Positions 1-64,000 of a stretch of DNA of 64,000 nucleotides are shown one piece after another (the first letter of the stretch is position 1; every line of letters begins with the position of its first letter). The notes under the pieces are model-generated. The model was given only the letters and a program-made list of their open reading frames with translations. It searched no databases and had not been told where the DNA came from. A program made the position numbers and the translations under genes. This DNA comes from Dehalococcoidia bacterium (GTDB taxonomy: Bacteria; Chloroflexota; Dehalococcoidia; Lucifugimonadales; HRBIN23). The stretch is taken from positions 158,896 through 222,895 of the forward strand of contig JANXCH010000001.1 of the NCBI GenBank assembly GCA_025060295.1, read 5' to 3'.

Positions 1-1
1 C

Positions 2-1072
2 ATCCAGCAGATGGGAAGCAACCGCGTGCTCGTGCAGTTGCCCGGCCTCAAGGAGGTAGAGGAGGCCAAGCGCCTCATCGGAGAGACAGCCAAACTGGAG
101 TTCAAATGGCGCCACTTCAATCCCGACGGTTCCTGGGAAGACCGGGAGGTGGGCCTCACGGGGGATGACCTAGCCCGCGCCTACGCTGGCCCCCATCCCA
201 ATGTGCCCGGCCTGTGGGTGGTCAACATTGAGTTTAACAGTCGAGGGGCAGGCATTTTTGAAGACCTGACCCGCAGAATAGTTGGCACCAACGACCAGAT
301 CGCTATCTTCCTGGACAACCAAGAATTGGTGTCGCCCGTGGCGCGGAGCGTGATTGTGGGGGGGAGAGCCTACATAGAAGGTCGGGACTTCACGCCCCAA
401 CGGGCCCGCACCATCGCCATTCAGTTGGAATCGGGCCGCCTGCCCGTGCCCGTGAAAATTGTGCAGGAGCAGACGGTGGACGCCACCCTGGGGCGGGACG
501 CCCTGGAGAAAAGCCTGGTGGCGGGCTATATTGGCACGGCTTTGGTGGCGTTATTTATGCTCCTATACTACCGCGTCCCCGGGTTGATCGCGGTGGTGGC
601 GCTAGCCATCTACGGTGTGGTGGCCCTGGCCATCTTCAAAGTTATTCCCGTCACTATGACCTTGGCGGGAATTGCGGGGTTCATCCTGTCCATCGGGATG
701 GCGGTGGACGCTAATGTGTTGGTGTTTGAGCGAATGAAGGAGGAGTTACGGGCGGGGCGGACCCTGCTGGCAGCCATTGAGGCCGGCTTCAACCGGGCGT
801 GGCCCTCCATACGGGATAGTAACATCTCCACCTTTATCACCTGCGCCATCCTCTACTGGTTCGGGAGCCGGCTGGCGGCGAGTTTAGTGGTGGGGTTCGC
901 TGTAACCCTGTTCATTGGGGTGGCGGTAAGTATGTTTAGCGCCCTGTTCACCAGCCGTACCCTGTTACGCCTGGTGGCACTGACCCCCATAGGCAGGGTG
1001 AAGCGCGCCTTCGTCCCATTGGCGGAGCCTGCCGCGCCACAAGGCATAGAGCCTGCAAGCAGGAGGGCGTAG
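2..1072 (+). CDS. secD: Protein translocase subunit SecD, 3' part
   Basis: SecD with SecF forms a membrane complex that uses the proton gradient to help pull preproteins through SecYEG and release them outside. Only the last 356 codons are in the window; the reading frame runs off the left edge, so the N-terminal membrane segment and part of the first external domain are missing. What is visible begins at the conserved QMGSNRVLVQLPG stretch, followed by the rest of the external domain. From about residue 170 onward come the hydrophobic segments, including the RND-type signature GMAVDANVLVFERMKEE. The gene ends one base before the secF start, so the two form an operon. The identification is firm. 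Confidence 0.95.
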   Translation: MQQMGSNRVLVQLPGLKEVEEAKRLIGETAKLEFKWRHFNPDGSWEDREVGLTGDDLARAYAGPHPNVPGLWVVNIEFNSRGAGIFEDLTRRIVGTNDQIAIFLDNQELVSPVARSVIVGGRAYIEGRDFTPQRARTIAIQLESGRLPVPVKIVQEQTVDATLGRDALEKSLVAGYIGTALVALFMLLYYRVPGLIAVVALAIYGVVALAIFKVIPVTMTLAGIAGFILSIGMAVDANVLVFERMKEELRAGRTLLAAIEAGFNRAWPSIRDSNISTFITCAILYWFGSRLAASLVVGFAVTLFIGVAVSMFSALFTSRTLLRLVALTPIGRVKRAFVPLAEPAAPQGIEPASRRA

Positions 1073-1073
1073 C

Positions 1074-2042
1074 GTGGATTTCGTCAGCAAGCGCTGGTGG
1101 TATTTCGGATTCTCCGCTCTGGTCATTTTGGCGGGCATTGTGTCCATGCTGATACCCCCGGCCTTCCGAGTGGGCATAGAGTTTACGGGAGGCTCGGCCC
1201 TGTCCATCACTTTTGATCAGCCCGTCAGCCAGTCGTCGCTCCGGGATGTGCTGACCGCGTTGGGACACCCAGAGGCGGTGATTCAACGCACCGGTGAGCG
1301 CTCCTTCCTGGTACGGACAGCTTTCTTGAAAGAAGGTCGTCCTGCCCAGGGCGACCAGCCTGCCGTCCCCTCCGAGTCGGAAACCATCCGTCAGGCCTTG
1401 GCGGAACGCTTGGCTCCCATAACTGCCATGGAGATAGCGTCGGTGTCCCCCATTGTAGCGGGGGAGACGGTGCAACGGGCCATTATCGCCGTGGCGGTGG
1501 CAGCGGTGGTCATCCTGTTTTACATCTGGTTCGCCTTCCGCCGGGTGCAGAAGGCGTGGCGCATGGGCGTGGCGGCGGTCATCGCCCTCATTCACGATGT
1601 CCTGGTAACCCTGGGGCTGTTCTCGCTTTTGGGCAAGTTCTTCAATGTGGAAGTGAACGCCATGTTCATCACGGCGGCTCTCACTGTGGTGGGCTACAGC
1701 GTGCACGACACCATCGTGGTGTTTGACCGCATCCGGGAGAACGCCAGCAAGGGGGTGGCGAGAGATTTGGAGGGAGTGGTGAACTTCAGTATCGCCGAGA
1801 CCCTAGGGCGTTCGCTGAACACTAGCCTGACCACTCTGCTGGCCTTGCTGGCCCTCCTGTTGCTCGGCGGGCCGACCATACGCTCCTTCCTGCTGGCCAT
1901 GGCCATTGGAATTATTACGGGGACCTATTCCTCCATTTTCACCGCTGCCCAAATTCTGGTGGCCTGGGAGCGGGGGGAGTGGCGGGGTCCCTTTAGGGCG
2001 CGGCGGGGGGTGGCTGTGGCGGCTAAGCCTAGTGGGGCGTAG
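1074..2042 (+). CDS. secF: Protein translocase subunit SecF
   Basis: SecF is the partner of SecD in the proton-driven SecDF export complex of the cytoplasmic membrane. The 322-residue protein has the expected layout: an N-terminal membrane segment (about residues 7-27), an external domain starting with the conserved GIEFTGGSAL, then five hydrophobic segments. The SecF signature GYSVHDTIVVFDRIRENASK is at about residues 207-226. The start is GTG; an AGGAGG ribosome site lies seven bases upstream inside the end of secD, so the two genes are translationally coupled. Length is normal for the family. Confidence 0.95.
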   Translation: MDFVSKRWWYFGFSALVILAGIVSMLIPPAFRVGIEFTGGSALSITFDQPVSQSSLRDVLTALGHPEAVIQRTGERSFLVRTAFLKEGRPAQGDQPAVPSESETIRQALAERLAPITAMEIASVSPIVAGETVQRAIIAVAVAAVVILFYIWFAFRRVQKAWRMGVAAVIALIHDVLVTLGLFSLLGKFFNVEVNAMFITAALTVVGYSVHDTIVVFDRIRENASKGVARDLEGVVNFSIAETLGRSLNTSLTTLLALLALLLLGGPTIRSFLLAMAIGIITGTYSSIFTAAQILVAWERGEWRGPFRARRGVAVAAKPSGA

Positions 2043-2047
2043 GGACT

Positions 2048-3085
2048 CTATTCAGGCACGAGCACGACCCGCCCCAGGGGGTGCTCCTGGGTGAGCAGGC
2101 GGTAAGCCTCCAGAACCCCCTCCACGCTGAGGGGAAGGGTGCGGGCGATGACGGGGCGAATGCGCCCCCCCTGGACAAGGCGAGCAGCATCGGCCACCTG
2201 CGCACGGGAGACCCCCGCTACGCCGATGATGCGGGCGTCTTTGAAGATAACCTCTGCCGGCGACAGGGAGATGCTTCCGCCCCGCAGTTCCCCTACCAGC
2301 ACCAACCGTCCGAACTGTGCCAGGGCCCTCCAACATGCGGCGAAGGCGTCCGCCCCGATGATGTTCAGCACAACCGAGCACCCCTCGTCCTCTGTGAAGG
2401 CGAGCGCCAGGTCGCCGAAGGCCAAGTCGGGGGTTACCAGCACCTGGTCGGCCCCTAGCGTGCGCAGGGCCTCCTCCTTCTGAGGGGATGTGGTTTGGGC
2501 TAGCACACGGGCTCCCAGGGCACGGGCAAGTTGCACGGCGTGGGTGCCCACTCCCCCGCCTGCAGCGGTAACCAGAACAGTTTCGCCAGCGCGCAGGCCC
2601 GCCGCATCCCGTAAGGCGTGGAGGGCCACCCCTATAGGGCAGGCCAGCAGACAGGCCCCGATCACGTCGGCCTCGGGGCTCAAACGCACCAGGGCTAGTT
2701 CGGAGAGTTTGACATAATCGGCGAAGCCCCCGTCGCCCCCGTGTCCGATTCCGGTGCCCCGCAGACAGCGGTGTTCTTTCCCTGTGGTGCAGGGGAGGCA
2801 CCATCCACACGGCTCCGTGAGCAGGGAGACCACCTTGTCCCCAGGGACAAGGGAGAACACCAGTTGCCCCACCTCTTCCACAGTGCCGGCGATTTCATGG
2901 CCCAGCACCACCCGTGGCTTGACCCCTCGTCGTAGGACACCCCGCATGACCAAGATGTCGTGATAGCACACGCCACATGCCGCCACTTTCACCAGCACAT
3001 CGTGGGGGCCCAAACTGGGGCGTGGAAAGGTGTGTAGGGCCAGGCGGGGCGGATGACCCGGGGCTTCCAGCACAAGGGCTTTCAC
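2048..3085 (-). CDS. Zinc-dependent alcohol dehydrogenase (MDR family)
   Basis: This 345-residue medium-chain dehydrogenase/reductase probably oxidises an alcohol or reduces an activated double bond with NAD(P). The GroES-like N-terminal domain carries the catalytic zinc cysteine in GVCYHD and the GHEIAGTVEEVG motif. A structural-zinc loop CGWCLPC...C follows. The nucleotide-binding motif AAGGGVGTHAVQLA sits near the middle. The frame stays open far upstream, but homology begins at VKALVLEAPG, where a GTG is preceded by AGGAGA at good distance, so I start there. It faces secF tail to tail and is divergent from endonuclease IV. GVCYHD is also seen in acryloyl-CoA-reductase-like members; the substrate is unknown. 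Confidence 0.85.
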   Translation of the reverse strand: MKALVLEAPGHPPRLALHTFPRPSLGPHDVLVKVAACGVCYHDILVMRGVLRRGVKPRVVLGHEIAGTVEEVGQLVFSLVPGDKVVSLLTEPCGWCLPCTTGKEHRCLRGTGIGHGGDGGFADYVKLSELALVRLSPEADVIGACLLACPIGVALHALRDAAGLRAGETVLVTAAGGGVGTHAVQLARALGARVLAQTTSPQKEEALRTLGADQVLVTPDLAFGDLALAFTEDEGCSVVLNIIGADAFAACWRALAQFGRLVLVGELRGGSISLSPAEVIFKDARIIGVAGVSRAQVADAARLVQGGRIRPVIARTLPLSVEGVLEAYRLLTQEHPLGRVVLVPE

Positions 3086-3178
3086 GGGACTCTCCTGCGG
3101 AATGGATGGGAGGTGCTCTCCCCCCTTATGGCACACTATCATGCAGGAGCAGACCGTTGCACGCAAGGGAGGAGGGCT

Positions 3179-4039
3179 ATGCGCATCGGGGCGCATGTTT
3201 CGGCGGCGGGCGGTGTAGACAAGGCTGTTGACCGTGCCCAGGAGATGGGCGCAGAGTGTTTGCAACTGTTCGCAGGGGGCGGACCCCAGTCCTGGCGTTT
3301 CACCCACCCTGGCCCCGCCGCCTGCCAAGCCTTTCGCCAAAAGAGCCAGCAGACGGGCATTGCCCCCAACTTCATGCACGGCATTTACCTGATCAACCTG
3401 GGCACCCCCGACCCGTCCCTGGTAGCCAAATCGGTGGAGGCGCTGGTGCAAGGCATGGACTTGGCGGCAGATTTGGGCATAGCCGGGGTCATCTTCCACC
3501 TCGGGAGCCACAAGGGTGCGGGGCAGGATGCCGTCTTCCAGCAGGTGGTGCAAGCCATCCAGCAGGTGCTGGCCCGCGCCAAGCCGGGGCCGTGGCTCGT
3601 GATGGAGAACAGCGCAGGAATGGGCCAGCACATCGGCTCCTCGTTTGCAGAACTGGGGCGCATATTGCGGGCGGTGGACAGCCCCCGCCTCAAAATCTGC
3701 CTGGATACCCAGCACTGCTGGGCAGCCGGCTATAATGTAGCCTCACGCGAGGGGCTGGAGAAAACGCTGGACGAATTTGACCGCGCGATCGGCCTGCGGC
3801 ACCTGGTGGCAGTGCACGCCAACGATTCCAAAGTGCCCCTCGGCTCCGGGGTGGATCGCCACGAGAACATTGGGGATGGGCTGATTGGGGCTCAGGGCTT
3901 TGTGACCATCCTCTCCCACCCCGCCTTACGAGATGTGCCATTTTACCTTGAGGTGCCGGGGCCCGATGGAAAAGGCCCAGATCGTACCCAGGTAGAGCGA
4001 TTGAAAGCCCTGCGCGCCCAAGCAGGGGTCCCAGCCTAG
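3179..4039 (+). CDS. nfo: Deoxyribonuclease IV (AP endonuclease)
   Basis: Endonuclease IV cuts DNA 5' of abasic sites and oxidised bases during base-excision repair. The 286-residue protein is a TIM barrel that opens with MRIGAHVSAAGGV, typical of the family. It carries the metal-site stretch AVHANDSKVPLGSGVDRHENIGDG near residue 230 and the ending EVPGPDGKGPDR. The start ATG has a GGGAGGAGGG ribosome site just upstream. It is divergent from the alcohol dehydrogenase, with 93 bases between the starts. The stop is three bases before a small zincin gene, so the two are probably co-transcribed. Confidence 0.93.
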   Translation: MRIGAHVSAAGGVDKAVDRAQEMGAECLQLFAGGGPQSWRFTHPGPAACQAFRQKSQQTGIAPNFMHGIYLINLGTPDPSLVAKSVEALVQGMDLAADLGIAGVIFHLGSHKGAGQDAVFQQVVQAIQQVLARAKPGPWLVMENSAGMGQHIGSSFAELGRILRAVDSPRLKICLDTQHCWAAGYNVASREGLEKTLDEFDRAIGLRHLVAVHANDSKVPLGSGVDRHENIGDGLIGAQGFVTILSHPALRDVPFYLEVPGPDGKGPDRTQVERLKALRAQAGVPA

Positions 4040-4042
4040 CCC

Positions 4043-4420
4043 ATGCCCGTGCGCCTCTCCCGCCGCGCCTTCCGCCGCTTAGTGCAGCAAGCCATAGCCG
4101 CCCTTCCGCCCCCTGTCCTGGCCTACCTGGACAATGTGGACATCCTGGTGCAAGACTGGCCCACTCCCCAACAACTGCGTTCCGTGGGCGCAGACAGCCC
4201 CTATGACCTTCTGGGGCTGTATGAGGGCATTCCGCAGACGGAGCGGGGCTTTTACACCCTGGTCTTGCCCGACCGTATCACCCTGTTCCAACGCCCGATA
4301 GAGGCCGTGTGCACCACCATTGAGGAGATGGCTCACCAGGTGCGCACCACCATCCTCCACGAGCTGGCCCACCACTATGGTTGGAAAGACGCCGATATGC
4401 AACGCTTGGGGTTGGCGTAG
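4043..4420 (+). CDS. Small zincin-like metallopeptidase family protein
   Basis: This 125-residue protein belongs to the short bacterial metallopeptidase (minimal zincin, DUF1025-like) family. HELAHHYGW at about residues 106-114 supplies the HExxH zinc ligands. The region ERGFYTLVLPDRITLFQRPIE is the central sheet conserved in these proteins. Members are cytoplasmic and their natural substrates are not known. The gene begins three bases after the endonuclease IV stop, which suggests co-transcription rather than a shared function. No signal peptide is visible. Confidence 0.85.
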   Translation: MPVRLSRRAFRRLVQQAIAALPPPVLAYLDNVDILVQDWPTPQQLRSVGADSPYDLLGLYEGIPQTERGFYTLVLPDRITLFQRPIEAVCTTIEEMAHQVRTTILHELAHHYGWKDADMQRLGLA

Positions 4421-4452
4421 GGCTGTTGCCCTGATTGTCTCCTTGCTAGACT

Positions 4453-4471
4453 AAAGCCAGAACGGGCTTTT
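4453..4471 (+). terminator. Weak stem-loop after the zincin gene
   Basis: AAAGCC and GGCTTT can pair around a six-base loop (agaacg), followed by a run of four T that overlaps the stem. It sits 33 bases after the zincin stop and about 25 bases before the next start. The stem is short, so it is at best a weak intrinsic terminator. Confidence 0.35.
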
Positions 4472-4496
4472 ACCGATGGGATAGTGGTCGGATACG

Positions 4497-5195
4497 ATGG
4501 TGGTGCGGGCACTGTATGACCTTCAACAGATAGATACGGCCCTGGAGGCCTTGCAACGCTCCCTTGCCTCCTTGGAGGCGCGGCTGCGGGACACATCGGC
4601 CGTAGACACCGCGCGGGAAAGTGTGGAGCAAGCCCGCCAACAGGAAGCGACCCTGCGCAGTCGCCAACGCGACTTAGAGTTGACCTTGAAAGGGTTGGAG
4701 GATAAGGTCCGCGACATCGAGGGGCGCTTGTTCAGCGGGCGCGTGACCAACCCTAAGGAACTTCTGGCGATGCAGGAGGAGATGCGCTTGCTGAAGGAGC
4801 GCATTCGGACGACGGAGGACGCCCTCCTAAAAGCGATGGAGGAAGTGGAGCACGCCAGCCGAGCAGTGCAAATGGCCCAGGAGGCATTGTCTGCGGCCGA
4901 GGCCCACTGGCGCACCCAACGCCAGCAGTGGGAGCAGGAATACCAGCGCTCTCGCCACGCCTGGCAGGCCCTACAGCAACGTCGGGAGGCACTGACCCAG
5001 ACGATCGACCCCTCATCCCTGGCGATGTATGTCAGCCTGCGGGGGAGTAAAAACGGCATCGCTGTGGCACGCGTGGAGCGGGGCATTTGTCGCGCGTGTG
5101 GGGTTGCAGTGCCGCAGGGGACCCTGGCGCGGGCGCGGGCGGGCGAAGAGATGGTGCGCTGTCCCTCCTGTGGGCGCCTACTCTATGCGGAGTGA
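4497..5195 (+). CDS. Coiled-coil protein with C-terminal C4 zinc ribbon
   Basis: The 232-residue protein is almost entirely charged heptad-like helix (residues 1-185) and ends in a zinc ribbon, CRACGVAV...CPSCGRLLY. This is the architecture of the zf-RING_7/DUF164 family, whose members are thought to bind nucleic acid or act as scaffolds; no reaction is known. The motif FSGRVTNPKELLAMQEEM near residue 80 is characteristic. No clear Shine-Dalgarno precedes the ATG. In many genomes this gene lies just before the RNase P RNA gene, as here, which supports the identification. Confidence 0.85.
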   Translation: MVVRALYDLQQIDTALEALQRSLASLEARLRDTSAVDTARESVEQARQQEATLRSRQRDLELTLKGLEDKVRDIEGRLFSGRVTNPKELLAMQEEMRLLKERIRTTEDALLKAMEEVEHASRAVQMAQEALSAAEAHWRTQRQQWEQEYQRSRHAWQALQQRREALTQTIDPSSLAMYVSLRGSKNGIAVARVERGICRACGVAVPQGTLARARAGEEMVRCPSCGRLLYAE

Positions 5196-5203
5196 GGTGC
5201 GCG

Positions 5204-5233
5204 CTGGCAAAAAATCACAGCGTATGCTATGCT
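5204..5233 (+). promoter_or_regulatory. Promoter of RNase P RNA
   Basis: CTGGCA (-35, four of six matches) is followed after 18 bases by an extended -10, TGC-TATGCT. The -10 ends seven bases before the first base of the P1 helix of RNase P RNA, exactly where transcription should start. Confidence 0.65.
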
Positions 5234-5240
5234 TGGAAGA

Positions 5241-5610
5241 GGCAAGGGGGCCGGGCGACCGCTCCTCCGCAATGGAGGGGAGGAAAGTCCGAGCACCGCC
5301 GGGCAGGGTGCTGGGTAACACCCAGGCGGGGCGACCCGACGGAAAGTGCCACAGAAACCACACCGCCAGCGGCCGGCGGGTATTCGCCGGTGCGGGCAAG
5401 GGTGAAATCGGGGGGTAAGAGCCCCCGGCCGTCCGTGGCGACACGGCGGCGGGCAAACCCCACCCGGTGCAAGGCCCAATAGGGGGAAAGGGTGCCCGGC
5501 CCAGTCCCCGGGTAGGCCGCTAGAGCCGTCCAGCAATGGACGGCCCAGAGGGATGGTCGCCCCTGGCACTGTTGTGCCAGGACAGAACTCGGCTTATAGG
5601 CCCCCTTGCC
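5241..5610 (+). ncRNA. rnpB: RNase P RNA (M1 RNA, type A)
   Basis: The catalytic RNA that trims the 5' leader of pre-tRNAs. The ends pair perfectly as helix P1 (GGCAAGGGGGCC with GGCCCCCTTGCC). The universally conserved core elements are present: GAGGAAAGTCCGAGC near the 5' side, the CACAGAAA segment, GGTAAGAGCCC, GGCAAACCCC, and near the 3' end ACAGAACTCGGCTTATAGG. The length of 370 bases is normal for the ancestral A type. Its 3' end is only two bases from the stop codon of the convergent SDR gene. Confidence 0.97.
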
Positions 5611-5612
5611 TT

Positions 5613-6389
5613 TCAGATCAGCGACCGGCTCTGGCCCCCGTCAACGGTATAACACGCCCCCGTAATCAGATCTGCCCGCTCCGAGCAGAGGAAGGCCACT
5701 AGCGCTCCCACCGGCTCCGGCCACCCGAACTTCCCCATAGGCAGGTTGCGGGCGATGAACTCCTGCACCACCTGGGGTGGGCTGTTTTTGACGAAGCGGT
5801 CCCACGACCCGCCCGGGAACAAGATGGACCCCGGCGCAACACTATTACACAACACCCCATACGGAGCCAGGGTCGTGGCCAAGTGTTTGGTGAATGCAAT
5901 GAGCGCCGCCTTGGCCACCATATAGGAGGGTGCTCCCCCATACTCCCGCCCCCAAATGGAGGCGATCGTAACGATGCGTCCCCAACGCCGTTCCTTCATC
6001 CCCGGCAGAACGAGACGGCACAGGCGCACCGCCGCCAAAAGATTGAGGTTCAGGGTGTCCAGCCAGTCCTGATCCGTGGCGGTGTCAAAGTCCCTGCCCC
6101 CGCGGGTGCCCCCGGCGTTGTGCACCAGGATGTCCACCCTCCCAAAGGCCTCCAGCGTTTTGTCGTAAAACTGTTGACATCCCTCCGCCGTCATGACATC
6201 GGCCTGTATCCCTAGCGTTTGGAGGCCGGCGCGGCGGAACTCGTCCTGGGCTTGGTGAATGCCCTCAATGCCGCGTGCACAAAATGCCACTTTACAGCCC
6301 TCCCGAGCCAAGGCCCACACGCACTCTCTGCCCAAGCCGCGGCTCCCCCCGGTAACCATTGCCACCCGTCCGGCGATGCCCAAATCCAT
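5613..6389 (-). CDS. Short-chain dehydrogenase/reductase (SDR)
   Basis: A 258-residue classical SDR, an NAD(P)-dependent oxidoreductase of the FabG-like kind. The cofactor motif TGGSRGLG is at residues 13-20 and HNAGG at about 90-94. The catalytic triad is S144, Y156 and K160 (YMVAK), and the C-terminal sequence TGACYTVDGGQSRSLI is typical. The frame is open further upstream, but homology starts at MDLGIAGRVAMVTGG, where ATG has a strong AGGAGG site six bases away. The gene converges on RNase P RNA, leaving no room for its own terminator. The substrate is not predictable; the neighbouring dehydrogenases suggest a catabolic role. Confidence 0.9.
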   Translation of the reverse strand: MDLGIAGRVAMVTGGSRGLGRECVWALAREGCKVAFCARGIEGIHQAQDEFRRAGLQTLGIQADVMTAEGCQQFYDKTLEAFGRVDILVHNAGGTRGGRDFDTATDQDWLDTLNLNLLAAVRLCRLVLPGMKERRWGRIVTIASIWGREYGGAPSYMVAKAALIAFTKHLATTLAPYGVLCNSVAPGSILFPGGSWDRFVKNSPPQVVQEFIARNLPMGKFGWPEPVGALVAFLCSERADLITGACYTVDGGQSRSLI

Positions 6390-6456
6390 ATGATGCCTCC
6401 TGTCAGAGAGCATTGCGCAAGCAGGTATGGTAGCATGCCCGCAGAGGAGGCGATAT

Positions 6457-7359
6457 ATGCCCATCCCCACCGTTATAGACACTGATCCAGGAACCGACGA
6501 CGCCTTGGCCCTATTTATGGCGCTGCGTTCCCCAGCCTTATCCGTGGAAGGGGTAACCACTGTGGGAGGGAACGCCTCCCTGCGCCATACCACTGCCAAC
6601 GCTGTGCGCCTGGTAAACGCCTTCGGCGTTCCGGCTATGCCTGTAGCTGCGGGTGCCGCGCGCCCGCTGCGGGGGCGGTTCTCCTACGCCTACCATTTCC
6701 ACGGCCACAACGGTCTGACCATATCCCTTCCACCTTCCCGCCGGCCGATATGCTCCCTGACCGCATCGGAGTTTCTCGTCTCCAAAGGCTATAGCTTCGC
6801 TGGACATCTGCTCATAGTAGCGTTGGGGCCACTGACCAACTTGGCCCGCGCCCTACGGGCGGAAAAGCGGTTCAAGGAGATGGTGAACAAGCTGGTGATT
6901 ATGGGCGGGGCCTTGGACGGGCAAGGCAACACCACCCCGTATGCCGAGTTCAACATTTACAACGATCCCGAGGCGGCAGCTGCGGTGTTGGCCAGTGGCA
7001 TCCCGACGACGCTGGTAGGGTTGGAGGTGTGCCGGCTGGTCTACCTGACACGCCAAGATCTGCCCCGTTTCCAGGATGGGGATGCCTCCGCCCGCCTGCT
7101 GGGGCGCATGCTGGAGGAATGGTTCCGCCTGCACCCCGAGCGGGAGCGGTATGAGTTGTGCGACCCCTTGGCTCTGGCAGTGGCCCTCGAGCCGGGGATC
7201 GCCACCCTGGAAGGCAGAACGGTGCAGGTGATTACCGACGACGGCCCCCAACGGGGACGCACCGTTGTGCACGGGCCGGGGCCTGTGCAAGTGGTAACCC
7301 GTGTGGACATTCCCGCCTTCTTCCACTTGTTCTGGCAGCTGATGGGGATCCCCACATAG
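6457..7359 (+). CDS. Inosine-uridine preferring nucleoside hydrolase
   Basis: This 300-residue enzyme hydrolyses the N-glycosidic bond of nucleosides to free base and ribose for salvage. The family signature DTDPGTDDA at residues 8-16 holds the calcium-binding aspartates. Other hallmarks are GPLTNLARAL, the MGGAL loop, the AEFNIYNDPEAA stretch carrying active-site residues, and CDPLALA near the C terminus. The ATG chosen has GAGGAGG six bases upstream; longer frame extensions lack homology. It is followed after ten bases by a methyltransferase gene, probably in the same transcript. Confidence 0.92.
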   Translation: MPIPTVIDTDPGTDDALALFMALRSPALSVEGVTTVGGNASLRHTTANAVRLVNAFGVPAMPVAAGAARPLRGRFSYAYHFHGHNGLTISLPPSRRPICSLTASEFLVSKGYSFAGHLLIVALGPLTNLARALRAEKRFKEMVNKLVIMGGALDGQGNTTPYAEFNIYNDPEAAAAVLASGIPTTLVGLEVCRLVYLTRQDLPRFQDGDASARLLGRMLEEWFRLHPERERYELCDPLALAVALEPGIATLEGRTVQVITDDGPQRGRTVVHGPGPVQVVTRVDIPAFFHLFWQLMGIPT

Positions 7360-7369
7360 GAGGATGTGG

Positions 7370-8095
7370 ATGCCGTGGCAACCGATGGATCCGGCGCGCG
7401 TGCGGGCCATCTTCGCCTCCATTGTGCCCCGCTATGACCTGATGAATACCGTCATGACTTTCGGCACTCATAAGGTGCTCAAGCGGTTGATGGCCCGTAT
7501 CGCTGTGCAGGGGTCGAGGGTGTCTGGCTTGGCTTTAGATGTGGGATGTGGGACAGGGGATGTGGCCCTCTATCTGCTCAAACGCAACCGCACTCTGCGG
7601 GTGGTGGGGGTGGATCCCGTCCGTCCCATGCTGGAAAGGGCTGTGCAGAAGGCCCAGCGCGCAGGGGTAGCCCAGCGCTTTATGCCCCTGCTGGGTGATG
7701 GGATGGCCTTGCCCTTTTCCGATGGCGTGTTCGGTGCCTGTGCGTGTGCTTTCGTTCTGCGCAACACTGCGGATCCCCTGGCCGTCTTGCGGGAGATGAA
7801 GCGGGTTCTGGCCCCTGGGGGCTATCTCGTTGTCTTGGAGTTGTGCGGGCACGAAAGCAGCATCGCCGAACGGGTGTTCGGCTTCTATGTGCGGCGTGTG
7901 GTACCCCTCTTAGGACGCCTCGTTACAGGTAACCCCGAGGCCTATGCTTATCTGGCCTTCTCCACCGAGGGCTTCCCCACCCCTCGGGGTTTGGCCCGCT
8001 GGGTGCAGGAGATCGGAGTGGGGCCGGTGCGCTTGTGGCAGCCCAGCCCTAGCATCGCCCTCATCTGGGCACGGCGCATGGAGGGGGCGACCTAG
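7370..8095 (+). CDS. UbiE/MenG-type SAM-dependent methyltransferase
   Basis: A 241-residue class I methyltransferase most like demethylmenaquinone methyltransferase, which makes menaquinone. The N-terminal FASIVPRYDLMNTVMTFGTHKVLKRLM is the UbiE-type entry motif, LDVGCGTGDVA is the SAM-binding loop, and LRNTADPLAVLREMKRVLAPGG is the second conserved block. Of the two close ATGs the second is chosen, because AGGAGG sits six bases before it but directly abuts the first. A menaquinone role fits the nuo and sdh genes further along, but no other men gene is nearby, so quinone specificity is inferred. Confidence 0.85.
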   Translation: MPWQPMDPARVRAIFASIVPRYDLMNTVMTFGTHKVLKRLMARIAVQGSRVSGLALDVGCGTGDVALYLLKRNRTLRVVGVDPVRPMLERAVQKAQRAGVAQRFMPLLGDGMALPFSDGVFGACACAFVLRNTADPLAVLREMKRVLAPGGYLVVLELCGHESSIAERVFGFYVRRVVPLLGRLVTGNPEAYAYLAFSTEGFPTPRGLARWVQEIGVGPVRLWQPSPSIALIWARRMEGAT

Positions 8096-8133
8096 CATAG
8101 CACGCCTATGTGGGCAGGTTTGGGGGGTGGTCT

Positions 8134-9093
8134 ATGCCTCTCGTGGTCATTCCGGATAACATCGGGTATCCCAAAGACCTCCCCGCTCACCTGACCGAAG
8201 GGCTGGGGGAGGTGCGCCATTATAACGACCTCCCCACGCCGGAGGAGTTCATTCGTCGCGCTCGGGAGGCCGATGCCTTGATCTGGGCGTGGGTGAAACT
8301 AACTCCTGCCCTCCTGGATGCCCTCCCCCGACTGCGAGTGGCTTCCTACATGGGCGTCGGCGTGGGGAACTACATAGACCTGGACCACGCTACGCGGCGG
8401 GGAATTACGGTGTGCAACACGCCTCACTACGGTGACGACGCCGTAGCTGAGTTTACCTTCGCCCTGATCCTGGCATTGGCCCGCAAGGTTGTGGAGGCCG
8501 ATCGGAGCCTACGGGAGGGGCGATGGGAGCAGGAGGCCCTGGCGGGCTTGGGCCTACGGGGGAAAACCCTGGGGATTGTGGGGCTCGGAGGTGTGGGGAG
8601 CCAGGTGGCCCGCCTGGGACGCGCCTTCGGCATGCGCGTGCTCTGTTTCACGGCGCGTCCTTCCCCCCAGCGGGCGCAGGAGCACGAGGTAGAGTTCGTT
8701 TCCTTACAAACGCTTTTGCGAGAGGCCGATGTGGTAACCCTCCACTGTGCCCTGACGCCCCAGACCCGGGGCCTCATCGGAACCAGAGAACTGGCTATGA
8801 TGAAGCCCACTGCCTTCCTGGTGAACATGGCCCGCGCCGAGGTGGTGGATACTGACGCTCTAGCTACAGCCTTGCGGGAGGGGCGTATTGCAGGGGCGGC
8901 GATTGATGTGTGGGAGGAGGAGCCACCTCCCCGCAAGCACCCTTTGCTTCTTGCCCCCCGCACCCTGCTGACGCCCCACCTGGGGTGGAACGCCGACACG
9001 GCCAAATGGCGCATGCTGGAAATCGCTTTGGGGAACATCCGCGCTTTTTTCGCGGGGCGTCCACAGAACGTGGTCAACCAACCCCAGCAATAA
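8134..9093 (+). CDS. D-isomer specific 2-hydroxyacid dehydrogenase
   Basis: A 319-residue NAD-dependent dehydrogenase for a 2-hydroxy acid. The substrate domain starts MPLVVIPDNIGYP; the Rossmann motif GLGGVGSQVARLG follows near residue 150. The catalytic arginine is in NMARAEVVDT (ARG in most relatives, here ARA), the glutamate in VWEEEPPP, and the histidine in LTPHLGW. An in-frame GTG 24 bases upstream is possible, but the ATG with GGGGGGTGG before it matches the family N terminus. It follows the UbiE gene on the same strand after 38 bases. Substrate unknown; glyoxylate and phosphoglycerate-type enzymes are close relatives. Confidence 0.88.
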   Translation: MPLVVIPDNIGYPKDLPAHLTEGLGEVRHYNDLPTPEEFIRRAREADALIWAWVKLTPALLDALPRLRVASYMGVGVGNYIDLDHATRRGITVCNTPHYGDDAVAEFTFALILALARKVVEADRSLREGRWEQEALAGLGLRGKTLGIVGLGGVGSQVARLGRAFGMRVLCFTARPSPQRAQEHEVEFVSLQTLLREADVVTLHCALTPQTRGLIGTRELAMMKPTAFLVNMARAEVVDTDALATALREGRIAGAAIDVWEEEPPPRKHPLLLAPRTLLTPHLGWNADTAKWRMLEIALGNIRAFFAGRPQNVVNQPQQ

Positions 9094-9132
9094 AGCCGCA
9101 GAGAGCTGACCCTGGGAAAGCCTCTTCCCCTC

Positions 9133-9161
9133 TTGACAGAAAAGGGCCTCATTTTTATGCT
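9133..9161 (+). promoter_or_regulatory. Promoter of the first TRAP operon
   Basis: TTGACA (perfect -35), a 17-base spacer and TATGCT (-10) lie 29 bases before the binding-protein start codon. One of the two strongest promoters visible in the window. Confidence 0.75.
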
Positions 9162-9169
9162 TTGTATAA

Positions 9170-9181
9170 CTCGTATACGAG
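9170..9181. promoter_or_regulatory. Palindrome CTCGTATACGAG, candidate operator
   Basis: A perfect 12-base inverted repeat lies at the expected transcription start of the TRAP promoter, eight bases after the -10. GTATAC-centred palindromes of this kind are typical GntR-family operators. Position and symmetry suggest a repressor site; no regulator gene is adjacent. Confidence 0.5.
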
Positions 9182-9189
9182 GGGGGATT

Positions 9190-10377
9190 ATGCGCAAAGC
9201 AGTGCGCAGCGCGGGCTTGTTGGCGCTTTTAGCTTTTGTTGGTCTGCTGGTTTGGGGGTGCGCACGGGCTGCACCCACCCCTGCACAGCAAGGCGCCGGC
9301 GGGCAGGCCCCTGCCGCTCCGCAAGCACCCGCCGCCCAGCCAGCCGCCCAGCAGGTTTTCCACCTGAAGATGCAGAGCAGCTGGCCGGCCACTTTGGCCG
9401 TCCACGAGCAGGCCGTTTGGTTCGCCCAGCAGGTGGAAAAGTTAAGCGGGGGACGCCTGAAGATTGAGATGCTCCCTGCGGGGGCGATTGTGGGGGCCTT
9501 TGAAGTGGCCGACGCCACTAGCAAGGGGGTGATTGACGGTGCCCACACCTGGCCTGGCTACTGGGCGGGGAAACATCCCGCGGGGAATGCCCTCTCCCAC
9601 GGCGTCCAGTTCGGGATGGACTTCATTGACTTCTACGGCTGGTATTGGGAGGGAGGGGGCTGGGAGCTACTGAACGAGTACTACCAGCAGGTGCTCAAAC
9701 TGAACATCGTCTCTTTCCCCATCCTCACCGCGGGTCCCCAGGCGTTGGGCTGGTTCCCTAAGGAGATCAAGAACATGGACGACCTGCGGGGCCTGAAGTA
9801 TCGCATCCCTGGGATGGGTGCAGAGATCATGCAAAAAGCTGGGGTCAGTGTGGTTACCCTGCCGGGTGGGGAAATTATCCCCGCCCTGGAGCGGAAGGTC
9901 ATTGACGCCGGCGAGTGGATAGGATGCTTGGAGGACCAGCGCTTGGGCTTTCACAACATCCTGAAGATTCACTACTCTCCGGGCGTCCATGAGATCGTAA
10001 CGGTGGGGGATGTGATCTTCAACAAGGATGTCTGGGACAAACTCCCGGCGGATCTCCAGGAAATTGTGAAAATCTCGGCACAGCACCTGTATTTCCGCTG
10101 GTGGGTGCGTTTCCACAAACAGAACGCCGAAGCCTGCGAGGCGTTGATGCGGCAAGGGGTGCGCATTATGCGCACGCCCCCCGATGTCTACACGCAACTG
10201 CTGAAGATCTGGGACGAGATCACTGAGGCCCAGGCGGCCAAAGACCCCTTCTATCGTAAGGTGGTGGAGTCCCAGAAGAAGTATGCTGCGCTGGTCGTCC
10301 CCTATCGCCTCTCCTATTGGCCCTCCTATGAACTGGTGGGCAACTACTACTGGAGGGACAAGGTCTATATGCGGTAG
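9190..10377 (+). CDS. TRAP transporter substrate-binding lipoprotein (DctP type)
   Basis: The external receptor of a tripartite ATP-independent periplasmic (TRAP) transporter, which captures an organic acid and hands it to the DctQM membrane pair. A lipoprotein signal (residues 1-23, ending LVWG before C24) is followed by an Ala/Pro/Gln-rich linker to about residue 55 and then the DctP fold. Recognisable stretches are HEQAVWFAQQVEKLSGGRLKIEM, GVIDGAHTWPGYWAGKHP and NMDDLRGLKYRIPG, the last containing the conserved arginine that binds carboxylates. WIGCLEDQRLGF matches the mannitol/chloroaromatic-type subgroup. The start ATG has GAGGGGGG just upstream. A very stable hairpin separates it from the permease genes. 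Confidence 0.92.
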   Translation: MRKAVRSAGLLALLAFVGLLVWGCARAAPTPAQQGAGGQAPAAPQAPAAQPAAQQVFHLKMQSSWPATLAVHEQAVWFAQQVEKLSGGRLKIEMLPAGAIVGAFEVADATSKGVIDGAHTWPGYWAGKHPAGNALSHGVQFGMDFIDFYGWYWEGGGWELLNEYYQQVLKLNIVSFPILTAGPQALGWFPKEIKNMDDLRGLKYRIPGMGAEIMQKAGVSVVTLPGGEIIPALERKVIDAGEWIGCLEDQRLGFHNILKIHYSPGVHEIVTVGDVIFNKDVWDKLPADLQEIVKISAQHLYFRWWVRFHKQNAEACEALMRQGVRIMRTPPDVYTQLLKIWDEITEAQAAKDPFYRKVVESQKKYAALVVPYRLSYWPSYELVGNYYWRDKVYMR

Positions 10378-10401
10378 TCTGCGGGGGGGCTGACATCTGG
10401 T

Positions 10402-10437
10402 GCAAGGGGGCTGGCCCATGTTTGCCAGCCCCCTTGC
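10402..10437 (+). terminator. Perfect 14-bp stem-loop between binding protein and permease genes
   Basis: GCAAGGGGGCTGGC pairs fully with GCCAGCCCCCTTGC around an eight-base loop. No T-run follows, so it is more likely a processing, stabilising or partial-attenuation hairpin than a simple terminator. Such hairpins let a binding protein be made in excess over its permease. Confidence 0.65.
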
Positions 10438-10482
10438 GAAAACGGCTTGGGACAGGCTAACTTGTTCCCGCGATGTCTCAAT

Positions 10483-10524
10483 TTCCACACCTCCTATGAC
10501 CGCTTCCACACCTCCTATGACCGC
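10483..10524 (+). repeat. Two perfect 21-bp tandem copies before dctQ
   Basis: The unit TTCCACACCTCCTATGACCGC is present twice with no spacer and ends eleven bases before the dctQ start codon. Each copy contains CACCTC, the exact complement of GAGGTG, the likely ribosome site of dctQ just downstream. The copies could therefore mask that site. Confidence 0.85.
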
Positions 10525-10535
10525 GAGGTGCACCT

Positions 10536-11051
10536 ATGGAGAGGCTCCTGCGGGTAACAAAGGTAATTGACACCATCGGGGAATGGATAGGAAAGACCTT
10601 CGCCTGGTTGATTATCCCCCTGGTGGGGGTGATGACCTATGAAGTCATTTCGCGCAAGTTCTTCGGCTCTCCGACGGTGTGGTCCTATGACATCACTTAT
10701 ATGCTCTATGGGAGCATCTTCATGCTGGGGGCGGGCTACACGCTTCTGAAAAAAGGGCATATCCGCACAGATATTTTCTATAACCGTTTCCCTGTGCGTG
10801 TGCAGGGGACTATTGACGCGGTTCTCTACCTGCTGTTCTTCTTCCCGGGTATGGCCTTCTTCCTGTGGGCGGGGTGGGACGAGGCGTGGCATGCCTTCAC
10901 CATTCGCGAGAAGTCGGATGCGAGCCCGTGGCGACCGCCTTTGTATCCCTACAAGTTTGTGATCCCCGCAACGGCGGCTCTGCTCATCGTCCAGGGCGTC
11001 TCTGAGTTTCTCAAGAGCGTCTATGCCATGCTGAAGGGGCGATGGCCATGA
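10536..11051 (+). CDS. dctQ: TRAP transporter small permease (DctQ)
   Basis: The 171-residue small membrane subunit of a TRAP transporter, needed with DctM for sodium-coupled uptake. Four hydrophobic segments are visible, at about residues 22-38, 55-72, 91-112 and 142-160. The conserved VISRKFFGSPTVWSYDITYMLYG stretch lies between the first two. The start ATG follows GAGGTG, a site that can pair with CACCTC in the two 21-base repeats just upstream. The end overlaps the start of the large permease, so the two are translationally coupled. The proline-rich EKSDASPWRPPLYPYK loop is typical of the mannitol/chloroaromatic branch. Confidence 0.9.
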   Translation: MERLLRVTKVIDTIGEWIGKTFAWLIIPLVGVMTYEVISRKFFGSPTVWSYDITYMLYGSIFMLGAGYTLLKKGHIRTDIFYNRFPVRVQGTIDAVLYLLFFFPGMAFFLWAGWDEAWHAFTIREKSDASPWRPPLYPYKFVIPATAALLIVQGVSEFLKSVYAMLKGRWP

Positions 11052-12361
11052 GCGACGCATATCTGGGCTTGGTGTTGCTGGGCACCCTTTTAGTGGGAAT
11101 CTTTGTGGGATTCCCTATCGCTTTCACCCTCGTCATTTTGGCCGTGGTCTTCGGGTTTATAGGCTTTGGGTCCCGGGTTTTTGACCTGATGGTGTTTCAG
11201 GCGGTGGGGTTGATGAAGGAGGAGACCCTGGCAGCCGTCCCCTTGTTCGTATTCATGGGGTATGTGCTGGAGCGGGCGGGTCTGATGGAGCGCCTGTTTC
11301 GGGCGTTCCAGTTGATCCTGGCCCCGGTGCGGGGCTCACTTTACTTGGGCGTGCTTCTGACGGCGACGGTGTTTGCTACCGCCACCGGAATTATCGGGGC
11401 ATCGGTCACCGTCATGGGGCTTATGGCGGCCCCCTCTATGATCAAGAGCCGCTACAACCCGGCATTAGCGGCAGGGGTCATTACGGCCGGGGGGACGCTA
11501 GGCATCCTGATACCCCCCAGCGTGATGCTGGTGTTGATGGGGCCGGTGATGGGGGTCTCCATTGTCAAACTTTTCGCCGCAGCATTTATCCCCGGCCTGG
11601 TGCTTTCGGGTTTGTATATGGCATATGCCCTTGTGCGGAGTTACCTGAACCCTAATCTTGGGCCTCCCTTGCCCCCAGAGGAGAGGGTGTCTTTTTGGAA
11701 GGGGATGCAGGAGTTACTGATCGGGGTTATCCCTTTGGCGGTGCTGATGTTTGCCGCCTTGGGGAGCATTATTCTGGGCTGGGCAACCCCTACTGAGGCC
11801 GCCGCCATGGGGGCCTTTGGTGCCCTTTTGTTGACGGTGGTTTATCGGCGGCTGAATCTGGCTCTCTTACGGCGGGCCGCCTTCCAAACGATTCAAACCT
11901 CTAGTTTGGTCTTGTTCCTTGCCGTTGCGTCCAATATTTATGGTGCTGTGTTCTCCCGCCTGGGGACCTCTACCCTTATTACCGAAACCCTTCTAAAGTT
12001 GCCCCTGCCCCCTATGGGGATGCTTCTTCTGCTCATGTTGGTCATCTTCCTGCTGGGCTGGCCGTTAGAGTGGCCGGCCATCATCTTGATCTTCCTCCCC
12101 ATTTTCCTCCCGTTGGTCCAAGAGTTACAGTTTGATATGGTATGGTTCGCCACCCTCGTGGCCGTGAACTTGCAGACCGCTTTCCTCTCGCCGCCCGTGG
12201 CGATGGCAGCCTACTATCTGAAGGCTGTCGTTCCCCAGTGGAGCCTCACAGATATCTACAGAGGGATGCTGGAGTTTATGGTCTGGCAAGTCGTCGGGCT
12301 TCTGCTTGTGCTGTTCTTCCCCGCTTTGGCCCTCTGGTTGCCCAGTGTGCTGTATAAGTAG
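11048..12361 (+). CDS. dctM: TRAP transporter large permease (DctM)
   Basis: The 437-residue main transport subunit of the TRAP system, with about a dozen hydrophobic segments. Conserved features include FVFMGYVLERAGLMERLFRAFQ, the TAGGTLGILIPPSVMLVLMG re-entrant hairpin and its C-terminal counterpart NLQTAFLSPPVAMAAYYL. The second of two ATGs six bases apart is chosen because AAGGGG is at proper distance from it; either overlaps the end of dctQ. With the preceding lipoprotein and DctQ it makes a complete transporter. The substrate, probably a carboxylate, cannot be read from sequence. Confidence 0.93.
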   Translation: MSDAYLGLVLLGTLLVGIFVGFPIAFTLVILAVVFGFIGFGSRVFDLMVFQAVGLMKEETLAAVPLFVFMGYVLERAGLMERLFRAFQLILAPVRGSLYLGVLLTATVFATATGIIGASVTVMGLMAAPSMIKSRYNPALAAGVITAGGTLGILIPPSVMLVLMGPVMGVSIVKLFAAAFIPGLVLSGLYMAYALVRSYLNPNLGPPLPPEERVSFWKGMQELLIGVIPLAVLMFAALGSIILGWATPTEAAAMGAFGALLLTVVYRRLNLALLRRAAFQTIQTSSLVLFLAVASNIYGAVFSRLGTSTLITETLLKLPLPPMGMLLLLMLVIFLLGWPLEWPAIILIFLPIFLPLVQELQFDMVWFATLVAVNLQTAFLSPPVAMAAYYLKAVVPQWSLTDIYRGMLEFMVWQVVGLLLVLFFPALALWLPSVLYK

Positions 12362-12372
12362 CAGGGAGAGAA

Positions 12373-12458
12373 GTGCAGGAAAAGCACTGCACCTCATAAG
12401 GGTCGGGCAGTAACAGCAGGCGAGAGTCAGAGGACAGCCTAACAGCCTGCCCGACCCT
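12373..12458 (+). terminator. Two stem-loops after dctM
   Basis: The 308-base gap after dctM begins with a small hairpin (GTGCAG/CTGCAC, 8-base loop). A longer one follows: AGGGTCGGGCAG pairs over 12 bp with CTGCCCGACCCT across a 36-base loop. There is no T-run. They probably end or process the dctQM transcript. Apart from the next promoter I see nothing else in the gap. Confidence 0.45.
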
Positions 12459-12602
12459 CACCCTTGAAACGGGCCGAAGAAGTGGGGGCTTCCCCCGTTG
12501 GCCTCGCCCCCCAAAAAGGGCGAACAAGCGCCAGCGCTGCGCGGTGCGCCCCCCGTCCAGGCCATAGAGGGCACCCACCACACCCCTTCACCTCTGAGCC
12601 CC

Positions 12603-12631
12603 TTGACAGGGAAGGCCGAGCGTGTTATACA
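12603..12631 (+). promoter_or_regulatory. Promoter of the second TRAP binding-protein gene
   Basis: TTGACA, a 17-base spacer and TATACA lie 38 bases upstream of the GTG start of the second binding protein. The -35 and spacing are ideal, matching the promoter of the first binding-protein gene. Confidence 0.7.
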
Positions 12632-12669
12632 GGCCGTGAAAAATTACCCTATTAAGGAAAGGGGGTATT

Positions 12670-13841
12670 GTGAAGCGCAGTATTTGGTTGGTCTTTGCCC
12701 TCGTGGCCGTGCTGGTGGGTATCCTTGGGATAGCACTGGCGTGTCAGCGTCCTCAACCCACACCCACGCCGTCTCAACCGGCGGCCCCTGGTGTGGCCCA
12801 GCCCGCAGCACCCCCAGGTGCACCAGCGCCGCAGGTGATCACCTGGAAGATCCAGACCGCCTTCCCAGCCACGAGCCTCGCCCACATAAGCTTTGTGGAA
12901 TTGGGTAAGAAGATTGAGGCCATGAGCGGGGGGAGGTTCAAATGGGAGGTCTTGCCGAGTGGAGCCATCGTGCCCCCCTTTGAAGCGGCCGATGCGGCGT
13001 CTAAGGGGGTTCTGGACGGCGCTGGGTATGTCCCGGCGTACTTTGTGGGTAAGCACGCCGGGGCGAGCCTGTTCGGAACCGGCCCCTCCTTCGGGATGGA
13101 TGCCAACGACCTGCTAGCCTGGGAATATTACGGGGGCGGGTGGGAGCTCTACCAGGAACTTCTGCAGAAGGAGATGCAGTTGAACCTGGTGGGATTCCAC
13201 TTCGGTCCCATTCCCACCCAGCCCTTCGGATGGTTTCGGAAGCCCATCCGCTCGGTGGAAGACTTGAAGGGGTTGAAATACCGCACCGTGGGGTTGGCGG
13301 CTGAACTCTTCACCAACATGGGCGCTTCAGTGGTCAGCCTCCCGGGCGCTGAAATCATCCCCGCCCTGGAGCGGGCGTCATTGACGCCGCCGAGTGGAAC
13401 AACACCACCGACGACAAGACCCTCGGCTTCCCCCAAGTAACCAAATACTACTATCTCCAGAGTTTCCACCAGCCGGTGGAGTACCTGGAACTCCTCATCA
13501 ACAAAGACAAGTGGGATGCCCTGCCCCCGGACCTGAAGGGACTTGTGCGCTACGCCGTTATGGCCGATATGCAGTGGCGCTGGATAGATCTGAACAGTAA
13601 AGACCTGGTGGAGATTCAGCGATTGGGCGTGCAGGTGTTCCAGACTCCCCCAGAAATCCTGAGGGCCCAACTGGATGCCTGGGACAAGATCATCGATAAA
13701 TACACCCACGACCCGCGCGTGGGGCCCTTCTTTAAGAAGGTTCTGGACTCCCAAAAGGCGTGGGCGAGCCGGGTGGTGCCCTGGAAAGTGCGCATCTACG
13801 TGCCCAACATCTACGCCTATGAGAAATACTGGGCGAAGTAG
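12670..13841 (+). pseudogene. Second TRAP substrate-binding lipoprotein, frameshifted
   Basis: A paralogue of the first DctP-like protein. Frame one reads a lipoprotein signal (lipobox ALAC, C25), a Pro/Gln/Ala linker and the receptor domain as far as SLPGAEIIPALER, then runs into an unrelated tail and stops at base 13440. The homologous continuation GVIDAAEWNNTTDDKTLGF is in the next frame from about base 13372 and runs to a normal C terminus at 13841. Aligned with the first copy, which reads EIIPALERKVIDAGEW, exactly one base is missing near 13371-13377. Both halves are otherwise intact and keep family motifs, so this is a very recent mutation or a sequence error. Promoter and ribosome site (AAGGGGG) are intact. 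Confidence 0.85.
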
Positions 13842-13871
13842 ACGCACTCTATTCCCCATACGGATGGGGGC

Positions 13872-13902
13872 CAAGGGGAGCAGGGGTTACCTGTCCCCCT
13901 TG
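13872..13902 (+). terminator. Stem-loop after the second TRAP binding-protein gene
   Basis: CAAGGGG and CCCCTTG, plus an inner CAGG/CCTG, can pair around a short loop with a two-base internal mismatch. There is no T-run. It resembles the GC-rich hairpin after the first binding-protein gene. Confidence 0.4.
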
Positions 13903-13981
13903 ATGTGCTTCCAACCTGCAGACAAAGGCGTCCACGCGACGCTACCATAGGTCAAGTCCATATGCGCGCAGGGACAGGGCA

Positions 13982-14773
13982 ATGAGTCGTCCGCTCTCCC
14001 TTCCTGATGTCGCCAGGGGGCTAGGCACACGCCTCATAGGGACTGCTATCTACCTTTTCCCCCGTATCACCTCCACGATGGACGCCGCCTATCGTTTGGC
14101 CCAGGTCGGGGCACCGGAGGGGGTGGTGGTGCTGGCCGAGGAGCAGACGGCAGGGCGGGGGCGGTTCCAGCGTGCGTGGGTATCTCCACCAGGGCACAAT
14201 TTGTACCTGTCCATTATCCTGCGTCCGCCGGCGGAGGCTCTGCGCCGTGTGAACATGGCCTGTAGTTTGGCGGTAGTGGATACGGTGCAAAAGGTCGCGG
14301 GGCTCACGCCCCGCGTCAAATGGCCCAACGATGTGCGCCTAGGGGGGAAAAAGGTGTGTGGCATCCTCATAGAGGGGCGTTGGGAAGACCCCCAAACGGG
14401 TTGGGTGGTGGCGGGTATTGGCCTGAACGTGAACGCCACCTTCATAGGCACGCCCCTGGCCGACATCGCCACCAGTTTGGCCCAGGAGGTGGGCCATCCA
14501 TTGGACAGGGGAGAAGTGCTCCGCCGGCTCCTCCAAGCCCTGGACAGCCGCTACCAGCAGGCATTGGACCGCTTTCCCCTCTGGAAGGAGTGGAATCACT
14601 ACCTAGAGGGATTGGGCAAGCCTGTGGCGGTGCAGTGGGGCGGGGATACCGTGGAAGGGATGGCCCAGGGCGTTACTCCTGACGGCGACCTGGTCGTCCT
14701 ACAGGACAACGGCACCACGGTTGTCCTGCCAGCCGGGGAAGTTACGACGCGCGTGAGCGCCCACTCTGCGTAA
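13982..14773 (+). CDS. birA: Biotin-[acetyl-CoA-carboxylase] ligase
   Basis: The enzyme activates biotin as biotinyl-AMP and attaches it to the lysine of a carboxylase carrier protein. The 263-residue protein has the catalytic loop EEQTAGRGRFQRAW (GRGR at 58-61), KWPND at 113-117 with the catalytic lysine, GGKKVCGILIE and AGIGLNVN. The C-terminal SH3-like domain is present from about residue 215. It lacks the N-terminal helix-turn-helix of the E. coli protein, so it should be a pure ligase, not a repressor. It is followed after 20 bases by two SDR genes on the same strand. Confidence 0.93.
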   Translation: MSRPLSLPDVARGLGTRLIGTAIYLFPRITSTMDAAYRLAQVGAPEGVVVLAEEQTAGRGRFQRAWVSPPGHNLYLSIILRPPAEALRRVNMACSLAVVDTVQKVAGLTPRVKWPNDVRLGGKKVCGILIEGRWEDPQTGWVVAGIGLNVNATFIGTPLADIATSLAQEVGHPLDRGEVLRRLLQALDSRYQQALDRFPLWKEWNHYLEGLGKPVAVQWGGDTVEGMAQGVTPDGDLVVLQDNGTTVVLPAGEVTTRVSAHSA

Positions 14774-14793
14774 CCTTTGCGCAAGGAGGGGAT

Positions 14794-15594
14794 ATGTTGG
14801 AAGCCGTAAGCCTGGATGGGCGTGTGGCCATCGTCACGGGGGGAGGGACGGGGTTGGGGAGGGCGATTGTGCGCCAATTGGCTAAAGCGGGGGCCGATGT
14901 GGCCATCGCTGCCCGGCGCCCAGGGCCGATAGAGGAGGCGGCCGCCGAGGTGCGCGCCATAGGGCGGAGGGCGTTGGCCATCCCTACCGATGTGTCCGAC
15001 TCTGCGCAGGTGAACCGCTTGGTAGACACGGTGCTGAAGGAGTGGGGGCAGATAGACATCCTGGTCAACAACGCCGGCTTGGTGGGCCTGCCTCGCAAGC
15101 CTATTTGGGAGATTACCGATGAGGAGTGGAACTACGGACTGGCGGTCAACCTGAGTGGAGCCTTTTACTGCTCCCGTGCCGTGGCCAAGCATATGGTGGA
15201 ACGGGGTAGGGGCTCCATTATTATGATTACTTCCGCTTTTGGGTTGCGGGGGCCTCGGGATGGCTATGTCTACACGGTAAGTAAAGGGGCGATGGTTCCC
15301 CTGGTGCGTAGTCTGGCCATCAGCCTGGGGCGCTATGGGGTGCGCACGAACGGAATCGCCCCCGGGGGTATCCCCACCGAAGGGACCCAAAGCCATCTGG
15401 AATACATCGCCCGTCCCGAGTTCGTCCCCGTTGGGCACTTGGGCAAACCCGAAGATATCGGCCACATCGCCGCCTTTTTAGCCTCGGATGCCGCGTCCTA
15501 CATCAACGGCGAGATTATTCTTGTGGAGGGGGCGGGGCTGGCCGGCGGGTATGCCCCCACCGGCTACGCCCCCGTTATCCCCCTCAAGGAGTAG
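14794..15594 (+). CDS. SDR family oxidoreductase (FabG-like)
   Basis: A 266-residue classical SDR. All key residues are present: TGGGTGLG at 15-22, NNAG at 92-95, S147, Y160 and K164 (YTVSK). The C-terminal glycine-rich tail, GAGLAGGYAPTGYAP, is longer than usual. The start ATG has AAGGAGG seven bases upstream. It is followed within ten bases by a second, degenerate SDR, so the two may form a heteromeric pair. This is known for some FabG-type enzymes, but here it is only inferred from adjacency. Likely a dehydrogenase of hydroxyacyl or alcohol substrates. Confidence 0.9.
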   Translation: MLEAVSLDGRVAIVTGGGTGLGRAIVRQLAKAGADVAIAARRPGPIEEAAAEVRAIGRRALAIPTDVSDSAQVNRLVDTVLKEWGQIDILVNNAGLVGLPRKPIWEITDEEWNYGLAVNLSGAFYCSRAVAKHMVERGRGSIIMITSAFGLRGPRDGYVYTVSKGAMVPLVRSLAISLGRYGVRTNGIAPGGIPTEGTQSHLEYIARPEFVPVGHLGKPEDIGHIAAFLASDAASYINGEIILVEGAGLAGGYAPTGYAPVIPLKE

Positions 15595-15603
15595 GAGGCA
15601 CCT

Positions 15604-16344
15604 ATGCCCATCCCCCCGGAGTGGAACCTGACAGGTCGGAAAGCCCTGGTGGTTACCAACGGCCTAGGCTGGACACCCACTTTAGTTCAGGCCCTGCAGG
15701 AGGCGGGAGCCCAGGTCGGCGTGGTGGCCCACACCGCCGAGGGCTTGAGGGGAATGCAGGGGCTGGCCCTGAGCCTGCGGGCCGATGTTACCGACCCCGT
15801 CCAGGTGCGCCAGGCAGTAGCCCGAATGCACCAGCACATGGGACGCATAGACATCTTGGTGCACAATACTCAGGTCGTTTTGGGCAAACCCTTCCTGGAC
15901 ACCACGATCCAAGAGTTTGACCGGGTGTTCCAGTTCAATGTGCGCGCGGCGTGGCTGGTGTGCCAGGAGGTGGCGCGGGTGATGCTGGCCCAGCGCTATG
16001 GGCGCATGGTGCTCATCGCCTCCGGCTTGGCGGAGCGGGGGAACTGGAACCTCTCCGCCTACTGCGCCAGTATGGCTGCCCTCACCAATCTGGTGCACAC
16101 CCTGGCGCTGGAACTGGGGCGGAGCAACATCCGCGTCAACGGCATCGGGCCGGGGTGGATGTCGCTGGAAGAGAAGCCCCTGGAGGAACAGCAGAAGGAA
16201 CTGTTGGTGCGCTACCTCCCTATCCGCCGTTACGGACACCCGCGCGACCTAGTGGGCCTGCTGGTGTATATGTGCAGTGAGGCCTGTGATTACTTGACTG
16301 GCCACACTGTCTACATTGACGGCGGAGCGATGATACACCCCTAG
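15604..16344 (+). CDS. Degenerate SDR lacking the catalytic lysine
   Basis: The 246-residue protein has the SDR fold from end to end, including [10 protein letters not shown]140, Y153 and the C-terminal [17 protein letters not shown]. The active-site lysine of YxxxK is replaced: the sequence reads YCASM, with M157. The cofactor loop TGxxxGxG is altered to VTNGLGWTP and NNAG to HNTQ. It is therefore unlikely to catalyse a normal SDR reaction and may be a regulatory or structural partner of the intact SDR directly upstream. The ribosome site AGGAGG is strong and the frame undamaged, so it looks maintained, not decaying. Its end overlaps the stop of the convergent slipin gene. Confidence 0.88.
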
Positions 16345-17120
16345 CCCGTGCGCTGGCTGTCTCCACCCCCCTGCCGCCCCTGTAAGAAAGCGCTGATGAG
16401 GTCAATGGGCAGAGGGAACACCACAGTGCTGGTGCGCTCCGTGGAGATTTCGGTGAGGGTCTGCAGGTAGCGCAACTGAAGGGCTGCGGGCTCCTGTTGC
16501 ATGACGCGGGCAGCAGCAGCCAGGCGCTCGGCGGCGGCATATTCCCCTTCGGCGTGGATGATTTTGGCCCGGCGCTCCCTCTCCGCCTCGGCCTGGCGGG
16601 CCAGGGCGCGGCGCATCTCCGCCGGTATCTCCACATCCTTCACCTCTACCGCGCTCACCTTCACGCCCCAGGGGTCAGTGTGCTCATCAATGATGCGCTG
16701 CAGGCGCTGATTGATGTTCTCCCGATGGGTGAGGAGTTCATCCAGTTCCGATTGGCCCACCACACTGCGCAGGGTCGTCTGAGCGATGAGGGAGGTGGCG
16801 CGCACGAAGTCCATGATTTTCACCACTGCCTTGGCCGGATCCACCACGCGAAAGTAGATGACCGCGTCCACCCGCGTGCTGACATTATCTTTGGTAATGC
16901 ACTCCTGAGGGGGCACATCAATGGTCAAGGTGCGCAGGTCCACCTTCACCATCCGCTCCACATAGGGGATCATGAAGAAGATGCCCGGCCCCCGTGCTCC
17001 CACCAGACGGCCCAAGCGGAAGATCACACCCCGCTCGTATTCCTGCACCACCCGCACCGACGCCGGGGCGAGCACCAGAATGAGGACGACGATGATACCC
17101 AGAACGATCACCCACTGCAT
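16341..17120 (-). CDS. Slipin/stomatin-like SPFH-domain protein
   Basis: The 259-residue protein has one N-terminal membrane segment (residues 3-20) and an SPFH/Band 7 domain (about 22-190: [59 protein letters not shown]). A charged coiled coil [20 protein letters not shown] and a hydrophobic C-terminal patch, [15 protein letters not shown], follow. It matches bacterial slipins that form membrane rings and are cleaved by their partner NfeD protease in the C-terminal hydrophobic region. Its start ATG overlaps the stop of the nfeD gene by one base, a strong sign of a working pair in membrane quality control. Confidence 0.92.
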
Positions 17121-18442
17121 TAGTCCCTCCTTTGGAGCCTGCGGACACGGAGGGTGAGACCATCTCTCCCCTCCACGACAACCGGTTCCCCCTCCTCAAT
17201 ACGCCCATTCAGGCTGACGGCTTGCCACCGCTCCCCTTCTACCATAACGGTGCCGTAGGGGTCAAGGGGCGTGCGGGCCACACCCCTTTGGCCCGTGAGC
17301 CCCTCACCCCCCGTGACGGGTTGGCGGCGCAAGCGGTCCTGCACAACGGTGCGCACAACGACGATGAAAAAGGCGGCGATTGCCAGCGCTACACTGGAGA
17401 CGAGCCAAGGATTAACCCGTAGGTTAGGCGGGGCCGCGCTGGACATCAGCAGAAGCCCGCCCAAGATCAAAGCGATAGCCCCCCCGATTCCTAAAGCGCC
17501 ATAGCTGGTAACAAACACTTCCGCCACAAATAGGATAAAAGCCAGCACGATGAGGAGCACCCCCGCCCAGTTGATGGGCAAAGTGCCCAAGGAAAAAAGG
17601 GCCAGGAGGAGCAGGATGGCCCCCACCACCCCCGGAACAATGGAGCCAGGGTTGGCAAACTCAAAAAACAACGCCAGCAAAGCCAGGCTCAACAGAATGA
17701 AGGCGATGTTAGGGTTGCTGATGACGACCAGAAACTGTTCAATCAAGGACATGTCCACATAAACCACCTGGGCATGGGCAGTCTGCAGGGTCGCCTCACC
17801 CATGAGCAGGGACACGCGCCGCCCATGCACTTGCTGGAGGAGGGTAGGCAAGTCAGGCGCCACCTCCTCCACGATCCTCAACGCCTTGGCCTCATCTGCG
17901 GGAACAGAGGCACTCTCACGCACCGCCTTCTCCGCCCATTCCGCATTGCGCCCCCGCAGCTGGGCAAGGCTGCGGATGTAGGCGACCGCATCGTTGAGGA
18001 TCTTCTCCTGCATAGGTGAACGGCTGTCGGCCTGCTGGTCTGTCCCCCCGAGGGGGACAGGGGTGGCTGCACCGATCTCAGTGCCGGGGGCCATGGCGGC
18101 GATGTGCGCCGAAAGGGTAATAAAAGTGCCCGCCGAGGCAGCCCGAGCCCCTGCCGGCGCCACGTACACAATGACAGGCACCCGAGCGTTGATAATGCGT
18201 TGGATAATCTCGCGCATGCTTTCGTCCAGGCCCCCTGGGGTGTCCAGCATGATGACGGCGGCGGTGGCGCTGCGGCGCTCCGCTTCGTCCAGACCCCGCT
18301 CTATGTAGCGTGTCAGGGCAGGGTTGATAGTGCCCTTCACCCTCAGCACGACCACCTGGGGGGTCGCCGCCATAAGGGGCAGTGCCAGAAGGAAAACCAG
18401 CAGGGTGGCTAACAGAAAGGCCAGACCGAAACGCGCTACCAC
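17120..18442 (-). CDS. NfeD-family membrane serine protease
   Basis: A long-form NfeD of about 440 residues. It has a signal segment ([26 protein letters not shown]), a ClpP-class protease domain with the serine in [12 protein letters not shown] and a lysine in WAEKAVRES, then four to five membrane segments and a C-terminal OB-fold NfeD domain ([23 protein letters not shown]). In archaeal homologues the protease cuts the hydrophobic C terminus of the slipin encoded next door. The frame extends upstream through the antisense of tRNA-Val, giving a false N terminus. I start at GTG because AGGGGTGG precedes it and a signal peptide begins there. The exact start is uncertain. Confidence 0.88.
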
Positions 18443-18472
18443 CCGCCACCCCTGAAGGACATGCTCCCTTCT

Positions 18473-18478
18473 ATTATA
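18473..18478 (-). promoter_or_regulatory. -10 box of the nfeD-slipin operon
   Basis: A perfect TATAAT on the minus strand lies 30 bases before the chosen GTG of nfeD. No convincing -35 is visible, so confidence is moderate. Confidence 0.45.
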
Positions 18479-18526
18479 CAGGAGCCACACCCGCAATGCT
18501 TCCCCCTGAGGAAGCCTCCTTTGCCC

Positions 18527-18556
18527 TTGACGCTTTTTCGTACCGCCCTCTACACT
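18527..18556 (+). promoter_or_regulatory. Promoter of tRNA-Val
   Basis: TTGACG, an 18-base spacer and TACACT end nine bases before the first base of the tRNA. This is the correct distance for a tRNA promoter. Confidence 0.65.
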
Positions 18557-18565
18557 AGAGGCGTG

Positions 18566-18642
18566 GGGCGGGTAGCTCAGAGGCCCAGAGCACTGCGTTG
18601 ACATCGCAGGGGTCATAGGTTCGAATCCTATCCCGCCCACCA
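18566..18642 (+). tRNA. tRNA-Val (anticodon GAC)
   Basis: A complete cloverleaf. The acceptor stem GGGCGGG pairs with CCCGCCC. The D arm is GCTC...GAGC, and the anticodon stem CTGCG/CGCAG encloses the loop TTGACAT with GAC as anticodon. The T arm ATAGG-TTCGAAT-CCTAT follows. The 3' ACCA is encoded. A small stem TGCTC/GAGCA just after the CCA may mark the transcript end. Confidence 0.97.
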
Positions 18643-18674
18643 TTGCTCTCAGCGGAGCATCGGCGTTGGGAACC

Positions 18675-18729
18675 GTCTGCTAACTGCCCACCACCTTTGG
18701 TGTGTTCCCCCTAACGGGGGACAACAGAC
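18675..18729 (+). promoter_or_regulatory. Possible structured leader upstream of thrS
   Basis: GTCTG pairs with CAGAC 45 bases later and encloses two hairpins: CACC-TTT-GGTG and TCCCCC-TAAC-GGGGGA. This forms a three-way junction about 75 bases before the thrS start codon. It could be an attenuator or a translational operator. The canonical T-box consensus is not present, so the class is unknown. Confidence 0.35.
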
Positions 18730-18803
18730 TCCCTTCCTTCCATCTATGCCCTCCGCTCTCCTTTGCTGTGTGTGCTCCTATCTCTGTTCGCAGGAGAATG
18801 TTT

Positions 18804-20558
18804 ATGATCGTATCCCATAAAACCCGTGTGCCCCCTGAAGTGGCAGACCTGCGCGCCCGCCTGCGCCACTCGGCGGCTCATATTATGGCCGACGCCGTTT
18901 TAACCCTGTTCCCCGAGGCCAAACTGACTATCGGACCCCCCACTGAGGACGGTTTTTACTATGACTTTGATGTCCCCCACCCGTTCACTCAAGATGATTT
19001 GGCACGGATTGAACAGGTGATGCGCCAACGGGTAGAGGCCGACTTGCCCTTCGTGCGCCACGAGGTCTCACGGGAAGAGGCCCGACGCCGCTTCGCCTCC
19101 AACCCCTACAAACTAGAGATCATCGAGAGCATCCCCGAGGGGGAACCCATCACCCTCTACAGCCATGGTTCCTTTGTGGACCTCTGTCGGGGTTCACATG
19201 TGGAGCGCACAGGGCAAGTACGCTATTTCAAACTGCTCACTGTGGCAGGGGCCTACTGGCGCGGGGACGAGCGTAATCCTATGCTCCAGCGTATCTACGG
19301 AACGGCCTTTGAGAGCCAGGAGGCTCTGGAGGACTTCCTGCGCCGACGGGAAGAGGCCCTAAAGCGCGATCACCGCAAACTGGGGAAGGAACTGGACCTG
19401 TTCTCCATCCACGACGAGGTGGGGCCGGGGCTAATCCTTTGGCATCCGAAGGGGGCTGTGGTGCGCTCCCTGATTGAAGACCTTTGGCGCCGCGTGCATC
19501 TGCAGGCGGGGTATCACCTGGCCTATACCCCTCACCTGGGGCGGGCGCGCCTGTGGGAGACCAGCGGCCACCTCGCCTTCTACAAGGAGAATATGTACCC
19601 CCCGATGGAGATGGAGGGGGAGCAGTACTATGCCAAGCCCATGAACTGCCCCTTCCACATTATGATTTACCGCTCGGCTTTGCGCAGTTATCGGGATCTC
19701 CCGTTGCGTATTGGGGAGCTGGGCACAGTCTACCGTTATGAGCGGGGAGGGGTGCTGCACGGCCTGATGCGCGTGCGGGGGTTCACCCAGGACGATGCCC
19801 ACATCTTCTGCCGCCCTGACCAAGTGGAGCAGGAGGTTATGGGGGTGCTGGATCTCACCTTCTCCCTGCTGGAGATTTTCGGCTTCCGCGAGGTGGAGGT
19901 AGTGCTCTCCACGCGGCCGGCCAAGGCCGTGGGCGACGTCCAGATGTGGGAGGTGGCTACCCAGTCCCTCCGCCACGCCCTGGAGAAGCGGGGCCTGGAA
20001 TATGACGTGGACGAGGGCGGGGGTGCCTTCTACGGCCCCAAGATAGACATCAAAATTCGGGATGCCCTGGAACGGGCTTGGCAATGCACCACCGTTCAGT
20101 TTGACTTCAACTTGCCGGAGCGCTTTGACCTCACCTACCAAGGGCCTGATGGTCAGAGGCACCGCCCCTATATGGTGCACCGTGCTATCCTCGGCTCGTT
20201 GGAGCGGTTCTTGGGAGTGCTCATTGAGCATTACGGGGGGGCCTTCCCGGTGTGGCTGGCTCCCGTGCAGGCGGTCATCATCCCTATCGCCGACCGGCAC
20301 GTGCACTATGCCCAGCAGGTCGCCCAGGCGTTGCGGGAAAAGGGCATCCGCGTGCACCTGGACGACCGCGGCGAGCGCATGCAGGCCAAGATACGGGACG
20401 CCCAACTGCACAAGGTGCCCTATATGCTCATCGTTGGGGATAGGGAGGCCTCCACGGGGGCGGTGGCGGTGCGCCTGCGCAGCGGGGAGGACCTGGGGCC
20501 TGTGCCCTTGGCCATCTTGACGGAGCGTATCCACAGGGAAGTGACAGAGCACCGCTAG
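18804..20558 (+). CDS. thrS: Threonyl-tRNA synthetase, TGS-less form
   Basis: Charges tRNA-Thr. The 584-residue protein lacks the N-terminal TGS domain of the 640-residue E. coli type. It starts at the editing domain, with HSAAH at 22-26 and DLCRGSH with C128 and H132, which removes mischarged serine. The class II catalytic core follows: NCPFHIMIYRS, motif 2 RIGELGTVYRYERGGVLHGLMRVRGFTQDDAHIF and motif 3 HRAILGSLERFLGVLIEHYGG. The C-terminal anticodon-binding domain completes it. Of several in-frame starts the ATG six bases after AGGAGA is chosen. TGS-less ThrRS is known in Chloroflexota. The leader upstream may be structured. Confidence 0.95.
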   Translation: MIVSHKTRVPPEVADLRARLRHSAAHIMADAVLTLFPEAKLTIGPPTEDGFYYDFDVPHPFTQDDLARIEQVMRQRVEADLPFVRHEVSREEARRRFASNPYKLEIIESIPEGEPITLYSHGSFVDLCRGSHVERTGQVRYFKLLTVAGAYWRGDERNPMLQRIYGTAFESQEALEDFLRRREEALKRDHRKLGKELDLFSIHDEVGPGLILWHPKGAVVRSLIEDLWRRVHLQAGYHLAYTPHLGRARLWETSGHLAFYKENMYPPMEMEGEQYYAKPMNCPFHIMIYRSALRSYRDLPLRIGELGTVYRYERGGVLHGLMRVRGFTQDDAHIFCRPDQVEQEVMGVLDLTFSLLEIFGFREVEVVLSTRPAKAVGDVQMWEVATQSLRHALEKRGLEYDVDEGGGAFYGPKIDIKIRDALERAWQCTTVQFDFNLPERFDLTYQGPDGQRHRPYMVHRAILGSLERFLGVLIEHYGGAFPVWLAPVQAVIIPIADRHVHYAQQVAQALREKGIRVHLDDRGERMQAKIRDAQLHKVPYMLIVGDREASTGAVAVRLRSGEDLGPVPLAILTERIHREVTEHR

Positions 20559-20569
20559 CGTTGCAGGCG

Positions 20570-20578
20570 TGCTATTAT
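20570..20578 (+). promoter_or_regulatory. Extended -10 before the aminotransferase gene
   Basis: TGC-TATTAT, an extended -10 element, lies 43 bases before the GTG start of the aminotransferase. No good -35 at proper distance is seen; extended -10 promoters often lack one. Confidence 0.45.
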
Positions 20579-20621
20579 AGGATATGTGCCCCTCTTCACA
20601 AAGGGGGCAGAGGAGGCGAGC

Positions 20622-21734
20622 GTGGCCAACTTACGCGTCCCAGGCCCAACCCCATGCCCAGAGGATGTGCTGGCAGCCGTCGGGAGGCAGATGATCAACC
20701 ACCGGGGACCCGAGTTCAAGGACCTCATCACCCGCATCCACCAACGGCTCCAGCAGGTGTTCCAGACCACAAACGACGTCCTCATCTTCACCGCCTCGGG
20801 CACCGGGGCGATGGAAGCCTGTCTGGTCAATACCCTTTCCCCAGGGGATCAGGTGCTGTGCGTGAGCATCGGGGAGTTTGGGGAGCGCTTCATTCAGATC
20901 GCCGAAGCCTATGGGATGCAGGTGGTGAAGGTCGCCTTCCCCTACGGGCAGGCGGCGGATCCTGACCAAGTGCGGAAGGCCCTCAAGGCTCACCCCCAGG
21001 TCAAGGCGGTGTGCATCACCCACAACGAGACCTCCACGGGCGTTACTAACGACCTGCAAACCCTAGCCCAGGTGGTCAAAGAGGCCGACAAACTCCTGAT
21101 CGTGGACGCCATCTCCAGTCTGGGGTGCATCCCCTTGCCTGTGGATGCGTGGGGATGCGATGTGGTTGCCACCGCCTCCCAGAAGGGGTTTATGGTTCCG
21201 CCCGGCTTGGCTTTCGTTTCGGTTAGCCCACGGGCGTGGGAGGCTTATAAGACGGCCAAAGCGCCCCGTTTCTATCTGGATTTTGGGAAGCACAAGTCGT
21301 ACTACGAGCGGGGCCAGACACCCTGGACGCCTGCGGTCTCCATCTTCTACGGGCTGGATGTCAGCCTGGCCTTTATGCTCCAACAGGGGATGGAGAATAT
21401 TTACGCCCATCACGCCCGTATGGGGGCTTTGACCCGACAAGGGGCGCGGGCATTGGGCCTTTCCCTACTGGTGGCTGACGAGCGCTACGCCTCCAACACC
21501 GTTACTGCTATCAAGGTGCCAGAGGGCGTTGACGGTCGCCGCCTCGAAGCCACGCTGCGGGAGAAGTTTGGGGTGGTGGTGGCGGGCGGGCAAGGGCCTC
21601 TGGCGGGCAAGATCATCCGCATCGGCCATATGGGGTATGTGCGGGAGTCCGACATCCGGGAGTGCCTGGATGCTGTGGGCAAGGCTTTGCTGTCCCTGGG
21701 CTACCGTGTGCCCACAGTGACGCGCGCGGTGTAA
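20622..21734 (+). CDS. PLP-dependent aminotransferase (serine/alanine-glyoxylate type)
   Basis: A 370-residue class V aminotransferase. It begins with the family motif RVPGPTPCPEDVL, has FTASGTGAMEACL for cofactor phosphate binding, THNETSTGV, and the aspartate of IVDAISSLG. The PLP lysine is in TASQKGFMVPPG. Relatives transaminate serine, alanine or phosphoserine with glyoxylate or 2-oxoglutarate. Because serA follows directly, a role in the phosphorylated serine pathway or in serine-glyoxylate exchange is likely, but sequence alone does not decide. GTG is chosen as start because AGGAGG lies five bases upstream; a longer in-frame start exists 36 bases earlier. Confidence 0.9.
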   Translation: MANLRVPGPTPCPEDVLAAVGRQMINHRGPEFKDLITRIHQRLQQVFQTTNDVLIFTASGTGAMEACLVNTLSPGDQVLCVSIGEFGERFIQIAEAYGMQVVKVAFPYGQAADPDQVRKALKAHPQVKAVCITHNETSTGVTNDLQTLAQVVKEADKLLIVDAISSLGCIPLPVDAWGCDVVATASQKGFMVPPGLAFVSVSPRAWEAYKTAKAPRFYLDFGKHKSYYERGQTPWTPAVSIFYGLDVSLAFMLQQGMENIYAHHARMGALTRQGARALGLSLLVADERYASNTVTAIKVPEGVDGRRLEATLREKFGVVVAGGQGPLAGKIIRIGHMGYVRESDIRECLDAVGKALLSLGYRVPTVTRAV

Positions 21735-21736
21735 AG

Positions 21737-23335
21737 ATGCCTCGGTTGCGTATTCTCGTGGCTGATCCCTTACATCCCCAGGGCGTGGAGTTTCTGCGCT
21801 CCCAGCCCGATGTGGAGGTGGTGCTGCGCCAGAAGGACGCTCCGGCCGAGGCGTTCATACACCATCTGCGGGAGGCGCACGCCCTCATCGTCCGCAGTGA
21901 GACGAAGGTTACATCGGACCTGTTTGCCCAGGCCCCCAATCTTGTGGTGGTTGGACGCGCCGGGGTGGGGGTGGACAACATTGATGTGGAGGAGGCTACC
22001 CGCCGTGGGGTGGCGGTGGTCAACGCTCCCACGGGGAACATCATCGCTGCAGCCGAGCACACCATCGCCCTTTTGCTGGCGGTGGCACGCCGCATCCCCC
22101 AGGCGCACGCCTCCCTTCAGCGGGGCGAGTGGAAGCGCTCCCAGTTCATTGGCACCCAGGTGCGGGACAAAACCTTGGGCATCATCGGTTTGGGGCGCGT
22201 GGGCTCCCAGGTGGCCCAGCGGGCCCGAGGTTTGCAGATGCGCCTTCTCGCCTATGACCCCTTCGTCTCGGCCGACTTTGCCCAAAGGCTTGGCGTCACC
22301 CTGGTGCCCCTAGAGCGCCTCCTGCAGGAGGCGGACTTCGTTACCATTCACGCCCCCTTGACCCCCGCCACCCGCCACCTCATAGGCACAGGGCAACTGG
22401 CTTTAATGAAGCCAGGAGCCTACCTCATCAATGTGGCGCGGGGCGACCTAGTGGACGAGGAGGCGCTCCTGCGGAGCCTCAACGAGGGGCGCTTGGCAGG
22501 GGCGGCGCTGGACGTGTTCTCCCAAGAGCCGCCGCCCGCTGATCATCCCCTTCTGCGCCATCCCCGTGTGGTGGTCACCCCCCATCTCGGGGCCTCCACC
22601 GAGGAGGCTCAGGCGGAGGTGGCACAAGAGGTGGCGGAGCAGGTGCTGGCGGTGCTCCGTGGGCAGCCCTCGGCATATACCATCAACGCCCCCATGGTGG
22701 TGCCCGAGTCCCAAAAGGTCTTGGCCCCCTATCTGCCCGTAGCGACCACCCTCGGGCGCATCGCCATTCAACTCCTGGACGGGCAACTGCAACGGGTCGT
22801 GTTACGCTATCAGGGGGAGATCGCCCAGCATGACACCACCATCTTGAAGGCAGCCGCTTTGGTGGGGCTCCTGCAACCCACCACCGACCAACGGGTGAAC
22901 CTGGTCAATGCCCAATCGGTGGCGACCCGCCGTGGCCTCGTGGTGGCCGAGGAGAAGGGCCCTGCACCTGAACATTACGCCAGCCTGTTGGGGGTGGAAC
23001 TGGAGGCTACCGGCGGGCGGGTGTCCCTAGTGGGCACCGCTATGCGCGGGGAGGTGCACATCGTCCAAGTGAAGGGGTACTGGCTGGATTTGGTGCCCTC
23101 TGCTCCCTACCTGCTTTTCATTGACCACCACGACCGCCCCGGGCTTATCGGTGCGGTGGGGAGCATCACGGGGCGCCACGATATCAACATTAGTTTCATG
23201 GAGGTGGGGCGCTTTGAGCCGCGGGGGCGAGCCATGATGGTGCTGGGGCTGGACGACCCTATGCCCCCCGAAGTGTTGGCCCAGGTGCGTGCCCTGCCTT
23301 ATATCTATAGCGCCCGCCTGGTGCATACGGCCTAG
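21737..23335 (+). CDS. serA: D-3-phosphoglycerate dehydrogenase
   Basis: First enzyme of serine synthesis, oxidising 3-phosphoglycerate with NAD. The 532-residue protein is the long form. Its catalytic domains contain GRAGVGVDNID, the Rossmann motif GLGRVGSQVA, the arginine of NVARGDLVDE, the glutamate of DVFSQEPPP and the histidine of TPHLGASTEEA. An intervening ASB-type domain (about 320-455) and a C-terminal ACT domain (about 456-532, DRPGLIGAVGSITGRHDINISFMEVGR) follow, the latter probably binding serine for feedback. The start ATG is two bases after the aminotransferase stop and lacks its own ribosome site, so translation is probably coupled. Confidence 0.95.
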   Translation: MPRLRILVADPLHPQGVEFLRSQPDVEVVLRQKDAPAEAFIHHLREAHALIVRSETKVTSDLFAQAPNLVVVGRAGVGVDNIDVEEATRRGVAVVNAPTGNIIAAAEHTIALLLAVARRIPQAHASLQRGEWKRSQFIGTQVRDKTLGIIGLGRVGSQVAQRARGLQMRLLAYDPFVSADFAQRLGVTLVPLERLLQEADFVTIHAPLTPATRHLIGTGQLALMKPGAYLINVARGDLVDEEALLRSLNEGRLAGAALDVFSQEPPPADHPLLRHPRVVVTPHLGASTEEAQAEVAQEVAEQVLAVLRGQPSAYTINAPMVVPESQKVLAPYLPVATTLGRIAIQLLDGQLQRVVLRYQGEIAQHDTTILKAAALVGLLQPTTDQRVNLVNAQSVATRRGLVVAEEKGPAPEHYASLLGVELEATGGRVSLVGTAMRGEVHIVQVKGYWLDLVPSAPYLLFIDHHDRPGLIGAVGSITGRHDINISFMEVGRFEPRGRAMMVLGLDDPMPPEVLAQVRALPYIYSARLVHTA

Positions 23336-23362
23336 TATCCCCCCGCATCCCTAGCTGTGCCC

Positions 23363-23399
23363 GTGCCGGCACAAGGGCCTTCGGCCCCTTTTGCGTTTT
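23363..23399 (+). terminator. Terminator after serA
   Basis: A palindrome GTGCCGGCAC is followed by a stem GGGCC-TTC-GGCCC and the T-rich CTTTTGCGTTTT. The stem is short but T-rich sequence follows, so it plausibly ends the serA transcript. Its tail overlaps the -35 of the next promoter. Confidence 0.5.
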
Positions 23400-23418
23400 C
23401 TGGGACTGGTGCTATGAT
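23391..23418 (+). promoter_or_regulatory. Promoter of the malic enzyme pair
   Basis: TTGCGT, a 16-base spacer and the extended -10 TGC-TATGAT lie about 45 bases before the first malic enzyme start. Confidence 0.65.
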
Positions 23419-23463
23419 GAGGCCCAGGGAGGAGCCCCCCCACGGGCAAGGAGGAAGCCAGCC

Positions 23464-24903
23464 GTGCCTGCCAAAGAGCCCGAAGTTACCTATAGCGTGA
23501 CCGTGCGGGCGGAATATCCCAACCGCCCCGGCATGCTGGGGCGTATTACCACCGCCATCGGCGAAGTCGGGGGCGACATCGGGGCGGTCGACCTCATTCA
23601 CTCCAGCCGTTCGGTAATGGTGCGGGACTTCACCGTCAACGCCCGGGACACCGCCCACGCCCAACAGATCGTCAAGGCCATTCGCCGGGTGCCGGGGGTG
23701 AAAGTCATCCACGCCTCCGATAGGGTCTTCCTCACCCACCTAGGGGGCAAGATCGGTGTCTACAGCAAGGTGCCGCTCAAGACCCGCACCGACCTTTCCC
23801 TGGCGTATACCCCCGGAGTGGGGCGTGTGAGCATGGCCATCCACGATGACCCGCAGAGTGTGTGGACGCTCACCAGCAAGGCCAACACGGTGGCGGTGGT
23901 TACTGATGGCACCGCTGTGCTGGGTCTCGGGGATGTGGGGCCGGCCGCCGCCCTCCCGGTGATGGAGGGGAAGGCCCTGCTGTTCAAGGAACTGGGGGGT
24001 GTGGACGCCTGGCCTCTTTGCCTAGCCACCAAAGATGTGGATGAAATCGTGCGGACGGTGAAGATTGTTGCCACCGGGTTCGGGGGAATCAACCTGGAGG
24101 ACATCGCCGCCCCCCGCTGTTTTGAAATCGAGGAGCGCCTAGTCAAGGAGCTGGACATCCCGGTGATGCACGACGACCAGCATGCTACCGCCGTGGCGGT
24201 CTTAGCGGGCCTCACCAATGCCTGTAAACTCCTGAAGCGCACTCTTCAAGACCAACGCACCGTCATCCTGGGGGCAGGGGCCAGTGCCATCGCCACCGCT
24301 TGGCTCTTGCTAAAGGCGGGGATGAAGGACATCACCCTGTGCGACCGCCAGGGCATCCTCTACGCCGGGCGTCGGGAACATATGAACCCTTACAAGGAGG
24401 CCATCGCCCGGCAGACCAATCCCCGGGGCCTGAAAGGCGATTTGATGACGGCGGTGGAAGGGGCGGATGTGTTCATCGGCCTATCCGGCCCCGGCCTGCT
24501 CACCCCGGAACACTTGAAGCGCATGAACCCTAAGCCTATCGTGTTCGCCATGGCCAACCCGGTGCCTGAAATTTTCCCTGAGGAGGCGGCACCCTACGCA
24601 GCCATCATCGGCACAGGGCGCTCGGATTATCCCAATCAAATCAACAATGCCCTCGTATTCCCGGGGATGTTCCGAGGGGTGCTGGACGTGCGGGCACGGC
24701 AGATCACCGACGAGATGAAACTGGCGGCTGCCGAGGCCATCGCCAGCGTGATTCCTCCCCGGGAACTCAATGAGGAATATATTGTTCCCAGCGTGTTTGA
24801 CCGTCGGGTGGTGCCGGCCATCGCCAAAGCGGTGGCGCAGGCGGCCTATAAAAGCGGGGTCGCCCAGCGCTCCCGGCGGCGCTTGCACATGACGCGGGTG
24901 TAG
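23464..24903 (+). CDS. ACT-domain malic enzyme, copy 1
   Basis: Malic enzyme decarboxylates malate to pyruvate with NAD(P), linking the TCA cycle to pyruvate. The 479-residue protein has an N-terminal ACT-like domain (about 7-85: VTVRAEYPNRPGMLGRITTAIGEVGGDIGAVD). The malic enzyme core follows: AYTPGVGRVS, LTSKANTVAVVTDGTAVLGLGDVGP, FKELGGVDAWPLCL, the metal-site GGINLEDIAAPRCF, and PVMHDDQHATAVAVLAG. The cofactor motif GAGASAIATAWLL deviates slightly from GxGxxG. The ACT domain suggests allosteric control by a small ligand, perhaps an amino acid. It starts with GTG after AAGGAGG. The near-identical layout of the next gene shows a tandem duplication. Confidence 0.93.
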   Translation: MPAKEPEVTYSVTVRAEYPNRPGMLGRITTAIGEVGGDIGAVDLIHSSRSVMVRDFTVNARDTAHAQQIVKAIRRVPGVKVIHASDRVFLTHLGGKIGVYSKVPLKTRTDLSLAYTPGVGRVSMAIHDDPQSVWTLTSKANTVAVVTDGTAVLGLGDVGPAAALPVMEGKALLFKELGGVDAWPLCLATKDVDEIVRTVKIVATGFGGINLEDIAAPRCFEIEERLVKELDIPVMHDDQHATAVAVLAGLTNACKLLKRTLQDQRTVILGAGASAIATAWLLLKAGMKDITLCDRQGILYAGRREHMNPYKEAIARQTNPRGLKGDLMTAVEGADVFIGLSGPGLLTPEHLKRMNPKPIVFAMANPVPEIFPEEAAPYAAIIGTGRSDYPNQINNALVFPGMFRGVLDVRARQITDEMKLAAAEAIASVIPPRELNEEYIVPSVFDRRVVPAIAKAVAQAAYKSGVAQRSRRRLHMTRV

Positions 24904-24917
24904 ACCCCAGGTCGGCT

Positions 24918-26366
24918 ATGACCACACCTCCACGCTATCCCGAAATCACCTACAGCATCACCGTGCGGGCGGAATACCCCAACCGCCCCGGTATGTTGGG
25001 CACTATCGGCGTCCAGGTGGGGGCGGTAGGGGGCGACATGGGGGCCGTGGACCTGGTGTATTCCAGCCGCGATATCATCGTGCGGGACTTTACCATCAAC
25101 GCCCGAGACACGGCCCACGCCCAGGAGATTGTGAAAGCCATAAAGGGTGTGCCAGGGGTCAAAGTCCTGCAAGTGTCCGACCCTGTCTTTCTGGCCCACC
25201 TGGGAGGGAAGATCGCCGTCGCCAGCAAGGTGCCGGTGCAGACCCGCACCGACTTGGCCAAGGTCTATACCCCGGGGGTGGCGCGGGTCTCGCTGGCCAT
25301 TCGCGACGACCCCAAGGCGGTGTGGACGCTCACCAGCAAGGCCAATACGGTAGCCATCGTAACCGATGGAAGTCGGGTACTGGGGTTGGGGGATGTAGGC
25401 CCTGCTGCCGCCCTGCCCGTGATGGAGGGCAAAGCCCTGCTCTTCAAGGAACTGGGGGGCGTGGATGCCTGGCCCCTCTGCCTTCAAGCCCGGGAGGTGG
25501 AGGAGGTGGTCCGCATTGTCAAGGCCATCTCCACCGGCTTCGGGGGTATCAACCTAGAGGACATCGCCACGCCCCGCTGCTTTGACATTGAGGACCGCCT
25601 CAAGGAGGAACTGGACATCCCCGTCATCCACGACGACCAGCACGCCACGGCGGTGGCGATTTTGGCTGGCTTGCTCAACGCCTTACGGCTGGTTCAGAAA
25701 AGTCTGGACACGGCACGTATCGTGGTGTGTGGAGTAGGGGCAGCCGGCTCCGCTTGTATCCGCCTGTTGGTGCAAGCGGGGGCCAAGAATATCATCCCTT
25801 ACGACAAGGAAGGTATCCTGCACAAGGGGATGTTGACCCCCGACACCCACCGGGTGCGCCGGTGGGTTATCGAGCATACCAATCCCGACAACCTCCAGGG
25901 AGACCTGATGCGGGCCGTAGAGGGGGCGGACGTGTTCATTGGGTTGTCGGCTCCGGGAGTGCTGACCAGTGGGCACCTGAAGCGGATGGCCCCCAAGCCC
26001 ATCGTTTTCGCTTTGGCCAATCCGGTGCCCGAAATCTTCCCCGAAGAGGCGTCCCCCTATGCTGCCATCATCGCCACCGGGCGGTCCGATTACCCCAATC
26101 AAATCAACAATGCTTTAGTGTTCCCCGGGATGTTCCGCGGGGTTCTGGATGTGCGGGCACGGCAAATTACGGATGAAATGAAACTGGCGGCCGCCGAAGC
26201 CCTGGCGAGTGTGATACCGCCGCGGGAGTTGAACCCAGAATACATTATCCCCAGCGTGTTTAATAAGCAGGTCGTGCGCGCCGTGGCTAAAGCGGTCGGT
26301 CAAGCGGCCTATCGGAGCGGGGTCGCCCAGCGCTCCCGCCGGCGGTACCATTTCACACGGCTGTAG
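24918..26366 (+). CDS. ACT-domain malic enzyme, copy 2
   Basis: A 482-residue paralogue of the preceding gene with the same ACT plus malic enzyme architecture, 14 bases downstream. Core motifs are kept (YTPGVARVS, GGINLEDIATPRCF, PVIHDDQHATAVAILAG). The cofactor region differs: CGVGAAGSACIRLLVQAGAKNI, a better GxGxxG, against GAGASAIATAWLL in copy 1. The following loop is also different (KEGILHKGMLTPDTHRVRRWV against RQGILYAGRREHMNPYKEA). The C-terminal 140 residues are nearly identical. The pair may have split cofactor or effector preference. It ends three bases from the convergent CoA-transferase gene. Confidence 0.93.
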   Translation: MTTPPRYPEITYSITVRAEYPNRPGMLGTIGVQVGAVGGDMGAVDLVYSSRDIIVRDFTINARDTAHAQEIVKAIKGVPGVKVLQVSDPVFLAHLGGKIAVASKVPVQTRTDLAKVYTPGVARVSLAIRDDPKAVWTLTSKANTVAIVTDGSRVLGLGDVGPAAALPVMEGKALLFKELGGVDAWPLCLQAREVEEVVRIVKAISTGFGGINLEDIATPRCFDIEDRLKEELDIPVIHDDQHATAVAILAGLLNALRLVQKSLDTARIVVCGVGAAGSACIRLLVQAGAKNIIPYDKEGILHKGMLTPDTHRVRRWVIEHTNPDNLQGDLMRAVEGADVFIGLSAPGVLTSGHLKRMAPKPIVFALANPVPEIFPEEASPYAAIIATGRSDYPNQINNALVFPGMFRGVLDVRARQITDEMKLAAAEALASVIPPRELNPEYIIPSVFNKQVVRAVAKAVGQAAYRSGVAQRSRRRYHFTRL

Positions 26367-26369
26367 GGA

Positions 26370-27041
26370 CTACAGTTCTATCTCCTTCAGGTCGGGGGCG
26401 AGGTGCAGGGGGGCATCGGTAAGGGCCTGCACCTCTTGGGGCGTCCAGCCGGGAGCAATTTCCTTCAGCAAGAGGCCTGTTCCCCTGATCACCTCTATCA
26501 CAGCCAGGTCGGTAACGATGAGGCTCACACACTCCTTGGCGGTGATGGGGTAGGTGCACTCCCGCAGGATTTTGGGGCGCCCCTGCTTATCGGTGTGCTC
26601 CATAGCCACGATCACCTTTTTGGCGCCCACGGCCAAGTCCATCGCCCCACCCACATTGCCAATGCCGCGCGCAGGGTAGAACCAGTTGGCCAGGTCGCCC
26701 CGCTGGGAGACTTGCAAAGCGCCCAGCACGGTGATGTCTATATGTCCACCCCGCATCATGGCGAAGGCGTCGGCCGAGTGGAAAAAGGCCATGCCCGGCA
26801 CCCTTTTGAGGAACTGGCCGCCGGCGTTGATCAGGTCAATATCCTCCTCGCCGGGGTCGGCCAAGGGGCCATAGCCTAGCACTCCACTCTCCGATTGGTA
26901 GAGGATCTCCCGTCCCTCGGGCACATATTGGGAAACCAGGGTGGGGATGCCGATCCCCAGGTTGACCACCGCCCCGTCGGGCAGTTCCTTGGCCACGCGC
27001 ATGGCGATGCCGTCGCGGTCGAGGCGTTGTTTGGTGCCCAT
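26370..27041 (-). CDS. CoA-transferase subunit B
   Basis: The beta subunit of a two-subunit 3-oxoacid-type CoA-transferase, which moves CoA between carboxylic acids. The 223-residue protein shows AMRVAKELPDGAVVNLGIGIPTLV near the start, the active-site glutamate in YQSESGVLGYGP, GGHIDITVLGALQVSQRGDLANW, and GGAMDLAVGAKKVIVAMEHTDKQGRPKI. The SExG motif appears here as SESG. It lies nine bases after subunit A on the same strand, with AGGTGAGG before the start. Subunits A and B together make the active enzyme, probably for acetoacetate or a related acid. Confidence 0.92.
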   Translation of the reverse strand: MGTKQRLDRDGIAMRVAKELPDGAVVNLGIGIPTLVSQYVPEGREILYQSESGVLGYGPLADPGEEDIDLINAGGQFLKRVPGMAFFHSADAFAMMRGGHIDITVLGALQVSQRGDLANWFYPARGIGNVGGAMDLAVGAKKVIVAMEHTDKQGRPKILRECTYPITAKECVSLIVTDLAVIEVIRGTGLLLKEIAPGWTPQEVQALTDAPLHLAPDLKEIEL

Positions 27042-27050
27042 ACTGGTGCC

Positions 27051-27845
27051 TCACCTGCTAGAAAGGTTACCTTGCCCCGCCCGTTGCTGGCGAAGCCTTT
27101 CATAGGTCTCCGCAAGGATAGGAGTTTCATCTTGGGGGCGTACCACGATGCGCTTGACATAAACCGCCGGCGTGTGCACATGGTCAGGGTCTAGCACCCC
27201 CGGCTCCACCACCTCGTCCACCTCGGCGATGGTGATGCGGGCGGCGGTGGCCATCACGGCGTTGAAGTTGCGGGAGGTGCCCCTATATACCAGGTTGCCC
27301 AAGCGATCCGCCCGCCACGCACGGATGAAGGCGTAGTCCGCCGTCAGGGCCGTCTCCAGCACGTACTCCCGCCCGTTGAACACCCGCTTTTCCTTCCCCT
27401 GCTCCAACAGCGTCCCCACCCCCGTGGGGGTGTAAAAGGCGGCGATACCCGCACCCCCCGCCCGGATGCGCTCCACCAAAGTCCCCTGGGGCACCGTCTC
27501 GATCTCCAGTTTCCCCTCCCTCCAGGCCCGCTCAGCAGCTGACATTACCGACGGGTTGGCGGTTACGGGGAAGGAGGCGATAACCTTCCGCACCTGCCCA
27601 TTCTCAATCAGGATGGAGTGGTCAATGTAGCGTTTGCTTCCTGGCATCCCGAAGCCGGCGGCCATGGCGATGCCTGCCGTGTTGGAGATGATGGTCAAGT
27701 TTTTGGCCCCGTGCTCCCAGAGGGCCAGGATGAGGAAGTGGGGCATCCCTCCCGGCCCGCCGAAGCCGTCTAGGAAAAGAGTAGCCCCATCAGGGATATC
27801 GGCCACCGCCTCCCGAAAGGTGGGGACAACCTTGCGAATAGGCAC
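27051..27845 (-). CDS. CoA-transferase subunit A
   Basis: The alpha subunit (264 residues) of the same CoA-transferase. Recognisable are the start VPTFREAVADIPDGATLFLDGFGGPGGMP, with the CoA-binding glycine-rich turn, and the motif MSAAERAWREGKLEIETVPQGTLVERIRAGGAGIAAFYTPTGVGT. The C-terminal TAARITIAEVDEVVEPGVLDPDHVHTPAVYVKRIV is also typical. The GTG start has a perfect GGAGGT seven bases upstream. It is divergent from leuS, with a shared intergenic region of 118 bases. The subunit reads through to subunit B as one transcript. Confidence 0.92.
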   Translation of the reverse strand: MPIRKVVPTFREAVADIPDGATLFLDGFGGPGGMPHFLILALWEHGAKNLTIISNTAGIAMAAGFGMPGSKRYIDHSILIENGQVRKVIASFPVTANPSVMSAAERAWREGKLEIETVPQGTLVERIRAGGAGIAAFYTPTGVGTLLEQGKEKRVFNGREYVLETALTADYAFIRAWRADRLGNLVYRGTSRNFNAVMATAARITIAEVDEVVEPGVLDPDHVHTPAVYVKRIVVRPQDETPILAETYERLRQQRAGQGNLSSR

Positions 27846-27921
27846 TTACAGCACCTCCGTGCACGGGACCTGCGCTGTATATATCATACCCATCACCTCC
27901 AGGAAAAGGGACAGGCGTTTC

Positions 27922-27930
27922 TGCTACGAT
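27922..27930 (+). promoter_or_regulatory. Extended -10 before leuS
   Basis: TGC-TACGAT lies 34 bases before the leuS start codon. No clear -35. It matches the extended -10 form seen before rnpB, nuoA and sdhA. Confidence 0.45.
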
Positions 27931-27963
27931 AGAAAGAAAGCCCAGGGAAGGGAGAGGAAGCCC

Positions 27964-30708
27964 ATGCCGACCCGAGACGGGAAGTACGCCCCCCTGCGCC
28001 GTCTTTTGGAGTTGTATCCCGACATCCGTCTTACCTTGACCTTTGAGGAGGTGGAACAGGGGCGGCCCGAGTGGCGGGAAACTGCGTATGGTTTCCGAGG
28101 GGTCGGGCCTTTGCCCCCGTCCAGCCGTCATTACCGCCAGTGGTGGGCCAACACGCGGAGCCATGTCCAAGCGCGCGCGTGGTTAGACGCGGGCTGGCGC
28201 GTCGTGGCGGTTGATGGAGAACGGCAAAGGGTAACTTTTGAACGGGTGCTCACAGAGCCTCGCTGGGAACCGCAGATTATTGAGCCCAAATGGCAAGCAC
28301 GTTGGGAGCAAGCTGGTCTTCATCGTGTCCCCGACAGGGATGCCCGCCCCAAGTGGTACGAATTGACCATGTACCCCTACCCATCGGGCGACTTGCACAT
28401 TGGCCACTGGTATGCCATGGCTCCTTCCGACACCCATGCCCGCTTCCGGCGCATGCAGGGCTATCGGGTGCTCCATCCGATGGGCTTTGATGCCTTTGGC
28501 CTCCCCGCCGAGAATGCGGCCATCCGCCATGGCATTCATCCCTTCACCTGGACTATGCAGAACATAGAGCGCATGCGCAAGCAGTTGCGCTCCATCGGGG
28601 CCATCTATGACTGGGAACGGGAGGTGAATACCTGCGTCCCTGAGTATTACAAATGGAACCAATGGTTGTTCTTACAGTTCTATAAGCATGGGTTGGCCTA
28701 CCGCTCGCGCGCTCCAGTGGTGTGGTGTCCCTCCTGTCAGACGGTTTTGGCCAACGAGCAGGTGGTCAATGGCCGTTGCGAGCGGTGCGCCACCCCCATC
28801 ACGCGCCGCGAGATGGAACAGTGGTTCCTGCGCATTACGAAGTATGCCGATGAACTCTTGGACTTCTCGGGGCTGGTAGACTGGCCCGAGCGCATCCTAA
28901 CCATGCAGAGGAACTGGATCGGGCGCTCCGAGGGGGTGGAGGTGGATTTCTCCATCGCCCACCTGGGCCTCCCCGAGAAGCACATCCGCGTGTTCACCAC
29001 CCGCATTGATACCATCTACGGCGTGACTTTCCTGGTGCTTGCCCCCGAGCACCCCTTGGTGCCCCTTCTCACTACCCCTGAGCGGCGCGCCCAGGTGGAG
29101 GCCTATGTGGAGAACGCCCGCAGGCAGTCGGACATTGAGCGCCTCTCCACCGAGCGGGAGAAGACAGGAATATTCCTGGGGACGTATTGCATCAACCCCT
29201 ATAACGGCCAGCGGGTGCCCATCTTCACCGCCGATTATGCTGTAGCGTGGTATGCCACGGGAGCGGTCATGGGCGTCCCCGCGCATGACCAGCGGGATTT
29301 TGAGTTCGCCCGCAGGTTCGGTCTGCCCATCACTGTAGTGGTGGCTCCCGAGGGGTGGGACGGCAAGCCTTTGGAGCGCGTGTGGGAAGGGCCAGGGGTG
29401 ATGGTCAACTCTGGCCCCTTTACAGGAATGCCCAACGACCGCGCCAAGCAGGCCATGGCCGATTACGCCGAGCGCCAGGGCTTCGGCAAGCGGGCCGTCG
29501 TCTACCGCATGCGGGACTGGCTCATCAGTCGCCAGCGTTATTGGGGCACTCCCATCCCCATCGTGTATTGCTCCGCCTGCGGCATTGTCCCCGTCCCCGA
29601 GAAGGACTTGCCCGTCCTTTTGCCCCTGGACGCCCAGTTCAAACCCACCGGGGAATCGCCTTTGCTGTATCACGAGAACTTCCTGCGCACCACCTGCCCC
29701 CAGTGTCAGCGCCCCGCTCGCCGGGAAAGCGATACTATGGACACCTTCGTGGATTCCTCCTGGTACTTCCTGCGCTATATCAGCCCCAAGGATACTGACC
29801 GCCCCTGGGACCCCGACTTGGTGCGCCACTGGCTCCCCGTGGATCAATACACGGGCGGTGCCGAGCACGCCGTCATGCACCTGCTCTACGCCCGTTTCTT
29901 CGTGAAGGCCCTGCGAGATATGGGGCTTCTGCACTTCAGCGAGCCCTTCCTGCGCCTGTATAACCAGGGCGTTATCACCTACCTGGGCGAGAAAATGAGC
30001 AAATCCCGCGGGAATGTGGTGCCTCCTGATCCCTATGTGGAACGCCTGGGAGCCGACACGGTTCGGGTATACCTGATGTTCCTGGGACCGTGGGAGAAGG
30101 GGGGCGACTGGTCAGTCTCGGGCATCAATGGAGCCACTCGTTGGCTCAACCGCGTGTGGGACCTGTTGCGCCGTCCGCCCAGTGCCCTGGCGGGCAAGCC
30201 CGTCCGTGAAACCTCCCAGCGTATCTTCACTCGCAAACTCCATCAAACCATTAAGAAGGTCTATCACGACCTGGACGGTTTCCAGTTCAACACGGCTATT
30301 GCCGCTCTTATGGACTTCACCAATGCCCTGCAGGAGGCATGGGAAAGGGCAGATATCGGGCCCGACCTGTGGCACGAGGCCGTGGAGAAAACCATACTGA
30401 TGTTGGCCCCCATTGTGCCCCACTTGGCTGAAGAGTTATGGGAACAGACGGGCCACGCTTTCAGTGTGCACACCCAGTCTTTCCCCCAGTGGGACGAGAC
30501 TTTAGCCGCAGCCGAGACGGTTACTCTGGTGGTGCAGGTGGACGGCAAGGTGCGAGATAGGATTCCGGTGCCCGCTGACCTGCCCGAGGAGGAGGCCAAA
30601 CGGCGGGCGTTACAAAGCCCTCACGTGCAACGCCACCTGAACGGGCGCAGAGTGCAGCGGATCGTATTTGTTCCCGGGCGGATGCTGGTGAACATCGTGA
30701 CCCAGTAG
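27964..30708 (+). CDS. leuS: Leucyl-tRNA synthetase with extra N-terminal domain
   Basis: Charges tRNA-Leu. The class I core is complete: HIGH at 145-148, a zinc cluster WCPSC...CERC near 255-274, a CP1 editing domain (TTRIDTIYGVTFLVLAPEHPL, GVPAHDQRDFEFARRFGLPI), KMSKS at 677-681 and the C-terminal anticodon domain. What is odd is residues 1-95. A normal LeuRS starts near IIEPKWQARWE, here residue 105. Before it is a separate-looking domain, GKYAPLRRLLEL...LTLTFEEVE...GPLPPSSRHYRQWWANTRSHVQARAWLDAGWRV. It closely resembles the free-standing small DUF7662-type family. The ATG has GGGAGAGGAAG before it and the frame is continuous. An internal GTG at codon 95 has no ribosome site. Confidence 0.93.
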   Translation: MPTRDGKYAPLRRLLELYPDIRLTLTFEEVEQGRPEWRETAYGFRGVGPLPPSSRHYRQWWANTRSHVQARAWLDAGWRVVAVDGERQRVTFERVLTEPRWEPQIIEPKWQARWEQAGLHRVPDRDARPKWYELTMYPYPSGDLHIGHWYAMAPSDTHARFRRMQGYRVLHPMGFDAFGLPAENAAIRHGIHPFTWTMQNIERMRKQLRSIGAIYDWEREVNTCVPEYYKWNQWLFLQFYKHGLAYRSRAPVVWCPSCQTVLANEQVVNGRCERCATPITRREMEQWFLRITKYADELLDFSGLVDWPERILTMQRNWIGRSEGVEVDFSIAHLGLPEKHIRVFTTRIDTIYGVTFLVLAPEHPLVPLLTTPERRAQVEAYVENARRQSDIERLSTEREKTGIFLGTYCINPYNGQRVPIFTADYAVAWYATGAVMGVPAHDQRDFEFARRFGLPITVVVAPEGWDGKPLERVWEGPGVMVNSGPFTGMPNDRAKQAMADYAERQGFGKRAVVYRMRDWLISRQRYWGTPIPIVYCSACGIVPVPEKDLPVLLPLDAQFKPTGESPLLYHENFLRTTCPQCQRPARRESDTMDTFVDSSWYFLRYISPKDTDRPWDPDLVRHWLPVDQYTGGAEHAVMHLLYARFFVKALRDMGLLHFSEPFLRLYNQGVITYLGEKMSKSRGNVVPPDPYVERLGADTVRVYLMFLGPWEKGGDWSVSGINGATRWLNRVWDLLRRPPSALAGKPVRETSQRIFTRKLHQTIKKVYHDLDGFQFNTAIAALMDFTNALQEAWERADIGPDLWHEAVEKTILMLAPIVPHLAEELWEQTGHAFSVHTQSFPQWDETLAAAETVTLVVQVDGKVRDRIPVPADLPEEEAKRRALQSPHVQRHLNGRRVQRIVFVPGRMLVNIVTQ

Positions 30709-30718
30709 GCCCGTCGCC

Positions 30719-31999
30719 TTACCCAGAAGCCGCCTGGGGGGAAGGGGTAGGGCGGCGCGCCGCCAGGAAGCACAGGGAACCGATCACCGTTACCACGGCG
30801 ACCACCACGAAGGCCAGGCGGTAGCCCACCCTGTCGGCCACATAGCCCACGAACAGGGGGCCGGCGATGGTGCCCAGGGTGGTGATAAGGTTCATAGACC
30901 CGGAGATGGTGGCAAAGGCACGCCGCCCGAAGTAATCGCCTCGGATGGCGGTGGTGAACGGCGCCCGTGCCCCCCACGCCACCCCGTGCAACACGCCAAA
31001 CAGCATCGCTACGGCTAAACTGTGGGTAACGGCTAACACCAGCAGTGCTACCCCCTGTCCTGCTGTGAGCACGGTTAGGGCGATGCGTTTATCCACGCGA
31101 TCCCCCACGAGCCCCCCGGCCAGTTGGGCAGGGATGCCCACCGCGGTGCTCACAGTTACCACCGTGGCCGCCACCGCCAGGGGCAGGTCCACCTCGTTGT
31201 AGAGAAACGGCACCAGGTGCACCACCACCGCATTTGTGGGGATCAGGGCGACCGAGTGACCCAGAGAGATGGCCCAAAAGGCACGGGTGCGCACCGCCTG
31301 GCGAAGGGAGAAATCGGGTTCTGCGGGAGGGGGAGGTTGCCCCCGAGCGGTCGGAGGATGGGGCGCTCCATCAGGCAAAAGGCCGAAATCCTCGGGACGG
31401 CGGCGCACCAGAAGGGCCATCGGCACCCCTACAATCAGGAGGAATATGCCGGCCCCCACGCTGGTGGTGCGCCATCCCCAGCGCTCCAGGGCGAGGGCCA
31501 GGAGGGGCACCAACAATCCACCCACGCTCAGCCCGATGCCTAACAACGAGGCGGCCGTCGCCCGCCGACGAATGAACCAGTTGTTCACCGCCGCCGAAAG
31601 GGTTAACCATCCCGCCAGACTGAAGCCTAACGCCAACACCAGAAAACTGGCATAAAACCAGGCGGGGGTGTTTGTCAAACTGAACAGGCCATACCCCACC
31701 GTGCACAGAGCCAACCCGACGATAAGCATCCGTCGGGGACCGAGCCGGTCAATAAAAAAGCCCTCCACAGGCCCCAACAACCCCCCTTCTAACCGGGCAA
31801 AAGAGTAGGCACCTGACAGCATGGTGCGGCTCCACCCGAACTCCCGTTGCAGGGCCACGAAAAAAGTGCCGAACCCATGGAAGAACAATGCTCCTACAAG
31901 GGCCTGGAACCCCGCCCCCACAAGGGCAACCCACCAACCATAGAAAATGCGCGGGGCCCGCACAACCCTGCTCAGAGCGGTGATCGGGTGGTGGGCCAT
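30719..31999 (-). CDS. MFS transporter
   Basis: A 426-residue major facilitator with twelve predicted hydrophobic segments in two bundles and a polar central loop (about 195-225, PPTARGQPPPPAEPDF). It starts FYGWWVALVGAGFQALVGALFFHGFGTFFVALQREFGWSRTMLSGAYS, the hallmark of the monocarboxylate/oxalate-formate-like branch. RLGPRRMLIVG is the family loop 2-3 motif. It is probably a carboxylate or drug exchanger; the substrate is unknown. It is divergent from the enoyl-CoA hydratase, with 88 bases between starts, and converges with leuS ten bases away. GGAAGGG precedes the ATG. Confidence 0.88.
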   Translation of the reverse strand: MAHHPITALSRVVRAPRIFYGWWVALVGAGFQALVGALFFHGFGTFFVALQREFGWSRTMLSGAYSFARLEGGLLGPVEGFFIDRLGPRRMLIVGLALCTVGYGLFSLTNTPAWFYASFLVLALGFSLAGWLTLSAAVNNWFIRRRATAASLLGIGLSVGGLLVPLLALALERWGWRTTSVGAGIFLLIVGVPMALLVRRRPEDFGLLPDGAPHPPTARGQPPPPAEPDFSLRQAVRTRAFWAISLGHSVALIPTNAVVVHLVPFLYNEVDLPLAVAATVVTVSTAVGIPAQLAGGLVGDRVDKRIALTVLTAGQGVALLVLAVTHSLAVAMLFGVLHGVAWGARAPFTTAIRGDYFGRRAFATISGSMNLITTLGTIAGPLFVGYVADRVGYRLAFVVVAVVTVIGSLCFLAARRPTPSPQAASG

Positions 32000-32087
32000 G
32001 TTCTCACCCTTCCTGTGCGCCCGTCCTACCCAAGGGGGTGCACTATGCTACCATAGAAGCACAAGGCTCCCGTGAGCGGTGCTAGGT

Positions 32088-32864
32088 ATGGAGTATAAAG
32101 ACATCCTTTACGAAAGGGAAGGGGGTATCGCCACCATCACCCTCAATCGCCCCGAGACCCTCAACGCCACCACACCCCGCATGCAGGAGGAGATCGCCCA
32201 CGCATTGGGCGTCGCTGCCGAGGACGCCTCGGTGCGCGTGGTCATCCTCACGGGGATGGGCAGGGCCTTCTGCGCCGGAGCCAACCCCCGCACCTTGGCC
32301 GAACGGCAATCTTCGGGGGCATTTCCCCCCACCGTGCACCGAGTGGCCAAGGCCTTGTGGCAATTCCCGAAGCCTGTTATCGGTGCCATCAACGGGCCGG
32401 CCGTGGGCGGGGGAATGGACCTAGCCTCCCTCTGTGACATCCGCCTCGCCTCCGACAGGGCGCGGTTCGGCATGGCCTATGTGCGCATGGGCACCATCCC
32501 TGCCGAGGGGGGATTGTGGCTTCTGCCGCGGCATATCGGCTTGTCCAACGCCTTGGACCTGATCTGGACGGGCCGTTTAATCGATGCCCAGGAGGCCTTC
32601 CGCCTCGGCTATGTGCAGGCGGTGTTTGTTCACCAGGAGTTCCCCCAGCGCGTGCGGGAGTATGCCCAGAGATTGGCCACGGGGCCGACGGTGGCCATCA
32701 ACACGGCCAAGGTCTTGGCTTACCGTTTCCTGGCTGTAACAGACTTTACGGAGGCCCTGCATCAGACGGCGGAAGCCGCCGCAGTGGTCAACGCCACGGA
32801 GGACGCCAAAGAGGGGCCCAGGGCCTGGCTGGAGCGCCGCGAACCCCGCTTCCAGGGACGATAA
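32088..32864 (+). CDS. Enoyl-CoA hydratase/isomerase family protein
   Basis: A 258-residue crotonase-fold enzyme. IATITLNRPETLNATTP is the N-terminal signature. The oxyanion-hole segments are GRAFCAGANPRTLA (about 60-73) and INGPAVGGGMDLASLCDIRLASDRARFG (about 103-130). One usual catalytic glutamate appears as the aspartate of GGGMDLA; the other is in MGTIPAEGGLWLLPRHIG. It may act as hydratase or isomerase in acyl-CoA degradation, which fits the CoA-transferases in the window. A GTG nine bases earlier is in frame. It stands divergent from the MFS gene and 15 bases before the DsbA-like gene. Confidence 0.9.
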   Translation: MEYKDILYEREGGIATITLNRPETLNATTPRMQEEIAHALGVAAEDASVRVVILTGMGRAFCAGANPRTLAERQSSGAFPPTVHRVAKALWQFPKPVIGAINGPAVGGGMDLASLCDIRLASDRARFGMAYVRMGTIPAEGGLWLLPRHIGLSNALDLIWTGRLIDAQEAFRLGYVQAVFVHQEFPQRVREYAQRLATGPTVAINTAKVLAYRFLAVTDFTEALHQTAEAAAVVNATEDAKEGPRAWLERREPRFQGR

Positions 32865-32879
32865 ATAGGAGGAACCGTG

Positions 32880-33563
32880 ATGGCGCGCCGAAAGCGTCAA
32901 CCCGAGGGAGGCCGTTCACGCCGTGCCCTTGTGCTGGGGGGCGCAGTGGGGCTGGGGCTGGTATTGGTGGCGGTGCTGGTACTCGTGGCCCGCATCGCCC
33001 AGTCCCCTCGCCGCGCACCCCTCTTGACAACCCCCTTCCCCCAGGTTACCCCGGTTCCCAATGCCGTATCCCTGACGGTGTTTTTCGACTTTCAATGCCC
33101 GTACTGCGGGCAGTTCGCTCGGGAGAGCGAACCAAAGTTGCGTCAAGAGTATATTCAACGGGGGCTGGTCAATCTGCGCGCTGTGCACTTCCCCATCCTG
33201 GGGAACGAGTCTTGGCTGGCCGCCCAGGCCACTGAATGCGCCCGGGAGCAGGGGCGCTTCTGGGAATATTACGATGCCCTGTTCCACAAGCAGGCTGGGG
33301 AAAATCGGGGTACCTACTCCCCACGTAACCTCAAAGCCTGGGCAAGGGAGGTGGGCTTAGACGGTGCCCAGTTTGATGCCTGCCTGGACAGCGGGCGCAC
33401 CTTGTCCAAAGTGGAGCAGGACTTTCAAGAGGGAAGGCGCTTGGGGGTCAACTCCACCCCCACCTTTATCGTGGACGGACAGATGATTCGGGGGCTGATG
33501 CCATGGGAACGGTTTCGTCTCGTTCTGGACGACGCATTGCGTCGCCGCGGCCTGTCGCCGTAA
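32880..33563 (+). CDS. Membrane-anchored DsbA-family thiol oxidoreductase
   Basis: A 227-residue extracytoplasmic thioredoxin-fold protein. It has a basic N terminus and one membrane anchor (about 20-41), then a linker and the DsbA-like domain: FFDFQCPYCGQF with the CPYC active site near residue 75, and the cis-proline in VNSTPTFIVDGQ. It should oxidise cysteine pairs in exported proteins. The next gene is a VKOR-type membrane protein that can re-oxidise it, so the two form a complete disulfide-bond system. AGGAGG is seven bases before ATG; an immediately preceding GTG is also possible. Confidence 0.92.
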   Translation: MARRKRQPEGGRSRRALVLGGAVGLGLVLVAVLVLVARIAQSPRRAPLLTTPFPQVTPVPNAVSLTVFFDFQCPYCGQFARESEPKLRQEYIQRGLVNLRAVHFPILGNESWLAAQATECAREQGRFWEYYDALFHKQAGENRGTYSPRNLKAWAREVGLDGAQFDACLDSGRTLSKVEQDFQEGRRLGVNSTPTFIVDGQMIRGLMPWERFRLVLDDALRRRGLSP

Positions 33564-33577
33564 AGCAGCGGCTCTCT

Positions 33578-34000
33578 ATGGACTGGGGCCGTTGGCTACA
33601 GGCCTGTTTGGCGGGGCAGGGTATTGGGGTTGCAGGTTATCTGACCATTGTCCACTACCTGGGCACCACCCCGGTGTGTGTGGCGTCGGAGGGCTGTGCC
33701 GTTGTGCAGAACAGCCCCTATGCCACCTTGTGGGGGGTGCCGGTGGCCCTGTTGGGCCTGCTGGTGTATGTGGTGTTGGGCGTTGTGCCGTTGGTTGAGG
33801 GGCGGATGCCCGCCGTCCAGCGGGTGGGGACTGTGGGGAGTTTCATCTTAGCCCTGGGTGGGCTGGGCTTCTCGGCCTACCTAACTTGGCTGGAACTTTT
33901 TGTCATTAAGGCGATCTGTACTTGGTGCGTGTATTCGGCGGTGCTTCTCGCCTTGCTGACCCCGATAACCTTTTGGCGGGCGTGGAAGGCATGGGCGTGA
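33578..34000 (+). CDS. Vitamin K epoxide reductase (VKOR) family protein
   Basis: A 140-residue membrane protein with four hydrophobic segments. The quinone-linked active site CTWC is in the last segment (KAICTWCVYSAVL), and the loop cysteine pair is in PVCVASEGCAVV between the first two segments. The conserved serine/asparagine loop QNSPYATLWGVPVALLG follows. Bacterial VKOR passes electrons from DsbA-like proteins to quinones, replacing DsbB. It lies 14 bases after the DsbA-like gene. No strong ribosome site is visible; the frame stays open upstream inside that gene, but homology begins at this ATG. Confidence 0.92.
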   Translation: MDWGRWLQACLAGQGIGVAGYLTIVHYLGTTPVCVASEGCAVVQNSPYATLWGVPVALLGLLVYVVLGVVPLVEGRMPAVQRVGTVGSFILALGGLGFSAYLTWLELFVIKAICTWCVYSAVLLALLTPITFWRAWKAWA

Positions 34001-34063
34001 ATGTCTGACGCCCGTTGAGAAGCATCCCTCCGAGCCCACGCCACGAAGGGGAGCTGAACACCT

Positions 34064-35374
34064 ATGGTAGATGTGCGCCCGTTCCAAGGCTTACGCTATC
34101 GTCCCTCGGCGGTGGATGATCTCTCGCGGGTGATCAGCCCACCCTATGATGTAGTGCGGGTGGACCAGCGAGGGGTTCTGTACCAACGCAGTCCCTACAA
34201 CATCATCCGCCTGGAATACGGCCTCATCTTCCCCGACGATACCCCCGAGGACAATGTATATACGCGCGCCGCTTCCCTGTATCGGCGGTGGCTCTCCGAG
34301 GGGGTGCTGGGCCGGGAAAGTTCCCCCGCTTTGTATGTCCTGCAGGAAGTTTTCCCCTATGGGGGACGACAACGCACACGGCGAGGACTGCTGGGAGCGG
34401 TGCGCCTGGAACCCTATGAGCGCCGGGTGGTTTTCCCCCACGAGCACACCTCTCCCGGCCCCAAGCAGGACCGCCTCCGCCTTCTGCAGGCCACGCAGGC
34501 TAGTTTCAGCCCCATTCTTGCCCTTTACCGCCCCAATAACCGTGTGCAACAGATTTTAGATGAGGTAACGGCCACCGCTCCCGAGGTGGAGGCCCAGGGC
34601 TGGGACGCCACCACCTATCGCCTGTGGGTGGTTACCGATAGAGTCCTACAGAGGGCGCTGCGCACTACTTTGGAGAATCAGCCCGTCTACTTGGCTGACG
34701 GGCACCATCGCTACGAGACAGCCCTAGCCTACGAGGCTATGTGTCAAGCCTCTACTTCCTCCCACCCCGACGACGCCTTCCACTTCGTGCCCATGTGTCT
34801 GGTCAGCATGGATGACCCCGGTCTGGTGGTGGAGGCCTTTCACCGCCTTGTCGGCCCTTTGACGGACGAGGAGCGCCGGTCGTTGCAGATGCACCAGGAG
34901 CGGATGTTCACACCCTCCGAGGCCTCCTGGCCCCTCACCCTGGACACTGTTCGGGCTATCCTGGACAGCATGCCCGGCGGGGACGTGGCCATCGCTTGTG
35001 CCGATAGAGAGGAGGGGAGAATACGCCTCCTGCACCTACGGCCAGGTGTTTTAACTGACCGTGCCCCCCACCCCGCCCTCTTGAAATGCGACACATGGGT
35101 CTTACATGAGGGTTTGCTGAGGCCAGCCTTGGGCAAGGAGGACGCCCTTCCCCAAGGCAAGGTGACTTTCGTGCACAGCCTAGAGGAGGTGTGGCACCAC
35201 CTGAATCGGGGGGAGGCCTCCTTGGCGTATCTTCTGCGCCCCATACCCTGGGCAGTATTTGTGGCCGTGGTGGAGGCCGGTTTGCGCCTACCTCCCAAAA
35301 GCACCTATTTTTATCCCAAACTGCCAGCGGGGCTGGTCATCTATCCCGTCGTGGGGAGGCTCCCCCCACCCTAA
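34064..35374 (+). CDS. DUF1015 family protein
   Basis: A 436-residue protein of the conserved DUF1015 family, whose biochemical role is unknown. It starts with VRPFQGLRYRPSAVDDLSRVISPPYDVV, contains PYNIIRLEYG and VFPHEHTSPGPKQDR, and near residue 210 the strongly conserved YLADGHHRYETALAYEAM. This last motif, with two histidines and acidic residues, suggests a metal or phosphate site, but that is a guess. In many bacteria the gene lies near serA; here it is separate. It starts 63 bases after VKOR, with GGGGAGCTGAACACCT before ATG. Complete length. Confidence 0.88.
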   Translation: MVDVRPFQGLRYRPSAVDDLSRVISPPYDVVRVDQRGVLYQRSPYNIIRLEYGLIFPDDTPEDNVYTRAASLYRRWLSEGVLGRESSPALYVLQEVFPYGGRQRTRRGLLGAVRLEPYERRVVFPHEHTSPGPKQDRLRLLQATQASFSPILALYRPNNRVQQILDEVTATAPEVEAQGWDATTYRLWVVTDRVLQRALRTTLENQPVYLADGHHRYETALAYEAMCQASTSSHPDDAFHFVPMCLVSMDDPGLVVEAFHRLVGPLTDEERRSLQMHQERMFTPSEASWPLTLDTVRAILDSMPGGDVAIACADREEGRIRLLHLRPGVLTDRAPHPALLKCDTWVLHEGLLRPALGKEDALPQGKVTFVHSLEEVWHHLNRGEASLAYLLRPIPWAVFVAVVEAGLRLPPKSTYFYPKLPAGLVIYPVVGRLPPP

Positions 35375-35427
35375 GCGAGCGCAGGACAATGATACCCCGC
35401 AGGCACACCAGGGTTTCCGGTGTCGCC

Positions 35428-35877
35428 TTAGGGAGATGGCTCGTGGGGCTGGGCGATGGTACGGGCGGCTTGCTGGCTCCTCTCGGCGATGAAGGCCTCC
35501 AGTCGGTGGACCTCGGCGGACAGGGTGATGTCGGTGTCGCCAGCACGCAGGCGGGCCTGAAGTTCGGCCAGTTGGCCCTTAGCCTCTTCTATGGAAAGAG
35601 TCAACTGCAAGGCGTGCAACTCCTCCTGGGCCTGCTGCTTGAGGCGCACGATACGGGCAAGGGTTTTTTCCGCCGTTTCCAGGCGCTCCTCCACCTCCCC
35701 GATGCTGGCCAGGGACAGGTCTAGGGAAGTGGCCCCATATAAGGCGCGGCGGGAAAGGCGGCGCACCTGCACGCGGAACTGCTGGCAGGCTGCTCGGAGG
35801 GCCTCCTCCCGTCCCTGCAAGTCTGCGATCAGGAGCCGCAGATGGGCTATGGCTCGGTGAATCTCTTGCGCACCCAT
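35428..35877 (-). CDS. Small coiled-coil protein of unknown function
   Basis: I do not recognise a family. The 149-residue protein is predicted almost all helical, with charged heptads over residues 1-45 and 60-140 and no cysteine pair, membrane segment or signal peptide. It begins AQEIHRAIAHLRLLIADLQGREEALRAACQQF and ends in a Pro/Glu tail. It is the last gene of a minus-strand run after the amidase and MmgE/PrpD genes, 57 bases away. The ATG is preceded by AGAGGTGG; two GTG codons just upstream are possible starts. A structural or partner role is likely, but nothing shows which. Confidence 0.65.
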   Translation of the reverse strand: MGAQEIHRAIAHLRLLIADLQGREEALRAACQQFRVQVRRLSRRALYGATSLDLSLASIGEVEERLETAEKTLARIVRLKQQAQEELHALQLTLSIEEAKGQLAELQARLRAGDTDITLSAEVHRLEAFIAERSQQAARTIAQPHEPSP

Positions 35878-35934
35878 GGCCACCACCTCTACCCTCTATT
35901 ATTTTACGCGGTGTCCAAGAGCACCTGGCGAGGT

Positions 35935-37185
35935 TCACAGGCCGAACTGGTCTATCAGGAGCAGGGCACGAGCAAGGACCGACACCCCTACGGCCACGTG
36001 GTCATAGTCGGTCCACTCCTCCGGGCAATGGCTGAGGCCGTTACGGGAAGGAACAAAGAGCATTCCCACGGGGATGACAGCGGCCAAGCGCGCCGAGTCG
36101 TGGGACGCACGGCTCACTATGGGCGCCCACCGCACACCCGTCTCCTGGCAGGCCTGTTCCAAGCGCTGGCGCACCCTCGGGGGAATGGTGACGGGTTCGT
36201 CGCAGTGCGTCCAGGCGAACTCCGTCTCCACTCCCCGACGCCGACCTATGGCGTGAATCTCCTTTTCCAAGCTGGTGCGAGCTAGGGTCAGGTCCTCCGC
36301 CGATGTGGAACGCACCTCCAGGTGCATGTCCACTCGCCCTGGGATGACATTGACCATGTTGGGATGTACCTGCAGGAAGCCCACAGTGCCCACCATCTCG
36401 GCATAGGAGCGCGCCAGGCGCTCCACACAGAGAACCAGTTCGGCAGCGGCACAGAGGGCATCGGCGCGCTCGTCCATAGGAGTGGCTCCGGCGTGGTCAG
36501 CCCTCCCTCGGAAGCGGGCCACGGCGCGACAGGGAGCGGCGATAGCGGTTACCACGCCGACCTGTAACCCCTGGCGCTCCATTACCGCCCCCTGCTCAAT
36601 GTGCAGTTCCAGGTGGCACAGCACACGGGCGGGGTCTAAGCGGGCCTCGGCCAGGCGGTCGGGATCGCCCCCGATACCCCTGAGGAGGTCCACCAGGCGT
36701 CGTCCGTCGGGAAAGGTGGCCGTGTGCACCTGGGCGATATCCAGTTGCCCCGCCATGGCACGGCTCCCAAAGGGGGAGAAGCCATAGGCCGTGGGCTCCT
36801 CACAGGTGAAGACCACCACCTCCAGGGGATGGCGGGTGCGTATCCCCCCTCGGTTGAACAGACGCACCACCTCCAACGCCCCCACGACGCCCACCATACC
36901 GTCAAAGCGCCCACCGGCACGCACGGTGTCTATGTGGGAGCCGGTCATCAGCACAGGGAGGTGAGGTTGTTGGCCCTCTCGCCGTCCGATGATGTTGGCG
37001 GCAGGGTCTATGCGCACGGTCAGACCCAACGCCTGCATCTGCTCCACGACCCACTGGCGCGCCTGCCGGTCCTCGGCGCTGAAGGCCAAACGGGTATAGG
37101 GCAGGTCGGGCTGGGTGAAGCGGGCCAAGGCCATAAGGTCGCGCTCCAGGCGTTGAGGCGAGGCCTCTAGGTAGGGGAGAGCCAT
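35935..37185 (-). CDS. Zn-dependent amidase/hydantoinase/carbamoylase (M20 family)
   Basis: A 416-residue enzyme of the allantoate amidohydrolase, N-carbamoyl-amino-acid hydrolase and beta-ureidopropionase group. The metal ligands are all visible: GSHIDTV, GGRFDGMVG, the CEEPTAYG pair, ELHIEQG and the late histidine GLSHCPEEWT. The dimerisation domain lies between about 210 and 330 (RGRADHAGATPMDERADAL). It removes an N-carbamoyl or amide group during pyrimidine, purine or hydantoin breakdown; the exact substrate is open. It follows the MmgE/PrpD gene by 39 bases on the same strand. Confidence 0.92.
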   Translation of the reverse strand: MALPYLEASPQRLERDLMALARFTQPDLPYTRLAFSAEDRQARQWVVEQMQALGLTVRIDPAANIIGRREGQQPHLPVLMTGSHIDTVRAGGRFDGMVGVVGALEVVRLFNRGGIRTRHPLEVVVFTCEEPTAYGFSPFGSRAMAGQLDIAQVHTATFPDGRRLVDLLRGIGGDPDRLAEARLDPARVLCHLELHIEQGAVMERQGLQVGVVTAIAAPCRAVARFRGRADHAGATPMDERADALCAAAELVLCVERLARSYAEMVGTVGFLQVHPNMVNVIPGRVDMHLEVRSTSAEDLTLARTSLEKEIHAIGRRRGVETEFAWTHCDEPVTIPPRVRQRLEQACQETGVRWAPIVSRASHDSARLAAVIPVGMLFVPSRNGLSHCPEEWTDYDHVAVGVSVLARALLLIDQFGL

Positions 37186-37224
37186 TGTAGCCTCCTCACG
37201 GCGACCCAGGAGGGCGATGTAGCG

Positions 37225-38604
37225 CTATCCCTGCTTCCCATCCCCAGGAAGGCGCACGGCCAGAGGGCGCATCACGCGGGTAACATCCTCTACGCCCTCC
37301 AATCCCAACACCAGGTCGATGGTTTTGAGCAGGGCAGAACGGGACAGCACCAGGCGAGCATTGTCGGAAAACTTGTCCAGAATTTCCTGGCGGGAGAGGG
37401 GGTGTTGGGGATCGCCCTTGATAAAGTCTCCCGGATGGCGTAAAACACGACCATCCTTGAGGTACACGGTTACGGGTGTGCCCTGGTGGAGGATGTCGCC
37501 CGTTTCGGCCACCACCTTCCACTCCACCCGGCGCATCATCTCTTGAATGCGGGGGTCGCGCACCACTGCATCGGTGAAGGTGTCGCGCACCACGTGGCCC
37601 AGCACGAGGGCGGCTGCAACATTGAAGTGTAAACTGAACTTGCCTTGGTAGCCTGTCTGGGGAATGGTGTATTGCAAGACGAGGGGCAAAACGGGCCCCG
37701 ATTCCACCACCACCCTGTCCACCTGCTCCCAGGTGAAGGGGGTCTGCTGGCGCAGGGCATACAAGGCGTCCAGCACCCGATGGTTACCTCCACAGCAGGG
37801 GTATTTCTTAAGGGTGATGCCAGGATGCAGGATGTGAAAGGGGCTACCCAGGTTTGTGATGGCCTTTTCCGCGTCCCAGCGCCCCTTGCCGGCGAAGGCG
37901 TCCATGAAGCCGTAGGGAGCCTCCAACACATCAGCGCGGGCCGTGAAGCCTTCGCGCGCCAAAAGCGCCGCCATCACTCCCCCCCACGCAGCGTGGCCGG
38001 GGTGCAGGGGCTTGGTCATGGTGCCGAAGTTATCTTTGAGGCCAGCGGACAGGGAAGCAGCGATGCCCAGGGCCATCTGGGTCTGGGCGGGCGGGAGGTG
38101 TAACAGACGGGCACAAGCAGCAGCCGCACCCACCGTGCCGTAGATACTGGTGGAGTGGAAACCCTGGCTGTACAGTTCCTGGCCGGCGGCCGCCAGTTTC
38201 CCCTCCACCTCCAGGCCGGCGATGAAGGCAGTGAGCACCTCCTTGCCCGAGGCGTGCAGGTGCTCCCCCAAGCCCAGCACAGCGGGAAGCACCGGCACAG
38301 TGGGATGTCCCACACTCATACCCATGTCGTCATAGTCCAAGGCGTGGCCCATAGCTCCATTCGCCAGGGCGGCCTGGGCGGCGGAGGTCTTCCACGGGGC
38401 ACCGATGACAGTGGCCTCAGGTTTGCCCCCCATCTGACGAACAACGCTTTTGACGATCCGCCCGACGCCGTCCACAGAGCCTGCCAGGGCAACACCCAGG
38501 CAGTCCAGAATAACTTCCTTGCCTATGCGCAAAGCCTCGGGGGGAATGTCCTCGTAGGAAAGGGTGGAAACGAAACGGGCGAGGGTTTCGGTTACCGCCG
38601 GCAT
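37225..38604 (-). CDS. MmgE/PrpD family protein
   Basis: A 459-residue member of the 2-methylcitrate dehydratase/cis-aconitate decarboxylase fold. Signatures are ILDCLGVALAGS, ANGAMGHALDYDDMG, GHPTVPVLPAVLGL, TKPLHPGHAAWGGVMAALLA with a likely active-site histidine, and LKKYPCCGGNHRVLDAL. Members dehydrate 2-methylcitrate or act on related tricarboxylates; no prpB/prpC is adjacent, so methylcitrate itself is not assured. The chosen ATG follows AGGAG six bases upstream; another ATG seven codons earlier lacks a proper site. It heads a minus-strand transcript with the amidase and coiled-coil genes. Confidence 0.9.
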   Translation of the reverse strand: MPAVTETLARFVSTLSYEDIPPEALRIGKEVILDCLGVALAGSVDGVGRIVKSVVRQMGGKPEATVIGAPWKTSAAQAALANGAMGHALDYDDMGMSVGHPTVPVLPAVLGLGEHLHASGKEVLTAFIAGLEVEGKLAAAGQELYSQGFHSTSIYGTVGAAAACARLLHLPPAQTQMALGIAASLSAGLKDNFGTMTKPLHPGHAAWGGVMAALLAREGFTARADVLEAPYGFMDAFAGKGRWDAEKAITNLGSPFHILHPGITLKKYPCCGGNHRVLDALYALRQQTPFTWEQVDRVVVESGPVLPLVLQYTIPQTGYQGKFSLHFNVAAALVLGHVVRDTFTDAVVRDPRIQEMMRRVEWKVVAETGDILHQGTPVTVYLKDGRVLRHPGDFIKGDPQHPLSRQEILDKFSDNARLVLSRSALLKTIDLVLGLEGVEDVTRVMRPLAVRLPGDGKQG

Positions 38605-38633
38605 TGTCATCTCCTGACTATGCACTCAGGGGC

Positions 38634-38662
38634 ATGGTGGCCGTTGGGGAGCGACCTGTCAA
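38634..38662 (-). promoter_or_regulatory. Possible promoter of the MmgE/PrpD operon
   Basis: On the minus strand a perfect TTGACA is followed after 17 bases by CACCAT, a poor -10, about 30 bases before the gene. The ideal -35 and spacing support it; the -10 weakens it. Confidence 0.4.
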
Positions 38663-38712
38663 GAAGGGAAGGCCGCACACCAGGTGCAGATCGTAGGCAT
38701 ATGTCAGTGCCT

Positions 38713-38741
38713 TTCACCCCTGGCACGCACATGTGCATAAT
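38713..38741 (+). promoter_or_regulatory. Possible promoter of the membrane hydrolase gene
   Basis: TTCACC, a 17-base spacer and CATAAT. A perfect 10-base palindrome, GCACATGTGC, occupies the end of the spacer and touches the -10, so a regulator could block this promoter. Confidence 0.45.
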
Positions 38742-38767
38742 AGCTAACCTACGACGTGAGGTATCTT

Positions 38768-40267
38768 ATGGTGCACGGCATTATCGCCATCCACGGTATA
38801 GGCGAGGGGCAAAGGCGCGGAGAGTTTCTGGCGGAACTGGTGAACGCTGTTGCCGACTTTCTGGAGGAGGCTGGGGGGAAGGTGGAACGGCGCTTCCAGG
38901 TGGGGGAACGCGCCACAGCCTATCTAAGGGTTACAGCCCCTGAGGGGGTGGAGGAGTTTGAGTTTGTGGAGGCCTACTGGGCTGACGCCTTTCCACCGCC
39001 AAGGGCCACGGCAGTGTTGGGCTGGCTGTGGCCCCAGGTGCGTGCGCAGGTGTCCCTTTTATGGGCTGGCCTCCGCGATGCGGCCAACGATGCCACTTTT
39101 GACCCCACAGGCCGTGGCGCTCCTGCGGTGAGAAACCACACCCCCACCTTTTCCTGGGGGACACGCCTTGCCCATGTGGCGTGGCTGGTTACCCTGGCCA
39201 TCCTGTTGCTGGTGGCCGGGGTGGTGTTCCTACCAGTGCTAGCGCTTTTGCAAGTCCTGATGTTGCTTCCCCTTCCGTCTGCCCTAGGGCCGATGGGCCT
39301 ACTGGGGAAAACGATCGCCCCTGTCCTCGCCATAGAGCCTTTCCTCATCCGTGTGGTGGGCGACACCTATCGGTATGTGAACGATGGTGCCTGGGCAGCC
39401 AACATCCGCGGCATCGTGGAGCGGTGCCTGGTGGAGATGGTCGTCCGCCCAGAGGTAAGCGACATCACCATTGTGGCCCATTCCCAGGGATGCGCCATCG
39501 CCTATGACGCTTTGGCCGAGGGGAGTCCCGTGGGACAGGCACTTCGCCTCCACCCCAAGCGCCTCACCCTGGTCACTCTGGGGAGCGGTATTAATCGCAT
39601 CTTTGCCTTGGCCCACAACTCCAGTTCCTACGCCCGTCGGCGCTTCTCCCTGCCTCTAGATTCAGCTGTGAGGGGAGCGGGCCAGGTTCTCGCTTTAGAG
39701 GACCTGCGCCGACGTTTCTATTGGGTAGACCTCTACGCCCGTTTGGACCCCGTTCCCGCGGGGCCGGTGTCCGACTCCATCCTTCGGCAAGCGGGACTGG
39801 ACCCTGGCCAGGTGAAACGGCGGCGCGTGATTAACACCGACAACCCCGTGAGCGACCATTCCCTGTGTTCCTACTTGGGCAACCGGGACTTGGTCTTACC
39901 CCGGGTGGTGCGTGCCCTGTATGGGGGCGATGACCGTTGGAAAGAGGTAACTAGCGTCCGCCCTGAGCAGGTGCGCTGGCGCACCCGTGCAGTGGCCTTT
40001 ATCCACCTGCCTTGGGTGATATGGGTCTGGGGGGTGATGGCCCTGGCCCTCATCCTGGTGTTCTGGGAAGGGGGTCGGGAGGGATTGGTGGGCGCGGTGG
40101 GGCCTAAGGTGCAGGCGCTGCCCGGGCTGGGGCAGGTATTGGAACGCCTGAAGACCGAAAGCCTGCAAGCGGCGTTCGCGGCTGTACTTGTGGCTGGGGC
40201 TTTAGGGGGTGTTGCTATCTTGGTAAGCCAGGTCCTGCGGATGACCGTAGCTCGGGGGCGCTTGTAG
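38768..40267 (+). CDS. Membrane-associated alpha/beta hydrolase of unknown substrate
   Basis: A 499-residue protein I cannot name. It opens with IIAIHGIGEGQ, the oxyanion-type strand of lipase-like hydrolases. The nucleophile elbow is VAHSQGCAIAYDAL (S239), followed by a candidate acid D327 in LDPVP and H364 in NPVSDHSLCSYLGN, so a catalytic triad is present. The fold is interrupted by two long hydrophobic segments (about 138-180) between strand one and the nucleophile, and two more lie near the C terminus (about 414-437 and 463-488). This suggests an inner-membrane esterase with a cytoplasmic active site. It stands alone between the MmgE gene and nuo. GAGGT is six bases before the ATG. Confidence 0.75.
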   Translation: MVHGIIAIHGIGEGQRRGEFLAELVNAVADFLEEAGGKVERRFQVGERATAYLRVTAPEGVEEFEFVEAYWADAFPPPRATAVLGWLWPQVRAQVSLLWAGLRDAANDATFDPTGRGAPAVRNHTPTFSWGTRLAHVAWLVTLAILLLVAGVVFLPVLALLQVLMLLPLPSALGPMGLLGKTIAPVLAIEPFLIRVVGDTYRYVNDGAWAANIRGIVERCLVEMVVRPEVSDITIVAHSQGCAIAYDALAEGSPVGQALRLHPKRLTLVTLGSGINRIFALAHNSSSYARRRFSLPLDSAVRGAGQVLALEDLRRRFYWVDLYARLDPVPAGPVSDSILRQAGLDPGQVKRRRVINTDNPVSDHSLCSYLGNRDLVLPRVVRALYGGDDRWKEVTSVRPEQVRWRTRAVAFIHLPWVIWVWGVMALALILVFWEGGREGLVGAVGPKVQALPGLGQVLERLKTESLQAAFAAVLVAGALGGVAILVSQVLRMTVARGRL

Positions 40268-40284
40268 ACCTGCCGCAGGGATTT

Positions 40285-40298
40285 GTGAGCGCTCTCAC
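40285..40298. promoter_or_regulatory. Inverted repeat upstream of the nuo promoter
   Basis: GTGAG-CGCT-CTCAC ends exactly where the -35 begins. Half-sites and GC centre resemble LacI-family operators, but no such regulator is encoded in the window. Confidence 0.4.
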
Positions 40299-40327
40299 TT
40301 GCACGGCCTTCCCCCCTGTGCTATAGT
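40299..40327 (+). promoter_or_regulatory. Promoter of the nuo operon
   Basis: TTGCAC, a 17-base spacer and the extended -10 TGC-TATAGT lie 30 bases before nuoA. It is the only clear promoter before the eleven nuo genes. Confidence 0.75.
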
Positions 40328-40356
40328 ATCTGCAAACGAGGGGGAGGGCTCATCGG

Positions 40357-40749
40357 ATGACCGACCCGCTCCTGGCTGACTACTACCGCCAATACGGCCT
40401 CATCGTGATCTTCACTGGCCTGGCGGTGTTCGTCCCAGCCAGCATGCTCCTCCTTTCTTGGCTTCTGTATCGCTTGCGCATTCGCCCCTACAAGCCCACA
40501 CCCACCAAACTGGACACCTACGAGTGCGGGATGCAGACTGTTGGGGGGCGGTGGGAGCGCTTCAATTTCCGCTATTACTTATATGCTCTGTTGTTCGTCA
40601 TCTTTGATGTGGAGGCGGTGTTCTTATTCCCTTGGGCGGTGGAGTTCCAACGCCTGGGGCTATTTGCCCTGGTGGAGATGCTGGTCTTCCTGGGGATTTT
40701 GACCGTGGGATGGGCTTACGCCTGGCGGAAAGGGGCTCTGCAATGGTAA
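40357..40749 (+). CDS. nuoA: NADH-quinone oxidoreductase subunit A
   Basis: The 130-residue membrane subunit A of complex I, with three hydrophobic segments and the conserved loop [46 protein letters not shown]. The cysteine and acidic residues of this loop sit at the quinone-channel entrance. GGGGAGGG precedes ATG. It is the first gene of the nuo operon and overlaps nuoB by seven bases. Confidence 0.95.
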
Positions 40750-41369
40750 CCGCGCCGAAGCAGGAACCGACAGTCCGTGCGCCCCTGTATACCCAGACGG
40801 GCGACCTGGACCGCCGCGAGGGCGAGGAAATCAACCTCCTCAAAGCGACCCATACCCAGCCCTTCCCTGACCCTCTCATCCAGGTGCCCCAGGATCTGCA
40901 ACGCAATGTTCTGGTAACCACTGTGGATGCTCTGCTGAACTGGGGGCGCAAGTCGGCGGTGTGGCCTGTGGCCTTTGGGCTGGCGTGTTGCGCCTTTGAG
41001 ATGATGGCCAGCGCCATGTCCCGTTTTGACATCGCCCGTTTCGGGATGGAGGCCTTCCGGGCGTCGCCCCGCCAAGCGGATCTCATGATTGTCGCCGGCA
41101 CCGTGACGTGGAAGATGGCCCCCGCCATTAAACGCATCTACGAACAGATGGCGGAACCCAAATGGGTGATCTCGATGGGGGCGTGTGCCACCTGTGGAGG
41201 GCCGTACTACAACATCTACAGCGTGGTGCCGGGGGTCAACCACCTGGTGCCTGTGGACGTGTATGTGCCTGGATGCCCGCCTCGTCCCGACGCCCTCCTG
41301 TACGGCATTATGCAACTGCACGAGAAAATCCGTCGCTATAGTATCGCAGGCAAGAAAGCAGGGTTCTAG
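40743..41369 (+). CDS. nuoB: NADH-quinone oxidoreductase subunit B
   Basis: The 208-residue peripheral subunit that holds the terminal 4Fe-4S cluster N2, which reduces quinone. Cluster cysteines are in [22 protein letters not shown] and [16 protein letters not shown] long N-terminal extension, about 50 residues, precedes [19 protein letters not shown]. The frame continues upstream, but this ATG overlaps the nuoA stop as ATGGTAA and is the natural coupled start. It ends directly at the nuoC start codon. Confidence 0.95.
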
Positions 41370-41816
41370 ATGACCAAGCCCCTCCTGGCTTCCGAAGTTG
41401 GGAAGAAGGTAGAGGAGGGGGTGCCGGGGTCGGTGGTGCGCGCTCAAGGGGACACCCTTTGGGTGCACCCCGAGCGTCTCCTAGAGGTCTGCCGTCTGCT
41501 GAAGGAGACGCCCGGCTTGGAGTTGACCTACCTGGTGGCCATCACCGGGGTAGACTATATTGAATACTTTGAAGTGGTCTACCACCTGGTGTCCATCCGC
41601 CACAACCACTCCCTGGTGCTCAAGGTGCAGGTTTATGGGCGGGATGAGCCTACCGTTCCTTCCGTCGTGTCGGTCTGGCAGGGGGCCGATTACCAGGAGC
41701 GGGAGGTGTATGACCTGATGGGGGTGCGTTTTGCTGGACACCCCAACCTGAAGCGCATCCTGACATGGGAGGGCTTTCCGGGACACCCTCTGCGTAAAGA
41801 CCATCTCGGGGCATAG
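41370..41816 (+). CDS. nuoC: NADH-quinone oxidoreductase subunit C
   Basis: The 148-residue 30-kDa-type subunit, short but complete, of the connecting module of complex I. Recognisable are FEVVYHLVSIRHNHSLVLKVQV and the C-terminal signature VWQGADYQEREVYDLMGVRFAGHPNLKRILTWEGFPGHPLRKD. It is separate from nuoD, not fused. It begins immediately after the nuoB stop, and nuoD starts two bases after its own stop. Confidence 0.95.
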   Translation: MTKPLLASEVGKKVEEGVPGSVVRAQGDTLWVHPERLLEVCRLLKETPGLELTYLVAITGVDYIEYFEVVYHLVSIRHNHSLVLKVQVYGRDEPTVPSVVSVWQGADYQEREVYDLMGVRFAGHPNLKRILTWEGFPGHPLRKDHLGA

Positions 41817-41818
41817 CC

Positions 41819-42922
41819 ATGACGCTGCAGGGCGAGCCGGTCATTATCAACATAGGCCCCCAGCACCCCAGCACCCACGGGGTGTTCCGCCTACGGGTGC
41901 TCTTTGATGGGGAGGTAGTGCAAGACCTGGAGCCGGTGTTCGGCTACTTGCACCGGGGCACCGAGAAACTGGCCGAGGAGCGGGCCTATACCCAGATCGT
42001 TACCCTTACCGACCGCCTGGACTATGTATCCTCTATGACCAACAACCACGCCTATGTGCTGGCGGTGGAGAAACTGGCGCGCATCCGCCCCACTGAACGG
42101 GGAATGTATCTGCGGGTTATTGCCGCGGAACTGTCCCGCCTGGCTAGCCACCTGGTAGCCACGGGCTTCTTTCTGCAAGACTTAGGAGCCTTCGCCACGC
42201 CCTTGATGTATTGTTTCCGTGAGCGGGAGCGCATCCTGGACCTGATGGAGATGTTGTGTGGAGCGCGCATCACCTTCAGTTATATGCGTCCTGGTGGTGT
42301 ATTCCAGGATGCTCCGCCAGACTTCTGGCCCGCCATCCAGCAGTTCCTGAGTGAGATGCCCCACTACCTGGACGAGTTGGAGCACCTGCTGACAGAAAAC
42401 GAGGTTATTCTGGCTCGCACCAAGGGGGTGGGCATTTTGCCGGCGCAGGTGGCCATCAACTGTTCCGTGAGCGGGCCGGTGCTCCGCGCTAGCGGTGTGC
42501 AGTGGGACATCCGGAAAGTGGACCCCTACGATGTGTATGACCGCTTGGAGTTCGACATTCCGGTGGGAACTCACGGTGACTGTTACGACCGCATGATGGT
42601 GCGCTTGCAGGAGATGCGCCAGAGCCTGCGCATCCTGGGGCAGGCGGTGCGGGATATCCCCTCTGGCCCCGCCCGTGCCCCCGTGCCCTTCTTCCTCCGC
42701 CCCCCGCCCGGGGAGGCCTATGCCCATGTGGAATCCCCGAAGGGGGAACTGGGTTTCTACCTGGTGAGCGACGGGGGGATATCACCCTACCGTTGTAAGA
42801 TTCGCTCCCCCTCCTTTATCAACTTGACGCCCCTGCGGGAGTTGCTGCGGGGGTGGAAAATGGCTGACCTGATAGTGATTTTCGGGAGCATTGACATCAA
42901 TATGGGGGAGGTGGATCGCTAA
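41819..42922 (+). CDS. nuoD: NADH-quinone oxidoreductase subunit D
   Basis: The 367-residue 49-kDa subunit that forms the quinone-binding pocket with NuoB and descends from NiFe hydrogenase large subunits. It starts NIGPQHPSTHGVFRL; the histidine of QHPSTHG contacts quinone. It has FGYLHRGTEKLAE, TDRLDYVSSMTNNHAYVLAVEKL and ends FGSIDINMGEVDR. The four hydrogenase nickel cysteines are absent, as expected. The stop overlaps the nuoH start by one base (TAATG). Confidence 0.96.
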   Translation: MTLQGEPVIINIGPQHPSTHGVFRLRVLFDGEVVQDLEPVFGYLHRGTEKLAEERAYTQIVTLTDRLDYVSSMTNNHAYVLAVEKLARIRPTERGMYLRVIAAELSRLASHLVATGFFLQDLGAFATPLMYCFRERERILDLMEMLCGARITFSYMRPGGVFQDAPPDFWPAIQQFLSEMPHYLDELEHLLTENEVILARTKGVGILPAQVAINCSVSGPVLRASGVQWDIRKVDPYDVYDRLEFDIPVGTHGDCYDRMMVRLQEMRQSLRILGQAVRDIPSGPARAPVPFFLRPPPGEAYAHVESPKGELGFYLVSDGGISPYRCKIRSPSFINLTPLRELLRGWKMADLIVIFGSIDINMGEVDR

Positions 42923-44130
42923 TGGGGCCGTGGCTCGCCCAGAACAGCATCTACCGTAACATTTACGCTTTTTTGGACGGTGTGCTGCCCGCCCCGTTGG
43001 GGTGGCTGGCCTATTTTCTGGCGGGGTTCACCATTATGTTTCTGCTGATCAACGGGGTACTCCTGCTGGCGGCGGGGATGGTATACGCGGAGCGCCGCCT
43101 GCTAGGACGGTTCCAGGCACGCTTGGGGCCCAATCGTGTCGGCCCCTTCGGCATTCTCCAGCCCTTCGCCGATATCATCAAACTGATTCTGAAGGAAGAT
43201 GTGGTGCCCCGAGGGGCGGATGTGCTCCTGTTCACCGCTGCCCCCGTGATGATGGCCGCCCCTTTGTTCCTCATCACGGCGGTTATTCCCTTTGGGCAGA
43301 ACTCCTACCTGGCCAACCTGAATATAGGGGTGCTCTACCTGGTGGCGGTAACGGGTATCTCCACGTTGGCCATCTTCTTGGGGGGGTGGGCAACGGGCAA
43401 TAAGTACGCAATGTTCGGGGCCATGCGCGCCGTTGCCCAACTGATCAGTTATGAGGTGCCCCTGGTGTTGGCGCTGGTGGGGCTGGTGCTTTTGGCGGGG
43501 TCTCTGTCCCTGGTGCAGGTGGTGGAGGCGCAACGCCTGCCCTTCCTCCTGCTCCAGCCTTTGGGGTTTTTCGTGTTCTTCGCCGCCACCAGCGCCGAGT
43601 TGAACCGCACCCCCTTTGACCTTATGGAGGCCGAATCGGAGATCATCGCCGGCTACCACATTGAATACACGGGGATGCGCTTCGGGCTGTTCCAGTTGGC
43701 GGAGTTCGGGGGGGTGGTGGTCTCCTCGGCCCTTATGGCCACCCTGTTCCTGCGAGGGTGGGAGAACCCCTTCGTGCCGCAGGGCTGGCCACAGGTGCTC
43801 CCCTCGCACCTGTGGTTCCTGCTCAAGACCCTGCTGTTTGTGTTTCTGTTCATCTGGGTGCGGGCCACCTGGCCCCGCCTGCGCATTGACCAGGTGATGG
43901 GCTTCGCCTGGAAGGTGCTTATGCCTCTGGCCCTCATCAACCTAGTGGTAACGGGGATGGAAGTGTGGCTGTGGCCCCAGCCTACTACCGCCCAGTTGTG
44001 GGGGATGGTGGTGATCAACTGGGCGGTGGCCGGGGCGTGTCTGGTGGTCTTTAGCACCCTGATGGAGCGGTGGGGGAAGCGACCTACCGCCTCGGTGGTG
44101 CCGGTGCGTCTTTCGGCGGAGGTGCGGTAA
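42922..44130 (+). CDS. nuoH: NADH-quinone oxidoreductase subunit H
   Basis: The 402-residue membrane subunit H that connects the peripheral arm to the proton-pumping antiporter-like subunits. Conserved blocks: ERRLLGRFQARLGPNRVGPFGILQPFADIIKLILKED, RAVAQLISYEVPLVLALVGLVLLAGSL, AELNRTPFDLMEAESEIIAGYHIEYTGMRFGLFQLAEF and RATWPRLRIDQVM. The C terminus is somewhat extended. It overlaps nuoI by one base (TAATG), continuing the coupled series. Confidence 0.96.
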   Translation: MGPWLAQNSIYRNIYAFLDGVLPAPLGWLAYFLAGFTIMFLLINGVLLLAAGMVYAERRLLGRFQARLGPNRVGPFGILQPFADIIKLILKEDVVPRGADVLLFTAAPVMMAAPLFLITAVIPFGQNSYLANLNIGVLYLVAVTGISTLAIFLGGWATGNKYAMFGAMRAVAQLISYEVPLVLALVGLVLLAGSLSLVQVVEAQRLPFLLLQPLGFFVFFAATSAELNRTPFDLMEAESEIIAGYHIEYTGMRFGLFQLAEFGGVVVSSALMATLFLRGWENPFVPQGWPQVLPSHLWFLLKTLLFVFLFIWVRATWPRLRIDQVMGFAWKVLMPLALINLVVTGMEVWLWPQPTTAQLWGMVVINWAVAGACLVVFSTLMERWGKRPTASVVPVRLSAEVR

Positions 44131-44684
44131 TGCCGTATGGGCTTGGCCTCCTCAAGGGGATGCTGGTAACTCTGACCAACTTTCGGCGCAAGCCCTTCAC
44201 CATCCAATACCCTGAGGAGCGGGTGCCCCAACACCCCCGCTTCCGCGGCGAGGACTTCGTCTGGTATGAGGAGCGGTGCACGGGGTGTGCCTCCTGCGCC
44301 AAGTTTTGTCCCCTGGGCATCATCCGCATTGTGACGCGCCCCAGTGGGATGCAGACCCAGGAGGGAGAGAAGTACGCTTTAGAGGTGTTTGACATTGACT
44401 TGGCCCGGTGCATGTTCTGCGGGCTGTGTGTGGAGGCGTGCCCGTACGACGCCCTGCATATGGGGAGTGGGTTTGAACGAGCGCGCTACACCCGCAAAGA
44501 TTTGGTGATGACGATAGACGAATTGCGCCGCGCCCCGAAGCGGCCGAGCACCTGGTTCCGCCCCCAGTTGGAGGGCAAGGGCTACAATCCCCATACCGAC
44601 CGTCCTCTGGAATGGCACGAGGTGGGACGCCACCAGGCTCCCTCTCTGGCCGATATGCAGGGGCGCTGGGTGGAGGAGCGGTAA
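44130..44684 (+). CDS. nuoI: NADH-quinone oxidoreductase subunit I
   Basis: The 184-residue ferredoxin-like subunit with two 4Fe-4S clusters (N6a, N6b). Cysteine motifs CTGCASCAKFCPLG and CMFCGLCVEACPYDALHMG are intact. It feeds electrons to NuoB. In complexes without NuoEFG this subunit sits at the electron entry side, so it may accept electrons from ferredoxin here. It overlaps nuoJ by one base. Confidence 0.96.
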   Translation: MPYGLGLLKGMLVTLTNFRRKPFTIQYPEERVPQHPRFRGEDFVWYEERCTGCASCAKFCPLGIIRIVTRPSGMQTQEGEKYALEVFDIDLARCMFCGLCVEACPYDALHMGSGFERARYTRKDLVMTIDELRRAPKRPSTWFRPQLEGKGYNPHTDRPLEWHEVGRHQAPSLADMQGRWVEER

Positions 44685-45226
44685 TGCCCACCGGCGGTGA
44701 GACATCCCCCTTCTTCGCCCTAGTGTGGTGGAGCACGGCGATAGGGACGGTGGTGGCTGCGTGGCTGATGGTGTTTATGCGGGATCTGCTCAAGGCGGCA
44801 GTGGCGATGGTGGTGGTGTTCTTGGCAGTGGCGGGATTTCTGGTCATGCTGAACGCCGAGTTCCTGGCAGTGGTGCAGGTGCTCATTTATGTGGGGGCGG
44901 TGTCCATCCTGGTGGTGTTTGCTGTCTTGCTCACCAGGGATATCGTGCAGGCTAACGCTCCCCATCGCTACCAGGGATGGGTGTTCCTCCTGTCGGGTTT
45001 GGTGCTTGTCCTGCTGGTGTTCGTCGTGTTGGCGACGCCGTGGCACCTTCTATCGAATGTTCCCCTCCCCTCCGAGACGCAGGATGCCCTGGTTGAAGTG
45101 GCAGTGAACCCCACCCCTTCTTTAGGACGATTACTGGTGCGGGAGTTTGTCCTGCCCTTTGAGGCGGTATCGGTCGTCTTGCTGGCTGCCTTGATTGGAG
45201 CCTTGGTCATCGCACGGGAGCGGTAA
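44684..45226 (+). CDS. nuoJ: NADH-quinone oxidoreductase subunit J
   Basis: The 180-residue membrane subunit J with five hydrophobic segments. Typical are KAAVAMVVVFLAVAGFLVMLNAEFLAVVQVLIYVGAVSILVVFAVLL, including the conserved QVLIYVGAVSILVVF stretch that contains the pi-bulge helix, and the last segment VSVVLLAALIGALVIARER. The start overlaps the nuoI stop by one base; nuoK begins two bases after the end. Confidence 0.94.
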   Translation: MPTGGETSPFFALVWWSTAIGTVVAAWLMVFMRDLLKAAVAMVVVFLAVAGFLVMLNAEFLAVVQVLIYVGAVSILVVFAVLLTRDIVQANAPHRYQGWVFLLSGLVLVLLVFVVLATPWHLLSNVPLPSETQDALVEVAVNPTPSLGRLLVREFVLPFEAVSVVLLAALIGALVIARER

Positions 45227-45228
45227 CC

Positions 45229-45588
45229 ATGCTTGCACCGATTGGCCTGACCCACTACCTTGTGTTGTCGGCTGTTCTGTTCTGCATAGGCATGTTTGGT
45301 GTTTTGTCCCTGCGCAATCTCATCGCCATGCTCATGGGCCTTGAGGTGATGTTCAATGCGGTGCTGTTGGCGGGGGTGGCGGTGTCCAAATATATCACAC
45401 CCCTGGCCTTGCGTGGAGCAGCTGTAGCCCCAGAAGGAGTGCCAGCGGTTCTGACGGGGCAGGTGTTCGGAGTGTTTATTATTACGGTCGCTGCAGCCGA
45501 GGCAGCCCTCGTCTTGGCCCTTATTCTGGCGGTGTACCGGGAGCGGGAGACGGCGGACGCCACGCGGTTGGATACGATGAAGAACTAG
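45229..45588 (+). CDS. nuoK: NADH-quinone oxidoreductase subunit K
   Basis: The 119-residue MrpC-like membrane subunit K. Three hydrophobic segments hold the two buried glutamates needed for proton transfer, visible in LMGLEVMFNAVLLAG and VAAAEAALVLALILA. The loop between segments two and three is slightly enlarged (about 15 residues, LRGAAVAPEGVPAVL). After the stop the usual next gene, nuoL, is displaced by a small unrelated gene. Confidence 0.95.
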   Translation: MLAPIGLTHYLVLSAVLFCIGMFGVLSLRNLIAMLMGLEVMFNAVLLAGVAVSKYITPLALRGAAVAPEGVPAVLTGQVFGVFIITVAAAEAALVLALILAVYRERETADATRLDTMKN

Positions 45589-45667
45589 GACGCAGGAATC
45601 GGAGATGGCCACTTTGTGGGATACGGTCCGGTAACCACAGCATCGGGCAACAGAGAGGGGTGTGCAG

Positions 45668-45865
45668 ATGTCGTGGGTACCCTTTAAACGGGTGCCAAAC
45701 CTCATGGCCGCCGAGATGTGGAAGAACACCCTGGAGGCGGAAGGCCTCCCGACCCGTATCCTGCCTGAGGGGGATATCACCCACTGGAGGGAGCACTGCC
45801 CCTTCGTGGTGTATGTGCCCAAAGGGCGGGAGCATGTGGCCGAGGAGATACTAAGGAAGTTGTGA
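45668..45865 (+). CDS. Small DUF2007-like protein inserted in the nuo operon
   Basis: A 65-residue soluble protein: VPNLMAAEMWKNTLEAEGLPTRILPEGD followed by FVVYVPKGREHVAEEIL. This pattern matches the short DUF2007-type (putative signal-transducing) family, in which a helix with A-E-x-x-x-L-E-A-E-G-I/L is followed by strands ending in a V-P-x-x-x-x-x-A-x-x-I/L helix. GAGAGGGG precedes the ATG; a GTG two codons earlier is possible. It starts 79 bases after nuoK and ends one base before nuoL, so it is co-transcribed and probably translated with complex I. It has no known complex I role; regulation or assembly is a guess. Confidence 0.75.
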   Translation: MSWVPFKRVPNLMAAEMWKNTLEAEGLPTRILPEGDITHWREHCPFVVYVPKGREHVAEEILRKL

Positions 45866-45866
45866 G

Positions 45867-47843
45867 ATGAGCGAGACACTGGCCTGGCTGATTTTCTTTC
45901 TGCCGATCGCCTCGTTTGTTCTCATTGGGCTGGGGGTGCGCCCCCTATTCCCCCGCCAGGGGATGCTCGCCGGCTACCTGACGGTGCTGGCAGTGGGGGG
46001 GTCTTTCCTCTTGAGCCTGGTGGCCCTACGGGCCACTGTGGGGCACGAGGAGCCCATCGGCTGGCCCAGCCATGTATGGCTTACCATCGGCGATTTCACC
46101 TTGCGGGTGGGCATTCGCATGGATGCCCTCACAGCCGTGATGCTGGTGGTGGTCAGCGGGGTCAGCCTGGCCGTGCAGGTCTACTCCCTGGGCTATATGA
46201 AGGGCGACCCCGGCATGGTGCGCTACTTCGCCTATATGTCCCTTTTTACTGCCTCCATGCTGGGGTTGGTGTTGTCGTCCAACCTGATTTTGGTGTATGT
46301 GTTCTGGGAACTGGTGGGGTTGTGCTCGTACCTGCTGATCGGCTTCTGGTATGAGCGCCCTGCTGCCGCAGCGGCGGCCAAGAAAGCCTTCATTGTTACA
46401 CGTATTGGCGACCTGGGCTTTTTGTTAGCGCTCTTGTACCTGTTCACGCAGCGGCAGGCTTTTCTGGCCCGGGGACTGGATCCCTTTGACATCGGGCACC
46501 TGCACAACGCCGTGGCGGGGGGCTTGCTGTCCGGGACCGCCCTGACGTGGCTAGGGCTGGGTATCTTCGCGGGGGCAGTGGGCAAGTCGGCCCAGTTCCC
46601 CCTGCATGTCTGGCTCCCCGATGCCATGGAAGGCCCCACCCCCGTCAGCGCTCTGATTCACGCTGCGACCATGGTGGCCGCGGGTGTCTTCCTGGTGGCG
46701 CGGGTGTTCCCTGTGTTTGAAGCCTCCCCAGCCCTGATGGACACCGTCGCCCTCATCGGCGCGTTCACCACTATCCTGGCTGCTACGATGGGGATGGTGA
46801 TGAACGATATCAAGCGGGTCATCGCCTACTCCACTATTAGTCAACTGGGGCTGATGATGCTGGCGCTGGGGGTGGGGGCCTACTCGGCGGCGGTGTTCCA
46901 CCTATTCAATCACGCCTTCTTCAAGGCTTTGCTGTTCCTGGGGGCGGGGAGTGTCAACCACGCCACCGGCACCTTTGATATGCGCCTGATGGGCGGTTTG
47001 CGCCGATATATGCCCTGGACCTACGTTACCTTTTTGGTGGCCTCGTTGAGCCTGGCGGGTGTGTTCCCTCTGTCGGGCTTCTGGAGCAAGGACGAAATCC
47101 TGGCGGAGGCGCTTACAAAGGGGGACGGGGTGGCTCTGCTGGTGGGTATCTTGGCCCTGGTGGGGGTGTTCCTCACAGCCTTTTACGCCTTCCGCGCCCT
47201 GTTCCTGACCTTCCACGGCCCGTTTCGCGGCGGGGCGGAGGCGGAGGCTTCTGTATCCCACCATAACGGCCACTCACCCGGCCATAGCCGCGTGCATCTG
47301 GGCGAATCGCCTCTCGTGATGCTGGTGCCCATGCTCCTTTTGGGGGTTTTGGCCATCGCGTCGGGTGTTGTGGCCAATCCTCCCACGGCGCTGGGGCCAG
47401 TGCCCGCCCATTGGTTTGGCCACTTTGTGGTCAAGCCCGGCGCCCACGCCGAAAAGGTGTCCTTCAACTTGGGCATAGCGCTTGTGTCCACGCTACTGGC
47501 CCTGGGGGGCATTGGGCTGGCTTGGCTGATGTACGGAGTGAGGCGTCTGCCTGCAGAGCGCGTGACGGTGCGTCCCGTTTATCAGGTGGTGGCCCGCAAG
47601 TATTATATGGACGACCTGTATGAAGGCGTTCTGGCTGGTAGGCTGTTTTACCGTTTTCTCTGCGGAGTGGCGGATTGGTTGGATCGGGTCGTAGTGGACG
47701 GGGTGGTGGAGGGCGTGGGATGGCTGGGGCGCAGCCTGGGGCGACCCCTGGCTTGGCTACAAAGTGGCCAGCTGCAAGCCTACGCCAGCGCGATCACCCT
47801 GGGCATTGTGCTGATCATCATCGCCTATATGGTGTGGAGGTAA
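45867..47843 (+). CDS. nuoL: NADH-quinone oxidoreductase subunit L
   Basis: The 658-residue largest antiporter-like proton-pumping subunit. It carries FWELVGLCSYLLIGFWYERPAAAAAAKKAFIVTRIGDLGF with the key glutamate, the lysine-containing VGKSAQFPLHVWLPDAMEGPTPVSALIHAATMVAAGVFLV, and DIKRVIAYSTISQLGLMMLALG. The C-terminal long lateral helix and final anchor (about 540-658) are present, so it is full length. A histidine-rich loop, SHHNGHSPGHSRVH, at about residue 470 is unusual. It starts one base after the small DUF2007-like gene; nuoM follows after three bases. Confidence 0.96.
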   Translation: MSETLAWLIFFLPIASFVLIGLGVRPLFPRQGMLAGYLTVLAVGGSFLLSLVALRATVGHEEPIGWPSHVWLTIGDFTLRVGIRMDALTAVMLVVVSGVSLAVQVYSLGYMKGDPGMVRYFAYMSLFTASMLGLVLSSNLILVYVFWELVGLCSYLLIGFWYERPAAAAAAKKAFIVTRIGDLGFLLALLYLFTQRQAFLARGLDPFDIGHLHNAVAGGLLSGTALTWLGLGIFAGAVGKSAQFPLHVWLPDAMEGPTPVSALIHAATMVAAGVFLVARVFPVFEASPALMDTVALIGAFTTILAATMGMVMNDIKRVIAYSTISQLGLMMLALGVGAYSAAVFHLFNHAFFKALLFLGAGSVNHATGTFDMRLMGGLRRYMPWTYVTFLVASLSLAGVFPLSGFWSKDEILAEALTKGDGVALLVGILALVGVFLTAFYAFRALFLTFHGPFRGGAEAEASVSHHNGHSPGHSRVHLGESPLVMLVPMLLLGVLAIASGVVANPPTALGPVPAHWFGHFVVKPGAHAEKVSFNLGIALVSTLLALGGIGLAWLMYGVRRLPAERVTVRPVYQVVARKYYMDDLYEGVLAGRLFYRFLCGVADWLDRVVVDGVVEGVGWLGRSLGRPLAWLQSGQLQAYASAITLGIVLIIIAYMVWR

Positions 47844-47846
47844 GGC

Positions 47847-49340
47847 GTGCTCACGGCAACGGTCTTCCTCCCCCTGGTCGGGGCACTGGCGATAGCCCTG
47901 TTCCTCTCCCAACCCCGACAGGTGCGGTGGTTCGCCGCCGCCGTAGGGATTGCGGACTTCGTATTAGCCACGCTGGTGTTCGCCGGCTATGACCGCCAGG
48001 CGGGCGGCCTGCAGTGGGTGGAGCGCATAACGGGGTGGGTGCCCTCTTTGAAGGTGGAGTATTACCTGGGGGTGGACGGCCTGAGCGCCACGCTGGTCCT
48101 CTTGACGGGCCTGCTCGGGCTGGCGGCTATCTTCGCTTCGTGGAGTATCCAGGAGCGGGTGAAGGAGTACTTTGCCTGGCTCCTTGTGCTCCAGACGGCG
48201 GTCATGGGCGTGTTCACCTCTTTGGACTTTGTGTTGTTCTTCCTGTTTTGGGAATTGGAATTGATACCCATGTATTTCCTCATCGCCATTTGGGGGAGTG
48301 GACGGAGGGAGTATTCGGCTGTCAAGTTCCTGGTGTTCACCCTGACGGGCAGTGCGTTCATGTTGGTGGGGTTGTTGGTGGTGTTCTTCTCCACAGGCAC
48401 CTTCAATATGGCTGACCTGGCTGGCCTGACAGGGCCTGGTCTAGACCCCCAGGAGTTGCTTCTGCCGGCGCGTGTGGTGTGGGCGTTGTTCTTCATCGCC
48501 TTTGCGGTGAAACTCCCGATATGGCCCCTGCACACCTGGCTTCCCGATGCCCACACCGATGCTCCCACTGCGGTGAGCGTGATGCTGGCGGGCGTGCTCC
48601 TGAAGATGGGGGGGTATGGGCTGATACGGGTGAACGCCTCTATGTTCCCCCAGGTTACCCAGGAGGCTGCTTTTCTGCTGGCAGTGCTGGGGGTGGTGAA
48701 CATCGTCTACGGGGCTATGGTGGTGTTCCGCCAGCAAGATATGAAGCGCCTGATCGCCTACAGCAGTATCAGCCATATGGGGCTGGTGGTTCTGGGCATC
48801 GCCTCCTTGCGAGGGGTGGAGGGGCAGGTTTCCCCCCTGGGGTTGACGGGGGCGGCGTTGCAGATGTTCACCCACGGGACCATCACAGGCCTCCTGTTCG
48901 TCATGGTGGGCCTGATGTATGAGCGGACGCATACCCGTTACATCCCCGACCTGGGGGGCTTGGCCCGTAAGATGCCGTTTATCGCCACTATCTTTGTGGC
49001 GGGAGCCCTCGCTAGCCTTGGGCTCCCCAGCACAAGTGGATTTGTGGCGGAACTGACCACGCTGATGGGCACATTCCCCGTGTGGGGTCTTCTGACGGCT
49101 CTGGGAGCCCTGGGTATCGTGTTGGCTGCGGGCTACCTGCTGTGGCTCCTGCAAAGGAGCTTATTCGGCCCCCTGCCGGAGCGTTGGCACCATCACCCCC
49201 TCTCCGATGCCACGGGGGTGGAGAAGGTGGCCCCTCTTCTGCTGACCACAGCCATTTTTGTGGTGGGCCTTTTCCCGGCAGTGGTTGCCGATACCCTGAC
49301 GGTGGGGATAGAGGCCATTATCCAAGGGCGATTTACATAA
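47847..49340 (+). CDS. nuoM: NADH-quinone oxidoreductase subunit M
   Basis: The 497-residue antiporter-like subunit M. Conserved features: YLGVDGLSATLVLLTGLLG, FFLFWELELIPMYFLIAIWG with the transmembrane glutamate, the lysine in IAFAVKLPIWPLHTWLPDAHTDAPTAVSVMLAGVLLKMGGYGL, and QDMKRLIAYSSISHMGLVVLGI. GTG start three bases after nuoL. Full length; next gene nuoN is 28 bases on. Confidence 0.96.
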   Translation: MLTATVFLPLVGALAIALFLSQPRQVRWFAAAVGIADFVLATLVFAGYDRQAGGLQWVERITGWVPSLKVEYYLGVDGLSATLVLLTGLLGLAAIFASWSIQERVKEYFAWLLVLQTAVMGVFTSLDFVLFFLFWELELIPMYFLIAIWGSGRREYSAVKFLVFTLTGSAFMLVGLLVVFFSTGTFNMADLAGLTGPGLDPQELLLPARVVWALFFIAFAVKLPIWPLHTWLPDAHTDAPTAVSVMLAGVLLKMGGYGLIRVNASMFPQVTQEAAFLLAVLGVVNIVYGAMVVFRQQDMKRLIAYSSISHMGLVVLGIASLRGVEGQVSPLGLTGAALQMFTHGTITGLLFVMVGLMYERTHTRYIPDLGGLARKMPFIATIFVAGALASLGLPSTSGFVAELTTLMGTFPVWGLLTALGALGIVLAAGYLLWLLQRSLFGPLPERWHHHPLSDATGVEKVAPLLLTTAIFVVGLFPAVVADTLTVGIEAIIQGRFT

Positions 49341-49368
49341 CACGGCACAGTGCGAGGCGAGAGAGGCG

Positions 49369-50856
49369 ATGACGCTCCACGATTTGTATCTGCTGTGGCC
49401 TCCGATGGCCCTTGTGGGAACAGGCCTGCTCGTCATCGGGTTAGACCTTCTGCTGCGTGATAAGCGCTCTCTCCCGGTAGTGGCGTTGGCGGGGCTGGGA
49501 GTCGCCCTGGCGGGCGGCCTGACTTTGTGGGGCACGGTGCAGGACGCTGGGCCACAAGTGGGTATCTTTGGTACCTTGCGGGTGGACTCTTTCAGCCTGT
49601 TTTTCACCTTTTTGTTCATTGCGGCCACGGCCCTGGTAGTATTGGCCTCACAGCCGGTGGTGCACCAGATGGGACGCTGGCACGGGGAATATTACGCCCT
49701 GGTGCTCTTCGCCTCCAGTGGGATGATGCTCCTGGCCTCGGCTGCGGAGTTCATAACCTTGTATATCGCCCTGGAACTGACAGCCTTGCCGGTGGCTGCT
49801 TTGGCGGCTTTCAGTCCGGATCGGCGCTCCCGTGAGGCGGGGGTGAAGTTCCTCGTGCTGAGTGCCTTCTCGTCCGCACTCCTGCTGTATGGGATGGTGC
49901 TGGTATATGCCTTCACAGGTTCGACGCGCCTGGATGCTATCGCCGCAGCGGTGGTGGCGACACCGCTAGACACGGGGGTTCCCCTGGGGTCTTGGGCACT
50001 TTTGGGGGGAGCGGTGCTCATGGCGGCGGGGTTCGGCTTCAAAATCTCCTCTGTGCCCTTCCAAATGTGGGTGCCCGATGTATACGAAGGTGCCCCGACG
50101 CCCATCACCGCCTATCTGTCGGTGGCCTCTAAAGCGGCGGGGTTTGCCGCTTTGCTACGGGTGTTCTCCACTGTTTTTGGGGCGGCGCCCCTGCAGGAGC
50201 AGTGGGCACTGCTATTTGCAGGTTTGGCGGCCGCCTCCATGACTGTGGGTAACCTGGTGGCCATGCTCCAGAACAACGTGAAGCGCTTGTTGGCCTATTC
50301 TACCATTGCCCATGCGGGGTACATTTTGGTAGGAGTGGCGGCGGTATCGGCCCGTGCCCCGGAACAGGCCAGCACCGGCCCGGCAGGGGTGCTGTTTTAC
50401 CTCGCAGGCTACACATTGACCAACCTGGCGGTGTTCTTCGGGGTAATCGCCATAACCACCAAGGTGGGGGGCGAGACCATTGACGACCTTGCTGGTCTGT
50501 GGCGGCGCTCCCCCTGGGTTGCTCTGGCGCTGACCTTTAGTCTGGTGTCCCTGTTAGGCATTCCGCCCACCATAGGCTTTTGGGCCAAACTCTATATCTT
50601 CGGGGCGGCTGTCCAGACGGGGCTGGCGTGGCTGGCGGTCGTGGGTGTCGTCAACAGCGTTCTATCGGCCTACTATTACTTGCGGGTGGTGCGGGCGATG
50701 TTCCTGGTGCCTCCGAAGGAGGCCACACCCCTCCCCACCAGCCCGTCGGTAGGGGCTGCCCTGGCTGTCAGTGCTGCTGCAGTCCTGTTCTATGGTATCC
50801 TTCCCTTCCCCCTCCTGCGCCTGGCGGAGATAGCGGCCAGGGTAGGAGGGATATAG
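49369..50856 (+). CDS. nuoN: NADH-quinone oxidoreductase subunit N
   Basis: The 495-residue third antiporter-like subunit and last nuo gene. Recognised by EFITLYIALELTALPVAALAAFSPDRRSREAGVKFLVLSAFSSALLLYGM, FKISSVPFQMWVPDVYEGAPTPITAYLSVASKAAGFAAL and NNVKRLLAYSTIAHAGYILVGVAA. The operon thus encodes A, B, C, D, H, I, J, K, L, M and N. NuoE, F and G, which form the NADH-oxidising module, are absent and are replaced downstream by NAD kinase. Confidence 0.95.
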   Translation: MTLHDLYLLWPPMALVGTGLLVIGLDLLLRDKRSLPVVALAGLGVALAGGLTLWGTVQDAGPQVGIFGTLRVDSFSLFFTFLFIAATALVVLASQPVVHQMGRWHGEYYALVLFASSGMMLLASAAEFITLYIALELTALPVAALAAFSPDRRSREAGVKFLVLSAFSSALLLYGMVLVYAFTGSTRLDAIAAAVVATPLDTGVPLGSWALLGGAVLMAAGFGFKISSVPFQMWVPDVYEGAPTPITAYLSVASKAAGFAALLRVFSTVFGAAPLQEQWALLFAGLAAASMTVGNLVAMLQNNVKRLLAYSTIAHAGYILVGVAAVSARAPEQASTGPAGVLFYLAGYTLTNLAVFFGVIAITTKVGGETIDDLAGLWRRSPWVALALTFSLVSLLGIPPTIGFWAKLYIFGAAVQTGLAWLAVVGVVNSVLSAYYYLRVVRAMFLVPPKEATPLPTSPSVGAALAVSAAAVLFYGILPFPLLRLAEIAARVGGI

Positions 50857-50916
50857 CCGTGTGGAGCGCGGGCGCAAGGTATGCTGGGCGCAGGTGTATC
50901 GGATAGGCACAGCGCC

Positions 50917-51819
50917 ATGGAGCGCCGGCTGGTCGGCATCGTGTTCAATGGACGGTTGAATGAGGCCCGCTCCCTGGCTCAGCGTATCGCCCAGGCCGTG
51001 GGGCCAGATGCCTGGCTCGCCCCTACTGAAGGACTGGACTCCTCTGCCCGCCTTATGGGGCGCTCGCGGCTGGTCATCACCGTCGGCGGGGATGGCACTA
51101 TCTTGCGCACCGCGCGGCTCGCCGCCCCCTCGGCCGTGCCCATTGTGGGGGTCAATATGGGGAGGGTGGGGTTTATGACAGAACTCTCCCCCCAAGAGGT
51201 GTTGGAGCGGCTCCCCGCCTACTTAGAGGGTAAAGGGTGGATAGAGGAGCGCACCATGCTGGAGGCACGGGTGGTGGGTAGTGGGCACTCCCCGGAAGAG
51301 GAGGGCATCCCTACTTTTCACGGTCTCAACGATGCCGTGGTAGCCAGGGGCACTGTCTCCCGGCTGATTCATTTGGGTGTTCGGGTGGACGGAGAGGATG
51401 TGGCTACCTATGCGGCGGATGGGATTATCGTGGCCTCCCCCACGGGGAGCACAGGGTACGCTCTTGCTGTGGGCGGCCCCATTCTGGACCCGCGCTTAGA
51501 TTGCCTTCTCCTCAAACCCCTGGCTGCCCACTTGGGGATGAACACAGCCCTTGTGTTGCCGGGACAGGTGAAAGTGGACATAACGGTGCAATCGGAACAC
51601 CCCGTGGTGCTCAGCGTGGATGGCTTCCAAGACCTGATGCTAGCAGATGGGGATACGGTGCGGGTCGCCCGCAGTTCCTATCGGGCCCGTTTTTTGCGGG
51701 CGCATCCCCCGAGCCACTTTTACCGCGGGCTATTCGTGCGCCTGGGCATTCAGCCTCGGCCCAGTACACCCCTTTTTTCCCTACCGAATGAGGATGCAAG
51801 GAGCCCTCATGACCATTGA
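50917..51819 (+). CDS. nadK: NAD kinase
   Basis: Phosphorylates NAD to NADP. The 300-residue protein has the active-site GGDGTILRTARLA near residue 52, VNMGRVGFMTEL, and LNDAVVARG, followed by YAADGIIVASPTGSTGYALAVGGPILDP with the second conserved aspartate and the glycine-rich loop. Homology starts at ERRLVGIVFNG, so this ATG is chosen. An in-frame ATG twelve codons earlier sits inside a TATGCT sequence that may itself be a -10 box. The C terminus overlaps the NUDIX gene start by eleven bases. Confidence 0.9.
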   Translation: MERRLVGIVFNGRLNEARSLAQRIAQAVGPDAWLAPTEGLDSSARLMGRSRLVITVGGDGTILRTARLAAPSAVPIVGVNMGRVGFMTELSPQEVLERLPAYLEGKGWIEERTMLEARVVGSGHSPEEEGIPTFHGLNDAVVARGTVSRLIHLGVRVDGEDVATYAADGIIVASPTGSTGYALAVGGPILDPRLDCLLLKPLAAHLGMNTALVLPGQVKVDITVQSEHPVVLSVDGFQDLMLADGDTVRVARSSYRARFLRAHPPSHFYRGLFVRLGIQPRPSTPLFSLPNEDARSPHDH

Positions 51820-52357
51820 GCGCATTCTGGAGAGCCAGCGCATTTACAACGGACGGGTGGTCTCCCTTCGGGTAGATACAGTGCGCCTGGAGCCCAAAGG
51901 CACGCGGGCGATGCGTGAGGTGGTGGAACACGCCCCAGGCATTACCATCGTGCCGGTGGATGCTCAAGGATCGGTCATTCTGGTGCGTCAGTTCCGCACT
52001 CCCGCTCAGCAGGTGCTCCTGGAATGTCCTGCGGGAACGATGGAGCCGGGGGAGACCCCCGAGCAGGCGGTGCATCGGGAACTGCTGGAGGAGACAGGCT
52101 ACCGCGCCCAGAGCCTGGTGCGTTTGGGCGGGTTCTGGATGAGCCCGGGATTTTGCACTGAGTACATGCACGCCTACTTGGCGTTAGGGTTGGAACCTGG
52201 CCCCGCCCAACAGGAGGCGGACGAAGATATCCAGGTGGAACGGGCGCCCGTAGATCGCATCCCCGACCTGGTGCGGACGGGGCAGGTGCAAGACGCCAAA
52301 AGCATCGCCGCTCTGCTTCTTGCCTACTATCTCCACAGGGAATGGTTACAGCGATAG
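51809..52357 (+). CDS. NUDIX hydrolase, ADP-ribose pyrophosphatase type
   Basis: Hydrolyses ADP-ribose or a similar nucleoside diphosphate to AMP and a sugar phosphate. The 182-residue protein has a perfect NUDIX box at about 76-98 (GTMEPGETPEQAVHRELLEETGY). Upstream is the ADP-ribose-type N-terminal strand region RIYNGRVVSLRVDTVRLEPKGTRAMREVVEH, and downstream LGGFWMSPGFCTEYMHAYLA. AAGGAG precedes the ATG. Its overlap with nadK suggests joint control of NAD(P) turnover. Confidence 0.9.
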   Translation: MTIERILESQRIYNGRVVSLRVDTVRLEPKGTRAMREVVEHAPGITIVPVDAQGSVILVRQFRTPAQQVLLECPAGTMEPGETPEQAVHRELLEETGYRAQSLVRLGGFWMSPGFCTEYMHAYLALGLEPGPAQQEADEDIQVERAPVDRIPDLVRTGQVQDAKSIAALLLAYYLHREWLQR

Positions 52358-52363
52358 CCGAAG

Positions 52364-52393
52364 TTGTCAGAGCGTGTGATGCTTTGCTATTCT
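52364..52393 (+). promoter_or_regulatory. Promoter of the succinate dehydrogenase operon
   Basis: TTGTCA (five of six), an 18-base spacer and the extended -10 TGC-TATTCT lie 26 bases before sdhA. Confidence 0.65.
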
Positions 52394-52419
52394 GGCAGGA
52401 GAAGCAGGGAGAAGAAGCC

Positions 52420-54129
52420 ATGCAGGAATACCACGTGTTGGTGATAGGCGCCGGACTGGCGGGGATGCGCGCCGCCTTAGAGGCCCACAAGCAAGGGGCA
52501 CGGGTCGCCTTGATGAGCAAAGTGCATCCCGTCCGCAGCCACTCCAATGCCGCCCAGGGAGGCATCAACGCCGCCCTCACTGATAGGGGCGACCGCTGGG
52601 AAGACCACGCCTACGATACGGTGAAGGGGAGCGATTGGCTCGGCGACCAGGATGCTATTGAGGTGATGTGTAAGGAGGCCGGGCAGGAACTAATCAGCCT
52701 GGAGCACATGGGGGTGATCTTCAACCGCGATGAGCAGGGACGCCTGGGCACCCGCGCCTTCGGTGGTCAGCGCCGCGCCCGCACCTTCTTCGTCGCCGAC
52801 ATCACCGGCCAGGCCATCCTCCACGTGATGTACGAGCAAATCCTTAAGTCGGGGATCGCCCTGTTTGAGGAATGGTTCTGCACCGACCTGGTTGTGGAGA
52901 ACGGGCGGTGTGTGGGATGCGTGGCGATGGAAATCCGCACGGGCCGTGTAGCCTTTATCCCCGCCCGCACCGTCATCCTGGCCACCGGCGGCTTGGGGCG
53001 CGTCTTTGAACCATCGACCAATGCCCTCATCTGCACCGGGGATGGCATGGCCTTGGCCTACCGCGCGGGGGTCCCCCTGATGGATATGGAGATGGTGCAA
53101 TACCATCCCACCACCCTGAAGGGCAGCGGGGTGCTCATCACCGAGGGGGCCCGGGGCGAGGGGGCCTACCTGCTCAATAAGGATGGGGAGCGCTTCATGG
53201 CCCGCTACGCTCCCACCATGATGGAGTTGGCTTCGCGCGATGTGGTCTCCCGCGCCGAGATGACCGAAATCGCCGAAGGGCGCGGCGTGGATGGCTGTGT
53301 TCTCTTGGACTGCCGCCACCTGGGGGAGAAGAAGATCCGCGAGCGCCTGTCGCAGATCTATGAGATCGGCCTGGACTTCGCTGGCGTTGACATAACGAAA
53401 GAGCCCATCCCCATCCGCCCGGGGATGCACTACCAAATGGGGGGTATCAAAACCGACATCTGGGGGCGCTGTTGGGACCCCCAAGGGAAGTGGCAAGGGG
53501 TGGAGGGGCTATTCGCCGCCGGGGAGTGTGCGTGCGTCTCGGTGCACGGGGGCAACCGCCTGGGGGCCAACTCCCTCTTGGACACGGTGGTGTTCGGACG
53601 ACGCGCCGGCGCCACGGCCGCCCAGTGGGCCCAGGACAAACCCCTCCCCACTCTCAACGACGCCCACTGGGTTCAGAAGACCGAAACCCGCATCCGCACC
53701 CTGCTGGCACGCGAGAACAACGGCGATACGGTAGCCCGTATCCGGTGGGAGATGGGTACCACTATGGACCAGTTCCTGGGGGTGTTTCGCGAGCAGGAGG
53801 GGATGGAGCAAGCCTTGCGCACCCTCCGCCAGTTGCGCCAGCGCTACAACAAGGTCAGCGTGCGGGATAAAGGGCGAACCTTCAACACCGCCCTTATCTT
53901 CGCCCTGGAACTGGATTATATGCTGGAGTGCGCAGAAGCCATCGTCCGCAGCGGCTTGGAGCGTAAGGAGAGCCGCGGTGCCCACTACCGGCGGGACTTC
54001 CCCAAGAGGGACGACGCCAACTGGCTCAAGCATATCTTGCTGTATTGGCGCGGGGAGAATGATCCACCCACGATCACCTATCTCCCCGTTACTATCACCC
54101 AGTGGCCCCCAGAGAAGCGGGTGTATTAG
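52420..54129 (+). CDS. sdhA: Succinate dehydrogenase/fumarate reductase flavoprotein subunit
   Basis: The 569-residue FAD subunit that interconverts succinate and fumarate. It shows the FAD motif VLVIGAGLAGMRAAL, SHSNAAQGGINA with the histidine (about 41) that holds FAD covalently, EMVQYHPTTLKGSGVLITEGARGEGAYLLNKDGERFM, the active-site DVVSRAEMTEI, and VHGGNRLGANSLLDTVVFGRRAG. The conserved C-terminal region ends GAHYRRDFPKRDDANWLKH. AGGGAG precedes the ATG; the frame upstream of it has no homology. First gene of sdhA-sdhB-HdrB-like. Confidence 0.95.
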   Translation: MQEYHVLVIGAGLAGMRAALEAHKQGARVALMSKVHPVRSHSNAAQGGINAALTDRGDRWEDHAYDTVKGSDWLGDQDAIEVMCKEAGQELISLEHMGVIFNRDEQGRLGTRAFGGQRRARTFFVADITGQAILHVMYEQILKSGIALFEEWFCTDLVVENGRCVGCVAMEIRTGRVAFIPARTVILATGGLGRVFEPSTNALICTGDGMALAYRAGVPLMDMEMVQYHPTTLKGSGVLITEGARGEGAYLLNKDGERFMARYAPTMMELASRDVVSRAEMTEIAEGRGVDGCVLLDCRHLGEKKIRERLSQIYEIGLDFAGVDITKEPIPIRPGMHYQMGGIKTDIWGRCWDPQGKWQGVEGLFAAGECACVSVHGGNRLGANSLLDTVVFGRRAGATAAQWAQDKPLPTLNDAHWVQKTETRIRTLLARENNGDTVARIRWEMGTTMDQFLGVFREQEGMEQALRTLRQLRQRYNKVSVRDKGRTFNTALIFALELDYMLECAEAIVRSGLERKESRGAHYRRDFPKRDDANWLKHILLYWRGENDPPTITYLPVTITQWPPEKRVY

Positions 54130-54160
54130 AGGGTGTCTGCTTACCCTGTAAGGAGAAGCC

Positions 54161-55156
54161 ATGCGCATCACCATAAAAGTCCGTCGGTTCAATCCCGAGG
54201 CCCCTAAACCCCAGCCCTATTGGCAAGACTACACCCTGGAAGTGACGAAGACATCGACTGTCCTTGATGCCCTCATTCGCATTCGCGAGGAGGTGGACGA
54301 GTCCCTGGCCCTGCGGTGCTCCTGCCGCAGTGCCATCTGTGGCTCCTGCGCTATGCGCATCAACGGGCACGCCAGCCTGGCCTGCAAGACCAAAGTGAGC
54401 GCCGTCGTTGACGCGCACAACACCCTCACGGTGGAACCCATGGGCAACCTGCCCGTGATTAAAGACCTGGTGGTAGATATGACGCCCCATTGGCACAAGG
54501 TGCGGGCAGTGGAGCCCTGGCTGCAGCCGGTGGGGCCGGAGCCACAAGGCGAATACTTGGCCCCTAACGAGGCCATGCTCCACCTGGCGGGAGTGATGAA
54601 CTGCATCATGTGCGGGGCGTGCGTCTCGGACTGCACAGTGCTGGAGGTGGACTCCAACTTCCTCGGGCCAGCCGCCCTGGCTAAGGCCTACCGCTTCGTC
54701 GCCGACCCCCGCGACGGCATGACGAAGGAGCGCCTGGCGAAGTATAACGCCTACGGTGGTATCTGGGACTGCACCCGCTGTTACGAGTGTGTGCAGGTGT
54801 GCCCCAAGGGGGTTGCCCCTATGGACCGCATCATGGCCATGCGGGAGCGGGCTATCGGTATGGGCCTCAAGGATACCTATGGTGCCCGCCACACCTTGGC
54901 CTTTGAAGAGCTGGTAGAGCACAGTGGGCGGTTGGACGAACTGCGCCTGCCTTTGAAGACCTTCGGCTACACCAACATCCCCAAACTGGTCGGGCTTTTG
55001 CCTATCGCCCTGCGGGCCTTGCCCAAGCAGAAGGCCCCTTCGCCCTTCCACAAGCCCATCCCCGAGGTGAAGAGTTTTCAGACCACCTTCCGCAAGGCTC
55101 GTCAGGCCGCCGAGACGGAGCGCCAAGCCCCCACCAGCCAGGCTCACCACGGATAA
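54161..55156 (+). CDS. sdhB: Succinate dehydrogenase/fumarate reductase iron-sulfur subunit
   Basis: The 331-residue electron-transfer subunit, longer than the usual 240 residues. The 2Fe-2S ligands are C55, C60, C63 and C75 (CSCRSAICGSCAMRINGHASLAC). The C-terminal ferredoxin domain has CIMCGACVSDC and CTRCYECVQVCPKG. The extra 90 residues after the last cluster (MAMRERAIGMGL...AHHG) are typical of type E complexes such as archaeal ones and may contact the HdrB-like third subunit. It lies 31 bases after sdhA and 10 bases before the next gene. Confidence 0.94.
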   Translation: MRITIKVRRFNPEAPKPQPYWQDYTLEVTKTSTVLDALIRIREEVDESLALRCSCRSAICGSCAMRINGHASLACKTKVSAVVDAHNTLTVEPMGNLPVIKDLVVDMTPHWHKVRAVEPWLQPVGPEPQGEYLAPNEAMLHLAGVMNCIMCGACVSDCTVLEVDSNFLGPAALAKAYRFVADPRDGMTKERLAKYNAYGGIWDCTRCYECVQVCPKGVAPMDRIMAMRERAIGMGLKDTYGARHTLAFEELVEHSGRLDELRLPLKTFGYTNIPKLVGLLPIALRALPKQKAPSPFHKPIPEVKSFQTTFRKARQAAETERQAPTSQAHHG

Positions 55157-55166
55157 GGAGGCTGTC

Positions 55167-56057
55167 GTGAAGTTCGCCTTCTACCCAGGTTGTGTCTCCC
55201 GCGGAGGGTGCCCGGAACTGTATCCCTCGGCGGTGGCAGTGGCGCAGAAGGTTGGGCTGGACCTGCAGGAACTCACCGGTGCCTCCTGCACAGGGGCAGG
55301 GGTGCTGCAAGAAAGCAACCTTTTCCTGGGAGACTGCCTGAACGCCCGCACCTTCGCCATGGCGGAAAGGTTGGGCCTGCCGATTTTGACCATCTGCTCC
55401 ACCTGCCAGGGGGTTATGGCTCAGGCCCGCTATCGCCTCCAGGATGAGGGCTACCGCCAGAAGGTCAACGCCGTCCTCGCCGACGAGGGGCTCGTCTATA
55501 AGGGCACCGTAGAGGTGAAGCACCTCCTCTGGGTGCTGGTGGAGGACATCGGCCTGGAGAAGATACGGAGCATGGTGGTCCGCCCCCTCACGGGCTTGCG
55601 GGTGGCCCCCTTTTACGGGTGCTACATCGTCCGCCCCTCCAAGGTTTTGGGGTATGACGAGCACGCCGAGCGCCTCCAGGCCCTGGAGCGCCTGATTGAA
55701 GCCCTGGGCGGGGAGCCGGTGGACTTCCCCGGCAAGACGCGCTGCTGCGGCTTCCCCATCCTGACCATCAACGAGCGCAACTCGGTGGCTATGGTGGCCA
55801 AGCATACCTGGGATGCCAAGGAACGGGGGGCTGATGCCATGGTTACCCCGTGCCCCCTGTGCCACCTCAATCTGGACGGCTACCAGGTGAAGGCTATGGG
55901 CTACTTGAAGGACCGAATTGACTTGCCCATCCTGCATCTGCCGCAACTGGTGGGGCTGGCCCTGGGTATTGACCCGAAGACTCTGCGGTTGGGCCGGCAC
56001 CTGATTGCGGTGGCACCTGTTTTGGACAAGTTGGGGAAGGTAGCGGTGAAGGCATAA
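55167..56057 (+). CDS. HdrB-like (CCG-domain) subunit of type E succinate dehydrogenase
   Basis: A 296-residue protein resembling the B subunit of heterodisulfide reductase, the membrane-attachment and quinone-linking subunit in type E succinate:quinone reductases, where it replaces the cytochrome b anchors. The first half reads YPGCVSRGGCPELYPSAV, GASCTGAGVLQ (CTG instead of CCG) and CSTCQGVM. The second half has YGCYIVRPSKVLGYD, KTRCCGFPILTIN and CPLCHLNLDGYQ. The cysteines bind an unusual 4Fe-4S cluster. No transmembrane segment is visible, so membrane contact would be peripheral. GTG start with AAGGAGG before it. Confidence 0.9.
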   Translation: MKFAFYPGCVSRGGCPELYPSAVAVAQKVGLDLQELTGASCTGAGVLQESNLFLGDCLNARTFAMAERLGLPILTICSTCQGVMAQARYRLQDEGYRQKVNAVLADEGLVYKGTVEVKHLLWVLVEDIGLEKIRSMVVRPLTGLRVAPFYGCYIVRPSKVLGYDEHAERLQALERLIEALGGEPVDFPGKTRCCGFPILTINERNSVAMVAKHTWDAKERGADAMVTPCPLCHLNLDGYQVKAMGYLKDRIDLPILHLPQLVGLALGIDPKTLRLGRHLIAVAPVLDKLGKVAVKA

Positions 56058-56073
56058 GGAGGGGGGCACCAGG

Positions 56074-56922
56074 ATGTTCCGTATCAATATGGATCCCGAC
56101 ATCATTGCGGTGGGGGGATTCGTGCTCTCGTGGCACGGATTGCTTAGTTTTCTGGGGGTGGCGTTGGCAGTGTGGTTGGTAGGACGCTGGGCACCGAAGC
56201 GGGGCATCTCCACCGACGCCGTCTACGCCACGGCCATCTGGGCCATCATTGGGGGGATTATCGGGGCACGCCTGATCCATGTGATAGACGAGTGGCGCTT
56301 CTACATGGCCAACCCGGTGCAAATCCTCGCTATCTGGAACGGGGGGATTGGCATCTGGGGGGCCATTCTGGGGGGATTTGTGGGCGGAGCCATTTACGCC
56401 CGCCTCAACCGCATCCCCGTGGGGCGCTTGGCCGATATCACCGCCCCCGCCCTGCTCCTGGCCCATACCGTGGGCCGTGTGGGGTGTGTGATCGCGGGCG
56501 ACCACGTCCCCAAACCCACCACCATGCCCTGGGGTGTGGTGTGGGCACACCCTGACACGATCACCAACCAATACTATGGTGGGCAACCCGTGCCCGCCCA
56601 CCCGGCCGTGGTGTACGAGATGATCTGGAATATGCTGGTGTTCGCCCTGCTGTGGTGGGTGGTGCGCGACCGCCTCAAGCCGGAGGGTATGGTGTTTACC
56701 CTCTACCTTGCCCTGACGGCCATAGGGCGCTTCTTCATCTACTTTTACCGCATCGATCGGGAGTGGTTTGCAGGATTGGGGCAGGCGCAAATCATTTCCT
56801 TGCTGGTCCTGGCGGTAACAGTCCCCCTATTGGCGCTGCGGGCACGCTGGAGCCCCTCCGCGTCCCTTCCTGAAGCCCAGGTGGCCCCCCCTCGCCCGCA
56901 GAGGGGGAAAGCACAGGCCTAG
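56074..56922 (+). CDS. lgt: Prolipoprotein diacylglyceryl transferase
   Basis: Transfers a diacylglycerol group to the lipobox cysteine of prelipoproteins in the membrane. The 282-residue protein has about seven hydrophobic segments. LSWHGLLSFLGVALAVWL carries the conserved N-terminal histidine. IIGARLIHVIDEWRFYMANPVQILAIWNGGIGIWGAILGG and the signature HTVGRVGCVIAGDHVPKPT follow, then HPAVVYEM. The TRAP binding proteins in the window are its predicted substrates. It follows the HdrB-like gene by 16 bases and overlaps the convergent recJ by four bases. Confidence 0.94.
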   Translation: MFRINMDPDIIAVGGFVLSWHGLLSFLGVALAVWLVGRWAPKRGISTDAVYATAIWAIIGGIIGARLIHVIDEWRFYMANPVQILAIWNGGIGIWGAILGGFVGGAIYARLNRIPVGRLADITAPALLLAHTVGRVGCVIAGDHVPKPTTMPWGVVWAHPDTITNQYYGGQPVPAHPAVVYEMIWNMLVFALLWWVVRDRLKPEGMVFTLYLALTAIGRFFIYFYRIDREWFAGLGQAQIISLLVLAVTVPLLALRARWSPSASLPEAQVAPPRPQRGKAQA

Positions 56923-58628
56923 GCGGAAGGACGCAAGTCGCGCACCAGTAGGCGAAGGCCTCGGCTGCCCTCGGACACGCCCAGGTCCGGCGTAAAGACT
57001 ACATCGCACACAGCAGGCACCCCCTGCCCCCACACACGCCCTAAACGAAACCCCACCGCATCCCACATCGCTCTGCCCTGGCGAAAGCGCAGGAGCAAGT
57101 GCTGCCCGTCATCGCCTGCCAGACGCCACGCCACCACCTCCACTCCCCGCGCTAGGAACAGAGGCTCGGGATTGCCCGGGCCGAAGGGTGCCATGCCACC
57201 CAGGGTGTGATAGGCCACGCCCAGCATATCGGTGAAGGTGGCTTCGGCGTCGATGACCAGCGTGGGTGTGGGGGCGGAACCACCCATTTGGGCGTGGGCG
57301 GCCCGGGCCAGCACATCCTGCACGGTGGGCACGGCATCCGTGGCACATTCAAATCCTCCGGCACCGGCGTGGCCTCCGAAGCGGTCCAACCATTGCGCCC
57401 CTGCCTCCAACACCTTTCCAATATGCACCTCGGGGATGCTCCGGGCGCTGGCACGGACACGATCGCCCCACTGGGAAGCCACCACCGCAGGCCTGTAGAA
57501 GGCCTCCACTAACGCTGCGGCCACCAGGCCGTTCACCCCAGGCACGAACTCCTCCCCCCTGATGAAGAGAAGGGGCGGAAGCGGTTGACCCCGTAAACGC
57601 TCCAGGGCCAAACCCAGCAGGGCATCGGTAAGGCGCTGGCGCTGGTCGTTGAGCCGCTCCACCTGCTGGGCTAGGGGGATAGCCTCTTGGGCGGTGGGGG
57701 CCAGAAGCAGATGAAGACTGAGGGCAGCACTGGCCAGGCGGCCGGCGGCGTTGAGACGGGGAGCGAGGACGAAAGAGACCGTCTCGGCCGAAACCTCGTC
57801 CGGACGCACCCGTGCCGCCGCGCACAGGGCGAGCAGGCCGGGGCGGTGAGTTTGGCGCAGGTGCGCCAGCCCCTCCCGCACAATGGCGCGGTTCTCCCCT
57901 GTAAGAAGGCCCATATCAGCGATGGTCCCCAAAGCCGCCAGTTCAAGAAGGCCCGCCGGCAGAGGGCGTTGGAGGGTGTGGTAGAGGGCCTGGGCCAGTT
58001 TCAGGGCGAGCCCCGCTCCCGTGAGGTGCACAAAGGGGTAGCGAGACCCTTCCAGCCAGGGCGAGACGAGGGCAACAGCCTGGGGGAGGGTCTTGGGGGG
58101 CAGGTGATGGTCGGTGATGATCAGGTCCAGCCCAAGGGGACGGGCCTCAACACTAGGGATAGCCCCCGTTATGCCTGTGTCCACAGTGATGACAAGGGTT
58201 GCCCCCTGCTGGTGCAAAGCCTGTAGGGCCTGACGGTTCAGCCCATGCCCCTCCGTCAGCCTGTCGGGAAGGTAGGTCAACACCCGCGCCCCCAGCCCTT
58301 GTAGGGCGTCCACCAGCAGGGCGGTTGCCGTTACGCCGTCGGTGTCAAAGTCACCGTAGATAGCGATAGTCTCCCCGCTTAGCAAGGCCCGCAGGATGCG
58401 GTGCACCGCCCGGTCCATCTGGGGGAGTAGGAAAGGGTCGTGGCTGACCCCACGGGGAGGGGAGAGAAAGGTAGCCACCGCCGAGGGGGTGCGCAGGCCC
58501 CGATGCCAAAGGGATGCCGCCACTGGCAGGGGGAGGCCCAGGGATCGCGCAAAATGCAAGGGGGGCGGCGGTAAAACTTGCCACCGCCGTTGCGGGTAAG
58601 TGGGAAGCAAACGGCTCACGGCTCCCAT
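56919..58628 (-). CDS. recJ: Single-stranded-DNA-specific exonuclease RecJ
   Basis: The 569-residue 5'-3' exonuclease of recombination and mismatch repair. DHH-domain motifs: AIYGDFDTDGVTATALLVDAL (motif I, usually GDYDVDG, with the aspartates kept), VITVDTGITG, and the DHH motif IITDHHLPP. The central APRLNAAGRLASA and the DHHA1 motif RFGGHAGAGGF are present, with the OB-type C-terminal domain ending LRLLVRDLRPSA. Its ATG overlaps the end of fabF by 13 bases; a GTG three codons later is an alternative. Confidence 0.94.
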   Translation of the reverse strand: MGAVSRLLPTYPQRRWQVLPPPPLHFARSLGLPLPVAASLWHRGLRTPSAVATFLSPPRGVSHDPFLLPQMDRAVHRILRALLSGETIAIYGDFDTDGVTATALLVDALQGLGARVLTYLPDRLTEGHGLNRQALQALHQQGATLVITVDTGITGAIPSVEARPLGLDLIITDHHLPPKTLPQAVALVSPWLEGSRYPFVHLTGAGLALKLAQALYHTLQRPLPAGLLELAALGTIADMGLLTGENRAIVREGLAHLRQTHRPGLLALCAAARVRPDEVSAETVSFVLAPRLNAAGRLASAALSLHLLLAPTAQEAIPLAQQVERLNDQRQRLTDALLGLALERLRGQPLPPLLFIRGEEFVPGVNGLVAAALVEAFYRPAVVASQWGDRVRASARSIPEVHIGKVLEAGAQWLDRFGGHAGAGGFECATDAVPTVQDVLARAAHAQMGGSAPTPTLVIDAEATFTDMLGVAYHTLGGMAPFGPGNPEPLFLARGVEVVAWRLAGDDGQHLLLRFRQGRAMWDAVGFRLGRVWGQGVPAVCDVVFTPDLGVSEGSRGLRLLVRDLRPSA

Positions 58629-59860
58629 TGGCGAAAGATGAGGGTTGAGTTATGCCCCCCGAAGCCGAAGGCGTTACTCATGGCCACGCGCACGCGTCCC
58701 CGTCGGGGCGTCCAGGGGGTATAGTCTAAGTCGCACTCCGGGTCTGGTGTATCCAGGTTGATGGTAGGCGGGATGGCCCCCCGCAAGATGCTCATGACCG
58801 TGATCACCGCCTCCAATGCCCCCGCCGCTCCCAACAGATGCCCCGTCATGGACTTGGTGGAGCTGATGGGAATGCGATAGGCCTCTTCGCCGAACACGGT
58901 CTTGATGGCCTGGGTCTCGTATTTGTCGTTGAGGGGCGTAGAAGTGCCGTGGGCGTTGATGTAGTCCACATCCTGCGGTTGCAGGCCAGCCCGCCGCAAC
59001 GCCAGGGCCATAGCCCTTGCCCCGCCTTCGCCGCCCGGGGAGGGCTGGGTGATGTGGTAGGCATCGGCGGTGGCGGCATAGCCGACCAGTTCTCCTAAGG
59101 GCCGGGCGCCGCGCGCCAAAGCATGCTCCAAACGCTCCAGAACCAGGATGGCCGCCCCCTCCCCGATAACAAAGCCGTCCCTCTGGGCATCAAAGGGGCG
59201 GGAGGCCCGTTCGGGCTCATGGTTGCGGCGGGAGAGGGCCTGGCACGCATTAAATCCGGCGATGGCGATGGGGCAGATGGGCGCCTCGGCCCCACCTGCA
59301 AGGGCCAGATCCACTTCGCCGCGACGGATGAGTTCGTAGGCCTGCCCGATGGCGTCTGACCCGCTGGCACAAGCGGAGACGATGCCGAAGTTGGGGCCTT
59401 TTAGCCCAAAGGCGATGGAGACTTGGCCGGCAGCCATATCGGTGAGCATCATAGGAACAAGGAAAGGGCTGACCCGCTGCGGCCCTTTCTCGTGGAGGAC
59501 AGCGAACTGCTGGGAGAGGGTGAGGATGCCGCCCACTCCCGTGCCAATGATGGTGGCGCATCGCTCGGGATGCGCCAGACGCCCATCCAGTCCGGCTTGG
59601 CGCAGGGCCTCCTGGGCGGCGGCGATTGCGAACTGGGCAAAGCGGTCGGTGCGGCGGGCCTCCTTCCGATCCATGTAGTTTTCCGGTGCAAAGCCTTTGA
59701 CCTCGGCGGCGATCTGGGTGTCAAACGGGGTAGGATCAAAGGCCGTGATGCGGGCCACCCCTGACTTTCCCGCCAAGAGGGCTTGCCAGGTAGCCTCCAC
59801 TGATAGGCCTAGCGGGGAAATCACCCCCATTCCCGTTACAACGACGCGCACACGCTCCAC
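58616..59860 (-). CDS. fabF: 3-oxoacyl-[acyl-carrier-protein] synthase II
   Basis: Condenses malonyl-ACP with acyl-ACP during fatty-acid elongation. The 414-residue thiolase-fold enzyme starts VVVTGMGVISPLGLSVEATWQALLAGKSGV. Its catalytic residues are C164 (SACASGSDA), H304 (NAHGTSTPLND), K336 and H341 (KSMTGHLLGAAGA). GTG start with GGAGG seven bases upstream. No acpP or other fab gene is adjacent, which is unusual; it sits between an MDR dehydrogenase and recJ on one strand. A polyketide-type role is less likely given the full FabF motif set. Confidence 0.94.
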   Translation of the reverse strand: MERVRVVVTGMGVISPLGLSVEATWQALLAGKSGVARITAFDPTPFDTQIAAEVKGFAPENYMDRKEARRTDRFAQFAIAAAQEALRQAGLDGRLAHPERCATIIGTGVGGILTLSQQFAVLHEKGPQRVSPFLVPMMLTDMAAGQVSIAFGLKGPNFGIVSACASGSDAIGQAYELIRRGEVDLALAGGAEAPICPIAIAGFNACQALSRRNHEPERASRPFDAQRDGFVIGEGAAILVLERLEHALARGARPLGELVGYAATADAYHITQPSPGGEGGARAMALALRRAGLQPQDVDYINAHGTSTPLNDKYETQAIKTVFGEEAYRIPISSTKSMTGHLLGAAGALEAVITVMSILRGAIPPTINLDTPDPECDLDYTPWTPRRGRVRVAMSNAFGFGGHNSTLIFRQWEP

Positions 59861-59881
59861 GGGATATCCTCCCTAAACGCA

Positions 59882-61036
59882 CTATACTTTGGCGGAAGGG
59901 TTTGATGGGGACTCTGCCCAGGTAATGCGGCTTTTCAGCCAGGACGCCGGGGAACGGACAAGGGCCGCGAAGTTGCCTGGAGGGCTGGGCTTGTCCACCA
60001 GAGTGGGCAAGGCGGTGGAGGGGTTACGCATGGCATCCTGTAGCCATTGCACCGCCAGTTCCAAGTGGGGGCGCCCCATACGATAGCAAGGCACCAGGGC
60101 GATGTTGCGGCGGACAGCCTCAAGGAGCAAAATGCTGAAGTTAGTGTCGTGGGGACGCCGCCCTGGGGGAGCCGGAGCCAGCAGGAGAACAACGGCCCCA
60201 TTAAAGTGTATCCTGCCCAGCAGGGATGCCACGACAGAGAGGTCGCCGCTGGTGTCCACTAGGGCATCGGCTGGTTCTAACTGCTCCACCGCTGAGTTGT
60301 CCTGCTTGTGGGTAGCCCATGGGGTAATCCCTGCCCTAGTGAGGAGGTCCGTAAGCGCCTGGGGCAAAGGCTGGGTGGGGTAAAGGGTAACCTGTGCGCC
60401 GAGCGAGCGCAGATAAAGGGCTGTAACAAGGGTGAGGACAGAAGAGCCCGCCACCAACAGGTGCTTGTCGCCGGCCCATCGGGGCTGGTCCCAGCGATGC
60501 TCAAAATGCGAGCAGGAGGGGAGGGTGCGCCTCTGAACGGTGGTAAGATAATGGGCACCCTTAATGGCCAGGGCAAGGGGTTCCGCCAGAAGGGCGATGT
60601 CGGCGATAGCCGGGCTAATGACGATGAGGTGCTCCTCACGGTCGAGGGTCCACTGACAAGCCCAGCCGTGGGCCCGATGCAAGCCCGGCTCGGCATAGAG
60701 GTTCGTCCCACACTCGTCAGGGTATCCTTGAGCACATGGGGCACACACTCCACAGGAGCGCCTCAGCGTGGGGATGACCCAGTCGCCCACCTTGAGGGTG
60801 CGCACCTCGCGCCCCGCGGCCGTTACTCGGCCCACCATCTCGTGGCCCACCACCCATCGCTCGGGGTCGGGGGATAGGCCTTCGTGGCGCACGAGGAGGG
60901 AGTGGTCAAAAGGGCACACCCCTACCTGCTCCACCTGCACCTGCACTTGGCGCGCCCGGGGAGGGCGCGGCACCGGCGCCTCCACTAGGTGGGGTGTCCA
61001 ACGGGCGCGCGCAGGGAAGATCACCAGGGCACGCAT
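59882..61036 (-). CDS. MDR dehydrogenase, glucose 1-dehydrogenase-like
   Basis: A 384-residue zinc MDR of the branch that contains archaeal-type glucose 1-dehydrogenase. Markers are GVCPFDHSLL (catalytic zinc cysteine, with PF in place of GT), VVGHEMVGRVTAAGREVRTLKVGDWVIPTLRRSCGVCAPCAQGYPDECGTNLYAEPGLHRAHG with four structural-zinc cysteines, and LLAEPLALAIKGA. The nucleotide-binding loop is AGSSVLTLVTALYLRSLGA, lacking the usual GxGxxG. The substrate may be a sugar or polyol; the altered cofactor loop makes activity less certain. GGGGAGGAG precedes the ATG. It is 21 bases upstream of fabF. Confidence 0.82.
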   Translation of the reverse strand: MRALVIFPARARWTPHLVEAPVPRPPRARQVQVQVEQVGVCPFDHSLLVRHEGLSPDPERWVVGHEMVGRVTAAGREVRTLKVGDWVIPTLRRSCGVCAPCAQGYPDECGTNLYAEPGLHRAHGWACQWTLDREEHLIVISPAIADIALLAEPLALAIKGAHYLTTVQRRTLPSCSHFEHRWDQPRWAGDKHLLVAGSSVLTLVTALYLRSLGAQVTLYPTQPLPQALTDLLTRAGITPWATHKQDNSAVEQLEPADALVDTSGDLSVVASLLGRIHFNGAVVLLLAPAPPGRRPHDTNFSILLLEAVRRNIALVPCYRMGRPHLELAVQWLQDAMRNPSTALPTLVDKPSPPGNFAALVRSPASWLKSRITWAESPSNPSAKV

Positions 61037-61136
61037 ACTCCTCCCCCGCACCTGCTCATAGGGTAACCGCAGACGCTGCGGCTTTCAATGGAAGGGTGGG
61101 AGCCATTGGAGAGGCTTTTGAAGAGAAAGCCGCCCC

Positions 61137-61829
61137 CTATTTACCGGGGGGAGGAATACGCTGATACACCCCCCGCCAGGTGACTTGCAAAAGGGGACTA
61201 AATCGCCCCCCAGCTATCCAACGGGGCCGATGCATTTCCGCCATTTCGCGCACGGCCAAGAGGGGGTCTGGTGCATCGGTCTCGTAAAGGGCCAGATAGC
61301 GGTCCTGCCCAGGCTGGGGGAGAACGGCTTCAAAGCGGTAGGCGGTGTGAAACAGCCCCGTGGACAGGATATCTGGCACATGGATGGTGTTATACCACTC
61401 GTTGAACTCCCGCTCTTGGGCGGAGTTGGCGCAGTGGCTCTGGACAGCGTAGAGGCCCGTTATCGGAGCGCGGCCTGTCTTGGCGGTGGTGAAGGAGGGG
61501 CCAATGCGTCTCCACATCCAACGGGCCACCACCTGGAGAGCGGGGTGCATGCGCCCCTGAGCTATCCACTGGGGGGTGAACCGCTCCATAATCTCGTGGG
61601 GAATTTTCTCTAACAGGTTCTCTTGCTCCACCTCGTAGATGGCCAGGTAGCGGGCGTCGCGCTGAAGAGGGTCGGCATTGCGATAGCGGGTGGGGTGGGT
61701 AACCAGGCGGGTAGCCAGCATATCCGCCAGATGAACGCTGTCATACCAGCGGTTGAACTCCTCCTCCTTGAGGGGATCGGTGCAGTTGGCGGTTACAAAG
61801 CGGATGCCCGCAGGATAGCGTCCCTCCAT
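61137..61829 (-). CDS. Duplicated ferredoxin-fold (EthD/Dabb-like) protein
   Basis: A 230-residue protein made of two similar halves. Half one has EEEFNRWYDSVHLADMLATRLVTHPTRYRNADPLQRDARYLAIYEVE (about 17-65); half two has EREFNEWYNTIHVPDILSTGLFHTAYRFEAVLPQPGQDRYLALYETD (about 138-185). The pattern E-F-N-x-W-Y-x-x-x-H is that of dimeric alpha-beta barrel proteins such as EthD. These often bind aromatic or hydrophobic ligands, with the histidine in the pocket. Duplication would give a single-chain barrel. Function unknown. It has its own minus-strand promoter and lies next to a class III CoA-transferase. Confidence 0.78.
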   Translation of the reverse strand: MEGRYPAGIRFVTANCTDPLKEEEFNRWYDSVHLADMLATRLVTHPTRYRNADPLQRDARYLAIYEVEQENLLEKIPHEIMERFTPQWIAQGRMHPALQVVARWMWRRIGPSFTTAKTGRAPITGLYAVQSHCANSAQEREFNEWYNTIHVPDILSTGLFHTAYRFEAVLPQPGQDRYLALYETDAPDPLLAVREMAEMHRPRWIAGGRFSPLLQVTWRGVYQRIPPPGK

Positions 61830-61864
61830 AGCTCTGCCTCCGTGACGGTTGACGCTCTCCGCTT

Positions 61865-61893
61865 ACTGTAGGGATGGGGTGCAGGGCTGTCAA
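61865..61893 (-). promoter_or_regulatory. Promoter of the duplicated ferredoxin-fold gene
   Basis: On the minus strand: perfect TTGACA, a 17-base spacer, TACAGT, 36 bases before the ATG. Confidence 0.65.
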
Positions 61894-61948
61894 GATAGGA
61901 TGGAGTGTATACTAGGGGTGTCCGACCCAACCCGCCCCGGGGGTGTGT

Positions 61949-63199
61949 ATGAGGGAACGCCAAACCCTTCTGCCGGTGTCGTTCGGACCTTTGCAGGGAG
62001 TGCGCATCCTGTCCACGGGCACCTGGATCGCCCAACCCTTCGCCGCTACCCTTGCAGCCGAAATGGGGGCAGAGGTGGTGCAGATTGAACGCCCCGGAGA
62101 AGGGGATGAGGCGTGTCGCGTCCAGCCCGACGGGCTCCTGCTCCCCACACGCCAAGGGGGACGAGTGGGGTGCATCTTCTTGCAGGACCGGCGGTGCGTC
62201 TTCTACGTCACCCTCAACTTCGCCCACCCCAAAGGGCGCGACCTCTTCCTACGCCTGGTGCCCCATTTTGACATCTGGATGGAGAGTTCCCGCCCCGGCA
62301 CTTACGCTAAATACGGGTTAGATGATGCCACAGTTTTGCGCCAGAACCCCCGTTTAGTCATTGTCCATGTGTCTGGCTTTGGGCAGAACGGGCATCCGGA
62401 CTATATTGGACGCCCTTCATATGACCTCATCGGGCAGGCCTTCGGAGGGCTGATGCACCTGACCGGCCCCCCACCTCCGGAACCCCCCACGCGTGCTGCT
62501 CCGTGGACCGGAGACTATATCACCGCCCTCTTCGCCTTGTGGTCGGCCCTGGCGGGCTATATTTATGCCCGACGCACAGGGGTAGGGCAATCCATTGACC
62601 TAGCTCAATATGAAGCCGTCCACCGTTGCCTGGCGGGCACGATGGTGGCCTACTTTCAGGGGGGTGGCATCCGCCAGCGCAGGGGCAACCGCGCCGGAGA
62701 ACTGCAGCCCTACGACGCTTTCCACGCTGCCGATGGGATGGTCGTCATTGCCGTGGCCAACTACTCCCTTTTCACCAAACTGTGCCGTGTGATAGGGCTA
62801 CACAAGGATGAGCAATGGATGCGCACCGCCCATCATCACCCCGACTCGGAAATAGGGATGGAGTTCGATGCTCACCTGCGCGCATGGGTGATTCAGCGCC
62901 CGGCCCTGGAGGTGGAACGCATCCTCAACGCCCAGGGCATCCCCTGCTGCCGGATTATGAACGCCCAGGATATGGCCGAGGACCCCCACTACCAAGCCCG
63001 GGGCGTGCACATAACCTGGGAGGACCTGCAGGTGGGGCCAATTCGGGGCATTGGGGTGGTGCCCCACTTTAGCAAGACACCGGGGAGAGTGTGGAGGGGC
63101 ACCGCACCCACGGGCTACGACAACACTACTGTCTACGGGAGGTTGCTAGGCCTTTCGCCCCAAGACATCGAGGCGCTCCAGAAGGAAGGGGTAGTGTAA
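61949..63199 (+). CDS. Class III CoA-transferase (CaiB/BaiF family)
   Basis: Transfers CoA between an acyl-CoA and a free acid through an aspartyl-anhydride intermediate. The 416-residue protein starts LQGVRILSTGTWIAQPFAATLAAEMGAEVVQIERP. It has LDDATVLRQNPRLVIVHVSGFGQNG, GRPSYDLIGQAFGGLMHLTG, and the catalytic aspartate in APWTGDYITALFALWSALAGYIYARRTGVGQSIDLAQYEA. The C-terminal GIPCCRIMNAQDMAEDPHYQARG is typical. The ATG follows GGGGGTG; a GTG two codons earlier is possible. It is divergent from the ferredoxin-fold gene, which could bind a related ligand. Substrate unknown; carnitine and bile-acid enzymes are relatives. Confidence 0.9.
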   Translation: MRERQTLLPVSFGPLQGVRILSTGTWIAQPFAATLAAEMGAEVVQIERPGEGDEACRVQPDGLLLPTRQGGRVGCIFLQDRRCVFYVTLNFAHPKGRDLFLRLVPHFDIWMESSRPGTYAKYGLDDATVLRQNPRLVIVHVSGFGQNGHPDYIGRPSYDLIGQAFGGLMHLTGPPPPEPPTRAAPWTGDYITALFALWSALAGYIYARRTGVGQSIDLAQYEAVHRCLAGTMVAYFQGGGIRQRRGNRAGELQPYDAFHAADGMVVIAVANYSLFTKLCRVIGLHKDEQWMRTAHHHPDSEIGMEFDAHLRAWVIQRPALEVERILNAQGIPCCRIMNAQDMAEDPHYQARGVHITWEDLQVGPIRGIGVVPHFSKTPGRVWRGTAPTGYDNTTVYGRLLGLSPQDIEALQKEGVV

Positions 63200-63218
63200 C
63201 ACCCACGCCCGTATCGGG

Positions 63219-63292
63219 TGGCTGCCCGGCCAGGATTCGAACCTGGGTCAAGGGATCCAAAGTCCCCTGTGCTACCGCTGCACCACCGGGCA
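63219..63292 (-). tRNA. tRNA-Gln (anticodon TTG)
   Basis: On the minus strand a full cloverleaf: acceptor TGCCCGG/CCGGGCA, D arm GTGC...GCAC, anticodon stem GGGGA/TCCCT around CTTTGGA with TTG in the centre, T arm CAGG-TTCGAAT-CCTG, discriminator G and encoded CCA. Confidence 0.95.
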
Positions 63293-63310
63293 TTGCCCAC
63301 ACCCTAAAGT

Positions 63311-63340
63311 ATTATACGCTACTGGGGTTCGGTTTCCCAA
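63311..63340 (-). promoter_or_regulatory. Promoter of tRNA-Gln
   Basis: On the minus strand TTGGGA, an 18-base spacer and a perfect TATAAT end 18 bases before the tRNA 5' end. Confidence 0.6.
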
Positions 63341-63417
63341 GGGCATCCAGGGGTGGCGGGGTAGTGCCCCCGTTTCCGACGCGCTATGCTAGAAAACGAG
63401 GGAAGCTATGCGCTTTG

Positions 63418-64000
63418 AACGTGGAGACCCCGAACGGCCCAAAGGGCACGCTGTTTTGTACTTCCATACGGGCGAAGGGCGCTATTTGGCGACCTATCTT
63501 GTGGTTCTCCCTGTGGATGTGGATTTTACGCGGTATATGCCCCCCTACTTAGCAGCCCATATGGGCGGTGCCAGCGCCCTCGACCTCTCCTGCTTCGCTT
63601 TTCCGCCAGTGCCCGAAGCCGTATCCAGCCTCGAGGCGCTCCAGCAGATGGCCCAGCAGAGGGACGACGACCTCCTCTTCGGCGGAAGCATCGCCACCGG
63701 CGATACTCTGGCCATGGTCGCCCAAGTAGCCGAGGCGGTGCAGGCCTATGCTCGGGCCTACCATCGCTGGCGGCAACAATGGCCCGAACCGGCCCCCGCT
63801 TCTGCAGCGCCCATGACACCTGAAGGTGCTTCATCCGACGTGGGGGTGCCAGAGGTGCTCTATGGCTTTATGGAGGAGCGGGAGCGTTTGGCCGAACTGG
63901 CGCGCTTGGTGGGCAAACTGCGCTTCGCTGTGGAGGGGGGCGACCAGAAGGGGATGGCCGAGGCGGAGGCGGAGGTGCGAACCTTGGCTCGCTACCTAGA
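63418..64000 (+). CDS. Unknown protein, 5' part (runs off the window)
   Basis: An open frame from ATG, preceded by GAGGGAAG, stays open to the right edge for 194 codons. I do not recognise a family with certainty. The first 60 residues look like a compact sheet domain, GHAVLYFHTGEGRYLATYLVVLPVDVDFTRYMPPYLAAHMGG. A helical region (about 70-125), a Pro/Ala linker (about 125-145) and another charged helix, PEVLYGFMEERERLAELARLVGKLRF, follow. No signal peptide or membrane segment is visible. A TATGCT that may be a -10 lies 28 bases before the ATG. Confidence 0.7.

Follow-up and report, generated by a model that had tools for sequence, protein, structure and literature searches.

A DUF2007-related gene between nuoK and nuoL in Dehalococcoidia probably encodes an unrecognised part or helper of complex I

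Complex I of certain bacteria includes small extra proteins of restricted distribution, such as Nqo15/16 in Thermus and NdhS/M/N/O in cyanobacteria. Other bacterial accessory subunits are A9 in Mycobacterium smegmatis and A12, S4, and S6 in Paracoccus denitrificans (PMC12361115); these are proteins other than the one described here. This protein, here called X, is likewise small and linked to complex I in a limited set of bacteria; however, it has no match to known accessory subunit families in Pfam or NCBIfam, and while its gene lies inside the nuo operon, its membership in the enzyme is putative. The nearest described family is DUF2007 (PF09413; structure 2hfv), with which X shares its length, the β-α-β-β-α order of its elements, and, in large part, residues A15, W18, and G26; ordinary members differ in lacking the H56-V57 pair of X, and X differs in its placement with complex I genes. 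A literature search, largely confined to papers outside subscription, returned none joining DUF2007 with complex I.

X was observed in a 64,000-nucleotide stretch of DNA (the window), which carries the gene order nuoABCDHIJK-X-LMN entirely on the plus strand (Table 1). X is a real gene. Its open reading frame of 65 codons plus stop begins with ATG, an in-frame GTG at 45662 being a less likely start, and ends in TGA at 45863–45865; the single base 45866 separates this stop from the nuoL start codon, confirming the gene boundaries given by an initial sequence-only reading of this DNA. That reading had also assigned X its own ribosome site and an otherwise canonical operon. A Shine-Dalgarno-like motif is present by eye upstream of X, and a crude pattern of this kind occurs upstream of X in 54 of 103 loci, making a separate site plausible at most. 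The order of the operon itself stands, but genes for NuoE/F/G-like proteins lie elsewhere in the genome (G000:C11; L148:7874–12766). The window's genome (1.61 Mb in 23 contigs) holds one copy of X, as well as one ordinary DUF2007 gene at a separate location (G000:C23:61528–61686, 32.4 bits). At the Rfam gathering threshold, no known RNA element was found in the nuoK-X spacers of the window or of three other loci (L056, L059, and L100).

Table 1. Coordinates of X, its putative signals, and the surrounding nuo genes in the window
Feature	Start	End	Strand	Remarks
nuoA	40357	40749	+	
nuoB	40743	41369	+	ATG start chosen by eye
nuoC	41370	41816	+	
nuoD	41819	42922	+	
nuoH	42922	44130	+	
nuoI	44130	44684	+	start chosen by eye
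nuoJ	44684	45226	+	start chosen by eye
nuoK	45229	45588	+	
nuoK-X spacer	45589	45667	+	79 bp; insertions commoner on this side in other genomes
Putative Shine-Dalgarno of X, GAGAGGGG	45653	45660	+	by eye, upstream of ATG
X	45668	45865	+	65-aa DUF2007-like protein, β-α-β-β-α; C-terminal VPKGREHVAEEILRKL highly conserved in the order
AGGAAG	45854	45859	+	X codons R63-K64 and likely nuoL Shine-Dalgarno, 7 nt before nuoL ATG
nuoL	45867	47843	+	
nuoM	47847	49340	+	GTG start
nuoN	49369	50856	+	

By sequence, X is a remote relative of DUF2007 that falls below the Pfam cut-off. The earlier description of X as DUF2007-like thus stands for the fold and for a distant sequence relationship, but not for formal membership: the profile search that had been proposed gives a match of nearly full length (residues 8–64 of X on positions 6–64 of the 66-position profile) that scores 15.5 bits (E 0.02) against a gathering threshold of 25.7. 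Copies in two other genomes (G055 and G022) reach 22.9 and 22.7 bits, and 18 of 25 diverse X proteins match the family at E ≤ 1; among the DUF2007 matches at E ≤ 0.001 listed above cut-off in 59 genomes, none is a nuo-linked X. Apart from DUF2007, the only Pfam match of X is a weak one to Ecotin; NCBIfam gave no match, and the best hit of the X sequence among solved structures (E 0.71) was to unrelated proteins. An AlphaFold2 model built from 35 sequences predicts a confident β-α-β-β-α fold (pLDDT 92.5; strands at 3–9, 30–33, and 46–51, helices at 12–24 and 55–64). Its top structural matches are ring-building domains of SctJ/PrgK/FliF (best match with Z 9.0, 57 residues aligned, 1.7 Å), which share 9–20% identity with X and occur in an unrelated context; the DUF2007 NMR structure 2hfv (Z 7.2, 65 aligned, 3.8 Å) ranks ninth, behind other folds. 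A ring-forming role was considered on this basis and not adopted, as Z values of 7–9 may mean just a common arrangement. The model comparisons show a common small fold, with no function indicated. The most constant part of X among class members is the predicted second helix (R/K54, H56, V57, E60, and R63-K64), and H56-V57 is present in 41 of 43 aligned X rows as compared with 0 of 30 ordinary DUF2007 rows.

The sequence-only reading had described X as inserted into the operon, and had named absence from all relatives as an outcome that would refute its proposal. X is not absent from them, and a local insertion is not supported: X is an old, stable operon member across much of the class. Strong matches (E ≤ 2.1e-12) occur in 56 of 59 close genomes, including the window's own and one genome (G044) in which the match lies in two broken pieces; a tally of 57 at E ≤ 1 adds only G002, which has weak hits alone, and no match was found in G040 or G043. 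A scan of the GTDB collection that reached close relatives only returned 48 X loci. The named loci belong to Dehalococcoidia, SAR202, or Chloroflexi/Chloroflexota metagenome-assembled genomes, together with Bacterium HR23 (HRbin23), which has an X with 95% identity to that of the window. Across the class, 218 of 294 genomes match X at E ≤ 0.1, though the weakest of these matches may be ordinary DUF2007. A survey of the nuoK-nuoL gap in relatives, as had been suggested, revealed a strong link to complex I: nuoK-X-nuoL lie in this order on one strand in 94 of 96 distinct loci (103 loci in all), a count that tells the position of X and not its frequency in the class, as all loci were found through X. 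This total comprises 92 loci recognized by a strict script and two (L077 and L102) that the script missed because the nuoK and X matches touch by one base. The two exceptions are a locus that ends before nuoK (L011) and one in G041 (L009:1498–1692), where the operon is split between X and nuoL, with nuoL-nuoM elsewhere on the same contig. Loci taken from more distant X matches of the class show the same order in 20 of 20 cases.

X is also less changed than the membrane subunits beside it. Sequence identity to the window has a median of 73% for X (95 loci), as compared with 58% for NuoL (94), 48% for NuoK (94), and 41% for NuoJ (92), and X is the most conserved of the four in 88 of the 91 loci where all were matched. 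When compared with its nearest relative, X has a dN/dS of 0.026, as against 0.100 for NuoL and 0.113 for NuoJ; NuoK is saturated. Over 988 pairs from 78 loci, which are not independent of one another and are partly near saturation, X has a median of 0.171, NuoL of 0.243, and NuoK of 0.261, and X lies below NuoL in 849 of the pairs. That so small a protein is better conserved than the membrane subunits next to it suggests that this enzyme, though much studied, has an unrecognised component in a large and mostly uncultured group. Individual loci show local irregularities. One copy (L094:2998–3189) contains two in-frame TGA codons, the first at a position that is Gly in most relatives and the second at one that is Gly, Ser, or Ala, while a 718-residue ORF that shares the reading frame of its NuoL is intact; this reflects either a broken X or assembly errors. 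In HRbin23 (L056), the nearest relative, the nuoK-X spacer is 495 bp long and holds a 152-residue ORF (2524–2982) that by eye is coiled-coil-like, with a hydrophobic stretch at its C-terminus; in another locus, nuoK and X are separated by a 289-residue ORF (L059:2017–2886) judged by eye to be methyltransferase-like.

X is lineage-specific and dispensable for having complex I. Forty-two genomes without a strong X were considered: four close relatives (G044 among them), 20 of the 76 X-less genomes, and 18 with weak hits only. NuoL is missing at E ≤ 1e-60 from twenty of the 42. Among the remaining 22, the nuoK-nuoL junction is readable and free of X in 17, which indicates that X is no universal core subunit; two carry X at the junction after all (G044, in two frames, and G135, at 32 bits), and in three the junction runs off the contig (G002, G131, and G288). 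The 17 X-less junctions fall in families f54 (six), f59 (four), f85 (one), and f110 (one), plus G043, G219, G080, G040, and G159; f54, with genomes of 1.4–1.9 Mb, presumably corresponds to Dehalococcoides/Dehalogenimonas. NuoL from these genomes is 54–60% identical to that of the window in 13 cases and 43–48% identical in G043, G219, G080, and G040. G044, G135, and G041 each have an additional nuo operon (L187, L188, and L220) that is more divergent and lacks X.

When 400 genomes of the phylum were searched with a profile of 25 X proteins, 50 matched, of which 19 lie outside the class. Twenty loci were taken for comparison (17 of these 19, plus three weak in-class matches), and ten, scoring 34–58 bits, grouped with X. 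Eight of the ten (L109–L113, L115, L116, and L118) have the order X-DRTGG/AAA_26-NuoE-NuoF, with a NuoG-like gene in reach in five; a ninth (L108) reads NuoEFG-X-nuoABCDHIJ, and the tenth (L114), cut by a contig end, was grouped on sequence alone. The His-Val pair is found in nine of the ten, with Lys-Val in L108. In all six of the ten genomes in which the nuoK-nuoL junction was looked at, it lacks X. X has thus moved, yet again lies beside complex I genes, and inherited gene order alone is insufficient to account for this. By comparison, none of 30 ordinary DUF2007 loci had a match to complex I, DRTGG, or NuoEFG genes at E ≤ 1e-5, in a sample made up of ten loci from the X profile (20–35 bits) and 20 from the Pfam model that span at most ~1.5 kb on either side. 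One of the ordinary loci (L117), at 35 bits equal to L118, was so classed after no nuo gene was seen beside it; it lacks His-Val and falls among the ordinary rows in the tree. This tree of 73 rows (13 of 25 A2 rows, 20 class loci, the ten loci linked to nuoEFG or so grouped, and the 30 ordinary ones) recovers a class X group at 92/83, short of the level that the program marks with a star, and places L108 near ordinary DUF2007 rows; with too few columns, it does not join all complex-I-linked X in one supported clade. This topology and the missing His of L108 mean that the copies outside the class could reflect independent recruitment of sister subfamilies.

Within the class, the end of X is also intertwined with the start of nuoL. 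The last sense codons of X, AGG AAG TTG, contain the likely nuoL ribosome site. Where nuoL begins within 20 nt of X, AGG encodes R63 in 56 of 77 distinct loci and R54 in only 7 of 77; where nuoL lies farther off, R63 is AGG in 7 of 18. This codon choice suggests that a nuoL ribosome site is kept within the end of X. The Arg-Lys pair is retained with other codons as well, so both protein and mRNA appear to be under selection.

Together, genetic linkage, conservation, overlap with nuoL, and the positions in other classes make a complex I function likely; across all readings of this kind, we regard it as very likely. X is conserved, is less changed than the adjacent subunits, and is found next to complex I genes at its other positions as well, from which it would probably be an unrecognised part or helper of the enzyme. 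X has the conserved genetic linkage to complex I genes by which an accessory subunit may be recognized, and is not, as a core subunit would be, present wherever the complex I core is. We favor, at slightly under an even chance and ahead of an assembly factor and then a regulator, a peripheral, lineage-specific accessory subunit. X would be a dedicated complex I protein of Dehalococcoidia and some other Chloroflexota, made as a small soluble domain encoded just before NuoL in the same operon; it would bind the cytosolic side of complex I through its charged second helix (R54, E55, H56, E60, R63, and K64), and remain there. We infer its translation in the cell, its physical binding, and its place as a stoichiometric subunit as opposed to a transient helper; a cytosolic location is presumed from the lack of any signal or membrane segment visible by eye. 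A broader proposal, tentative and somewhat short of an even chance, is that complex I of Dehalococcoidia (SAR202 and relatives) contains a new stoichiometric, soluble subunit of DUF2007 fold with a conserved His-bearing helix, and that in other Chloroflexota this subfamily moved to the NADH module, where it has a DRTGG partner. X offers the first testable role for a DUF2007 branch and, if it is a stoichiometric subunit, would represent the first function for one. As SAR202 bacteria are now in culture (PMC10444878), it may be possible to study their complex I in its native form.

An assembly or quality-control factor—acting on newly made NuoL or the membrane arm, elsewhere on the NADH module, and leaving the finished enzyme—is the most serious competitor, albeit an unlikely one. 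It is consistent with the X-nuoL order and the overlap just described, with the presence of nuoL within 20 nt of X in 78 of 95 distinct loci, and with gaps above 150 bp falling rather on the nuoK side (13 of 93 distinct loci) than on the nuoL side (4 of 95), as well as with the lack of X in some lineages that have complex I. In known structures of complex I, a long distance separates the NuoEFG and nuoKL modules; X being linked to the former in other classes and to the latter in Dehalococcoidia, a helper fits as well as a subunit. However, in G041 X stayed with nuoK while nuoL is elsewhere, and conservation above that of neighboring subunits is not expected for most assembly factors.

Less probable still is a regulator, in which X would serve as a PII-like or small-molecule-sensing domain that tunes complex I, elsewhere together with the AAA_26/DRTGG protein. 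Pfam labels DUF2007 a "putative prokaryotic signal transducing protein", the X model has weaker fold matches to the PII-like proteins SbtB, PstA, and TTHA0516, and a DRTGG/AAA_26 protein stands beside eight of the ten outside-class copies, where it heads NuoE-NuoF clusters (L109, L110, L118, and others). However, the loop between strands 2 and 3 of the monomer model has 12 residues (34–45), shorter than the T-loop of PII/GlnB-like proteins; SctJ/PrgK and 2hfv, rather than PII, are the best fold matches; no ligand site or motif was identified in X, short of a systematic search; and neither the window nor any of 14 NuoF/G regions from the order (own genome counted) contains a DRTGG match.

Vertical inheritance by itself can hold gene order within a class, and X might then be a passenger with no bearing on complex I, its operon position merely inherited; the different yet again complex-I-linked positions in other classes, set against the lack of any such linkage in ordinary DUF2007 loci, make this highly improbable. 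There is next to no likelihood that X acts mainly in cis, as a leader ORF that couples nuoK and nuoL expression by translation, for although its last codons resemble a nuoL ribosome site and AGG is enriched at R63 over R54 when nuoL is close, amino acids are conserved over its full length with the low dN/dS given above, its predicted fold is confident, R63-K64 is kept also where nuoL is farther off, and some copies do not precede nuoL at all.

Two readings involving the NADH module were set aside. The X-DRTGG-NuoE-NuoF clusters had suggested X as a docking adaptor for a detachable NuoEF module, but X does not track NuoF: among 38 genomes, three carry X (G054, G228, and G122) but no protein that matches the window genome's NuoF at E ≤ 1e-20, and NuoF-like proteins with up to 52% identity to it occur in genomes that lack X. 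TIGR01959 detects NuoF-like proteins in 263 of the 294 genomes of the class, commonly more than one in each and so probably paralogues, such that presence alone tells little. A tie between X and loss of the NADH module is not supported, as all 14 regions read (own genome counted), each picked for a NuoF match, show NuoF/NuoG-like genes at another place in the genome. The NuoG-like gene of the window's genome (L148:10109–12766) scores higher as a formate dehydrogenase alpha subunit than as NuoG, with both scores below cut-off.

Beyond the nuo cluster, the window contains a class A RNase P RNA at 5243–5612 and tRNA genes at 18566–18639 (plus strand) and 63222–63292 (minus strand).
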